This document shows, piece after piece, positions 1 to 44,709 of a stretch of 44,709 bases of DNA. The notes beneath the pieces were generated by a model. That model saw nothing but the letters and a program-made list of their open reading frames with translations, was not told where the DNA came from and searched no databases. Both the position numbers and the translations under genes were made by a program. The stretch comes from Nitrospira sp. (lineage in GTDB: Bacteria; Nitrospirota; Nitrospiria; SBBL01; JAADHI01): contig JALUVJ010000089.1 in the NCBI GenBank assembly GCA_027020665.1, positions 1 through 44,709 on the forward strand, read 5' to 3'. Every line of letters begins with the position of its first letter. The first letter of the stretch is position 1.

Positions 1-602
1 GGGGTTTCTCCTGTTTTGACAACCAAGACAATACCGTCAACGGCTTCAGAAATGATACTCATGTCAAACAGCGGCAAAATAGGTGGAGCATCAACCCAAA
101 TGTAGTCAAACCACTCCCGAATTTCTTCTAAAATGGAGGTAAGACCGTTTTCTGTCCATATATGCGCATTTTCATTATGTTTCATCTGCGTCCGGCGACG
201 GTTTGACTCTCGGCCCATTGTCAGCAGGCTCAGGTTCTTCACCGGTCCGTGTCGGACGGCACTTGAAAATGTACATTTTTCGGCAATGATGTTGAGCAAA
301 CCGACGTCGTCTTCGACCCCAAACCGTTTCGCGAGTGAAGGATTTTTATAATCCCCGTCGATAATTAAAACACGCTTGCCGAAATCGCGTGCGGAAACTA
401 CGGCGAGATTAGATGTTGTAGTGGTTTTGCCTTCTCCTTTAACTGAGCTTGTGATTGCGATGACCTTTTTGCCTTGTTTTTTGCTGATGAGATCCACTTT
501 TGCAAAGAGCAGCCGATAGCGATCCGTCACAAAAGGGGCGGATTCATCTAAAACAATAATCTCTTGACCGAGCATATTTTCTTTGGAAGCACGCCGACTC
601 AT
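1..602 (-). CDS. Exopolysaccharide tyrosine autokinase (CpsD/Wzc kinase domain), 3' end outside window
   Basis: I read this frame directly from the minus strand: ATG at 602-600, open to the window edge (about 200 residues). It shows Walker A (SSVKGEGKTTTTSNLA, residues ~52-67), Walker A' (VLIIDGDYKNPS) and Walker B (DYIWVDAPP), the set seen in bacterial BY-kinases of the CpsD/CapB type. These phosphorylate a C-terminal tyrosine cluster, which here lies beyond the window, and cycle with the Wzz-like partner to control polysaccharide length. Its ATG overlaps the TGA of the upstream chain-length gene (ATGA), so the two are translationally coupled. It is probably the autokinase of an XrtA/PEP-CTERM-type EPS cluster, but no exosortase is visible here. 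Confidence 0.88.
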   Translation of the reverse strand, partial: MSRRASKENMLGQEIIVLDESAPFVTDRYRLLFAKVDLISKKQGKKVIAITSSVKGEGKTTTTSNLAVVSARDFGKRVLIIDGDYKNPSLAKRFGVEDDVGLLNIIAEKCTFSSAVRHGPVKNLSLLTMGRESNRRRTQMKHNENAHIWTENGLTSILEEIREWFDYIWVDAPPILPLFDMSIISEAVDGIVLVVKTGET

Positions 603-2239
603 TGGTTTGCACCGCCTTTTCGCAGATAACGTTTTCGACCTAAGTCAATGTCGATAACTTTGCCTTTGGACATCTTCTCGTTATCTCTAAGCTGATCTTC
701 AAAATCGGGAATAATCGCCAAGACAAGCACCGAAGTGATTCTTTCAACTTCTTCGGGCTTCCGTATGGAGTTGTCCAACTGCTCTCGGATAAAGGCCAAG
801 CCAATACCAAGGCCCAAGCTTAATGCGCTCCCCATCAACACAATCATGATTTTGTCCGGTTTAATGGGTTTTTCGGGTAGATTTGCGGGGTCGATGATGC
901 GAAATTGCTCCCCTTTTTGTCTTTTTTCAAGGTTTTCGGAGATTTCTGCGTTCAATTTTTTAGACAAAAGAGATTGGTAGCTTGCCGAAATATTTTGATA
1001 ATCCCGCTGAATCGTGACCATTTCTTGTTCGCGTCTCGGTGTGTTTTCAACACGGCGCTCATAGAGCGCGATTTGCGCAAGCAGGTCTTTTTCTCGTTTT
1101 TCCAAGTCTCTCAACTCATTGTTTGCAGTTCTGATTTGACTTAACAATGCCATTGCAGGTTCCGAATTAAGCGGTTCGAGGTTTCCCTCCGACGGCTCCA
1201 TTGGTGCTTCAGATGCCTCTGTCTTTTGGGGGAGGGGTGTGGATTGCGCGATTTTATTTTCCAGTTCGCTGATCTTTCGCCGAAGCACAATGATATCGGG
1301 ATAGGTTTCGTTGTATTCGATGAGCAGATCATTCAATTCCTCCCTTAGTTGATTTAATCTGAGTTTCAGGGGAGAAGGTTGAACGGGCTCAAGTTTTCCC
1401 AGGGAAGGAGGCAGCAGGGCGGTATTTGCATTGGCAGCCCCTTGAGATTGAAAAAGCTCGTACATGCGCTCCAGGTTGACGATGCGGTCGTTCTCTGCTT
1501 TCTTCGAAAGACGGATGGTTTCCAGATTAGACTGGAAGCGGTCAAGCGCCCTTAAATTTGAATCCAATTGTTCCGGGAGTTCTCCCATGTGAGTTCGTTT
1601 ATAGTCTCCGAGTCGTTTTTCCTGTGCTTCAAGTTTCTTTTTGAGATTACTTAACTCCATATCAAGAAAGTCAGTCGCCCCTTCTATAAAGCCTTCACGG
1701 ATCTTGAGGTTTTCTTCAATCACGAGTGAGGCAAGCTCATTCGTTACATTCATGACTGTTTCGGGGTTTTCCCCCATGTAGGAAATTGAAAAACTCTCGA
1801 GACGCCTTCTTCCTTTGGTCTCGACCCGAATACTTTCCCGCATGCGTTTGATTTTGCTTCCCGTGCTGGGTGGAAGGGCTTCATCGCTCCTACCTGTGAT
1901 TTTTTGTAAAAGAGTAGGATCGCTTTTTTCATATAAACCGAATTTCTCAATAATTCTAAGAAGAAAGGAGCGACTAAGCACCTGTTGTTGAATGCTTGAA
2001 AGACGATCCTGCGCCGTCCCTGTCACAGCAGACTGCACCACGGATTGCGGTACTTTTTGTGCTTCAACTAAAATCAGCGTACTTGATTCGTAAATTCTAG
2101 GCAGCACGGAGACCAAATAAACAGAGATCACGATGCCGAGAAACAGCGGCACTAAAACCCAAAATTTTCTCCGCCAGGCAATGCCGAGAAAATCCCAGAT
2201 CAGTTGTTGGTAGTCTAGTTTTTTAGCCGGGGTTTCCAC
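599..2239 (-). CDS. Wzz/GNVR-domain polysaccharide chain-length determinant
   Basis: This is a 546-residue inner-membrane polysaccharide co-polymerase. Residues ~22-48 form an N-terminal membrane helix (FWVLVPLFLGIVISVYLVSV), a long charged coiled-coil periplasmic part follows (~190-430), then a GNVR-like region (RREQEMVTIQRDYQNISASY) and a second helix (~475-495, IMIVLMGSALSLGLGIGLAF). That is the usual Wzz architecture without the kinase, which is the next gene. Translation appears to start at GTG (2239-2237): an in-frame TGA lies just upstream and no good Shine-Dalgarno is visible, so the start is uncertain. It lies 49 bp downstream of wza and overlaps the kinase start by 4 bp. Together they form the export and length-control core of the operon. 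Confidence 0.88.
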   Translation of the reverse strand: METPAKKLDYQQLIWDFLGIAWRRKFWVLVPLFLGIVISVYLVSVLPRIYESSTLILVEAQKVPQSVVQSAVTGTAQDRLSSIQQQVLSRSFLLRIIEKFGLYEKSDPTLLQKITGRSDEALPPSTGSKIKRMRESIRVETKGRRRLESFSISYMGENPETVMNVTNELASLVIEENLKIREGFIEGATDFLDMELSNLKKKLEAQEKRLGDYKRTHMGELPEQLDSNLRALDRFQSNLETIRLSKKAENDRIVNLERMYELFQSQGAANANTALLPPSLGKLEPVQPSPLKLRLNQLREELNDLLIEYNETYPDIIVLRRKISELENKIAQSTPLPQKTEASEAPMEPSEGNLEPLNSEPAMALLSQIRTANNELRDLEKREKDLLAQIALYERRVENTPRREQEMVTIQRDYQNISASYQSLLSKKLNAEISENLEKRQKGEQFRIIDPANLPEKPIKPDKIMIVLMGSALSLGLGIGLAFIREQLDNSIRKPEEVERITSVLVLAIIPDFEDQLRDNEKMSKGKVIDIDLGRKRYLRKGGANQ

Positions 2240-2288
2240 GTGAATTCAATCGCTCATTCGAAATGGGGGAAGTTGTGTATAAAATAAA

Positions 2289-2966
2289 TTAAGGCACCAA
2301 TATGGTATCGCCGCGCTTTAACATAATATTGCCATCAGGATCATCTCCGCTGACAATATCTTTATAGTTGATCTTAATTCGGTGTTCCCGGCCGTTTTCT
2401 CTTCTCAAAAGAACGATTTTTTTTACATCGGCAAACTCAGTAAAACCGCCGACCATCGTAATGGCTTGAAGAAAACTCGTTTCACTTTTTAAGTTAATCT
2501 TACCGGGTTGCGTCACTTCTCCGACAAAGAAGATCGAAAAACTGTTAATTTCCCGGACGATCACGGAAACCTCAGGCGTTTTTTTGTATCGCCTCAGCAA
2601 GACTTTAATCGAGTCTCTTAATTCAATAGAGGTCAGCCCCGCGGCTTGCAAATCCCCAATCAGCGGCAGGGAGATTTTCCCGTCGGGTCGAACAAAGACC
2701 GTGGTCGATAAGTCCGGATTTTTCCAAACCATAACTTCGATTAAATCTTCCGAGCCGAGAATATAGTCTGAAGCATCCGTATCAAGGGAGTCGGAGGGAA
2801 GAGAAGGCGCGATTGACGCCATCATTCTTCGATCCCCTGTACGGGACGTATCCGAAAGCAAGGCATTCTCATCCGACTTTGGAAGAACACGAACGACTCC
2901 ACACGCATTGACCAGAAAGGAGACCGTCAGAAGTACCCCAAATAGTCTTTTACCCATCTTCATCAT
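2289..2966 (-). CDS. Polysaccharide export outer-membrane lipoprotein (Wza/SLBB family)
   Basis: This 225-residue protein has a lipoprotein signal (hydrophobic segment then VNAC, Cys about residue 22). A poly-export domain follows (YILGSEDLIEVMVWKNPDLSTTVFVRPDG), then an SLBB-like domain (FFVGEVTQPGKINL, ITMVGGFTEFADVKKIVLLR). Proteins of this family assemble the outer-membrane channel for capsular or exopolysaccharide. It is shorter than E. coli Wza (~380 residues), as is common for EPS/XrtA-type clusters. An AGGAGA ribosome site sits just before the chosen ATG at 2966-2964. It is the first gene of a likely sub-operon wza-wzz-kinase with its own candidate promoter in the 355-bp upstream gap. 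Confidence 0.88.
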   Translation of the reverse strand: MMKMGKRLFGVLLTVSFLVNACGVVRVLPKSDENALLSDTSRTGDRRMMASIAPSLPSDSLDTDASDYILGSEDLIEVMVWKNPDLSTTVFVRPDGKISLPLIGDLQAAGLTSIELRDSIKVLLRRYKKTPEVSVIVREINSFSIFFVGEVTQPGKINLKSETSFLQAITMVGGFTEFADVKKIVLLRRENGREHRIKINYKDIVSGDDPDGNIMLKRGDTILVP

Positions 2967-3187
2967 ATCTCTCCTTTAAACATAAAACATCATGAAGCGA
3001 TCCATAGGGACCCAATATGCCGGCGGATGAAAAGCTCGCTTATGGCAACTGAGGAAGCTCTGATTAAATCCCGAATTGTTTTTTCGAGGCAAAAATTCAA
3101 CTCAAACTTAATCGGAACCCCTTGTAAGGATAACATGTTCTAAAAAAACAGAATAAAATAACGAATCTTTGTAAAATCCTGACTCTA

Positions 3188-3216
3188 ACTTTAGGACATG
3201 CACCAGGAAAGGTCAA
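3188..3216 (-). promoter_or_regulatory. Candidate sigma-70 promoter for wza-wzz-kinase
   Basis: Read on the minus strand, TTGACC (3216-3211) and TAAAGT (3193-3188) are separated by 17 nt, in the gap upstream of wza. Each box is 4-5 of 6 to consensus. A palindrome (CCCCTC-AAAA-GAGGGG, 3218-3233) lies immediately upstream of the -35 box and could be an operator for the LuxR-type regulator encoded next door. It has no U-tract, so it is not a good terminator. I see no gene in the rest of 2967-3321. Confidence 0.4.
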
Positions 3217-3321
3217 GCCCCTCAAAAGAGGGGGGTCACGCAAAAAGCACACATTTATATAGAATGAACCGGAACTTAACGGGAAAATTTTATCATGCCA
3301 TGAGAACTTGAGAAAAGAAAT

Positions 3322-4611
3322 TTAAGCGGGAAAATGATGTTGAAGCACTTTTGCGACAATCCCTGCACGTGTGGTGACATCCAGTTTTTTCATGATGCGC
3401 TTAATATGGTCTTTTACAGTATATTCTCCGATATCGATGCGAACCGCAATTTCCTTATTTGTTTTTCCCTCCAGCAACAAGTCGACGACTTCATTCTCGC
3501 GCGGCGTCAGCCTTGCCGTCCAGTCGATCTGGTCAACACGCACCCCTTGAGAAACCTTTTCGATGAGGATCATAAAATGAGCAGGCGTCTGTAATGCTCC
3601 CTCCGTTTGCAGTAATAAGGCCCGGAGCAGATAAACCCGGCCATCGTGAATACAAATTCGGTTGACCGTCGGCAGAGCCGTCTCAGATTCCATATCATAA
3701 GTTGAAGTCATTGTAGCAAACTGCGCATAAAGTTGATAGACAATTTCAGGCAGGGGAGAGCCCGTGGCATTTTTTATGCGATCCTCCGAAACCACCGATT
3801 CATTTTGTTTGAAACTTTCGGAGGGTTTATTCGTTTTTTTTGATCGCAGCGGGTGTGAGGTTTTTGTTAAGCCTTCCAGAAAAAGTTTGGCGTCATGATT
3901 AAGATAGAGTGTGTCTCCATTTTGATTTAAAATCAAAATGCCCGGCTGCGCCCTTCTGCGGATGAGAGAATAAAGTTCCTCCTCTTCAATCCCGCCCGTT
4001 TTTTCTATGGGATTAAATAAGCGGGCTTCTTGGGACTGTGCAGCGGAGTCGGGGCTTGAGGAGGGTTGGCTCCCGTTTGACTGCCGTAGCAGAAGGCGCG
4101 TTTTTGCAAAAAAATCGGATAAAAGCGCACAATCTTGTTCGGAAAAATGCCCCCAGGTTCTCTTTTTCCAGAGCACGAGGTAGGCGATGCATTCTTGATC
4201 CGGCCCGAATAGCAGAGAAAGGTACGCAAAAAAAAGCCCTTCCGGTTTTAAAACCTGTTTGTAGAAGGGATGTTCCATAAGATCGGCATTGCTCCACCAG
4301 TCTTCTCCTTGCACGGCAGCGCCTGGTTTTTTCTTGAGATCATCGACACCCGGAAACAAATGGTCATCCAAAAAGAGGGATCCCGTTTCCACTTGCGGTG
4401 GCTCACTGTTCCAAAGCTGGAGGCAATCCTCGGAGCGTTTCATTGAACGCGGATCGACAGGAAAGACCCAGCCGACGTGAAAAGGGATCTCTTCCCGGAT
4501 AATCGAAAGTACATCCTGAAAAAAGCGGGCGTGGGTCTTTGCGGAAGGGTTTCGTGCTCTGAGTTTTTTTTCAAGTTGTGCTTTTCTTGAAAGAAAGTCA
4601 CTCACATTCAC
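3322..4611 (-). CDS. LuxR-type transcriptional regulator with unassigned N-terminal sensor region
   Basis: This is a 429-residue protein. The last ~65 residues are a GerE/LuxR helix-turn-helix (LTPRENEVVDLLLEGKTNKE, then TVKDHIKRIMKKLDV). The N-terminal ~190 residues look GAF-like and a PAS-like stretch follows (PGILILNQNGDTLYLNHDA), but neither is a confident domain call. No receiver domain is seen, so it is not a classical response regulator. Translation seems to start at GTG (4611-4609) with no clear ribosome site; the start is uncertain. It lies between the TPR gene (32 bp upstream) and wza (355 bp downstream), so a role in controlling EPS expression is a reasonable inference. Confidence 0.8.
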   Translation of the reverse strand: MNVSDFLSRKAQLEKKLRARNPSAKTHARFFQDVLSIIREEIPFHVGWVFPVDPRSMKRSEDCLQLWNSEPPQVETGSLFLDDHLFPGVDDLKKKPGAAVQGEDWWSNADLMEHPFYKQVLKPEGLFFAYLSLLFGPDQECIAYLVLWKKRTWGHFSEQDCALLSDFFAKTRLLLRQSNGSQPSSSPDSAAQSQEARLFNPIEKTGGIEEEELYSLIRRRAQPGILILNQNGDTLYLNHDAKLFLEGLTKTSHPLRSKKTNKPSESFKQNESVVSEDRIKNATGSPLPEIVYQLYAQFATMTSTYDMESETALPTVNRICIHDGRVYLLRALLLQTEGALQTPAHFMILIEKVSQGVRVDQIDWTARLTPRENEVVDLLLEGKTNKEIAVRIDIGEYTVKDHIKRIMKKLDVTTRAGIVAKVLQHHFPA

Positions 4612-4643
4612 AGTGTGGGAAGGTCTGAAAAATCAGAATATCC

Positions 4644-6941
4644 CTACAACTCCTTCAATGTTTGTTCGGCTGTTTCAGCCCCTGAAAATTTCGGGTTGAG
4701 TTTGAGGGCGGCTTCCAATTCCGTTTTTGCCCCTTCCTTTTTTCCCAGTTTGAAATAAGTCATGCCCAGGTGGTAGCGCACCACGGGGTTTTCAGACAGT
4801 TTTTCAGCACTTTCCTCCAAAAGGGAAGCCGCCTTTAAGAAGGCATTTTTTTTGTAATAAATCCAACCCAGGGTGTCGGAAATACTCGGGTTATTTGGGA
4901 ATTGTTCTTTTGCAATTTGTGCGAGGGAAAGGGCTTTGTCGATGTTGCCGCCGTGTTCGGCATAAATCCAAGCCAGGTTGTTGGCTGCGGGTGCAAAGCG
5001 GGGATTGATTTCCAAAGCCTGTTCATAGGCGGCCCGGGCCGCCGCATGTTGCGCTTGCGCTTCAAAAATCACCCCTTTCAACATGTAAACCGGAACAACA
5101 TTCGTGCTGATTTTGAGTGCCTCATCCAACTCCGCGAGCGCCTTGGCATAAGCCTTTTGTCGACCGTAAAGATTACCCAATGCCAGATAAGCCGCCAGGT
5201 CATTTCGATCCAAACGAATTGCGGTTTTAAGATCGGAAACGGCTTTTTTGTCAGAATTTTTGCGTACATAGAGTTCGCCGCGCAAACGATAAAAATCGCC
5301 TTTTTCCGGGAGCATCTTAATTTGCGCATTGACGCGCTTTAATCCGCCCTCCAGATCATTGTTCCTGAGATGCATCGACACAATCTGAGAAAGGGCTTTC
5401 AAAAAACCCGGATCAAAGGAGAGCGCCCGCTCAAAAAGTTTTTTGGCTTCCTGATCCTTTTTTGTGGCCCTGCGAAGCAAGCCCAAACGAAAATAAGCAT
5501 TTGCATTTTTCGGCGCAAGCCGGATTACTTGTTGATAACTGTCCTCCCCTTTTTTCACATCCTGCATTGCGAGTGCGGCGTCACCGCGCATCATAAAAGC
5601 CCTGACGTTTTCCGGGTCTTTTTCGATCACCGCCTCAAGTTCTGTCATCGCAAGGTCAAATGAACGCGAGCGCAGATAACGCTCGGCGAGGGCCAGACGC
5701 GCAAGATGGTTTTCAGGGTCAAGCTTGACCGCCCGAATAAATTCCGAGCGGGCCTGTTTTTCCTCCCCTTCTAGTAAGTGGGCCAGGCCCAGATAATAAT
5801 ACACATTTGGATATTCGGCATTCGATTGAACGACCTGACGGAAATGCTGTGCGGCTGCTTTTCCCTCTCTCTTCGTCAGCAGCAAACGCCCTTTCATAAA
5901 AAGCGCATCGGCATCTTTGGGCGCAACATCAAGCAAGGTTTGCAACATCGTTTCCGCAGCATCTTTTTTCCCCTGCGTGAGATAAAGACTGATCAGGCGT
6001 TTTTGACCGACATGCGTTTCCTTTTCAAGCTCAAGGGCATGTGCTTTTTTGAAGGCGGCTTCCGATGCCGGAAGATCCTTCCGGGACAGGTAAAAATCAC
6101 CCAGGGCAATGTGGGGGGCCGGGTCGAGCGCATCGATTTCCGCAGCTTCATTGAGTGTTTTGACCACATCATGAAATTGTTTCCGCCCCTGATAAAAGCG
6201 TGCGAGTGAAAAATAAAGCGACTTGTCTTTTGGCGCACGTGCGACGGCTTTCCGATAAAAGGCCTCTGCCTGCTTGTTTTGACCGGTGATCTCATAAAAA
6301 CGGGCCAACATGACATGGGGTGCAACCGACCCGCTATCCAGCTTAAGTGCCTTTTGAAGCAAGGTTTCGGCGGCTTTAAACGCCTTTTTTTTCACATACA
6401 GGTCGGACAACTCAAAATAGATCCCTAGTTCAGCAGGGTCAATCTTTAACGCTTTCCGGTAGGCGGCTTCCGCCGCGGGCCAGTCTTCATTTCTTGCATG
6501 TACCCGCGCAAGAATCCGGTGGGCTTCTTTGTTTTCCGCATCATGGGCGAGCACAAGCTCCGCTTTTTCTCTAGCCGTTTTCAGGTCATTCGACAGCACA
6601 TAAAACAAACCCAAACGCACTTGAGCATCCATCAATTCCGGATTGATTTCAACCGCCTCACTCAAGGTTTTAAAGGCTTTCCTTAGATTGGGCAGATCGC
6701 CTTTTTCCATGTAGGCCACGCCCAATTGATATTTGGCATCGGCGTGATTCGGGGCGAGTTGAATGACATTGCGAAATTCAATAATCGCTTCATCATACTT
6801 TTTGGCTTTTGCGTATTCGAGCCCTCTTTCATAATGTGCGTCTCTTTTTTCTTCTTCGGAGGCACAGGCGTAGAGTGCCCCGAAAATAAGAACAAACAAC
6901 AGCACCCTGGCCCACAACCGGAAACGGATCAAAGAAAACAT
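4644..6941 (-). CDS. TPR-repeat lipoprotein, EPS-cluster type (PrsT-like)
   Basis: This 765-residue protein begins with a lipoprotein signal (ARVLLFVLIFGALYAC, lipobox Cys ~26). Nearly all the rest is tandem 34-residue tetratricopeptide repeats (for example YDEAIIEFRNVIQLAPNHADAKYQL-like units repeated about 20 times). Large TPR lipoproteins of this kind (PrsT) accompany XrtA/PEP-CTERM EPS loci and are thought to scaffold assembly of the envelope export machinery. It starts 15 bp after ugd, so it is co-transcribed with it. The assignment as PrsT rests on architecture and context; it could be a generic TPR scaffold. Confidence 0.82.
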   Translation of the reverse strand: MFSLIRFRLWARVLLFVLIFGALYACASEEEKRDAHYERGLEYAKAKKYDEAIIEFRNVIQLAPNHADAKYQLGVAYMEKGDLPNLRKAFKTLSEAVEINPELMDAQVRLGLFYVLSNDLKTAREKAELVLAHDAENKEAHRILARVHARNEDWPAAEAAYRKALKIDPAELGIYFELSDLYVKKKAFKAAETLLQKALKLDSGSVAPHVMLARFYEITGQNKQAEAFYRKAVARAPKDKSLYFSLARFYQGRKQFHDVVKTLNEAAEIDALDPAPHIALGDFYLSRKDLPASEAAFKKAHALELEKETHVGQKRLISLYLTQGKKDAAETMLQTLLDVAPKDADALFMKGRLLLTKREGKAAAQHFRQVVQSNAEYPNVYYYLGLAHLLEGEEKQARSEFIRAVKLDPENHLARLALAERYLRSRSFDLAMTELEAVIEKDPENVRAFMMRGDAALAMQDVKKGEDSYQQVIRLAPKNANAYFRLGLLRRATKKDQEAKKLFERALSFDPGFLKALSQIVSMHLRNNDLEGGLKRVNAQIKMLPEKGDFYRLRGELYVRKNSDKKAVSDLKTAIRLDRNDLAAYLALGNLYGRQKAYAKALAELDEALKISTNVVPVYMLKGVIFEAQAQHAAARAAYEQALEINPRFAPAANNLAWIYAEHGGNIDKALSLAQIAKEQFPNNPSISDTLGWIYYKKNAFLKAASLLEESAEKLSENPVVRYHLGMTYFKLGKKEGAKTELEAALKLNPKFSGAETAEQTLKEL

Positions 6942-6956
6942 CAGGTCTATCCCGGT

Positions 6957-8264
6957 TTATATCAGAGGACGGCCCACGCTTGTGTATTGAAAGCCCATTT
7001 CCTTCATGCGCTTTGGTTCATAAATATTGCGCAGGTCAATGACGATGGGCGTTTTCAATTGCGCTTTAATGCGCTCCAGATCGAGATTACGATACGGATT
7101 CCATTCCGTCATGAGAATCATCGCATCGGCGCCCTCGATCGCAGCATAGGGATCATCTTTAAAGGTCACATTTTTTAGCACTTTGTCGGCTTCGGATATC
7201 GCAGCCGGGTCACAGGCCACAATCTCTGCACCCAAGGCCTGAAGGGCTTCAATAACCGCAATCGAAGGCGCTTCGCGCATATCATCGGTGTTGGGTTTAA
7301 ATGCCAGTCCCAACATCGCGAGTCGCTTGCCTTGAACCTCCCCCAGTTCGGCTTGGATTTTTTCAACCATGCGGCTGCGCTGGTTTTGATTCACCTCCAT
7401 GACCGCGTCAATGATGCTGAAGGTATAGCCGTTGTTTTTTGCGATTTGCGAGAGCGCCGAAACATCTTTTGGGAAACAGGACCCCCCATACCCCGGACCG
7501 GGATGCAAAAACTTGCCGCCGATCCGTCGATCCAGGCCCATGCCTTTGGCGACTTCCTGCACATTTGCGCCCACGGCGTCGCAGAGATTCGCCACTTCAT
7601 TAATAAAAGAGATCTTGGTCGCTAAGAAGGCGTTGGAGGCGTATTTCACCAATTCGGCGGTTTCAATATCCGTAATGAGCATCGGGGTTTCAATCAGATA
7701 GAGCGGGCGATAGAGATCTTTCATAATTGCGGCGCCCTGCTGGCCGCTTGTTCCGATCACGACGCGGTTGGGATGAAGAAAATCTTCGATGGCCGAACCT
7801 TCTCTCAAAAATTCGGGATTTGAGACAATATCAAAATCAAAGTGTTCTTTCAGTCGGCTGCCGATAATCTTTCGAATCCGCTGCCCCGTGCCGACGGGCA
7901 CCGTGCTTTTGGTGACGATGACCTTGTAGCCGTCCATGTGCTCTGCAATCGTTTCGGCGACCTTCTCAACATGTGACAGATCGGCAAAGCCGTCGCCTCT
8001 GGGCGGCGTGCCCACCGCAATAAAAATGACCAGGGCATCTTGAACGGCTTGGCCTAAGTTCGTCGTAAAATCCAGCCGGTTTGCCGCGACATTTTTTTTC
8101 ACCAGTTCTTCAAGACCCGGTTCGTAGATCGGGATGATTCCTTTTTGCAAATTGGCGATTTTTTCTTCATCTTTGTCAACGCAGACGACATTCACGCCAA
8201 GCTCCGCAAAACAAGCCCCGGTAACCAGTCCGACGTAGCCGCTTCCGATAATTGCGATATTCAT
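6957..8264 (-). CDS. ugd: UDP-glucose 6-dehydrogenase
   Basis: This 435-residue enzyme oxidises UDP-glucose to UDP-glucuronate with two NAD+, supplying acidic sugar for the EPS. It shows the N-terminal Rossmann motif (IAIIGSGYVGLVTGACFAELG), the central helical region (VKYASNAFLATKISFINEV), the catalytic cysteine motif (YGGSCFPKD) and the C-terminal UDP-binding Rossmann half (KRLAMLGLAFKPNTDDMREAPS). The start is ATG at 8264-8262. The in-frame TTG 12 nt earlier is part of the ribosome site (TTGGAGGGATTC) rather than a start. It is the first gene of the leftward EPS operon. Confidence 0.95.
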   Translation of the reverse strand: MNIAIIGSGYVGLVTGACFAELGVNVVCVDKDEEKIANLQKGIIPIYEPGLEELVKKNVAANRLDFTTNLGQAVQDALVIFIAVGTPPRGDGFADLSHVEKVAETIAEHMDGYKVIVTKSTVPVGTGQRIRKIIGSRLKEHFDFDIVSNPEFLREGSAIEDFLHPNRVVIGTSGQQGAAIMKDLYRPLYLIETPMLITDIETAELVKYASNAFLATKISFINEVANLCDAVGANVQEVAKGMGLDRRIGGKFLHPGPGYGGSCFPKDVSALSQIAKNNGYTFSIIDAVMEVNQNQRSRMVEKIQAELGEVQGKRLAMLGLAFKPNTDDMREAPSIAVIEALQALGAEIVACDPAAISEADKVLKNVTFKDDPYAAIEGADAMILMTEWNPYRNLDLERIKAQLKTPIVIDLRNIYEPKRMKEMGFQYTSVGRPLI

Positions 8265-8336
8265 GAATCCCTCCAAAAATTAAATATTGAATGTGACAGA
8301 TCGCGTATGTCTGTATATCATTGAGCTGATGTCAAA

Positions 8337-8362
8337 TCCCGTAAGTCAATCAATTGACTCGG
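8337..8362 (-). terminator. Hairpin after the monooxygenase gene (weak terminator or operator)
   Basis: A near-perfect palindrome CCCG-TA-AGTCAAT-CA-ATTGACT-CGGG lies between the stop of the FAD monooxygenase and ugd. On the minus strand the stem is followed only by ATTTG, so the U-tract is poor. It may be a weak terminator for the monooxygenase transcript or a binding site upstream of ugd. A TTGACA box occurs just downstream, but I could not pair it with a convincing -10. Confidence 0.3.
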
Positions 8363-8422
8363 GATAAAGATAGCGAAGCATGACCGATTTTCAAGCAATT
8401 TACAAGAAATTTTGTCTTTTTC

Positions 8423-9664
8423 CTAGGGACGAAGGGCATGCCACCGGTCACGCAGATTGAAGGGACGCGATTGAATCCCTGCAATCGTTCCCAGTAGTTT
8501 ATCATGCAAGTGCCGTCTGCGCTGGACTTTTTTAAAAACCCGGTCACGCAGCCAAACCAGGGGCGGCGCGCCTGCGTTCCAAAAAAAAACCATCTCATCT
8601 GCCAGGTTTTGCAAAACATTGATGTCCGGACGCCGCGCTTGTTCGTAGGCTGCCAAGGCCGTTTGTGAAAAGTCGTCTGTCTTAAAACAGTGCGCGATGA
8701 CTTCGGCAAGGACGACGGCATCTTCCATCGCTGCGTTCCGGCCTTGTGCCACATGAGGATTCATGGCATGGGCGGCATCACCGAGCAGGGTGCCGCCGTG
8801 AGTAAGCCAGCGTTTGCATTTCACACGAAAGCAGCGCATATAGGCCGTTTGCTGCCACGAGGAAAGCGCGCGAAGCGGGGCCGAAAACAACGCGGCGATT
8901 TCAGGATGCAGCGAGAGCATTTCCGTTTTAAAGCTTTGCAGCCCGCGCGCTTTTATTGCTTCCAGTTGCTTTGTCGGCGTCAAATAAAAAAGGTAAATCT
9001 TCTTCCGCGAAACAGGAAAGGCGCCAAAAATCTGTTCTTTTCCCAGGTAATACCGTGAATCGTCTTCGAAGCCCAGGGGACGATCGACCACCATCGTGAC
9101 ATAACCGCCTGTATAAGCATGCGCCTGATAAGGCAAGCGAAAAGCATCTCTCACCCGGGATGCGGCCCCGTCGCTTCCGACCACGATGCGGGCACTAAAG
9201 TCCAGACCGGCCCCTTCACGGGAAGCCTTGGCCCCGGCGACGCAGTCGCCATGCCAAAGAATCGATTCGAAGGCCGTTCCCCAGTAAGTGTCGATATTCG
9301 GGACTGCGGCAACCCGTTGCAGCAAAATTTCTTGCAGTACTTCCGGCAGCAAGATCAGAGAATAATCATAAGGCGCGGGCAAGGTCGTATAATCGACCGA
9401 ACAGAGGTGAGTGCCGCTTGCTTGATAAAAGTGTACCTGTTTATTCAAATGCACATCGGTATTTAAGAGTTCGTGCAGGAGTCCGAGTCGGTCCAGAATT
9501 TTTAAGCCGTTGGGCTGAAGGATTTCTCCGCGCGGCAAAGGCTCGGGCCGTGTCTGTCGATCCAGCACCGCCACTTGAAACCCCTTCTTAGCCAGAATCA
9601 AGGCCAGGACCAGTCCGCCTGCACCGCCGCCGATCACAAGCACGTCATATTTTTTAGAGGACAT
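8423..9664 (-). CDS. FAD-dependent aromatic-type monooxygenase (PHBH fold, UbiH-like)
   Basis: This 413-residue flavoprotein has an N-terminal dinucleotide-binding motif (VLVIGGGAGGLVLALILAKKG), the conserved PRGEILQPNGLKILDRLGL segment, a DG-like motif (RIVVGSDGAASRVRDAF) and the second FAD motif (LLGDAAHAMNPHVAQGRNAA). These define the p-hydroxybenzoate-hydroxylase family, which hydroxylates aromatic or quinone-like substrates using NAD(P)H and O2. The substrate cannot be told from sequence; ubiquinone or menaquinone-related, geranylgeranyl-reductase-like and halogenase-like members share this fold. It is monocistronic with its own promoter. Confidence 0.85.
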   Translation of the reverse strand: MSSKKYDVLVIGGGAGGLVLALILAKKGFQVAVLDRQTRPEPLPRGEILQPNGLKILDRLGLLHELLNTDVHLNKQVHFYQASGTHLCSVDYTTLPAPYDYSLILLPEVLQEILLQRVAAVPNIDTYWGTAFESILWHGDCVAGAKASREGAGLDFSARIVVGSDGAASRVRDAFRLPYQAHAYTGGYVTMVVDRPLGFEDDSRYYLGKEQIFGAFPVSRKKIYLFYLTPTKQLEAIKARGLQSFKTEMLSLHPEIAALFSAPLRALSSWQQTAYMRCFRVKCKRWLTHGGTLLGDAAHAMNPHVAQGRNAAMEDAVVLAEVIAHCFKTDDFSQTALAAYEQARRPDINVLQNLADEMVFFWNAGAPPLVWLRDRVFKKVQRRRHLHDKLLGTIAGIQSRPFNLRDRWHALRP

Positions 9665-9690
9665 ATTCCGCTTCCTTATGCTTGCCGCCT

Positions 9691-9719
9691 ACTCTACTTT
9701 AGGGTGGAAAAGAGGTCAA
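9691..9719 (-). promoter_or_regulatory. Candidate sigma-70 promoter for the monooxygenase
   Basis: On the minus strand TTGACC (9719-9714) and TAGAGT (9696-9691) are separated by exactly 17 nt, 27 bp upstream of the monooxygenase ATG. Confidence 0.45.
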
Positions 9720-9790
9720 GCCTCATGCGGCGGCTTGTGCCCGGATTCAAACACAGGGGTTTGTCCCAAATCAGCGTTTGATTTTCGGGT

Positions 9791-9819
9791 TTGACTTCAC
9801 CGCTTATTTTCAGTAGTAA
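9791..9819 (+). promoter_or_regulatory. Possible promoter for the DUF3467 gene
   Basis: TTGACT (9791-9796) and TAGTAA (9814-9819) lie 17 nt apart upstream of the DUF3467 start. The -35 is good but the -10 is poor, so this is a weak call. Confidence 0.25.
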
Positions 9820-9875
9820 AGGGCGACTAAAAAAGAGCGGTGATTAAACCGCATCATTATGAAGAAAGGAAAGCC

Positions 9876-10181
9876 ATGCCCGAAACACAGCCCGTTCAAA
9901 TCCAGATCGAAATTGATGAAGTGACCTCCCAAGGCATTTACAGCAACCTGGCCTTGATGGCGCACAATGAAACCGAGTTTGTGCTCGACTTTGTTTTCAT
10001 TCAGCCGCAGGCGCCAAAAGCCAAAGTGCGTGCCCGGATTCTCACCAACCCGATTCATACAAAACGGCTGTTGCAGGCCCTGCAGGAAAACATCCGCCGC
10101 TATGAAGAAAAATTCGGCACAATCAAAATGTCCGCCGCGCCCGAAAAAGAAAGTGCGCAATATCAGGGCCACTATCTTTAA
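9876..10181 (+). CDS. DUF3467 family protein
   Basis: This is a small 101-residue soluble protein. The sequence EVTSQGIYSNLALMAHNETEFVLDFVFIQP, followed by ARILTNPIHTKRLLQALQENIRRYEEKFG, matches the conserved core of DUF3467, a family of uncharacterised ~100-residue bacterial proteins. The start is placed at ATG 9876, which is preceded by AAGGAAAG; the in-frame codons before it lack a ribosome site. The role is unknown. It is followed by a 500-bp stretch containing the riboswitch. Confidence 0.8.
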   Translation: MPETQPVQIQIEIDEVTSQGIYSNLALMAHNETEFVLDFVFIQPQAPKAKVRARILTNPIHTKRLLQALQENIRRYEEKFGTIKMSAAPEKESAQYQGHYL

Positions 10182-10486
10182 AGGAAGTTCCGATCGAAGC
10201 TTAATAAAAACCGGATCCAGTCCGGGCCTTGATCTTCCGGAATAACAACTCCGGTCTGGGAAGCCGATTCCCTATTCACTCGGTAATGTTCTACATAAAC
10301 ACAGTGAAATTTTTCCATCCGTGAAAAAACGATACCCTTCATTCACACCAACTTGATACATAAAAATTAAATAATATTTGTTTTAATTCCATTTATTGAT
10401 TTGAATGAGCTGCAAACGGCCCTCCTGGCTGCCCTCTCCGCAGATTAGGCATCCGGCTTGCGTTATCCCCCTTCAAAACAAAATCC

Positions 10487-10617
10487 GCACTGTAAGCCTT
10501 TGCACAGAGCAAACCCATCCAAAGATGGGGACGCAGAGCAACGGGGCTAAAGAAGGGGACGGACCGGAACGATCGCTTCGAGATACGTCATTCTTGAAGC
10601 GCAGGGGTTTCAGTTCA
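10487..10617 (+). promoter_or_regulatory. GEMM-I cyclic-dinucleotide riboswitch aptamer (A20 / cGAMP-type)
   Basis: The core GCACAGAGCAAACC (10502-10515), a P1b hairpin CCCATC-CAAA-GATGGG (10514-10529), GGACGCAGAGC (10529-10539) and GGGGCTAAAG (10543-10552) reproduce the conserved GEMM-I order. That order is CACAGnGCAAACC, stem-loop, GGGACGCAAAGC, then CCUAA receptor strand. A plausible P1 closes ACTG (10489-10492) with CAGT (~10610-10614). The base aligned with G20 of the c-di-GMP aptamer is A (ACAGAGC rather than ACAGGGC), the change known to favour 3',3'-cGAMP in Geobacter-type GEMM-Ib switches. The 3' half (P3) is less typical, so the right border is approximate. It sits upstream of the FN3 gene. 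Confidence 0.72.
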
Positions 10618-10641
10618 CTCAAACGCCTTCCATGCCAGCCG

Positions 10642-10671
10642 GGCCGCCAAAGGATGCTTTGGCGGCCTTTT
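10642..10671 (+). terminator. Riboswitch expression-platform terminator
   Basis: This is a perfect 11-bp stem (GGCCGCCAAAG / CTTTGGCGGCC, loop GATG) followed by TTTT. It ends only 19 nt before the start codon of the FN3 gene, so it must be conditional. An outer pairing TCCATGC (10629-10635) with GCATGGA (10674-10680) would also cover part of the ribosome site GGAGG (10678-10682). The switch could therefore act on transcription, translation or both. Confidence 0.85.
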
Positions 10672-10689
10672 GAGCATGGAGGATATTTT

Positions 10690-12741
10690 ATGGATGCAAT
10701 TTTCTTAAGAAGATTACAGCGCAGACACCGTATTGCAACGAGTCGCTCTCATACCCTTTCTTTTTTTCTAAAAACCGCTTTCTTATTACAAAGTACGCTT
10801 GCCATTTTATTTTTTATTTTCAGCACCGGTGCTTTTGCGGCAACGGCCTCATTATCATGGGATGCGAATACGGAATCCGACCTTTCCGGCTACAAGGTTT
10901 ATTTCGGCACAGCGCCCGGCAGCTACGGCACACCCGTCAATGTCGGCAATACCACGAGTTATACGGTTTCAGGACTCAGTGACGGCACCTATTATTTCGC
11001 AGTCACGGCTTTCGACACCTCCGGCAATGAAAGCGGCTTTTCGAATGAAGTCAGCAAAACCCTTTCAACGGCGGACACCACCCCTCCGGTGATTTCGAAC
11101 ATCGCGGCAAGTAATGTCTCTGATGATAGCGCAAGCATTTCCTGGACGACAAACGAGGCCGCAGATTCACAAATCGAATACGGCACAAGCACGTCTTACG
11201 GTACATTCAGCACACTCAATACAGCCCTGGTGACTTCGCACAGCGGGACCCTTACCGGGCTTTCTTCCGAAACCCTTTATTACTACCGCGTTTTAAGTCG
11301 AGACGCCGCCGGAAACCTCACCACATCCGGGGGCGATAGCTTTACAACCGCGGCAGGACCGGATACCGTACCGCCTGCCATAACGGCTGTCAGCAGCGGC
11401 AATCTTAGTGAAACCGGGGTCACGATCACTTGGACGACAGATGAAGTCGCCGATACACAGATCGAGTACGGCACCACGACATCCTACGGATCTTTCACGG
11501 CTTTAGATACCGGTCTTGTTACCGCGCACAGCCAAAATATAACCGGTTTGTCCGCCGGAACAACCTACCATTTCAGGGTGCTCAGCAAGGATATCGCCAA
11601 TAATCTGGCCACATCCGGAGACAACACCTTCACAACAAACACCCCGCCCGGCGATACAGACGGGCCTGTTATTTCAGGCATTAATGTGGGCGACATCAGT
11701 GCCGACGGGGCAAGTATCACCTGGACCACCGACGAAGGCGCAAGCTCTCAAGTGGAATACGGCACGACAAGCGCCTACGGAAGCTCGTCCCCCTTAAGTA
11801 CCGCCCTGGTGACGAGTCACAGCCGCAGCCTGACGGGACTGAGTGCGTCAACGGTTTATTTTTATCGCGTGCTGAGTAAAGATGCTGCTGGCAATCTCAG
11901 CAGCTCAGGAGGGGGCACCTTCACGACAGCGGCCTCATCCATCGACACCGTGAACCCGGTGATTTCCAATGTCGTAGTGCAAAACATCACGTCAGACCGC
12001 GCAACATTGATCTGGACAACCGATGAACCCGCGACCTCCCAAGTCGAATTCGGCTTAACGGAGTCCTACGGGTCAAGTACGACAAAAGACGAAACCCTCT
12101 TGATGAACCATCAACAAACCCTCACCGGGCTTTCGGCGCTTTCGACCTACCATTTTAGAGTCAAAAGCGGCGATGCCGTAGGCAATCTTGCGATATCCGG
12201 GGATGCCGATTTTAAAACTGCCGCCTCGGACAGTGCCGATACGACGGCTCCGGCGGATGTGGAAGACTTTACCGCCAACGGCGCTGCCGCCTCGGTGGTC
12301 TTATCCTGGACCAATCCTTCGGACAGCGACTTTGCCGGTGTGCGCATTCGCTTTAGAACCGATGATTTCCCCAGCGACATCAATGACGGTGAGCTTCTGG
12401 GCGATATCAGCGGTGGTCCGGGTGCGGCGATGAAAATGACCCACGACGGGCTGGCCGAAAACGTCACCTATTATTATCTGGCGGCCTCTTACGACGGAAA
12501 CGGTAATTTTCAGACCACCGTATTTGCTTCGGCAACAACAAGCGCAGTGGCTAAAACGGATAATAGCGCCCCTGCATCCGGCGGAGGTGGGGGCTGCGGT
12601 ATGATTCGTCCGGGAGGCGGAGAACCGCCAAAACCGGGGGATGCCGCCGCCATGCTGAGCCTCATGGGTCTGCTCTTTCTGATGCTGCTTAAAACAGTTT
12701 TATTCAAAGCAACGCGGGTCGTAAACGGCCCGCTGCACTGA
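10690..12741 (+). CDS. Fibronectin type III repeat surface protein with Gly-rich/Cys C-terminal anchor
   Basis: This is a 683-residue secreted protein with a long signal peptide (cleavage after ...STGAFA, ~residue 50). An FN3 domain follows (ASLSWDANTESDLSGYKVYF), then four ~100-residue repeats, each opening DT-PPVIS/ITAV and containing ITWTTDE-A-SQ-EYG-T-SYG. A last FN3-like domain (APADVEDFTANGAAASVVLS) comes next. The C-terminus is GGGGGCGMIRPGGGEPPKPG, one hydrophobic helix (AAMLSLMGLLFLMLLKTVLF) and a basic end, like a CTERM-style sorting tail. The start is ATG 10690, after GGAGG; the upstream frame is riboswitch RNA. It is likely a cell-surface adhesin or matrix protein controlled by the cyclic-dinucleotide switch. 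Confidence 0.85.
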   Translation: MDAIFLRRLQRRHRIATSRSHTLSFFLKTAFLLQSTLAILFFIFSTGAFAATASLSWDANTESDLSGYKVYFGTAPGSYGTPVNVGNTTSYTVSGLSDGTYYFAVTAFDTSGNESGFSNEVSKTLSTADTTPPVISNIAASNVSDDSASISWTTNEAADSQIEYGTSTSYGTFSTLNTALVTSHSGTLTGLSSETLYYYRVLSRDAAGNLTTSGGDSFTTAAGPDTVPPAITAVSSGNLSETGVTITWTTDEVADTQIEYGTTTSYGSFTALDTGLVTAHSQNITGLSAGTTYHFRVLSKDIANNLATSGDNTFTTNTPPGDTDGPVISGINVGDISADGASITWTTDEGASSQVEYGTTSAYGSSSPLSTALVTSHSRSLTGLSASTVYFYRVLSKDAAGNLSSSGGGTFTTAASSIDTVNPVISNVVVQNITSDRATLIWTTDEPATSQVEFGLTESYGSSTTKDETLLMNHQQTLTGLSALSTYHFRVKSGDAVGNLAISGDADFKTAASDSADTTAPADVEDFTANGAAASVVLSWTNPSDSDFAGVRIRFRTDDFPSDINDGELLGDISGGPGAAMKMTHDGLAENVTYYYLAASYDGNGNFQTTVFASATTSAVAKTDNSAPASGGGGGCGMIRPGGGEPPKPGDAAAMLSLMGLLFLMLLKTVLFKATRVVNGPLH

Positions 12742-12754
12742 ACACAGGTTCGTT

Positions 12755-12830
12755 CCGGTGCTCAACAAGGTCTTCTTCCGGTTCTCCCGACCTCCCTACC
12801 CCCCAGGGTGAGGGCCTTGTTGAGCCCGGA
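12755..12830 (+). terminator. Long imperfect hairpin after the FN3 gene
   Basis: GCTCAACAAGG (12760-12770) pairs with CCTTGTTGAGC (12815-12825). With a one-base bulge the stem extends through TCCGG/CCGGA to about 16 bp, enclosing a pyrimidine-rich 44-nt loop. There is no U-tract. It may mark transcript ends between the FN3 gene and the MFS gene, or be a small dispersed palindromic repeat. Confidence 0.4.
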
Positions 12831-12865
12831 CTTTAGGACGTAATTCCTTTCTGTTCCGGGTGAAA

Positions 12866-12885
12866 GTCTGCTATAAAATGCAGAC
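12866..12885 (+). promoter_or_regulatory. Extended -10 promoter inside a palindrome, upstream of the MFS gene
   Basis: TGCTATAAAAT is an extended -10 element (TG-C-TATAAA, 12869-12877), about 27 bp before the MFS start. It is enclosed by a perfect inverted repeat GTCTGC / GCAGAC (12866-12871, 12880-12885), which could be an operator. The -35 region is poor, as is usual for extended -10 promoters. Confidence 0.4.
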
Positions 12886-12903
12886 CTTTACCCGGAAACG
12901 CGT

Positions 12904-14244
12904 ATGAAATCCGTCTCACCCGCATCACCTGCCTTGGCCGGCCGCAAAGAAATATGGGGCTGGTATTGTTACGATTGGGCGAATTCCGCCTTTGCCACCA
13001 CCGTAGTCACTGTTTTTCTGGGGCCCTACCTCACTTCCGTCACAAAGGCCGCCGCCGACGCCGAGGGCTTCGTGCATCCGCTGGGGTTTGCAATCCAGGC
13101 GGGCGCCTTCTTTCCATACCTTGTTTCGCTCTCCGTCCTGCTTCAAGTATTCACCCTGCCCTTGCTGGGTGCCATTGCGGATTACACCCGTTGCAAAAAA
13201 AGCATGCTGGGCCTCTTTGCCTACATCGGGGCTTTTGCCACGATGGGCCTGTATTTTTTAGACGGACAATACTATCTACTCGGCGGGCTGCTTTTTCTCA
13301 TCGCCAACGTCAGTTTTGGGGCCTCCATCGTTTTTTACAATGCCTTTTTACCGGAGATCGCCAGGCCTGAAGACCGAAACAAAGTTTCCTCTCGCGGCTG
13401 GGCCTGCGGTTATTTGGGTGGCGGACTGCTCTTGGCAATGAACCTGGTTCTCTTTTCCAAAGCCGAGCACCTGGGGCTTTCCACCGCACATGCCGTTCGG
13501 ATCAGCCTCGGTTCCGCCGGACTTTGGTGGGCGTTGTTCACCCTCATCCCGCTTGCAAGGTTACGCAGTCGTAAAAACAGAAAAATCCTGCCGCCGGGGG
13601 AAGATTACCTGACGACGGGTTTCAAACAACTGCAACAAACCTTGCGTGACATTAGAAAATACCCGCAGACCTTTCTTTTTCTTGCGGCCTACCTGCTCTA
13701 TAACGACGGCATTCAAACCGTGATTGCGCTCTCTTCGCAATTCGGGCAAGAAGCCTTGGGCCTGCCCATCGCAACACTCACCACCGTGATTCTCATGGTG
13801 CAATTCGTTGCATTTTTTGGTGCCCTGCTTTTTGAGCGCATTGCCCAAGCCGTCACGACAAAAAATGCGATCATCCTGAGTTTATTCATTTGGAGCGGCA
13901 CCTTAATCTACGCCTACACTTGGCTTGAAACCGAAGCGCAGTTTTTTGCCCTGGCCGCCGTCATCGGCATCGTGCTTGGCGGCAGCCAAGCCTTAAGCCG
14001 CGCCCTCTTTTCCCTGATGATCCCCAAAGGACAGGAAGCCGAATATTTCAGCCTGTACGAAATCAGCGAACGCGGCACCAGTTGGATCGGGCCGCTGCTT
14101 TTTGGATTGGCCTTGCAATTCACCGGAAACTACCGTATCGCCTTGCTTTCATTGATTGTTTTTTTTATTGCGGGTTTGCTGCTTCTCTTAAAAGTGAACA
14201 TCAAAACAGCCGTCTCGGCTGTCGGTAATCAAAATCCTCGTTGA
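12904..14244 (+). CDS. MFS transporter, UMF1/Atg22-like family
   Basis: This is a 446-residue integral membrane protein with about 12 hydrophobic helices. Its N-terminus (EIWGWYCYDWANSAFATTVVTVFLGPYL) and the later segment GGSQALSRALFSLMIPKGQEAEYF are characteristic of the UMF1/Atg22-type major facilitator family. Yeast Atg22 exports amino acids from the vacuole; the bacterial substrates are not established, so function beyond secondary transport is unknown. The start ATG at 12904 is preceded by a weak GGAAA site. The stop overlaps the -35 box of the tmRNA promoter. Confidence 0.85.
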   Translation: MKSVSPASPALAGRKEIWGWYCYDWANSAFATTVVTVFLGPYLTSVTKAAADAEGFVHPLGFAIQAGAFFPYLVSLSVLLQVFTLPLLGAIADYTRCKKSMLGLFAYIGAFATMGLYFLDGQYYLLGGLLFLIANVSFGASIVFYNAFLPEIARPEDRNKVSSRGWACGYLGGGLLLAMNLVLFSKAEHLGLSTAHAVRISLGSAGLWWALFTLIPLARLRSRKNRKILPPGEDYLTTGFKQLQQTLRDIRKYPQTFLFLAAYLLYNDGIQTVIALSSQFGQEALGLPIATLTTVILMVQFVAFFGALLFERIAQAVTTKNAIILSLFIWSGTLIYAYTWLETEAQFFALAAVIGIVLGGSQALSRALFSLMIPKGQEAEYFSLYEISERGTSWIGPLLFGLALQFTGNYRIALLSLIVFFIAGLLLLLKVNIKTAVSAVGNQNPR

Positions 14245-14270
14245 AATTTGGCCTTAGTAGGACCTATAAT
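14241..14270 (+). promoter_or_regulatory. Promoter of ssrA
   Basis: TTGAAA (14241-14246), an 18-nt spacer and a perfect TATAAT (14265-14270) lie ~50 nt before the mature tmRNA 5' end. This implies a short 5' leader removed by RNase P. Confidence 0.65.
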
Positions 14271-14321
14271 AAAAGAGAAACAAATAACACGCTTCACCGG
14301 TTTTTTCGGATAAAGCCTTTT

Positions 14322-14672
14322 GGGGGCGACCGGAATCGACGGGGATGGGAGGCCAGAGAGCGCATGTCGAGGTCCCATTGGGCTCGTTAAACAAATGGGA
14401 AACGATTAATTGCTAATGATCAGCCATTAGCCCTCGCTGCTTAAAAAGCGGCGACATCGACCTTCCGATGCCTGTGCGGGAGCAAGATGACATTGAGCAG
14501 GCTGCTGCGCTTTTTGTGTTTCAGGGAAAGCGTTTAAGACATACTGGAACTGGCGGACGACGCACTTCGTCTTTGTAGGGCATCTGACGCGAGATTGAAA
14601 CAAAGACTAAACATGTAGGGGTCTTTGGTTGAATATTTTCGGACGCGGGTTCGAATCCCGCCGCCTCCACCA
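14322..14672 (+). ncRNA. ssrA: tmRNA
   Basis: This is a one-piece transfer-messenger RNA of 351 nt. The 5' end GGGGGCGACCGGAATCGACG pairs with the 3' end CGCCTCC-ACCA, with a G3:U wobble as required for alanyl-tRNA synthetase, and CCA is encoded. The T-arm GCGGGTTCGAATCCCGC is intact. The tag frame starts at GCT 14412 and reads ANDQPLALAA before TAA (14442-14444). This proteolysis tag rescues stalled ribosomes with SmpB and marks the product for ClpXP and related proteases. The LALAA end is a standard degron, while DQPLAL differs from the E. coli tag. Confidence 0.97.
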
Positions 14673-14683
14673 ATATAACATTC

Positions 14684-14708
14684 AAAGCCGTCTTCGGACG
14701 GCTTTTTT
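14684..14708 (+). terminator. Intrinsic terminator of ssrA
   Basis: AAAGCCGTC-TTCG-GACGGCTTT followed by further T: a 9-bp stem, UUCG tetraloop and U-tract, 12 nt after the tmRNA end. I see no other feature in the remaining ~200 bp before the WYL gene. Confidence 0.93.
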
Positions 14709-14916
14709 ATTGCCTGTAATCAGTTAGGACGAGGAGGGGCATTTCATCTATCCCCCTTCACTTTTTGCAAACATTCAAAAATTGACACGCATCGGGAAAA
14801 CCATTCGACAATAAATAAACTCATCGGCACTTAAGACCGACTGTTTCATTTCCGTTTGCCTTTTATATTCATAGCCATTAAATTATCCAAAGCCATTCAA
14901 CCTGTAGAATACCGCT

Positions 14917-15951
14917 ATGCCGCGAGCAGACCAAGCCATACGCCAATGGACCATTCTAAAGCTGCTTGAGGCCAACGGGCGAATTACCCTTCAACAAATC
15001 TCCGGCACGTTAGACGCCCCTTGCACTGAGCGCACCTTGCGGCGAGACCTCGTTGCGCTTGAGCTAGCCGGCATTCCAATCTACACGGAACGCGAGGACG
15101 GCAAGCGATACTGGAAACTGCTGGACAACTACCGGAACGTCCCGCTTCCCCTGACCCCCACGGAACTCTACGCCCTCCGGTGCGCGCAACACCTGCTTCA
15201 ACCCTTGGAAGGCACCTTTATTGCGGAATCGATATCGGGTCTTTATCAAAAGATCAACGCCAATCTCACGCCTAAAAACCGCACTTATTTCTCGCTGCTT
15301 CAAAAAACCTTGCAGATGGGCACAACACCCCACACGGTCTATCAATCACACCGATTGCACATTGATCAAATCAAGGCCGCGATAGAAAAGGGAAGGGTTC
15401 TCGATCTGCATTACACCGCTTTGCGCTCGGCGAGATCGGCGAAACGGACAATCGATCCCTACGGGCTCTGGTATTACGACGGGTCGCTTTATCTTGTCGG
15501 ATACTGTCATAAACGGAAAGCGCTTCGCACCTTTGCGGTCGAGCGGATTGAAAGCGTAGAAACAAAGGGAGACCGTTTTCAGATCCCGTATTATTTTTCG
15601 ATTGCGGATTACTTTAAAAATGCCTTCGGGGTCTATCGCGGCGAGGCGGAGGCCGTGACCCTGCGATTCGACAAACCGGCCGCCCTTTGGGTGCCGTCGC
15701 GCCGATGGCATGCCACACAGACCGTGACCCGATTGCCTGAAGGCAAGATCGAACTGGCATTTCGGGTTGCCGTCACGCCGGAGCTGATGCAATGGGTCTT
15801 GAGCTTCGGGGCACAGGTGGAGGTGATTGCGCCGAAACGCTTGCGGACGATGCTGGAGAATGAAACCTGGCGCCTGTTGGGGCGGTATCAGAAAGTAAAG
15901 ATGGGACGGATAAAAGGGGAGAGAAAAAAGACCGGATCATCAAGAAGGTGA
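14917..15951 (+). CDS. WYL-domain transcriptional regulator (YafY/PafC type)
   Basis: This 344-residue protein has an N-terminal DeoR-like winged helix (QWTILKLLEANGRITLQQIS, then TERTLRRDLVALELAGIPIY). A WYL domain follows (VLDLHYTALRSARSAKRTIDPYGLWYYDGSLYLVGYCH), with a WCX-like C-terminal extension (VTLRFDKPAALWVPSRRWHA). WYL regulators bind nucleic-acid-derived ligands and often control DNA-damage, phage-defence and CRISPR loci. It stands between tmRNA and the defence island on the same strand as the cas genes, so it may regulate the island; that is inference. The ATG at 14917 has no clear ribosome site. Confidence 0.88.
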   Translation: MPRADQAIRQWTILKLLEANGRITLQQISGTLDAPCTERTLRRDLVALELAGIPIYTEREDGKRYWKLLDNYRNVPLPLTPTELYALRCAQHLLQPLEGTFIAESISGLYQKINANLTPKNRTYFSLLQKTLQMGTTPHTVYQSHRLHIDQIKAAIEKGRVLDLHYTALRSARSAKRTIDPYGLWYYDGSLYLVGYCHKRKALRTFAVERIESVETKGDRFQIPYYFSIADYFKNAFGVYRGEAEAVTLRFDKPAALWVPSRRWHATQTVTRLPEGKIELAFRVAVTPELMQWVLSFGAQVEVIAPKRLRTMLENETWRLLGRYQKVKMGRIKGERKKTGSSRR

Positions 15952-15966
15952 TCGCCACAATGCCGG

Positions 15967-16356
15967 TTATCCCGCCACGTGTTTCCTGAAAAAATCGGCA
16001 ACCGCTTCCTTGGTGGTCTTCCCCCGGGCCGCGTCGAGAACAAGGTTTTCAAACGAGATGTCATCTGCATTTAACAAATACCCGTTGATTCTCATAAAAG
16101 TGAATGCCGCCATCGCACCGACCCGTTTGTTGCCATCGACGAAGGGATGGTTCTGAACGATATGGAAGAGGTAGGCTGCGGCCATCTCGAAGAGATCGCC
16201 ATGCAGGTATTGATTTCCAAAAGTGGCCTGCGGCATCGCAACGGCGGACTGAAGCAGGGCCGCATCACGCGTGCCGTGGCTGCCGCCGTATCGTGCAATT
16301 TGGTCAGCCTGGATTTCAATCACCTGTTCGAGGGTCAAAAAAATAATTTCGTCCAT
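15967..16356 (-). CDS. doc: Death-on-curing (Doc-type Fic) toxin
   Basis: This 129-residue Fic-fold protein has the Doc signature HPFVDGNKRVGAMAAFTF (Fic motif H70 to R78) and the N-terminal LTLEQVIEIQADQIARYGG typical of Doc. Doc toxins phosphorylate EF-Tu and stop translation. The motif is complete, so the toxin is probably active. Its ATG (16356-16354) directly follows the antitoxin stop codon, a tight two-gene operon. The usual Doc partner is Phd; here it is an AbrB/MazE-fold protein, a combination also seen elsewhere. Confidence 0.9.
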   Translation of the reverse strand: MDEIIFLTLEQVIEIQADQIARYGGSHGTRDAALLQSAVAMPQATFGNQYLHGDLFEMAAAYLFHIVQNHPFVDGNKRVGAMAAFTFMRINGYLLNADDISFENLVLDAARGKTTKEAVADFFRKHVAG

Positions 16357-16584
16357 TCAATCCGCCAGGCGTTTGAGCATCTTGCCGTATTTTCGGTTTC
16401 CCTCTGCCAGGGCTTCTTCAAATATCTTTTGCCGTTTTTCATCCTGGGTGGGAGAAACAATCAGAGACCGGCCGTCCGTGGTGATGGAAAGCGGGGTGTC
16501 GGCGGTAATGTTCAAAAGGTCCAGCACCGGCTTGTCGATAATCAAGGCCAGGCTGTTGCCATGTTTTGTCAGATGTTTCACCAT
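16357..16584 (-). CDS. AbrB/MazE-type antitoxin
   Basis: This 75-residue protein starts with a SpoVT/AbrB swapped-hairpin DNA-binding motif (VKHLTKHGNSLALIIDKPVLDLLNI). Its C-terminal tail is charged (DEKRQKIFEEALAEGNRKYGKMLKRL) and would neutralise the toxin. It starts 7-8 nt after an AGGAGGAG ribosome site. As an AbrB-fold antitoxin it is expected to repress its own promoter, which overlaps a palindrome at 16599-16622. Confidence 0.88.
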   Translation of the reverse strand: MVKHLTKHGNSLALIIDKPVLDLLNITADTPLSITTDGRSLIVSPTQDEKRQKIFEEALAEGNRKYGKMLKRLAD

Positions 16585-16598
16585 AGTTCTCCTCCTCG

Positions 16599-16645
16599 TA
16601 CACTATTCGTATCTACAGTGTATTACGATTGGTTTGGGGAATCAA
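16599..16645 (-). promoter_or_regulatory. Promoter and palindromic operator of the doc toxin-antitoxin operon
   Basis: On the minus strand TTGATT (16645-16640), a 17-nt spacer and TACACT (16622-16617) form a promoter. The -10 box is one arm of an inverted repeat TACACT-N12-AGTGTA (16599-16622), the expected layout for antitoxin autorepression. Confidence 0.6.
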
Positions 16646-16860
16646 GAAGGCATGTGCCCAAGAACAAAGGCCGAACTTGGGGCATGACGATTCAAATACA
16701 AGGTCTGGCGGCCGGTGGACCGCTGAAGGCAAGCATAAGGCGGAAGAAAAAAGTTTTAAAAAAGAAAAAAATGTGAGAATTTGTGACCTTATTTGTCAAA
16801 CCGGGGGTTTAGAATGGGTGAAAATGCCTTTCAGGTTAAATAAGGGGTCGCCCAAAAGAC

Positions 16861-17124
16861 ATGGCCAAGAAAACCTCTGAAAAATTTTACCGCTACTGGG
16901 GCAAGGCGAACCCCGCTGAAGAAGGCGGCCCAGCCTACCATCTGCTGCCCTACCATTGTTTGGATGTTGCAGTGGTGGGGTCTGTCTGGTGGAGAAAAAG
17001 TGCAGTTATCCGCAGTCGGTTTATTGCCTCAACAGGTTTGGGGGAACCGCAAGTTAAAGCATGGGTGCTGTTTTTTCTCACACTGCACGACCTTGGAAAA
17101 TTCGATGTTCGGTTTGTACAGTAA
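16861..17124 (+). pseudogene. Truncated cas3 N-terminus (E. coli I-E lineage), HD-domain stub
   Basis: This 87-codon reading frame (RYWGKANPAEEGG, HLLPYHCLDVAVVGSVWW, VKAWVLFFLTLHDLGKFDVRF) matches the first ~85 residues of E. coli-type Cas3. It includes the first HD histidine (YHCLDVA, H32) and the HD pair (LHDLGK, H76-D77). It then ends at TAA (17122-17124). Right behind it (ATG 17142) begins a complete Cas3 with its own, differently worded HD domain. The stub is thus best read as the leftover 5' end of a previous cas3 that was replaced. Translation of the stub might still occur from the operon leader. Confidence 0.8.
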
Positions 17125-17141
17125 CTGACTGTGGAAAAACG

Positions 17142-19715
17142 ATGACGTATTTTTGGGCAAAGACAACACCAGAAGGAAAGCCAGGTATTTCTGTCTATGA
17201 CCATATGATCAATGTCGGCTGCGTGGCTCGCTGCATGGCTGAGATGTCGCCGGAAATTCTGACACGGTTTGATTTACTTCCAACGGAAGTCGGCGCGCTT
17301 GCCGCGCTTCACGACCTTGGCAAAATATCACCGGGTTTTCAACGAAAGTGTGACCTGTGGCTTGAAGAGAATGATTTAGCAGGTGTTGCCCGAAAGGGAT
17401 GTTGGGACACGACGATGGAAACGGATCATGGCAAGGTGTCGCATGCGGCGATTCAGGCCTTTCTCGCAGGTGAAGGCTTTGCTCGGAAAACCGCCAAGTT
17501 TGTGTCTGCCGTGGTCGGTGCTCACCACGGACGCTTAAATCCCCCCAATGATCGTGGATACCGTCCACCGAAGACAATCTCCGACCCTGCCAGCAAAATA
17601 AATTGGGACGCTGAGAGAACGGCAAATGCCCGAAAGATATGGAATTTTTTTGCGGGGTGCCGGAATACGCTTGATCTGAAGGATGACTCCCCATCACTCT
17701 GGTGGCTTGCCGGTCTTACCTCCGTTGCCGATTGGATCGGTTCCAACGAACAGTTTTTTCCAACAGCGCGTCAGGAAGTCAATAAAGATATTCCCGTTTT
17801 GGCGCGAAAAACACTCGACGTGATCGGCTTTCAAAAAACCAAAATTGTTCCGGGGCTTTCCTTTCATGCCTTGTTTCATGATACTGAAAGACCTGAAAAA
17901 AGGTGGACGCCCAATGAGATACAGGAGAAAACACTTGCCACTGTGGGCGGACCAGGCATTTATGTCATTGAAGCACCCATGGGAACAGGCAAGACGGAAG
18001 CGGCGCTTTGGGCAGCCTACCACTTACTTGTTTCCGGAAAAGCGAATGGGATCTACTTCGCCCTTCCCACGCAGGCGACAAGCAACCGCATTCACCTGCG
18101 CTTGAACGATTTTCTAAGACGCATTGCCCCGGAGACAGGAAAAAGCCGTTTGATTCATGGAAACTCGTGGCTCATGGATGCCGACTATTGTATTTCCCCC
18201 TCAGCAACCGACACAAAAACAAAGGCAGCCGAGGACGCACGGACAGGGCGGGACTGGTTCGCCTCGACGAAGCGGGCGCTCCTTTCGCCTTTCGGCGTCG
18301 GCACTGTGGACCAGGCCTTGCTCGGCGTGGTGGCGGCGAAGCACTTTTTTGTGCGTCATTTTGCCCTTGCGGGGAAGGTCGTGATTCTCGACGAGGTGCA
18401 TTCCTACGATCTGTATACGGGAACGCTCATCCATGAACTCATTCTGACCCTTAAAGATTTGGGATGCACGGTTATTGTTTTGTCCGCTACCCTTACGAAA
18501 GAACGGCTCGGGAAGATCGTCCATCTTCCCGAAAACACCCCAGATGATGAACTGCCATATCCGCTCATCACAGGCTGCAATGAAGGCGTGGCACTTGAAC
18601 CTGTGGCGGCAGCAGCGCCGGCATCACAAACCGTAAGTGTCGATTTTGTTTCCGGGGAAAGGGCCGCAGACGAAGCGGTGGCGGTTGCCCAAAAAGGCGG
18701 GGCCGTCCTCTGGATATGCGACACCATTGACGCAGCCCAAGAACAGTACAAACGATTTATGGATAAGAACCAAAATACGTTTCCCATCGGTCTTCTTCAC
18801 GCCCGCTTTCCTTTCTGGCGTCGTGAACAACTCGAATCCCTGTGGATGGAACGATTCGGAAAAAACAATGCAAAGCGCTGCGGCGCCATCCTTGTTTCCA
18901 CGCAGGTCGTGGAGCAGAGCGTCGATTTGGACGCGGACCTGATGATTTCGGAACTGGCCCCCACCGATATGCTGCTTCAACGCCTCGGGCGGCTCTGGCG
19001 GCACAAACGGAAAGAGCGACCGGTGGATGCGGCCAGACTGAGCATTATCAAAGAGACGAACAGCCTGGATGAATTCAGAAACATGAAAGCGAAGGCGATC
19101 AAGAAAGCACTCGGAGGAAAAGCGCGCGTGTACGCACCCTACATTCTTCTTCGTTCTCTTGAAGTCTGGGAGAATCAGAGGACTGTGTCGATCCCGTCGC
19201 AGATACGGCCGCTCCTTGAATTAACTTACGAGGATCGGGGGGGCGAACCTGAGTCATGGCAGGTGCTTTCCGATGAGTGGTTTGGCACCGATTCGGCAAA
19301 AAAGATGATGGCTCTACGAAATTGCAACTTGTGGCAAGTGGCCCTTGAAGATGAAGAGGGTGTTCAGACCCGTTTGAACGAGGTGCCGACCGTCTCCTTA
19401 ATCCTTTGCCGGAGTGTGAGCAAAACGGAAGCGCTGTTTGTCGATAGTACTTCCGCGCGGCTTGGCGGAGAGACTTTCCGGCTCTCCACAGCACAAACGA
19501 TCCATAAAAATCTGGTGAGGGTGCCGCGTTACTGCTTTGATTATATTGCATCGTGCTCGGCTTTCTCAGACTATGTATACGGAGAACAGTGTTCCGGAAT
19601 TGTTCAGCAAAGCGGAAATGTCGAAGTAAAGGGATTAAAAGATGGTCACTCGCTTTTCTATTCCGACGAAATGGGACTGGTGATCAAGAAGAGATCAGTA
19701 AAGGAGGAAAAATGA
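17142..19715 (+). CDS. cas3: CRISPR-associated nuclease-helicase Cas3 (type I-E operon)
   Basis: This 857-residue protein is the Cascade-recruited single-strand nuclease and 3'-5' helicase that shreds targeted DNA. HD domain: YDHMINVG (H21), ALHDLGKISPGFQ (H57, D58), KVSHAA (H101), GAHHGR (H128-H129). Helicase: Walker A APMGTGKTEAA (281-285), DEVH box (417-420), SAT (448-450), QRLGRLWR (613-620). All catalytic motifs are present. The start is ATG 17142, where the HD domain begins; in-frame codons further upstream read through the cas3 stub in another frame. Its TGA overlaps the cas8e ATG (ATGA). It is not of the same lineage as the stub before it. Confidence 0.95.
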   Translation: MTYFWAKTTPEGKPGISVYDHMINVGCVARCMAEMSPEILTRFDLLPTEVGALAALHDLGKISPGFQRKCDLWLEENDLAGVARKGCWDTTMETDHGKVSHAAIQAFLAGEGFARKTAKFVSAVVGAHHGRLNPPNDRGYRPPKTISDPASKINWDAERTANARKIWNFFAGCRNTLDLKDDSPSLWWLAGLTSVADWIGSNEQFFPTARQEVNKDIPVLARKTLDVIGFQKTKIVPGLSFHALFHDTERPEKRWTPNEIQEKTLATVGGPGIYVIEAPMGTGKTEAALWAAYHLLVSGKANGIYFALPTQATSNRIHLRLNDFLRRIAPETGKSRLIHGNSWLMDADYCISPSATDTKTKAAEDARTGRDWFASTKRALLSPFGVGTVDQALLGVVAAKHFFVRHFALAGKVVILDEVHSYDLYTGTLIHELILTLKDLGCTVIVLSATLTKERLGKIVHLPENTPDDELPYPLITGCNEGVALEPVAAAAPASQTVSVDFVSGERAADEAVAVAQKGGAVLWICDTIDAAQEQYKRFMDKNQNTFPIGLLHARFPFWRREQLESLWMERFGKNNAKRCGAILVSTQVVEQSVDLDADLMISELAPTDMLLQRLGRLWRHKRKERPVDAARLSIIKETNSLDEFRNMKAKAIKKALGGKARVYAPYILLRSLEVWENQRTVSIPSQIRPLLELTYEDRGGEPESWQVLSDEWFGTDSAKKMMALRNCNLWQVALEDEEGVQTRLNEVPTVSLILCRSVSKTEALFVDSTSARLGGETFRLSTAQTIHKNLVRVPRYCFDYIASCSAFSDYVYGEQCSGIVQQSGNVEVKGLKDGHSLFYSDEMGLVIKKRSVKEEK

Positions 19716-21286
19716 ATGTCGCTTTTGATCCGTGGATACCGGTGGTGACGACATCCGGTAAGCGAAATCTCGCTAGTCTTTGCGATGTGCTGACCGAGGG
19801 GGAGAAATTCGCCGACCTGGCGGTGCGGCCTCATGAGCGGGTTTCACTGATGCGGCTTTTTCTGTGTGTGGCGCATGCGGCGCTGGATGGGCCGAAGGAT
19901 TATGATGAATGGTGCGACGTGCCAAGGCGTTTGCCTGATGCCGCCAAGAAATACCTGACCTCCTGGAAAGATTCCTTTGAGTTGTTTCATGAAACGAAGC
20001 CGTGGTTTCAGGTGGCGGGCCTTTCAAAAAGCGCGCATGGAAAATCGTCATCGTCAGAAACCATTGACTGGACTCCCGTTTCCAAACTGAATTTTTCCTT
20101 TGCCACAGGGAATAATACGACACTTTTTGACCATGATGGATCAAGCGAAGACCGAAATATCCCCCTTAATGAAACGATTCTTGCCATGTTGACTTATCAG
20201 TGTTTTTCACCGGGCGGTTTGATTTCTCAGGTTTTTTGGAACGGCGTTCAGAGTGGAAAATCTTCTAAAGATGGTCCTTGCGTTCCATCCTCAATGATCC
20301 ACGCCTTGATTCGTGGGAAAAATCTTGTGGAGACAATCCATATCAACCTTCCGAACTATGAAGAGGTTAAATTCAGAAGCTATGGTGAACGGGATATCGG
20401 GCGGCCTATCTGGGAAAAGATGCCGGATTCATTAACCGACTCCGTCAATATTGAGAATGCAACAGGAACTTATATCGGCCGCCTGGTTCCGATGACCCGC
20501 CTTATTCGTTTGCATCCCGCGGGGAAGCGAATGCTTCTGGGTGACGGCCTGTTATATCCCGTATTTGCAGATGGATTCCCGGAAGAACCAACGGCTACAG
20601 TAGTAATCAGGCAGAACGGGAAAAAAGAAAAGCGGGCTGTTCTCTCATACAGGCCTGGGAAAGCCGTCTGGCGCGAACTGGCCGCAATTGTTGTAAAGCG
20701 AAAAGCGGGTGGCGCAGGCGGTCCCTTATCGCTGAGCAACATTCAAGATGGCGAAAACTGTGACCTGATTGTCGGCGCTTTAGCACGTGATCAAGCAACA
20801 ATCGTTGACACGATTGAGTCGGTCTATCATATCCCCGCACAACTTCGTTCCCCCGAAGGGACGGCAGCTTATGAATCAGAGGTAAAAAACGCTGAATCTC
20901 GGGCAAGCCGTCTTGGCTGGGCTATCGAAATTTATCGACATGAAGTTGATAAGGGATGGGAAGGAAGGCTTAAAGCTGCCGGGGCGTCTAAAGGGAAGCT
21001 GAAGGCAAAGCTCCATTTTATTGCTACTACTCATTACTGGACCACCGTAGAAAAGAACCTGCCGTTGCTTATGGCCCACATCGAAGCCATCGGCTCCGAG
21101 GATGCCATCCCGACACGTGACGCATGGCGGAAAATGCTTTTTGCCTCGGCTCGCGAGGCTTACCGCATCGCCTGCGGACAAGGGACACCGCGACAAATGC
21201 GGGCCTTCGCAAAAGGCTGGCAGAAATTGACAGGGAAAAGAGAAGAATCTAAATCCAATGAAATCAATAAGGAGGTGAAGGGATGA
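19712..21286 (+). CDS. cas8e: Cascade large subunit Cas8e (Cse1/CasA)
   Basis: This 524-residue protein opens with MNVAFDPWIPVVTTSGKRNLASLCDVL, the typical Cse1 N-terminus (F-PWIPV and LxxLL). It also has WFQV (HETKPWFQVAGL), a feature of Cse1. Cas8e reads the PAM and recruits Cas3. The start at 19712 follows AAAGGAGGA and overlaps the cas3 stop; the stop overlaps the cse2 start (ATGA at 21283). Length is close to E. coli CasA (502). Confidence 0.93.
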   Translation: MNVAFDPWIPVVTTSGKRNLASLCDVLTEGEKFADLAVRPHERVSLMRLFLCVAHAALDGPKDYDEWCDVPRRLPDAAKKYLTSWKDSFELFHETKPWFQVAGLSKSAHGKSSSSETIDWTPVSKLNFSFATGNNTTLFDHDGSSEDRNIPLNETILAMLTYQCFSPGGLISQVFWNGVQSGKSSKDGPCVPSSMIHALIRGKNLVETIHINLPNYEEVKFRSYGERDIGRPIWEKMPDSLTDSVNIENATGTYIGRLVPMTRLIRLHPAGKRMLLGDGLLYPVFADGFPEEPTATVVIRQNGKKEKRAVLSYRPGKAVWRELAAIVVKRKAGGAGGPLSLSNIQDGENCDLIVGALARDQATIVDTIESVYHIPAQLRSPEGTAAYESEVKNAESRASRLGWAIEIYRHEVDKGWEGRLKAAGASKGKLKAKLHFIATTHYWTTVEKNLPLLMAHIEAIGSEDAIPTRDAWRKMLFASAREAYRIACGQGTPRQMRAFAKGWQKLTGKREESKSNEINKEVKG

Positions 21287-21771
21287 GCTGGTTTCTTGAA
21301 CGGCTTCGTAGGTACAAAGAAAACCGGGGGATGATGGCCAATCTCCGGTGCATCCTTGTGGACAACAAAAAACACCGCGCCTGGCCCGCGCTGAACCGTT
21401 TGGGGATCAAGACCAACGACGATATTTCAGCTTATGTCACCGGTCTCTATGCGGCCCATCCGGAAGAAGCGGCTACAGGAAATTTCGGTGCCACTTGTAA
21501 GCGTATCGAACAGCAGCGGGACGATATACGAAGCGATGACGGCAAGTTGACCCCGACGGAACGGCGGTTCCAGCATCTGCTTGCGGCTGAAGGATGGGAG
21601 GAAAGACGAAAGCGTGTTCTGAGGATGGTGTTGATGGCGAAATCGCAGGGTGTCCCGGTCAACTACGAAAAACTGGCGACAGACCTGAGGTACTGGAACG
21701 ACCGCACCAAAACCGCCTGGGCAATGGCGTTCTGGACGCGGGCAGAAACGCCGGAGGAGGAGAACGAATGA
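21283..21771 (+). CDS. cse2: Cascade small subunit Cse2 (CasB)
   Basis: This 162-residue protein matches the Cse2 layout: GMMANLRCILVDNKKHRAWPAL near the start, CKRIEQQRDD in the middle and VNYEKLATDLRYWNDRTKTAWAMAFW at the end, the last a hallmark of the family. Two copies stabilise the R-loop in Cascade. It is coupled on both sides by ATGA overlaps with cas8e and cas6e. Confidence 0.93.
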   Translation: MSWFLERLRRYKENRGMMANLRCILVDNKKHRAWPALNRLGIKTNDDISAYVTGLYAAHPEEAATGNFGATCKRIEQQRDDIRSDDGKLTPTERRFQHLLAAEGWEERRKRVLRMVLMAKSQGVPVNYEKLATDLRYWNDRTKTAWAMAFWTRAETPEEENE

Positions 21772-22493
21772 ACTGGCTGGCACGGATGGATGTGGATGTG
21801 GAAACACTGCGTTCAAAGGGGCTTTCTGATGATATCTACGCCTGGCATAAAAGGCTCTGGGAGTGTTATCCCGGCGTGCCGGATCAGAAGCGCGTTGAAA
21901 TAGGTTTTCTCACCCGGATTGATCCGCTCGAAGGGGCGTTCCGTCTCTGGGTTTTGGCGAAGAGAAAACCGGTCTGTCCGCAATGGTGTTCCCCAGGACG
22001 TTTTGCCCTCAAGGAGATCGCCCCGTCTTTCCTCTCACACCGCTACTATGCCTTTGACCTAAAAGCCAATCCGGTCAAAAAAGTCGTGCAGCGCGGCCCG
22101 AACGGGGAGACCTTGTTCCGTCTCAACGGGAAAAGAAAATCCGGCAAACGCGTGCCATTGGTAAAAGAAGATGAGCTGCGTGCATGGCTCATTCGAAAAG
22201 GGCGTGTACGCTGCCGTGCCCAAAACGCAGAGGGTGTTCTGGTTGATATTCCAGGAGGATTCCGCATCGTGGAGGGAAAACCGCTTGAAATCAGCCCGAT
22301 GGCCGAAAACCACTTCCGCAAGAAGGATAAAAGGAAGAATACGGAGCATTCGGCTTATCACGGGGGCGTCCGGTTTCGCGGAATCCTGGAGGTGACCGAC
22401 AGAGATGCCTTTATAGAAACCTATCAATGCGGCATCGGCAGCGCCAAGGGCTTCGGGTTTGGCCTCTTGCTGCTTGCGCCAGTAAATTTTTGA
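21768..22493 (+). CDS. cas6e: CRISPR pre-crRNA endoribonuclease Cas6e (CasE)
   Basis: This 241-residue protein has the two-RRM Cas6e pattern ending in a glycine-rich loop GIGSAKGFGFGLLLLAPV, the classic C-terminal signature. A basic central part (RKSGKRVPLVKEDELRAWLIRKG) is also present. It cleaves at the base of the repeat hairpin and keeps the 3' stem. The start at 21768 (ATGA overlap with cse2) gives a length close to the family. Its place right after cse2, before cas7e and cas5e, differs from the E. coli order, where it is last. Confidence 0.92.
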   Translation: MNWLARMDVDVETLRSKGLSDDIYAWHKRLWECYPGVPDQKRVEIGFLTRIDPLEGAFRLWVLAKRKPVCPQWCSPGRFALKEIAPSFLSHRYYAFDLKANPVKKVVQRGPNGETLFRLNGKRKSGKRVPLVKEDELRAWLIRKGRVRCRAQNAEGVLVDIPGGFRIVEGKPLEISPMAENHFRKKDKRKNTEHSAYHGGVRFRGILEVTDRDAFIETYQCGIGSAKGFGFGLLLLAPVNF

Positions 22494-22524
22494 TCACTGC
22501 AAAACGACAAGGAGGAGAAGAGCC

Positions 22525-23745
22525 ATGAAACATTTGGAATTGCACATCATTCAATCTGTTCCCGTCGCCTGTCTCAACCGCGATGACCTCAATTCACCTA
22601 AAACCGCCGTCTTCGGGGGCGTGCAGCGGGCGCGGGTATCGAGCCAGTCGTGGAAGCGGGCGATTCGGGAGTTGGCGAAAGAATTGGCGCCGGAATGTTT
22701 TAAGGGAAACCGCACGCGCCGATTTGTTTTCACCCTGAAGGAACGGCTTATTCAAAAGGGAATTTCAGAGCGATGTGCTGTTGGAATTGCCGAGCATGTT
22801 GCAGGGATTATCGAAACACTTGATTCGAAGAATGATGAAGCTGGTAACAAAAAGATAAAAACCTTGATGTTTTTTTCGGACGCCGAATATGATTCAATAG
22901 CGGAAGACATTGCATCGGCGGAAGATGTAAAGGGCTCGTTGAAGACGTTAGAGGGTGCTTTGGAAAAAGTGTCTGCTGCCGCAGACAAAGACGCTAAAAA
23001 GGCCGCGGAGAAAGAAAGGTTAAACGTTTTTAAGACGATAAGAACACTTTCAAATACGTCAATTAGAAAAATAATTAAGTCTGTTCAATTGAAAGATGCC
23101 GCCGATATCGCCCTTTTCGGCCGCATGGTCGCCAATGACCATTCTCTAACCGTTGAGGCGGCGTCCATGTTTTCCCATGCCCTTTCGACCCATAAGGCGG
23201 ACAACGAAATCGATTTTTTTGCCGCCGTTGATGATCTGCAAACCGAAGCGGAATCCGGGGCAGCTATAACCAGTACGCTTGAGTTTAATTCCGCAACCTA
23301 TTACCGTTTTGCCGCTTTGAACCTCGATATGCTGGCCGATGGGGAGCATCTGAAAAGCATGTCGCAAGAAGAACGTCAGAATGTGGTGCGCACATTCGTT
23401 AAGGCGACCATCCAGGCCGTTCCGGGGGCGCGCAAGGCGACCATGAACGGCAATACGCTTCCGGTTTACGTGCTTGGAGTGGTGAGGAAAAATGGTCATC
23501 CAATTCAGTTGGTCAACGCCTTTGAAAGTCCGGTGCGCCCTTCGATGAAGGGTTTTGTTGTTGAGTCGATTAAGCGTATGAACAGCGAATATGCCGATCT
23601 CAAAGATACCTGGGGCATCAGCGCTCAGTTTGAAAAGGCGGTGGTAAAGAACAGCTTGAAAGACGAGATTAAAGAAAGCTTAGGCTCCATTGAAACTTGC
23701 ACATTCAATGACCTCATTGAAGGGATGGTGCAGCATGTTATCTGA
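22525..23745 (+). CDS. cas7e: Cascade backbone subunit Cas7e (Cse4/CasC)
   Basis: This 406-residue protein starts HLELHIIQSVPVACLNRDDLNSPKTAVFGGVQRARVSSQSWKRA-type, the unmistakable Cas7e N-terminus. Six copies wrap the crRNA in Cascade. It is longer than E. coli CasC (363), mainly through a lysine/alanine-rich insertion around residues 85-170. A strong AAGGAGGAG site precedes the ATG at 22525. Confidence 0.94.
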   Translation: MKHLELHIIQSVPVACLNRDDLNSPKTAVFGGVQRARVSSQSWKRAIRELAKELAPECFKGNRTRRFVFTLKERLIQKGISERCAVGIAEHVAGIIETLDSKNDEAGNKKIKTLMFFSDAEYDSIAEDIASAEDVKGSLKTLEGALEKVSAAADKDAKKAAEKERLNVFKTIRTLSNTSIRKIIKSVQLKDAADIALFGRMVANDHSLTVEAASMFSHALSTHKADNEIDFFAAVDDLQTEAESGAAITSTLEFNSATYYRFAALNLDMLADGEHLKSMSQEERQNVVRTFVKATIQAVPGARKATMNGNTLPVYVLGVVRKNGHPIQLVNAFESPVRPSMKGFVVESIKRMNSEYADLKDTWGISAQFEKAVVKNSLKDEIKESLGSIETCTFNDLIEGMVQHVI

Positions 23746-24415
23746 AAAAATTTTTCTGGCCCTTTACCTGGAAGGCCCGCTTCAATCCTGGGGATTCGAC
23801 AGCCAATACAGCCGCCGCAATACCGGACTGATGCCGACAAAGAGCGCCATCGCCGGGATGTGCTGTGCCGCGCTTGGTCTGCCGAGAGGCAGCGATAAGG
23901 AGCAAGCATTTCTTGAGAAATTCGGCGCGGTTAGGATGACCGCAATGGCCGTCCCCCGTAAGGTAGCTGAAAAAGAACTGCCTGTGCGGCGCCTTCAGGA
24001 TTATCATACCGTCCGTAACACAAAAACAGCAAAAGGGGAAATTAAAGATTGTCACATTACCCATCGCCAATACCTTACGGACGCGGCCTTCGGCGTTCTG
24101 CTTGAGGGGGATCCGTCTTTACTGGAACAGATTGCCGAGAAGCTTAAAGACCCTGTCTGGGGCCTTTGGCTCGGCCGGAAAACCTGCATCCCTTCGGCGC
24201 CTGTCTTGGCCGGTTTGAAGAAAAGCCGGGAGGATGCCCTGCGTCTTCTCATTGGAGAGAACCCTATCGAATTGTTTACCAGGCAAGAAGAAGCAGAACA
24301 TTTTGCAGAAGGCCGTGACACCCTTCCGGACTCACCCGTATCGTTTGCAACGGAACGGCGCCAGTTTTCTCCCAGAAGAGTGAAGATTTTGTTTGGATCT
24401 AAATCAAAAATGTGA
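23735..24415 (+). CDS. cas5e: Cascade subunit Cas5e (CasD)
   Basis: This 226-residue protein has the N-terminal Cas5 pattern FLALYLEGPLQSWGFDSQYSRRNTGLMPTKSAIAGM and the GLWLGRKTCIPSAPV motif. Cas5e caps the crRNA 5' handle. The start ATG at 23735 overlaps the end of cas7e by 11 bp. Confidence 0.93.
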   Translation: MLSEKIFLALYLEGPLQSWGFDSQYSRRNTGLMPTKSAIAGMCCAALGLPRGSDKEQAFLEKFGAVRMTAMAVPRKVAEKELPVRRLQDYHTVRNTKTAKGEIKDCHITHRQYLTDAAFGVLLEGDPSLLEQIAEKLKDPVWGLWLGRKTCIPSAPVLAGLKKSREDALRLLIGENPIELFTRQEEAEHFAEGRDTLPDSPVSFATERRQFSPRRVKILFGSKSKM

Positions 24416-24431
24416 AATCTATAGGCATACA

Positions 24432-25004
24432 ATGAACGATCATAGCAGTCGCAATGTACTCATCCCGCCTCACGGAGGCTATCAGAAGCTTCAGTCTTAC
24501 CAGATGTCCGAGATTGTCTATGACGCCACGGTCGCATTCTGCAACCGCTTCATCAACATACGCTCCCGCACGCATGACCAGATGGTTCAGGCAGCCCGGA
24601 GCGGAAAACAGAATATTGCCGAAGGCAGTATGGCCTCGGGCACTTCTAAAAAAACTGAACTGAAACTGGTTGGGGTTGCCAGGGCAAGCCTTGAGGAACT
24701 GCTGCTCGATTACAAGGACTTTCTCCGACAGCGTGGACTGGCGCTTTGGGATAAGGGTCATCAGAAGGCGACTAAGGTCAGAAATCTCTGCTATCAAAAG
24801 AATAGATCTTATTTGACTTACAAGACTTATATTGAGCAGTTACCACCTGAGGTTGCTGCCAACACCATGATCTGCCTTATCCACCAGACAAATTATCTGC
24901 TGGACAAGCAATTAAGGGCTTTGGAGAAGTCTTTTCTGGAAGAGGGAGGGTTTACTGAACGGCTGTATCATGTCAGGTCTAAGGCACGGAGAGACAAGAG
25001 GTAA
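24432..25004 (+). CDS. Four-helix-bundle suffix-domain protein inserted in the cas operon
   Basis: This 190-residue all-helical protein reads QMSEIVYDATVAFCNRFINI, DQMVQAARSGKQNIAEGS, KLVGVARASLEELLLDYKDFL, then a C-terminal VAANTMICLIHQTNYLLDKQLRALEKSFLEEGG. This is the pattern of the four-helix-bundle family (the fold of 23S rRNA intervening-sequence proteins and of Avd from diversity-generating retroelements) with its suffix domain. No catalytic motif is visible; such proteins usually bind nucleic acid or protein partners. It lies 16 bp after cas5e and 3 bp before the cas1e ATG in the same direction, so it is co-transcribed at the junction of interference and adaptation genes. No reverse transcriptase is present. 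Its function here is unknown. Confidence 0.8.
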   Translation: MNDHSSRNVLIPPHGGYQKLQSYQMSEIVYDATVAFCNRFINIRSRTHDQMVQAARSGKQNIAEGSMASGTSKKTELKLVGVARASLEELLLDYKDFLRQRGLALWDKGHQKATKVRNLCYQKNRSYLTYKTYIEQLPPEVAANTMICLIHQTNYLLDKQLRALEKSFLEEGGFTERLYHVRSKARRDKR

Positions 25005-25007
25005 TTG

Positions 25008-26220
<1,213 letters not shown>

Positions 26221-26305
26221 ATTCGGGTCGGTTTCAGCCGCCAATTCTCCGGTAGGAAATCGCCTTCTCAAATAACCTCGGTTTTTCAGATAGTTAGGAG
26301 AAGAG
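26221..26305 (+). promoter_or_regulatory. Putative CRISPR leader
   Basis: This is the 85-bp segment between the cas2e stop and repeat 1. The 5'-handle side of the repeat (ATGAACCG at the repeat 3' end) makes this the leader side. I cannot find a clear IHF consensus or sigma-70 promoter in it. The leader is shorter than in E. coli, so the array may also be transcribed by read-through from cas2e. Confidence 0.6.
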
Positions 26306-28348
26306 GTGTTCCCCACACACGTGGGGATGAACCGTGACGGGTTGCCAATAATTATCGGCAGCGGATGTGTTCCCCACACACGTGGGGATGAACCGTTGGT
26401 AGATACATCCTCAAAACTGGGAGGCGGGTGTTCCCCACACACGTGGGGATGAACCGTGACGGCCCGCCAGCTATTATCGGCAGCGGATGTGTTCCCCACA
26501 CACGTGGGGATGAACCGTAGATTCTCACAAGAAACCCTCGGATCAGAAAGTGTTCCCCACACACGTGGGGATGAACCGTTTTTGATATTGGTCTCAATCA
26601 GCCGACGGGTCGTGTTCCCCACACACGTGGGGATGAACCGGATTCCGGGAAAACGGGATTACCATCGAGAACGTGTTCCCCACACACGTGGGGATGAACC
26701 GCTTTGTCCCCTCAGGAAGACACCAATCTTTCAGTGTTCCCCACACACGTGGGGATGAACCGAGTGTTGATGGCAGGTCAGGCGGTTATGGCTGGTGTTC
26801 CCCACACACGTGGGGATGAACCGAAAAAACAGGCACGTCTGGACGAGCTATTTAAGTGTTCCCCACACACGTGGGGATGAACCGACATTGTGTTGTGCCT
26901 CTTTGATAACGTTTAGGTGTTCCCCACACACGTGGGGATGAACCGCGACCTTCATCGATAAAAATCCGCCATTCAATGTGTTCCCCACACACGTGGGGAT
27001 GAACCGAACAATCGGCACCACAGCGCGGAATTACTCAAGTGTTCCCCACACACGTGGGGATGAACCGCCGATGCCGACAAAACCCTCGAATACGCAAAGG
27101 TGTTCCCCACACACGTGGGGATGAACCGCTCGAATCGAAGCTGAGCGCCAGTTGAATGCAGTGTTCCCCACACACGTGGGGATGAACCGCCAGTCTATGT
27201 TTTCAGGAATTTTCATTTTCAGTGTTCCCCACACACGTGGGGATGAACCGAGTTTTCGGTCTTAGATATCTCGCCATTTTTTGTGTTCCCCACACACGTG
27301 GGGATGAACCGTGCCTTATATCTGTTGTAAAAAACTAAAATATGTGTTCCCCACACACGTGGGGATGAACCGTAATGATGATCTTGTTGCGTCGGTAATT
27401 TTAGGTGTTCCCCACACACGTGGGGATGAACCGAAAATTCCCCTCCTTTTAAAAGCCGTCTACCTGTGTTCCCCACACACGTGGGGATGAACCGATCATT
27501 GATCTCACGGGGGCAACTGCGAAGCTGTGTTCCCCACACACGTGGGGATGAACCGCCGTAAGTAGCCCGTACCTATTTACAGATGCAGTGTTCCCCACAC
27601 ACGTGGGGATGAACCGGCTCCCAGTTGCTGATACGTTCGCAGCTAGATGTGTTCCCCACACACGTGGGGATGAACCGTAGTGACTAAGTGTGAATTGCCC
27701 GTAGGCAATGTGTTCCCCACACACGTGGGGATGAACCGATTCGGGGCGATACGGCGGGTATCTTGCCAGTGTGTTCCCCACACACGTGGGGATGAACCGG
27801 AGTCAAACCCTCGCTATCTGCGGGGCCTTGGGTGTTCCCCACACACGTGGGGATGAACCGTTCTGCCAATAGAAAAATGGTGGGGTTTAACCGTGTTCCC
27901 CACACACGTGGGGATGAACCGGACCAAGACGGTGATGAGCTGGAGTTTTTTTTGTGTTCCCCACACACGTGGGGATGAACCGAAGGCAATAACGCAAAAT
28001 GAGCATGATAGATGGTGTTCCCCACACACGTGGGGATGAACCGCCACAACGCCTAGCTCACCGAGCGAGCGTTAGGTGTTCCCCACACACGTGGGGATGA
28101 ACCGCAGAAAACAGAGCCGAAGAACGCCGTCACGCTGTGTTCCCCACACACGTGGGGATGAACCGGATCTTGCTTCGCTGATTACCGCCAACAAGCCGTG
28201 TTCCCCACACACGTGGGGATGAACCGCAACGGGTTTATTGTCTGGTTGTACTTCCGGAGTGTTCCCCACACACGTGGGGATGAACCGGAGTCACTAATAA
28301 AATTAAAATCGTGCGAGTGGTGTTCCCCACACACGTGGGGATGAACCG
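26306..28348 (+). CRISPR. Type I-E CRISPR array, 34 repeats, 33 spacers
   Basis: A 29-nt repeat opens GTGTTCCCCACACACGTGGG and ends GATGAACCG; the CCCCAC/GTGGGG arms form the Cas6e hairpin. Repeats begin at 26306 and recur every 61 nt. Spacer 5 (26579-26611) is 33 nt; the other 32 are 32 nt. The last repeat is 28320-28348. Every repeat I read is identical, including the last. The leader and newest end is on the left. Spacers 1 (26335-26366) and 3 (26457-26488) are 26/32 identical. The spurious minus-strand frames rich in HPHVCGEH and SPRVWGT are just repeat translations. Confidence 0.98.
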
Positions 28349-28407
28349 AAATCGATTGCACGGTTGTTTGTGAGCGTACGACGAAATCTCTCAACAGCGC
28401 CTAACTT

Positions 28408-28770
28408 TTACGAAAAGGACAGAATATCCAGCACTTCGATCAAAGCCTGATCCACCCGGCGCATGAACGCCGGGGTGCATTGCAGCAAGGGGCCTTGGGT
28501 CAGCCGTTTGTTGTCGATGGCGCGCAATTGGTCGAGCAAGAGGTCCGAATTTTTGTTGAGTTCCGCTTCTGCGGTGATGCGCAGGCGCAAGGGTTCGGCA
28601 TCGTCAATCAAGCGGGTGGTAAGCGGCACAACGAGTGTGGAGGGATGCTCGGCATCCAGTAAGGCTTGGCTTTGCACAATCAGTACGGGCCGGATTTTCC
28701 CGGGCTCCGCGCCGCGGCCCGGATTGAGATCGGCAAGCCAGACGCTCCCGCGCTTACGCATTCGGGGCAT
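28408..28770 (-). CDS. MazF/PemK-type endoribonuclease toxin
   Basis: This 120-residue protein has the MazF core: KRGSVWLADLNPGRGAEPGKIRPVLIVQS, TLVVPLTTR and DLLLDQLRAIDNKRL. MazF toxins cut mRNA at short motifs. It overlaps the antitoxin gene by 17 bp (28754-28770); an internal ATG at 28761 is an alternative start. It is separated from the last CRISPR repeat by only 59 bp. Confidence 0.92.
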   Translation of the reverse strand: MPRMRKRGSVWLADLNPGRGAEPGKIRPVLIVQSQALLDAEHPSTLVVPLTTRLIDDAEPLRLRITAEAELNKNSDLLLDQLRAIDNKRLTQGPLLQCTPAFMRRVDQALIEVLDILSFS

Positions 28771-28990
28771 CCTCTATCGCGCTGAATTCGGCGTTGACAC
28801 GCATGCTTTCCGCCCGCACACGCCGGGAAGCGTTCATGATGCGGTCGCGGCGCTGCCGGGCGGTGCGCTCCGCATTCAAGGTTTCAATCGCCCGGCGGAT
28901 GTATTCGGCCCGGGGAATGTGCAGTTCGCGGGCGTGTTTGTCCGCCTCCTTGAGCAGATCATCCGGCAGGCGAATGGAAACTGTCGTCAT
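28754..28990 (-). CDS. Ribbon-helix-helix antitoxin
   Basis: This 78-residue protein has the RHH DNA-binding region TTVSIRLPDDLLKEADKHAREL followed by RAEYIRRAIETLNAERTARQ, then a toxin-binding tail. It precedes and overlaps the MazF-like gene. It should autorepress at the palindrome immediately upstream. Confidence 0.88.
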   Translation of the reverse strand: MTTVSIRLPDDLLKEADKHARELHIPRAEYIRRAIETLNAERTARQRRDRIMNASRRVRAESMRVNAEFSAIEDAPNA

Positions 28991-29010
28991 GTATATAGTC
29001 CATTATGTAC
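28991..29010 (-). promoter_or_regulatory. Palindrome upstream of the RHH antitoxin (operator candidate)
   Basis: GTATATA-GTCCAT-TATGTAC is a near-perfect inverted repeat abutting the antitoxin start codon, the position expected for RHH autoregulation. Confidence 0.4.
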
Positions 29011-29032
29011 TTAAAATAAAGATACAGATCTT

Positions 29033-29593
29033 ATGTCAAAAAAGCAAACTTGCATAGATAAGCCGCTGATTCGCGTCATGGCCCTGCACGCGCTGGCCTA
29101 TTATGAACGGCTTTTCTACTTGGAAGAAGTCGAGGAAATCCGCGTCGCCGACGCCTCCGTTTTCGCCGACAGACGGCTGCATGAAGCCATCCAGGCTGAC
29201 GAGGGGGAGTGGCTCACTCTCGTGCTCGAAAGCGAAAAGCTCGGATTAAAAGGCAAGGTCGATTGCCTTCGCAGAAGGGACGGCAGACTCATCCCCTACG
29301 AACACAAACGGGGCCGGTGCCGGACGGGGAACAAAGGCGCGGAAACCTGGCCAAGCGATGCGCTTCAGGTCTCGGCCTATGCCCTGCTCCTTGAAGAACA
29401 CACGGGCGAGCGCATTCAGGAGGCCCGTGTGCGTTATCATGCCGACAAGACAACCGTCCGTGTGCAGATCGACACATCCGCACGACAGGCGGTTCAAGAC
29501 GCAATCCTTCGGAGCCGGGAACTCACAAGCTCGATCGAACGTCCCCCCATTACGGAAAACGAACGGCGCTGCGCGATCCGGGGTTTTGTTTGA
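29033..29593 (+). pseudogene. Degenerate Cas4 (RecB-like) domain of a former cas4-cas1 gene
   Basis: This 186-codon frame shows the Cas4 nuclease motifs: RRLH (H50), GLKGKVDC (D77), EHKRGR (E90, K92) and LQVSAYALLLEE. The wording RVMALHALAYYERLFYLEEV matches the Cas4 half of Cas4-Cas1 fusions (type I-G/I-U and relatives). The first iron-sulfur cysteine is replaced by Tyr (AYYERL, Y24). The C-terminal cysteine cluster is missing: the frame ends ...NERRCAIRGFV and TGA. It could fold as a nuclease but cannot hold the Fe-S cluster. Its stop overlaps the next frame as TTGA. Confidence 0.8.
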
Positions 29594-30306
29594 AGCTGAC
29601 ACGAAAACTGGCCGCGGCGCGTGTTCAAAGCCAGCTTCGTTTTTTGTTGCGGGCCGCCCGCGGGGAAGATCGGGTGACAAAGGGTGTCTCAAAAGCCGTG
29701 TCGGCCATTCGCGCCGCGCTCAGGGCAATGGCGCATGCGGAAGGTATCCACAGCATCCGGGGACATGAAGGCGATGCGGGACGGGCCTATTTTTCGGCGC
29801 TACCTCAATTATTAAAAAAAGAAATTGATGCACGCCTTCGCTTTTCGGGCCGAAGCAGACGTCCGCCGAAAGACCGCTTCAATGCCATTTTGAGTTTTGG
29901 ATACGCCCTGCTGTATCGGGACGTCATGCAGGCCATTCTGTCTGTGGGCCTGGAACCCGCCTTCGGCTTTTATCATCGCCCCCGTTCCGCATCCCACCCC
30001 CTCGCGCTCGATTTGATGGAACTCTTTCGTGTGCCGATATGGGACATGAGCGTGATCGGCTCATTAAACCGGATGCAGTGGCATGCGGAGAAGGATTTTA
30101 CCGTGGCCGGGCCGCAGGTTTGGCTGAATGAGGCCGGGCGGAAAAAAGCAATCGGCCTTTATGAACAAAGAAAGGCGGCCAAGTGGAAACACCCGGTGAT
30201 CGGCTATGCCTTGTCTTATGCGCGGCTGATCGAATTGGAAACACGGCTTTTGGAGAAAGAGTGGACGGGAAAACCGGGTCTGTTTGCCAGAATGCGTCTG
30301 AGGTGA
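29590..30306 (+). pseudogene. N-terminally truncated Cas1 (helical catalytic domain only)
   Basis: These 238 codons cover only the C-terminal Cas1 domain: GHEGDAGRAYFSAL (E60), FGFYHRPRSASHPLALDLMELFR (H129, D141). The catalytic triad is present, but the ~90-residue beta-sandwich domain needed for dimerisation is absent. The likely cause is one deletion that removed the Cas4 C-terminus and Cas1 N-terminus and shifted the frame. The first codon is TTG overlapping the Cas4 stop; translation is possible but unproven. It is clearly a different lineage from the Cas1e encoded 4 kb upstream. Confidence 0.8.
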
Positions 30307-30309
30307 GCT

Positions 30310-30603
30310 ATGTCCGAAAGCAAGCTCTGGTATCTTGTGTGTTACGATATCCGCGATCCGAAAAGGTGGCGCAAGGCCTTTAAATTATTAAAAGGGTACG
30401 GATCCAGTTTACAATATTCCATTTTTCGATGCCGCTTGGCAAAACGCGAGTTGGAGCGAATGCGTTGGGAACTGGAGATCATTTTAGATGAAGAAGACAG
30501 CCTGATGATTATCGGTTTGTGCCGTCATTGTGTCTTGCGGCTTGTGGATAAAAATAGTAGTGTTCAATGGTTGGAAAAAGAACCGCATTTTCATATTTCG
30601 TAG
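30310..30603 (+). CDS. cas2: Cas2 of the second (degenerate) adaptation module
   Basis: This 97-residue Cas2 has LWYLVCYDIRDPKRWRKAFKLLKGYGSSLQYSIFRC (catalytic-position D13 in CYDIRD) and LMIIGLCRHC. It is intact, 3 bp after the cas1 fragment, and belongs to the ordinary Cas2 family rather than Cas2e. No array of a second type follows it in this window. It is probably a surviving part of an old type I-G/I-U-like or type V-like module. Confidence 0.88.
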   Translation: MSESKLWYLVCYDIRDPKRWRKAFKLLKGYGSSLQYSIFRCRLAKRELERMRWELEIILDEEDSLMIIGLCRHCVLRLVDKNSSVQWLEKEPHFHIS

Positions 30604-30915
30604 CGCGATTAGGGCGTGTCGACAATTCCGCCTGATCCGGGTTCGTTCAAGCACCCGGTGCTGTTTTACGGCAAAACAGGAAAAATGATTCGTCATCGTT
30701 GTAAAGATTGAAATATGATGAATATTCCTAACAATGACATCCATGATTCAATTTCTCAGATAAAAAATCCCGTGATTTCAAAGATATGGGACGAACACGC
30801 GACAGCGATTATTCATCGTGCCATTCCCGAAAGACCAATTAAAAGGCGATCCTTGAAATGGCCCCATAAAAACCAAATAAAAACAATATATTATAATAAA
30901 GCAGTGAACCCATCT

Positions 30916-30939
30916 GTGATGCCGAAAGGCGTTGAGCAC
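30916..30939 (+). repeat. Orphan palindromic unit resembling a CRISPR repeat of another type
   Basis: This 24-nt unit starts GTGATGCCGAAAGGC and ends GTTGAGCAC, with a GCC-GAAA-GGC hairpin core. Its three-frame translations (VMPKGVEH, LNAFRHH, AQRLSAS) are strings I associate with spurious proteins predicted from CRISPR arrays elsewhere. There is a single copy here, so the identification is tentative. Confidence 0.35.
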
Positions 30940-30970
30940 TATAGGATGGAATAATGCCGTTTTTGCCCTG

Positions 30971-31058
30971 GTTCCCATGCTCCTGCGTGGGAACCCATAC
31001 TCTGTGTTGAGGTTTTATGAGGGTATGCATTTCCACGGAAGACCGTGGGAATGCATAC
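30971..31058. repeat. Pair of REP-like hairpins
   Basis: GTTCCCA/TGGGAAC (30971-30977, 30988-30994) is followed by a 16-bp stem starting GTATGCATT (31023-31038) with partner 31043-31058 (one G-U pair, loop AAGA). Units of the type GTTCCCATGCTC...GTGGGAAC and GCATTCCCACG are dispersed repeats in many proteobacterial genomes. Confidence 0.6.
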
Positions 31059-31146
31059 GAGATAATAGAGAAAACCCAATGCCACGCAGAGTACGATTAT
31101 GGCCCGAGAGGGCCGTCGTATTCAGGCTGCCGCCCGCCCGGTACGA

Positions 31147-32931
31147 TCAGGGACATGAACCGGGAACATTTAGCGGGTCGAGATGATCCGCGCCGGCAAG
31201 CACTTCGCGTGCATTGGGGCAGCCATCGCCGTCGCTGTCCTCGAGATGGTAAGGGTGGCTGGCCACGATGGCGTTGACGAGCCAATCGTAAGCAAAACCC
31301 CAGGCGGGTAGCGCCGAGGTCTGCAACAGCGAGCAGTTCCCTTCCTGTGGAAGATCGAGGTCATCCTGGTCGGCGAAGTTCCACAGGAAGGTCGCATTGA
31401 CTTCCTCGCATTGCGACTCATCGATGATCCAGATGTCGCGGAGTTTGCCGCCGGGCACCGAGCCACGGTGCCAGTTGACGATGTATTCCATGCCGTAGAT
31501 CTTGTGCAGAAAGGCGCCATTGGCGGGCACCTCCGGCGCGGCGGCCAGGACGTTTCCGGTGACCCGCATCTCTCCACCGGGTGTCTCCAACAGGGGAGGA
31601 AGCAGGCGCCGCAGTTCGAGCTGGCTGAAGGGGCAGTTGCCCTGGTTACATTGGGCGTTTCCCACCCCGTTGCCCCATATGATGTTACCGATGATGTCGT
31701 TGCGGGCAAGCTTCATGATGTCACCCGGCGGCTCTGCGGGTAGATCGAACGGGTCTCCGTCACAGTCGTTTTCCTGTTGAGCCGGGGACGTTTTAATGGC
31801 AATACCGTTGGCACCGTTCCCCCATATCAGGTTGGCGGTCAATGTGTTGTTCTGGAAAACGCCGTCAGGAACATCCTCGATGGTTTCCAGGCACCGCTCA
31901 GTGTGTTGGTTGTTGTGGTTTGTCGGCTGACCCATCGTCACACCCGTCGACTCGATTGTCCAGCCCCAGGCCACATCGATACCGTCCCCCAAACTGTTCA
32001 CGCCATTGTGCGCAAGGTAGTTGGCGGCCACGCGGTTGTTTTCCACCGGTCCACAGCCTATTTTGATTCCGTTGAATTTTATGCTGTCGCGGATGGTGTT
32101 GCGTTCCACGGTGCTGTGCGAAAGGTTAAGGGCCAGCAGCCCGTCCCGGGCCCGTTCTATGAGGTTGCCCTCGATGGTCCAGGATAAATTGCCCCGGCCG
32201 GTCGAACATGGGTCGTCTTCGATACGCAATATGTTGGCATTGTCACGCAGGGAAAAACTGGCCTGGGGGCCATGCAGGGGGCGCTCGAGCAGCGGTTGAT
32301 CCAGCAGCGCGATACCGTAGGTGCCACCGGTAATGTGCAACCCCCTGACCGTGATGCCCCGGGTGTCATAGGCCGCGATGCCGCTGCCCCGGCGCCACAG
32401 GCACCGCCCGGGGTCCCAGGGGTTGAGTTGGCAGGAAATCCCCTTGGCGCTGGCGATATCCGGGTTCAGGTTATCCGGGTTCAAGTCAAGCCAGATGTGC
32501 GCGATCTCCACCCCCCAGACCTTCGACAGATGGAAGATGGAGGTGGCGGGGCTCATCTGCTGGATGGTGGAAAGAAGCTCCCCGTTTGCCTGTGCGCCGC
32601 TGATGGTGGTCGATGAATGGACGATCAGTGGCTGATCGATGCAGAACTCCCCCCGGGTAAGCAAGATATTGATCGGCGCCATGTCGAGCGCGGCCTGCAG
32701 CACCGCCCGGGTCTGGCGGCAATCGCCCTGGGGTTCCACGATGATATTCCCCTTGTCCGGCGGGGTGTTTGCAATGGGCAGGTGCGGGAACATCTGGCCT
32801 TCCGGGTATTGGCGGCTGGTTTCGCCGCCGGATGCAATCCGGCTGCCCCGCGGGTCAGGCTCGAAAGCCGACGCCGCAGTGGCCAGCAGCGTGGTGAGCA
32901 TTATTGTGATCAGTGCGCTTGCGTGTTTCAT
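31147..32931 (-). CDS. Secreted right-handed beta-helix protein with calcium-binding tail
   Basis: This 594-residue protein has a signal peptide (ALITIMLTTLLATAASA). A long run of NosD/pectate-lyase-like beta-helix turns follows (for example WTIEGNLIERARDGLLALNL, STVERNTIRDSIKFNGIKIG, RVAANYLAHNGVNSLGDGID). It ends with a thrombospondin-3/dockerin-like loop (DSDGDGCPNAREVLAGAD), usually calcium-binding. The start is taken at 32931 (MKHAS), 5 nt after GGAGGA. The substrate or ligand is unknown; a polysaccharide-acting or structural exoprotein is likely. The gene is noticeably more G+C-rich than its neighbours and stands among mobile-element debris, which suggests transfer. Confidence 0.78.
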   Translation of the reverse strand: MKHASALITIMLTTLLATAASAFEPDPRGSRIASGGETSRQYPEGQMFPHLPIANTPPDKGNIIVEPQGDCRQTRAVLQAALDMAPINILLTRGEFCIDQPLIVHSSTTISGAQANGELLSTIQQMSPATSIFHLSKVWGVEIAHIWLDLNPDNLNPDIASAKGISCQLNPWDPGRCLWRRGSGIAAYDTRGITVRGLHITGGTYGIALLDQPLLERPLHGPQASFSLRDNANILRIEDDPCSTGRGNLSWTIEGNLIERARDGLLALNLSHSTVERNTIRDSIKFNGIKIGCGPVENNRVAANYLAHNGVNSLGDGIDVAWGWTIESTGVTMGQPTNHNNQHTERCLETIEDVPDGVFQNNTLTANLIWGNGANGIAIKTSPAQQENDCDGDPFDLPAEPPGDIMKLARNDIIGNIIWGNGVGNAQCNQGNCPFSQLELRRLLPPLLETPGGEMRVTGNVLAAAPEVPANGAFLHKIYGMEYIVNWHRGSVPGGKLRDIWIIDESQCEEVNATFLWNFADQDDLDLPQEGNCSLLQTSALPAWGFAYDWLVNAIVASHPYHLEDSDGDGCPNAREVLAGADHLDPLNVPGSCP

Positions 32932-33009
32932 TGTCTCCTCCATGTCGGTTTCGGACTTGCTGCCTTCAGGGTTCTTTCTGTTTTTTCCCACACCTTGGTG
33001 AATACTCCA

Positions 33010-33046
33010 CCGGCTAAAAGCCGGATTGGTCGGCCATGCGGCCGAC
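33010..33046. repeat. Twin hairpins at the IS200-like element end
   Basis: CCGGCTAAAAGCCGG (33010-33024) and GTCGGCCATGCGGCCGAC (33029-33046) are compact stem-loops just past the transposase stop. They resemble the subterminal palindromes recognised by TnpA of IS200/IS605. Confidence 0.6.
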
Positions 33047-33048
33047 TA

Positions 33049-33471
33049 TCACACAACATAGAAGTCATCATCCGGCTCCGGGGGTGTCTGATTCTTGATG
33101 TATTCCTTCCAGACTTCATCTGTCACATTACCGCTAGTTGCTACCCAATAGCCCCTCGCCCATAGATGCTGCCCCAGTACCGCTTCCTTAGCACCTGGTA
33201 CTCCGACAGCAACTTATGCGAACTCTTCCCCTTCAGATACTGCATTGCACGCGATACCGATAGCTGGGGCGGAATCCCTATCAGCATATGCACGTGATCA
33301 CGATTGATTGAACCCGCATAGATGATCATCTCCTTAACTCATCGCTATCTCTCGCAACAGCTCTCGGCAACGTAGCCCAATATCCCCCGCCAAGACCTGA
33401 TAACAATACTTGGTTGTCCATACCAGATGGTGCTTACAATCCCATACCGTATGACTCCCTCGCTCATAATC
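33049..33471 (-). pseudogene. IS200/IS605 TnpA (Y1 transposase), frameshifted
   Basis: Reading the minus strand across frames gives DYERGSHTVWDCKHHLVWTTKYCYQVLAGDIG, then (frameshift near 33330) AGSINRDHVHMLIGIPPQ and YLKGKSSHKLLSEYQVLRKRYWG. A second frameshift near 33165 follows, then RGYWVATSGNVTDEVWKEYI and a DDDF end. This is the complete outline of an IS200 TnpA, including the HUH motif (HVH) and the YI region. Two frameshifts and a decayed start make it inactive. It is flanked by its hairpin end. Confidence 0.85.
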
Positions 33472-33489
33472 TTTTATCCCCTAACGATA

Positions 33490-33684
33490 TCATTCGATCT
33501 GTACCAACGGCAAGCCGTTGATCAGCAAAATGACATCATAGCGATGATGGCTGTTATCGGTGTTGATGCGCAAGGTCAGGGTCGCAGATTGGGTGGCGGC
33601 TATGGCTTCCCCATGTTGGATATAGCGAATACTGCAAATGTACTGCAATGTACAATAACTTCCCACATAATCCAAGGCCCACAT
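33490..33684 (-). pseudogene. Scrap of a type I restriction HsdR gene
   Basis: The minus-strand frame contains TLRINTDNSHHRYDVILLINGLPLVQIE and stop. The phrase RYDV-LLINGLPLVQIELK is a conserved piece of the HsdR N-terminal nuclease domain. Only ~35 residues are recognisable, and the rest reads into repeat copy A. It is a remnant of a lost restriction system. Confidence 0.5.
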
Positions 33685-33849
33685 TCCGCGACCGCGGGAT
33701 GTGAAACCGCTGATTTGTCTGTTTATACGGCGTTATCGGTTATTTTGCCGCTTACCGTACAGGGGAGTAGGCCCCGGTCGCCAAAACGGCCGCAGGCCGT
33801 ATCTTTCAGGCGACCGGGCGGTTTCCAAAATCAATCGCTGATTTTGGGG
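33678..33849 (+). repeat. Structured ~172-bp repeat, copy A
   Basis: This begins CCCACATTCCGCG and ends TCGCTGATTTTGGG. It contains nested hairpins (CACATTCCGCG/GCGGGATGTG; CCGGTCGCC...GGCGACCGG with ACGGCC-GCA-GGCCGT inside). An inverted copy with about 85% identity by eye lies at 36096-36269. It is a probable MITE-like element or the end of a transposon. I do not see a transposase between the copies. Confidence 0.75.
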
Positions 33850-33941
33850 CAACTTTGTGACTTGACCTTATGAATGCCCCGTCCGGAAGGGCGGGGATAT
33901 TTGCTTGCAATCACGGTATGAGGTTTGTTTCTCTCAATGAA

Positions 33942-35132
33942 TCAATCTCGTTTCGAGGCGCTGGTGGGTTTGTCCGGTTCGCTTGCCGTGGCTGCTTTTC
34001 CTGAATTTTCGTCGAGTGTGAGCAGGAAGTTGACTAATTTATTCAATGCGCCGACGGTGAATTTTTTGCCGTAGTCTGTCGGCATGCCGTCTCCATCTCC
34101 ATAGCCTGGCACGACAAAAGCGGCGGGGTCCAGAATCGATTCAAGCACGTATTCTTTGGGGGTCTCCGCGCGGGCGCGGTGGACACGGACGGCCTTGAGA
34201 TATTCTTCGGAGTTGATCCGTTTAATCGCCTTGCTTTTCATTGTCAATTCGGGTCCGATCAGGCCGGTGTTGGCAATCGGAACGGTGGGGATTTTGTGGC
34301 AGACAAAGCAGCCCATTTTTTGGATCATGACTTCGGGGGAATCTTCCAAAAGGGCTGTTTTTGAGAGATTTTCAGATGTTTTGACGGCGGGTCTTCTATC
34401 TTCTCCGATCTCAAGTTTTTTGTTGAAATAACGTTCCCAGTCTTCCCGGGCGGTGACCTTTGAATAATCTCCGGGCGTGTCCATGGCTTGAAGATAGGCC
34501 GTGACGGCGACCATTTCATAATCATTCAGCATCATGGGCATTTCCGAGACAAAAGGCATTTTGCTGACGCGTCCTTGGCTGCTGGCTTCGCCGTAGCCCT
34601 CCACAACATAACAACTGGGACAATACAGGGATTCGATCAGGTATTCGCCGCCGGTTGTGGCTTTGGGTTTGAGCTTGGATTGCGGCTCCGGGTTATCTGC
34701 GTATTTCTCAATATTTTCTTTGTAGCGGGCTTCTTTGATGCGATCATGGGAGCGGTTTTCGATGTTGATCAGGCTGGGACAGCGGGTCGATTTTTGGCCT
34801 TCCACAAACAGATGGCAAAAGGCACACTGCCCTTTCCCGACGGGCAGACGCCCCATCGCGTTGAGTTGCGGGTCATCCGTCAGGTAAATGAGCTTTTTCC
34901 CCGCGGCAACAAGGGCTTCGGGAGTCATGGCGGCTTCGGGATCTGCTTTTTTCGCATCGACCAACTGTGGGCCGTCCGGTTTTTTTTGCAGAAGGGCGGG
35001 TTTTTGTTTTTGTGTTCCCGGTGATTTGAGCGGTCTGGGTTTGAATATGATGATGGCGAGGACCAGGATCGTCAGTCCGATGGTTGACCATTTCCAGAGC
35101 GTGATGAGTTTTTGAGTCCGCGATTTAGCCAT
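33942..35132 (-). CDS. Membrane-anchored c-type cytochrome with CxxCH, CxxCY and CxxCH motifs
   Basis: This 396-residue protein has an N-terminal membrane anchor (WSTIGLTILVLAIIIF, ~16-30). Two standard haem motifs are present, CAFCH (103-107) and CFVCH (275-279). Between them lies CPSCY (171-175), in which the usual axial histidine is tyrosine, within LYCPSCYVVEGYGEASS. Met-rich stretches (SEMPMMLNDYE, GDGMPTDYG) may give distal ligands. It looks like a periplasmic electron carrier. The start is ATG 35132, after AAGGA; the TTG two codons earlier is not needed. It has its own promoter and sits between inverted repeats with peroxiredoxin. Confidence 0.82.
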   Translation of the reverse strand: MAKSRTQKLITLWKWSTIGLTILVLAIIIFKPRPLKSPGTQKQKPALLQKKPDGPQLVDAKKADPEAAMTPEALVAAGKKLIYLTDDPQLNAMGRLPVGKGQCAFCHLFVEGQKSTRCPSLINIENRSHDRIKEARYKENIEKYADNPEPQSKLKPKATTGGEYLIESLYCPSCYVVEGYGEASSQGRVSKMPFVSEMPMMLNDYEMVAVTAYLQAMDTPGDYSKVTAREDWERYFNKKLEIGEDRRPAVKTSENLSKTALLEDSPEVMIQKMGCFVCHKIPTVPIANTGLIGPELTMKSKAIKRINSEEYLKAVRVHRARAETPKEYVLESILDPAAFVVPGYGDGDGMPTDYGKKFTVGALNKLVNFLLTLDENSGKAATASEPDKPTSASKRD

Positions 35133-35175
35133 GCACAAACAATCCTTTCAGAAACACGGTACGATAAAGCCTTAA

Positions 35176-35205
35176 AATAAACCGTATTGAGGGGGCTTCT
35201 GTCAA
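35176..35205 (-). promoter_or_regulatory. Promoter of the cytochrome gene
   Basis: On the minus strand a perfect TTGACA (35205-35200), an 18-nt spacer and TTTATT (35181-35176) lie ~45 bp before the start codon. Confidence 0.55.
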
Positions 35206-35248
35206 GTCTTTGTCCGTGGTGCGGGCGGATGTGTTTTTTCAGGGAGAG

Positions 35249-35283
35249 TTTTTGGGGGAGCCTCACAGAGGCTCCCCCAAAAA
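35249..35283. terminator. Perfect 16-bp hairpin between peroxiredoxin and cytochrome genes
   Basis: TTTTTGGGGGAGCCTC-ACA-GAGGCTCCCCCAAAAA is a perfect palindrome 14 bp after the peroxiredoxin stop. The Ts pair with the As, so no free U-tract follows in either direction. It may still halt or stabilise transcripts. Confidence 0.6.
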
Positions 35284-35296
35284 CGGATGTTTTTTG

Positions 35297-35878
35297 TTAG
35301 TCGGCGAAATATTCTTTCAAACCGGAGTCGGTCGGTTTCATGGCTTTGTCGCCTGCTTTCCAGTCTGCCGGGCAGACTTCGCCGTGCTCTTCGGTAAACT
35401 GCAGGGCATCGACCATACGCAGGGCTTCTCCCACACTGCGCCCTAAAGGCAGGTTGTTGACGACCTGATGCTGCACGACGCCGTTTTTATCAATCAGGAA
35501 AAGACCGCGATAGGCGGCGCCGAGGCCTTCAAATAAAACGTCGTAGCTTTTCGAGATGCTTTTATTGAAATCGGAAACCAGCGGGTAGGTGACGCCTTCA
35601 ATCCCGCCCTGGTTTTTCGGAGTATTCAGCCAGGCGAGGTGCGAAAACCAGGAGTCCGTTGAAACGCCGATGACTTCGACGTTTCTTTTTTTGAACTCTT
35701 CTAATTTTTCCTGAAAGGCGTGCAATTCCGTCGGGCAGACAAAGGTAAAGTCGAGCGGATAGAAAAAGAGCACAACGTATTTTCCACGCTGATCCGAAAG
35801 TTTAAATCCGTCGACGACTTGTCCGTCCACAACGGCTTTTTCTGAAAAATCGGGTGCTTCCTGGTTAACTAAGACCAT
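35297..35878 (-). CDS. 2-Cys peroxiredoxin (AhpC/Prx1 family)
   Basis: This 193-residue thiol peroxidase has the peroxidatic cysteine in DFTFVCPTEL (C48), the conserved GVSTDSWFSHLAW segment and the resolving cysteine in EHGEVCPADW (C169). It reduces H2O2 and organic peroxides. The start at 35878 (MVLVNQEAP) lies 10 nt from GGAGG. The ATG three codons earlier is too close to that site. It is co-located with a cytochrome but has its own promoter, fitting oxidative-stress protection of a redox-active envelope. Confidence 0.95.
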   Translation of the reverse strand: MVLVNQEAPDFSEKAVVDGQVVDGFKLSDQRGKYVVLFFYPLDFTFVCPTELHAFQEKLEEFKKRNVEVIGVSTDSWFSHLAWLNTPKNQGGIEGVTYPLVSDFNKSISKSYDVLFEGLGAAYRGLFLIDKNGVVQHQVVNNLPLGRSVGEALRMVDALQFTEEHGEVCPADWKAGDKAMKPTDSGLKEYFAD

Positions 35879-35960
35879 TTCTTTCATTCCTCCTATCAAA
35901 ATGTTGCTGTGTATGGTGATTGCAAGACACTTCAAGTATAAACGGGTATTTCTATTTCAA

Positions 35961-35990
35961 AATCTAGCGGATCGTTCTTCCCCTTGTCAA
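35961..35990 (-). promoter_or_regulatory. Promoter of the peroxiredoxin gene
   Basis: On the minus strand TTGACA (35990-35985), an 18-nt spacer and TAGATT (35966-35961) lie ~85 bp before the ATG. Confidence 0.6.
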
Positions 35991-36095
35991 ATAAAATGAT
36001 GGGTCCAAATTAAGCGATCGCGGAATTCGGGAGAGGTGGTGTTGAGGAAATCTCGGGTCCTTGCGAGGTGTGCTGATCCGGAAATTTCCCCTGAA

Positions 36096-36269
36096 CCCAA
36101 GATCAGCGATTGATTTGGGGGGAAAGCCTCAAGTCGCCTGAAAGATACGGCCTGCGGCCGTTTTGGCGACCGGGGCCTACTCCCCTGCACGGTGAGCAGC
36201 AAAATTTCTGATAACGCCGTATAAGCAGGCGAATCGGCGGTTTCAAATTCCGCGATCGCGGAATGTGGG
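36096..36269 (-). repeat. Structured ~172-bp repeat, copy B (inverted)
   Basis: This is the reverse complement of copy A with scattered substitutions and short indels. The best-conserved core is GGGGAGTAGGCCCCGGTCGCCA and beyond, identical in both for over 50 nt. Together the two copies bracket the cytochrome and peroxiredoxin genes (2.2 kb). Confidence 0.75.
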
Positions 36270-36331
36270 CTGAAATCGGGTCTTGAAGCCGGAGGCTAAG
36301 CCGTGTTAGTTTAATTTTCTTTGAGGTTTAG

Positions 36332-37906
36332 ATGCGCGCCAAAGCAGTTCTTTACGTTTTTCTCCCCTGTAAAAAAGTATACCCCTTGGGCTTGACTTAT
36401 CTCGCCCATTTTCTGCACCGGCATCATCCGGAAGCCCCACAACGGATTTTGGATCTGTCTTTGATTCAACCGGGCCGGCGCCATGCGGCCCTGCTTGAGA
36501 CGGTGGCTGATTTTAAGCCCGACTTGATTGCCTTTTCCTGGCGGGATATCCAAATGTTCGCCCCGCATGAAGGGGACGGTTCACTGCAATATGCATTTGA
36601 TTTTTATTATTCCTTGAATCCGATTAAAAAAACGATTGCCGCGGTGCAAGGGCTTCGGGCGCTTTGGTTGTATTACAACAATCTCCGTGAACATTTTACC
36701 TATTTTAATTTAATTGCAAAAAAACATCCCGGCTTGCAGATGGTTGTGGGCGGCGGTGCTTTTTCCGTTTTTTCAAAGGAAATCATTCGACGATTGCCTG
36801 AAGGGGTGATCGGGATCATCGGAGAAGGTGAAGACGCGCTGCTGAATATTTACGAAGACCGCTCCATTATGAATGATCGCTGTATTTTCAGGAAGGGCAA
36901 GGAGTTGATCGCGGGGACGCAGGCCGCACCGGTGAAGCTTGAATCCTCCGTGCAGGACCCGGCGTATATTGAATCCGTCTTTCCTCAGTTTGCCGCCTAC
37001 AAGGGTGAAACGATCGGCATTCAAACCAAGCGCGGTTGTCCTTATGATTGTCAGTTCTGTCTTTACACCTATATTGAAGGCAAGCGTGTTTATACCCGTC
37101 CGGCAGAAAACGTGGTTGCGGAAATGAAGGCCTTTTATGATCGCTGGGGCGTGCGGCGATTTTGGTTTGCCGATGCCCAATGGATTCCCGGTTCCAAATA
37201 TTACCCGCATTGCACGGAGACCTTGGCGCGCATTATTCAAAGCGGCATGAAGATTGAGTGGGGCGGTTATATCCGGACGAGCTTGCTGACAAAAGAACTG
37301 ACGCAGCTCATGGTCGAATCGGGTTTAGGCGATACGGAGGTTGCGATTACTTCGGGCTCGCAAGCGGTGCTCGACGGCATGAAGATGGGTTTTCAACTCG
37401 AAAAACTTTATGAGGGCTGTCGTTACCTTAAAGAAGCCGGCTACAAAGGGCGCATCATTCTAAATTATTCACTCAATTCACCGGGCGATACGGAGGAAAC
37501 TTTGCTTGAGAGTGTGGCGTCCTATAAAAAGATTGTGGGCATTATGGGGGAATCCCAGGTCTATCCCGCACTGTTTTTTCTGGGCATTCAGCCGAATACC
37601 GGGCTTTCGGAACGGCTTGTTGAATCGGGTTATTTGCCCAAGCACTATGACCCGCTTTCGATGAATCCCCTCATGATCAAAAAGTTACTCTACAATCCGG
37701 CGCCGCTCGGAAAAATGATTACGAAGGCCTGTCTGAAGGCCTGGAAGGAAAAACCTGCGCCGCCGCGTGATCCCATGAAAAAGACGGCGGGTGCAAGCTA
37801 CGCAGACGATTCCATTGCGAATATTTTTGAAGGCAATACAGGACGCGATGCCCTGCTCAACCTTGAGGCCGCCTTGGCGGAACGGGGGTTTAGCCGCCCG
37901 TCTTGA
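36332..37906 (+). CDS. B12-binding-type radical SAM protein
   Basis: This 524-residue protein has an N-terminal Rossmann/cobalamin-like half (PLGLTYLAHFLHR, FKPDLIAFSWRDIQMFAPHE, MVVGGGAFSVFSKE, GIIGEGEDALL). A radical SAM domain follows, with C236-x3-C240-x2-C243 (KRGCPYDCQFCLY) and GGYIRTSLLTKEL. No DxHxxG cobalamin motif is evident, so B12 dependence is doubtful. The wording is close to a cyanobacterial/Nitrospira group annotated in databases as high-light-acclimation radical SAM proteins, from memory. The substrate is unknown. It is followed by a terminator overlapping its stop codon. Confidence 0.8.
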   Translation: MRAKAVLYVFLPCKKVYPLGLTYLAHFLHRHHPEAPQRILDLSLIQPGRRHAALLETVADFKPDLIAFSWRDIQMFAPHEGDGSLQYAFDFYYSLNPIKKTIAAVQGLRALWLYYNNLREHFTYFNLIAKKHPGLQMVVGGGAFSVFSKEIIRRLPEGVIGIIGEGEDALLNIYEDRSIMNDRCIFRKGKELIAGTQAAPVKLESSVQDPAYIESVFPQFAAYKGETIGIQTKRGCPYDCQFCLYTYIEGKRVYTRPAENVVAEMKAFYDRWGVRRFWFADAQWIPGSKYYPHCTETLARIIQSGMKIEWGGYIRTSLLTKELTQLMVESGLGDTEVAITSGSQAVLDGMKMGFQLEKLYEGCRYLKEAGYKGRIILNYSLNSPGDTEETLLESVASYKKIVGIMGESQVYPALFFLGIQPNTGLSERLVESGYLPKHYDPLSMNPLMIKKLLYNPAPLGKMITKACLKAWKEKPAPPRDPMKKTAGASYADDSIANIFEGNTGRDALLNLEAALAERGFSRPS

Positions 37907-37923
37907 CGGGGGATCGGTTTTTT
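37894..37923 (+). terminator. Intrinsic terminator overlapping the radical SAM stop codon
   Basis: CCG-CCCGTC-TT-GACGGG-GGAT-CGG followed by a run of T. The 6-bp core plus 3 outer pairs (with a bulge) ends in the U-tract just past the stop. Confidence 0.65.
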
Positions 37924-37971
37924 GAGGTCTGACAGAGTATGTTTTAGCCCTTTTCCATTCCTTAGCGAGGA

Positions 37972-38000
37972 TTGAACTGGGGCCGTGTGTCCGATATAAT
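37972..38000 (+). promoter_or_regulatory. Promoter of the ferredoxin gene
   Basis: TTGAAC (37972-37977), a 17-nt spacer and a perfect TATAAT (37995-38000) lie 30 bp before the ATG. Confidence 0.65.
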
Positions 38001-38029
38001 CGTTTTATTTTTTGGAGGAAAGTGAATCC

Positions 38030-38545
38030 ATGCCCAAGGTTTTGTTTTATCCCGCAGGGAAAAGTGGCGATGTGCCTGAAGGGACGTCGATTTTAGATGC
38101 CTCGGAGCAACTCGGTTTGGAGTTGCGGCACGATTGCGGGGGCTTTGCGACCTGTAGTACCTGTCGCATTATGATTGTGGACGGTGTTGAAAATCTGACA
38201 CAAATTGATTTAGACGAAGAAAATATGCTTGAAGAGGCGGAGTTGCCCAAACCTTTTCGTCTTTCATGTCAGGCCGTGATCCGGGGAGATGTGGTGCTGC
38301 GCATTCCCGATCCGGAGATGAATTGGAGCAAGGGTGCGCTGAGAGAACTTGATGCCTTGTCCGCGTCGTCGCGTGCCGTCATTCGTGTAATGGTCGAGGC
38401 CAGAGCAAGAAAGGCGGGCGAAGAAGTGATTTTGCCCGACACGGCGATTCCGGCTGTTGAAAAAGCAAAAGCGGAGGTTGAGGCGACCGGACAGGATGTT
38501 GCGGCCTTAGCGGCCTTAATTAAGCAGGTTTGCGGCGACCTTTAA
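38030..38545 (+). CDS. 2Fe-2S ferredoxin fused to a PCP_red-like helical domain
   Basis: This 171-residue protein has an N-terminal adrenodoxin/plant-type ferredoxin with C36, C42, C45 (DCGGFATCSTC) and C80 (LSCQAV) as cluster ligands. Residues ~97-150 (MNWSKGALRELDALSASSRAVIRVMVEARARKAGEEV) resemble the PCP_red module found at the C-terminus of protochlorophyllide reductase ChlB/BchB and in stand-alone fusions. The start is ATG 38030, after GGAGGA. It is probably an electron donor; its partner is unknown. The fusion call rests on the W-x-x-A-x-x-L and R-x-x-E-x-x-A pattern and is moderately sure. Confidence 0.8.
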   Translation: MPKVLFYPAGKSGDVPEGTSILDASEQLGLELRHDCGGFATCSTCRIMIVDGVENLTQIDLDEENMLEEAELPKPFRLSCQAVIRGDVVLRIPDPEMNWSKGALRELDALSASSRAVIRVMVEARARKAGEEVILPDTAIPAVEKAKAEVEATGQDVAALAALIKQVCGDL

Positions 38546-38571
38546 TCTTTGATTTGATAAGGGAGATGGGT

Positions 38572-39135
38572 ATGAAATGCGTGAATCCGGTGCATCCGGG
38601 AACAATGTCTTTTAAAGCGTTGCGTTTTTTGACCGCCCTTTTATTTCTTTCGGGGGGCGTTGTTTCTCAGTCCTTTGCGCAAGGGATAAAGCCGGTTCCG
38701 CCGGATATCCCGGAAGGGGTTGAGTTTTTTGATAATGAAGGGCACGATCATCTGCCGGAAAACAGTATTGCTTTTTACAAAACAGACCCGCCGACTTCAG
38801 GCCCGCATTCTCCCCGATGGCTGCCGCCCAGTATTTATGAAGCCAATGAAACAACACGGGAGCTTCTGGTGCATAATCTTGAGCACGGCAATATCGTGAT
38901 TTATTTTAACCGGGCTTTGTTATCAGACGCGGAGTTTAAGTGGCTGAGTGAATTGACACATCAGCACATTGGCCAGTGGGACGGCATATTGATGGTGGCA
39001 CGGGATGATAAGGAACACCCTCTGATTCTGACGGCCTGGCGGGCCATGCTTCGGATGAAGGGATTTGATCAGGAAAAAGTCCTTAAATTTGTTGACGCCT
39101 TTCGCGGGCGCGGCCCGGAAAATCCGGTCCGTTAA
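38572..39135 (+). CDS. DUF3105 family secreted protein
   Basis: This 187-residue protein has a signal peptide (ALRFLTALLFLSGGVVSQSFA). The DUF3105 hallmarks are present: YKTDPPTSGPHS and LLVHNLEHGNIVIYF, histidine-containing motifs suggesting metal binding. The start is taken at 38572, 6 nt after GGGAG; ATG 38566 and ATG ~38605 are alternatives. It follows the ferredoxin gene by 26 bp and may share its transcript. Biochemical role unknown. Confidence 0.82.
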   Translation: MKCVNPVHPGTMSFKALRFLTALLFLSGGVVSQSFAQGIKPVPPDIPEGVEFFDNEGHDHLPENSIAFYKTDPPTSGPHSPRWLPPSIYEANETTRELLVHNLEHGNIVIYFNRALLSDAEFKWLSELTHQHIGQWDGILMVARDDKEHPLILTAWRAMLRMKGFDQEKVLKFVDAFRGRGPENPVR

Positions 39136-39185
39136 AACCGTATTCCCCCTCGCGCTTTCTTCACGCTGCTTTCGCATCTGCGTAT

Positions 39186-39273
39186 AAAAAAGCCCTCTCC
39201 AGGCTGCTGGCTGAAGAGGGCTCGGTGTCTGCTTCTTGCGTTCACAAACGTTAAGGAGAAATAACCATGAACA
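39186..39273 (-). ncRNA. Candidate small RNA with consensus promoter and intrinsic terminator
   Basis: On the minus strand, TTGACA (39306-39301), 16 nt, TATAAT (39284-39279) predicts a start near 39272-39274. The transcript ends ~85 nt later in AGCCCTCT...AGAGGGCT followed by TTTTTT (39222-39186), a proper terminator. In between are a single-stranded UUAUUUCUCCUUAA (anti-Shine-Dalgarno-like) and a small hairpin CGUU-UGUG-AACG. Only a 7-codon frame is possible, so this is likely non-coding. It diverges from the sirtuin gene. The complement carries an 18-codon frame (39267-39323) that I regard as fortuitous. Confidence 0.68.
39191..39222 (-). terminator. Intrinsic terminator of the candidate sRNA
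   Basis: An 8-bp stem AGCCCTCT/AGAGGGCT with an inner CCAG/CTGG stem is followed on the minus strand by six Ts. In the plus direction it lacks a U-tract, so it serves the minus strand. Confidence 0.8.
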
Positions 39274-39278
39274 TAGAA

Positions 39279-39306
39279 ATTATACCGCTTTGTTTCGGGC
39301 TGTCAA
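39279..39306 (-). promoter_or_regulatory. Consensus sigma-70 promoter of the candidate sRNA
   Basis: Both hexamers are perfect: TTGACA and TATAAT, 16-nt spacer. It is the best-matching promoter I found in the window. Confidence 0.8.
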
Positions 39307-39381
39307 ATCCGGGAATCTTGTGAAGGGCGGTTTGCATTGGAGAAGGTGCGGCCCCCGGGTTTTGATGCGCCGGAGGTCATC

Positions 39382-40092
39382 ATGGATCAGATAACAGCGG
39401 TGTGCAAGCGGCTTGCGGCTGCAAAATCGCTCACCGTATTAAGCGGTGCAGGTATTTCCGCTGAAAGCGGCATCCCGACTTTCCGTGGCGAAGAGGGGCT
39501 TTGGAACAAGCATCGTGCGGAGGATCTGGCGACGCCGGAAGCCTTTCGGCGGGACCCGGAATTGGTTTGGGCCTGGTATCAGTGGCGGCGGACCTTGATT
39601 GCGCAAAAACAGCCGAACGCAGCACATGATGCATTGGTATCACTTGAGCGGCGGCTTGCTGCGTTTACGCTCATTACGCAAAATGTGGACGGTTTGCATG
39701 AAAGGGCCGGTAGCCGGAGCATGATCGAGTTACACGGTAATATTTGGCGGATGCGATGTACCGGCTGCGGCCTGAAAACCGAAAGCGAGGCGGCCTTGCC
39801 CGCGCTGCCTTCATGTGCATCCTGTCACGGGCTTTTGCGACCAGATATTGTTTGGTTTGGTGAAGCCGTTGATCCGGATCATCTAATACGGAGCCTTAAC
39901 GCGTGTCGGGATGCGGATGTCATGCTGGTCATCGGGACTTCCGGTGTGGTCCAGCCTGCGGCGTCTTTTGCCTCTGTTGCGAAAGAGGCCGGTGCTTTTA
40001 TTGTCGAAATTAACCCGGTTCCGTCTCTTTCCAATCTGGCAGACCGGGTTTTTGCTGAAAAGGCTGCGGTTTTGCTCCCGAAAATTGTTTGA
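39382..40092 (+). CDS. cobB: NAD-dependent protein deacylase (sirtuin, CobB-like class III)
   Basis: This 236-residue protein has the sirtuin motifs GAGISAESGIPTFRG (22-36), TQNVDGLHE, the catalytic His in ELHGN (H118) and four zinc cysteines (C126, C129, C145, C148). WAWYQWRR supplies Tyr66 and Arg69, the Y-x-x-R pair that gives class III sirtuins desuccinylase/demalonylase activity. The start is ATG 39382, 5 nt after GGAGG; the upstream in-frame TTG would add 15 residues without a ribosome site. Confidence 0.92.
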   Translation: MDQITAVCKRLAAAKSLTVLSGAGISAESGIPTFRGEEGLWNKHRAEDLATPEAFRRDPELVWAWYQWRRTLIAQKQPNAAHDALVSLERRLAAFTLITQNVDGLHERAGSRSMIELHGNIWRMRCTGCGLKTESEAALPALPSCASCHGLLRPDIVWFGEAVDPDHLIRSLNACRDADVMLVIGTSGVVQPAASFASVAKEAGAFIVEINPVPSLSNLADRVFAEKAAVLLPKIV

Positions 40093-40138
40093 GGCTTTTT
40101 TAGATCTTCATCAGAGCGTTCTGTTTTGAAATCAGACC

Positions 40139-40168
40139 TTGACAAGGGCCGGGTTTTTATTCTACAAA
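40139..40168 (+). promoter_or_regulatory. Candidate promoter of the small membrane protein
   Basis: TTGACA (40139-40144), an 18-nt spacer and TACAAA (40163-40168) lie so close to the next ATG (40177) that the transcript would be nearly leaderless. Confidence 0.35.
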
Positions 40169-40176
40169 GAAAAACA

Positions 40177-40527
40177 ATGCGCGCCAAACAAGTAAGAAAA
40201 ATTTTCCCTTGGTTTATCATCCTTGCGACAGCCATTTCCCTTTGCGGCCTAGACAATTTGGCATACGATACCTCACATGCCGCTGAATCGAGGCCTGTGG
40301 CGGAAAGTTGCATGCTCGGCTCTTGTGAGACACTGACCTCCAAAACCTTTTCCACCTCCGACGCCGTTGCGGGTTTTTCGTCGCTCTTGAGTCTGGCGCT
40401 GCTTTTCTTTTTATTGCCTTTTTCCCGCTTCGGAACACCGAGCGGCACTCTGTTTTTCCAAGTCCCACAGGCGCGCAAGCGCATCACGCGCCGGCTGTAC
40501 CGGCTTCACGCCTCATTCCTGATCTGA
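40177..40527 (+). CDS. Small membrane protein of unknown function
   Basis: This 116-residue protein is not recognised. It has an N-terminal hydrophobic helix or signal (FPWFIILATAISLCGL), a short presumably periplasmic loop with two cysteines (SCMLGSCETL), a second helix (AGFSSLLSLALLFFLLPF) and a basic cytoplasmic tail (QARKRITRRLYR). The start at 40177 gives a sensible signal; the frame can extend to 40126 from TTG. Its place between the sirtuin and the cytochrome-porin operon gives no clear function. Confidence 0.55.
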   Translation: MRAKQVRKIFPWFIILATAISLCGLDNLAYDTSHAAESRPVAESCMLGSCETLTSKTFSTSDAVAGFSSLLSLALLFFLLPFSRFGTPSGTLFFQVPQARKRITRRLYRLHASFLI

Positions 40528-40587
40528 TCTTCCTCGCTGCCGCTTTTTTTAAGCGCGCGGTCAATCAGAGTTCAATTGTCTTCCTTA

Positions 40588-40614
40588 TCCTTATCAAGGA
40601 ATCCTTATCAAGGA
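40588..40614 (+). repeat. Tandem 13-bp palindromes carrying the ribosome site
   Basis: TCCTTATCAAGGA occurs twice in a row (40588-40600, 40602-40614). Each copy is self-complementary, and the second supplies the AAGGAG site of the cytochrome-porin gene. Pairing would hide that ribosome site. Confidence 0.6.
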
Positions 40615-40621
40615 GTGCGTG

Positions 40622-42007
40622 ATGCGAAATTTTCCTCTAAGCACGGTTGTTCTGTTGTTGATTTCGGGAGTTCTGCTCCCGCTGTTTTTCACCGATACCG
40701 CAAAGGCCATTCCCGCCTTTGCGCGGAAGTACGACATGTCCTGTACTTCCTGTCATACGAAGCCTCCCCGTTTAAATGCCTTCGGGGAAGCCTTCCATAT
40801 GGCGGGTTATCAAATTCCCCAAACAAAAGAAGGGGAGTTGCGGAAGAAACGGCAAATCGGCCGTATCCATTCCGAAAAAGAATTTCTGAATATCTTCGCC
40901 ATGCGGACGACGGGCAACATCCTGGAGTCCTATTCCGGCGGCAAGCCGCCCGAAAGCAATATTGCCTTCCCACGCGAAATTGAGCTGTATTTTGCCGGGA
41001 GTTTTACCGATGACATCAGTTATTTTTTTAACCTGAGCAATGAAAGCAAAACCATTTCAGGACTTGAAAACGGCAAGTTCGAGGAGAAAGCCGAGTTCGG
41101 CCTCGGCAAAGAATTTTTTATCATGTTCAATCTGGCCCCCGCCAAAAAGGATATGCCGCATAAAAAGATGGGCCGTCCCATGATGATGGGGCCCATGATT
41201 ATGCTGGGAAAAATCGATCCTTCCACAAATTTTTCCTATTCGACCAACCGGCAGTTTATCATCGACAACCCCGGCCGCGTGGACTCATCGGGCACAATCC
41301 AACGCTACACACTCACGCCGTACGCCTTTTCGGCAAAATTTTTCGGTTTGAGCACAGGGGACGGTATGGCCATCGAAGTGACAAAATCCGTGCTTTATAA
41401 CACACCGGGGGATTTCGGCATCGACACGCATACCATGATCGGCCCATTCATGATCCAAGCCGGTATCATGCAAGGCATCTCTGCGGGGACCTCCGACGTC
41501 AACGAAAAAAAAGACCCTTACTTGATGACACGCATGAATTTCGGCGGCACGAACTACTTTTCCGGCAGCGTCTCCGGCCTCGTCTATTGGGGCAACGACA
41601 CGGCAAAAGTGGGGACGGAACTCATCGATTGGTTGCGCTACGGCTTTGCAGGCAATGTGAAGTACAAGTTGCTCGACATTTACGGCGCGATCATTTGGGA
41701 CAAAATCAGCGGACTCGCCGCTTCCGATGCCGCTCAATTTGACGATACGGCGATGGGCCTGACGCTTGAGGCGGATTTGCTGCTTACGGATCAACACCTC
41801 GTTTCATTGCGCTACGATCACATGGAAGCCGGAGGCTTTAATATACAAAAGGCCAACGGCAGAGTGCTCACCCTGCAAGTCCGAAAATATCTGAGAGACA
41901 ACTTCGCGCTTTTTCTGCGGGACAGCGTGAACGTGGGATCTGTCAGTGATAACCCCCTGCAGAATTTTCGGAACTTGGTTGCAGCGGGCATCGATTTTGA
42001 TTTTTAA
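40622..42007 (+). CDS. Cyc2-like outer-membrane monohaem cytochrome-porin
   Basis: This 461-residue protein has a signal peptide (cleavage ~AKA-IP, residue 29), then AIPAFARKYDMSCTSCHTKPPRLNAFGEAFHMAGYQ with one haem site C41-C44-H45. About 390 residues of alternating amphipathic strands follow, ending in a terminal aromatic ...AAGIDFDF, as expected for a ~16-strand barrel. The N-terminal haem plug plus porin is the layout of Cyc2, the Fe(II)-oxidising cytochrome, which also carries a PAFAR...C-x2-CH...LNAFG-x-F phrase. Function as an Fe(II) oxidase is inferred from layout only; porin-cytochromes for other donors exist. It is first in a likely four-gene operon. Confidence 0.75.
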   Translation: MRNFPLSTVVLLLISGVLLPLFFTDTAKAIPAFARKYDMSCTSCHTKPPRLNAFGEAFHMAGYQIPQTKEGELRKKRQIGRIHSEKEFLNIFAMRTTGNILESYSGGKPPESNIAFPREIELYFAGSFTDDISYFFNLSNESKTISGLENGKFEEKAEFGLGKEFFIMFNLAPAKKDMPHKKMGRPMMMGPMIMLGKIDPSTNFSYSTNRQFIIDNPGRVDSSGTIQRYTLTPYAFSAKFFGLSTGDGMAIEVTKSVLYNTPGDFGIDTHTMIGPFMIQAGIMQGISAGTSDVNEKKDPYLMTRMNFGGTNYFSGSVSGLVYWGNDTAKVGTELIDWLRYGFAGNVKYKLLDIYGAIIWDKISGLAASDAAQFDDTAMGLTLEADLLLTDQHLVSLRYDHMEAGGFNIQKANGRVLTLQVRKYLRDNFALFLRDSVNVGSVSDNPLQNFRNLVAAGIDFDF

Positions 42008-42030
42008 GAAAAAATTCCCCTCAATCCCCC

Positions 42031-42081
42031 TTATGTAAATAAGGGGAGCGTATTTATCCCTCCCCTGAGAAGTGGGGGAGG
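42031..42081 (+). repeat. Two hairpins between the cytochrome-porin and dihaem genes
   Basis: CCCCTTAT-GTAA-ATAAGGGG (about 42032-42051) and CCTCCCC...GGGGGAGG (about 42059-42081) are adjacent stem-loops without a U-tract. They could tune or separate expression within the operon. Confidence 0.5.
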
Positions 42082-42120
42082 ATCGGGATAGAAATAGAGA
42101 CCGTAATCAAGGAGGCCAAA

Positions 42121-42951
42121 ATGCACCTTAATAAAATGCAAATGAAGAAATGGGGCCTGTTCGTTTTTGTGACCCTGCTTTTCATCACGGCACAAGTGGG
42201 ATCTCAGGAAATGGACCACTCAAAAATGAACATGGACGACACATCAACAAGCGAAGCTGCGCCTGACATGAAGACGGAAGACAATGCCATGTCGGTCATG
42301 CGCGGAAAAATGATCTATGACATGAGTTGTTTTTTGTGTCACGGCAAAAACGGTGAGGGGGACGGACCCGCCTCCCGCTTCATCGGCCCTTACTCGCATC
42401 CGCGTCCGAACCGCTTTACCTCCGGCGTGTTTAAATTCCGTTCCACCGAATCGGGCGAACTGCCCATGCTCACAGACTTGATGCGCACCATCCGCGAAGG
42501 TATTCCGGGTTACATGCCCTCCTTTCGGAATCTGGGGGAAGACGGGATCAAGGACGTCGCCCTATATATCACCGAAGCCTTTATTCAGGAAGAGTTGCCC
42601 ACCACCACCACGATCAAATACGCCAAACACGTCGGCCCCTATACCTATTCGGCCGAGAGTGCCTGGCGCGGCGGTCTCTTGTACAAGATTATGAAATGCA
42701 ACGAATGCCACGGTGATGACGGCAAAGCCGGACGCATGGATCTAAAAGACGACCGGCAAATCATGGTGCATCCCATTGATCTGACGCGTCAGGAAACCTT
42801 CGGCAACGGCACCAGCCACGAAGACATCTACCGCACCATCATGACGGGACTTGACGGCACCCCCATGCCCGGCTATGCGGACTCCTTCGTCGGCGAAGAA
42901 GAAAGCGCCTGGGATCTGGTGCACTTTATTTTGTCCTTACAGGGACGGTAA
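42121..42951 (+). CDS. Periplasmic dihaem c-type cytochrome
   Basis: This 276-residue protein has a signal peptide (WGLFVFVTLLFITAQVGS), a Met/Asp-rich linker and two cytochrome c domains: C70-F-L-C73-H74 (SCFLCHGKNGEGDG) and C193-N-E-C196-H197 (KCNECHGDDGKAGR). Likely Met ligands sit in GYMPSFRNL and GTPMPGYADSF. It matches the size and class of dihaem carriers that pass electrons from an outer-membrane cytochrome to terminal oxidases or bc1. The ribosome site AAGGAGG precedes ATG 42121. Confidence 0.9.
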   Translation: MHLNKMQMKKWGLFVFVTLLFITAQVGSQEMDHSKMNMDDTSTSEAAPDMKTEDNAMSVMRGKMIYDMSCFLCHGKNGEGDGPASRFIGPYSHPRPNRFTSGVFKFRSTESGELPMLTDLMRTIREGIPGYMPSFRNLGEDGIKDVALYITEAFIQEELPTTTTIKYAKHVGPYTYSAESAWRGGLLYKIMKCNECHGDDGKAGRMDLKDDRQIMVHPIDLTRQETFGNGTSHEDIYRTIMTGLDGTPMPGYADSFVGEEESAWDLVHFILSLQGR

Positions 42952-43005
42952 CAAAAAGGCAGGAAGACGCTTAACGGCAATCAAAAAACCGGGAGAGACA
43001 TCCAA

Positions 43006-43422
43006 ATGAAAATGCAGAGACTATTGCTCGCGATCTTCGCAACACTTTTTAGCTTTTCGGCAGTCGATGCCGTTCCATCAAGCAAAGACCGGCCGATCCA
43101 CCATATTACGCTTCGCACGGAAGCAGAAGGGGAACGCCGCTACTTTGTCGGGGTCGGCGGGCCGGTTGACGGAAAAATCAATCCCAAGCTTTTTGTAAAG
43201 GCATGGGAGGTCGTGGAGATTACCTTGATTAACAATGACGGCCTTCGGCATCACATCGGTCTGCCCGATTTTTTTATCACCTCCCATGAAGTGACGGACA
43301 AGGGCGCAAAAACGGTCGTGACTTTTGTGCCGTTTAAAACCGGCGGTTTTACCTATCTCTGCATTCTCGACAATCACCGAGAGTCGGGCATGGAGGGAGA
43401 GCTTATTGTTATCAATCAATAA
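43006..43422 (+). CDS. Cupredoxin (type 1 copper protein)
   Basis: This 138-residue secreted protein (signal LLLAIFATLFSFSAVDA) has a blue-copper ligand set: H82 or H83 (RHHIGL), C119 (YLCIL), H124 (DNHRES) and M129 (SGMEGEL). The spacing C-x4-H-x4-M is typical of plastocyanin-like sites. It would be a small soluble electron carrier, comparable in role to rusticyanin. It is 54 bp after the dihaem cytochrome and 21 bp before the next gene. Confidence 0.85.
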   Translation: MKMQRLLLAIFATLFSFSAVDAVPSSKDRPIHHITLRTEAEGERRYFVGVGGPVDGKINPKLFVKAWEVVEITLINNDGLRHHIGLPDFFITSHEVTDKGAKTVVTFVPFKTGGFTYLCILDNHRESGMEGELIVINQ

Positions 43423-43443
43423 AAGCAGTGCCGGGGAGACAAA

Positions 43444-44709
43444 ATGAACGGCACCGAAAAGGGGATGCAACACCTCTTTAGCGAGCGAACGGGCGGTCTT
43501 ATGTTTCCGGACTGGGTGGCGCACGGGCTGGAAATGGTCGCCGCCGCGCTCATTGTGATTGTCGGGGTCGTCCTGCTTGTCATCGGCGTTTTGTTCATCA
43601 TGGATATTACGCAGCACCGGAACGCCGTCCGGCGCAACTATCCGGTGCTGGGCCATTTTCGCTATCTCTTCATTCGGGCCGGGGAATTTTTCCGGCAGTA
43701 TTTTTTCGCCATGGACCGGGAAGAGATGCCCTTCAACCGTGCAGAACGGGATTGGGTCAACCGCGCGGCAAACAATGCGGACAACACCGTCCCCTTCGGG
43801 TCTACAAATAATTTAAATGTTGTCGGCACGCCGATTTTCATGAGCTGTCCTTTTCCGGCATTGGGAAGTGACGCCGTGAAATCGCTGCCGATGGAAATCG
43901 GCCCCTATTGCGATAAACCCTACCTTGCGCCTTCCCTCTTCAACATATCGGGCATGAGTTACGGCGCCCTTTCCATCCCGGCGGTTCGGGCACTCTCCCT
44001 CGGTGCCAAAACGGCGGGATGCTGGTTGAATACCGGAGAAGGCGGGCTGTCCCCCTATCATTCGGAAGGAGGTTGTGATCTCGTTTTTCAAATCGGAACC
44101 GCCAAATACGGTGTCCGTGATCCTGAGGGCCGCCTGAATGAAGAAAAACTGCGCTTGCTTGCAAAGCAGGCATCGGTCAAAATGTTTGAGATCAAACTCA
44201 GCCAGGGGGCCAAACCGGGGAAAGGCGGCATTTTGCCCGGAGCCAAAGTCACCCGTGAAATCGCGGCCATACGCGGCATTAAACCGAGGGAGGATTCCAT
44301 TTCGCCGAACCGGCATCCGGAAATCGATTCCGTCGGCGCGCTTCTTGATTTTATCGGGAGGCTTAGAGCGATCACCGGAAAACCGGTGGGTTTCAAAACG
44401 GTCGTCGGGGAAAGAGATTGGTTGATTGCGTTGTGCCGGGAGATCGAGATACGGGGCTTCGAAAGCGCACCTGATTTTATCACGATCGACGGCGGTGACG
44501 GCGGCTCCGGGGCGGCCCCGATGCCTTTAATGGACAATGTGGGGCTTCCATTGAGCGAGGCCCTGCCGATGGTTGATGAGATTTTGAACCGGCACCGGCT
44601 TAAAAAGCGCATCCGTCTGATTGCTTCGGGCAAACTGATTACCCCCGCCAATGTTGCCTGGGCCTTGTGCGCCGGTGCGGATTTTGTCAACGCCGCGCGA
44701 GGGTTTATG
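43444..44709 (+). CDS. FMN-binding glutamate-synthase-like membrane protein, 3' end outside window
   Basis: I read this open frame directly (422 codons to the window edge, no stop). It has an N-terminal membrane helix (MVAAALIVIVGVVLLVIGVLFIM, ~31-55). A GltB-type FMN/TIM-barrel domain follows: FNISGMSYGALSIPAVRALS, GCWLNTGEGGLSPYH, FEIKLSQGAKPGKGGILPG, DFITIDGGDGGSGAAPMPLMD, RLIASGKLITPANVAWAL. Such single-domain membrane-tethered relatives of glutamate synthase lack the amidotransferase part and probably act as flavoprotein dehydrogenases; the substrate is unknown. A GGGGAG ribosome site precedes ATG 43444. Its close spacing to the cupredoxin gene suggests the same operon. Confidence 0.88.
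   Translation, partial: MNGTEKGMQHLFSERTGGLMFPDWVAHGLEMVAAALIVIVGVVLLVIGVLFIMDITQHRNAVRRNYPVLGHFRYLFIRAGEFFRQYFFAMDREEMPFNRAERDWVNRAANNADNTVPFGSTNNLNVVGTPIFMSCPFPALGSDAVKSLPMEIGPYCDKPYLAPSLFNISGMSYGALSIPAVRALSLGAKTAGCWLNTGEGGLSPYHSEGGCDLVFQIGTAKYGVRDPEGRLNEEKLRLLAKQASVKMFEIKLSQGAKPGKGGILPGAKVTREIAAIRGIKPREDSISPNRHPEIDSVGALLDFIGRLRAITGKPVGFKTVVGERDWLIALCREIEIRGFESAPDFITIDGGDGGSGAAPMPLMDNVGLPLSEALPMVDEILNRHRLKKRIRLIASGKLITPANVAWALCAGADFVNAARGFM

Follow-up and report, generated by a model that had tools for sequence, protein, structure and literature searches.

A conserved small-RNA gene with a predicted anti-Shine-Dalgarno hairpin loop in Ca. Manganitrophaceae (Nitrospirota)

The stretch of DNA analysed here in full, referred to as the window (44,709 nucleotides), comes from a metagenome-assembled genome of Nitrospirota (Ca. 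Manganitrophaceae), whose closest relatives bearing a name are listed under titles such as 'Candidatus Manganitrophaceae bacterium'. In the intergenic region that separates a DUF3105 gene from a sirtuin (Sir2-family) gene, the minus strand carries a -35 hexamer TTGACA (39301-39306) and, after a 16-nt spacer, a -10 hexamer TATAAT (39279-39284). This is the only sigma-70 promoter in the window that matches at 12 of 12 positions, and 60 random windows generated with matching dinucleotide composition (Markov-1) contain a mean of 0.0 such sites. The predicted small RNA of about 87 nt occupies 39186-39272 on the same strand; its start, near 39272, was placed 7 nt past the -10 hexamer, and its 3′ end corresponds to the U-run of an intrinsic terminator (39186-39223), in which a GC-rich stem of 13 pairs (39223-39190) is followed by six U residues. 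These elements and their coordinates are as given in the earlier note, which also held that the transcript has no real coding frame; indeed, the longest minus-strand frame comprises five codons (AUG GUU AUU UCU CCU UAA) and lacks a Shine-Dalgarno (SD) sequence. That the RNA was previously unannotated is borne out by a search of Rfam, in which no family reaches its gathering score. By Rfam the RNA is thus a new family, of a known kind of regulator.

For the 88-nt segment 39272-39185, which covers the predicted transcript, the folding energy is -30 kcal/mol with a z-score of -3.4, a value matched by none of 200 shuffled sequences. In the predicted fold, an unpaired linker connects a 5′ hairpin to the terminator. 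In the 5′ hairpin (39240-39272, minus strand), an outer stem is formed by GUUCA (39272-39268) with UGAAC (39244-39240), and an inner stem by GUUA (39265-39262) with UAAC (39253-39250), giving the layout GUUCA-UG-GUUA-UUUCUCCU-UAAC-...-UGAAC. The CU-rich, 8-nt loop UUUCUCCU (39254-39261) is the putative anti-SD seed. The earlier note had recognized such a seed but placed it in a free stretch before the hairpin, whereas it lies in the loop itself. Moreover, the first 23 nt of the RNA, when reverse-complemented, read as an entire start region (GUUAAGGAGAAAUAACCAUGAAC). The hairpin pairs are maintained in all six available sequences; the outer stem never varies and hence provides no covariation, and covariation over the whole structure is not clearly above that of shuffled alignments for these six sequences. 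A further motif in the single-stranded linker, AGCAGACA (39226-39233, minus strand), is invariant in all five copies from the genus although it is predicted to be mostly unpaired, which raises the question of a second seed or a protein site.

The unit was found in all five genomes of the genus examined, in each case between the DUF3105 and sirtuin genes and as a single copy per genome, which rules out a multicopy or repeat element. When the complete intergenic regions of these five genomes are aligned, invariance reaches 100% for TTGACA and 96% for the first 23 transcribed nucleotides. The terminator, which is present in all copies, is only 36% invariant in sequence but retains its structure through G-U pairs and compensating changes. 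The flanking intergenic DNA is 5-8% invariant, so that identity ends at the borders of the unit; this, together with the presence of the unit in every genome of the genus examined, indicates more than chance resemblance. The -10 hexamer of the relatives reads TACTAT, TATCAT, or a weaker variant and is mostly preceded by TGG, as in an extended -10 element. Conservation of the promoter and terminator in relatives had been named in the earlier note as the test of its proposal, and both proved to be conserved. Judging from these sequence comparisons, purifying selection within the genus acts on the promoter, the hairpin with its CU-rich loop, the unpaired linker, and the intrinsic terminator alike. 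Collectively, the locus is very probably a real small-RNA gene.

A covariance model was built from the five genus copies, with the promoter left out. It detected one further, diverged copy, in a genome of a sister genus (G005, locus L024; E = 7e-5 per genome by a rough calibration). This copy occupies another locus, flanked by an MCP gene and a gmhA-like gene, and is preceded by TTGACA and GTGGTA at the same 16-nt spacing. It retains the outer stem GUUCA/UGAAC and a U6 terminator, and three pairs of its inner stem are kept as G-U. Its loop region, ACCUCCUUA, is also anti-SD in character and holds ACCUCCU. A search of 270 Nitrospiria genomes by pattern and model returned no real copy besides these, so that only six genomes carry the RNA, namely the five of the genus and G005. 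It is absent by every search made from two other genomes of the same family (G006 and G007), and the DUF3105 and gmhA loci of other family genomes contain no homologue. The remaining pattern matches in Nitrospiria have neither promoter nor terminator and mostly read as start regions on the opposite strand, one in G006 lying inside an open coding frame resembling CrcB, while the remaining model matches are unrelated terminators. Viral spread was also considered and rejected, as both IMG/VR matches read, on the opposite strand, as the start of an ordinary phage gene.

As to function, the RNA can be read as a stand-alone, trans-acting anti-SD regulator that would repress translation, a reading to which we assign a probability of roughly two in three from sequence evidence. 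A trans-acting anti-SD role had been proposed in the earlier note, and it gains indirect support from a loop that is invariant within the genus except for one U/A position and from a relocated homologue that also has an anti-SD loop. In the mechanism we envisage, the loop UUUCUCCU(U) would first contact the SD sequence of an mRNA, after which the hairpin stem may open and pairing could extend from the SD across the spacer up to the start codon. Pairing as far as the start codon is proposed because the first 23 nt mirror a complete start region. The duplex would then exclude the 30S subunit and thereby repress translation, as in NfeR1 and LhrC.

NfeR1 of Sinorhizobium (alpha-r14 or cuckoo sRNA) exposes anti-SD motifs in its hairpins; by pairing with translation initiation regions, these motifs prevent translation (PMC10746234). 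The RNA described here similarly exposes an anti-SD motif in a hairpin. However, NfeR1 has three hairpins with CCUCCUCCC (PMC10746234), and membership of its family requires such motifs in several hairpins, whereas the present RNA has one hairpin with the single loop UUUCUCCU, belongs to another phylum, and shows no sequence kinship that could be found. A CU-rich loop is shared with LhrC of Listeria, in which pairing opens stem A and Hfq is dispensable for lapB regulation (PMC4132741). In contrast to the single site and single copy seen here, LhrC carries UCCC at three sites and is encoded by five gene copies (PMC4132741); the LhrC family requires these motifs in the loop, linker, and terminator loop, which excludes an RNA with one CU-rich loop only. 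CJnc230 of Campylobacter resembles the present RNA in its size (98 nt), its two stem-loops, and a short anti-SD stretch, CCUU (PMC11187230), but presents that stretch in a single strand between the stem-loops and needs RpoN for expression (PMC11187230), unlike the 5′ loop and sigma-70-type promoter found here. The toxic small RNA of Betaproteobacteria (RF02278; PMC4603805) is likewise a short RNA with UCUCCU near its 5′ end and a terminator; membership was rejected at 13.7 bits (E = 2.9) against a gathering score of 50. The Trp leader (RF00513) scores 19.6 against a gathering score of 41 bits, and an attenuator of the Trp type would have to lie upstream of a gene in its own orientation, which is missing; the next gene, DUF3105, lies on the opposite strand.

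The conserved block could alternatively be a plus-strand start signal for a short leader ORF preceding the sirtuin gene, with a strong SD (AAGGAG...ATG) and an incidental promoter on the minus strand. In each of the five genus genomes, the plus strand does read a perfect SD-spacer-ATG, which in the window opens an 18-codon ORF (39267-39323, plus strand) behind AAGGAG (MNIEIIPLCFGLSNPGIL); 13 similar pattern matches elsewhere in the class mostly look like reverse complements of start regions, as do the two phage matches. The frame and length of this ORF are not conserved, however: it varies between 15 and 40 codons, lacks a conserved peptide, and carries a frameshift in G001; no promoter was detected near it on the plus strand, and the G005 copy lacks a correctly spaced start codon after its SD-like sequence. 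Only on the minus strand is the stem followed by a U-run, and the G-U pairs of the terminator and of the G005 inner stem would be A-C on the plus strand. Taken together, the U-run, the G-U pairs, and TTGACA fit the minus strand alone, which makes the leader ORF very improbable. We judge from the sequence that the ORF is a by-product of the antisense seed and lies outside the sRNA.

Two other explanations accept a minus-strand RNA. It might act as a cis-antisense RNA on a plus-strand transcript that reads through from DUF3105 into the sirtuin gene, in keeping with the synteny of DUF3105, oppositely oriented sRNA, and sirtuin in all five genomes and with the lack of a plus-strand terminator between the two genes at the sRNA. 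Perfect complementarity in cis, however, needs no sequence conservation, and it is the loop and promoter, not the length of overlap, that are under selection; as the sister-genus copy also lies in another gene neighbourhood, we consider this explanation unlikely. We likewise give low probability to a general modulator of translation that imitates the 16S rRNA 3′ terminus and competes for many SDs instead of a chosen set of mRNAs. The anti-SD core CCUCC within the sister-genus loop, the weak similarity to RF02278, and a seed that suits many start regions would agree with it. Against it, RF02278 demands a far higher score, and the genus loop UUUCUCCUU lacks CCUCC, while conservation of its flanks reaches well past the anti-SD core, pointing to pairing of greater specificity.

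For a trans-acting regulator, the likely targets are of interest, and the target signal is weak. Scores are raw duplex energies without accessibility and serve as leads only; ranks are approximate, as the sample covers about 230 kb and 186 genes of the genome, partly in stretches picked for pattern matches. The best recurrent candidate, as a lead from these duplex predictions, is the mRNA of a DUF5666 lipoprotein, whose start region recurs in three genomes with at most three mismatches to the antisense block. Its predicted duplexes reach -34.9 (G004), -28.4 (G000), -24.7 (G001), and -22.1 kcal/mol (G003), compared with background means of -14.5 ± 4.6 (G000) and -12.5 ± 4.3 (G001); the G002 gene gives only -16.2. 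In the window's genome the DUF5666 gene ranks second among the 186 sampled genes by raw duplex energy, and other genes in G000 score equally. The earlier note had suggested AGGAG sites of cytochrome or cas genes as targets. Of the 186 sampled start regions, those of the two cytochrome genes stand at ranks 120 and 169, which does not support them as targets, whereas a cas6e-like (21768) and a cas7-like (22525) gene rank 4 and 5, on raw duplex energy only. Likeness of the seed to AGGAG sites is by itself weak evidence, because any reverse-complemented SD looks alike. Both cas genes, which pair unusually well with the seed, belong to a type I-E-like CRISPR-cas locus at 17061-28000 of the window. 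Separately, small secreted-looking proteins of 120 aa (MKKMTxIAAFLG...CGGDDES) occur in several copies in G001 and G003 (L104, L109, L113, and L118, at position 1501), and their start regions are 1-3 mismatches from the complement of the sRNA.

Hfq was detected in none of eight family genomes above the PF17209 cut-off, with controls such as E. coli positive, so the RNA probably acts without Hfq or with another chaperone. A more particular proposal, which we regard as doubtful, is that of a lineage-specific, Hfq-independent RNA, found among relatives of manganese-oxidising Nitrospirota, that would select a set of start regions with a 23-nt segment antisense to an entire start region, from the SD and spacer to the AUG and the second codon, rather than with a short anti-SD core; DUF5666 lipoproteins might lead the set, joined in the window's genome by cas genes. 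A search of one literature library found no paper on small RNAs of this lineage. The family is known for oxidizing manganese and seems to lack Hfq; the RNA would represent a compact regulator in it, and would show the anti-SD hairpin design recurring in a phylum distant from those of the known examples.

Other RNA elements also lie in the window. A tmRNA gene (RF00023) occupies 14322-14672 on the plus strand. On the same strand, a c-di-GMP-I riboswitch (RF01051, 55.6 bits) at 10498-10651 is located just upstream of a gene for an FN3-repeat-like protein, for which 10690 is the better start, the longer ORF from 10405 being probably mis-started.
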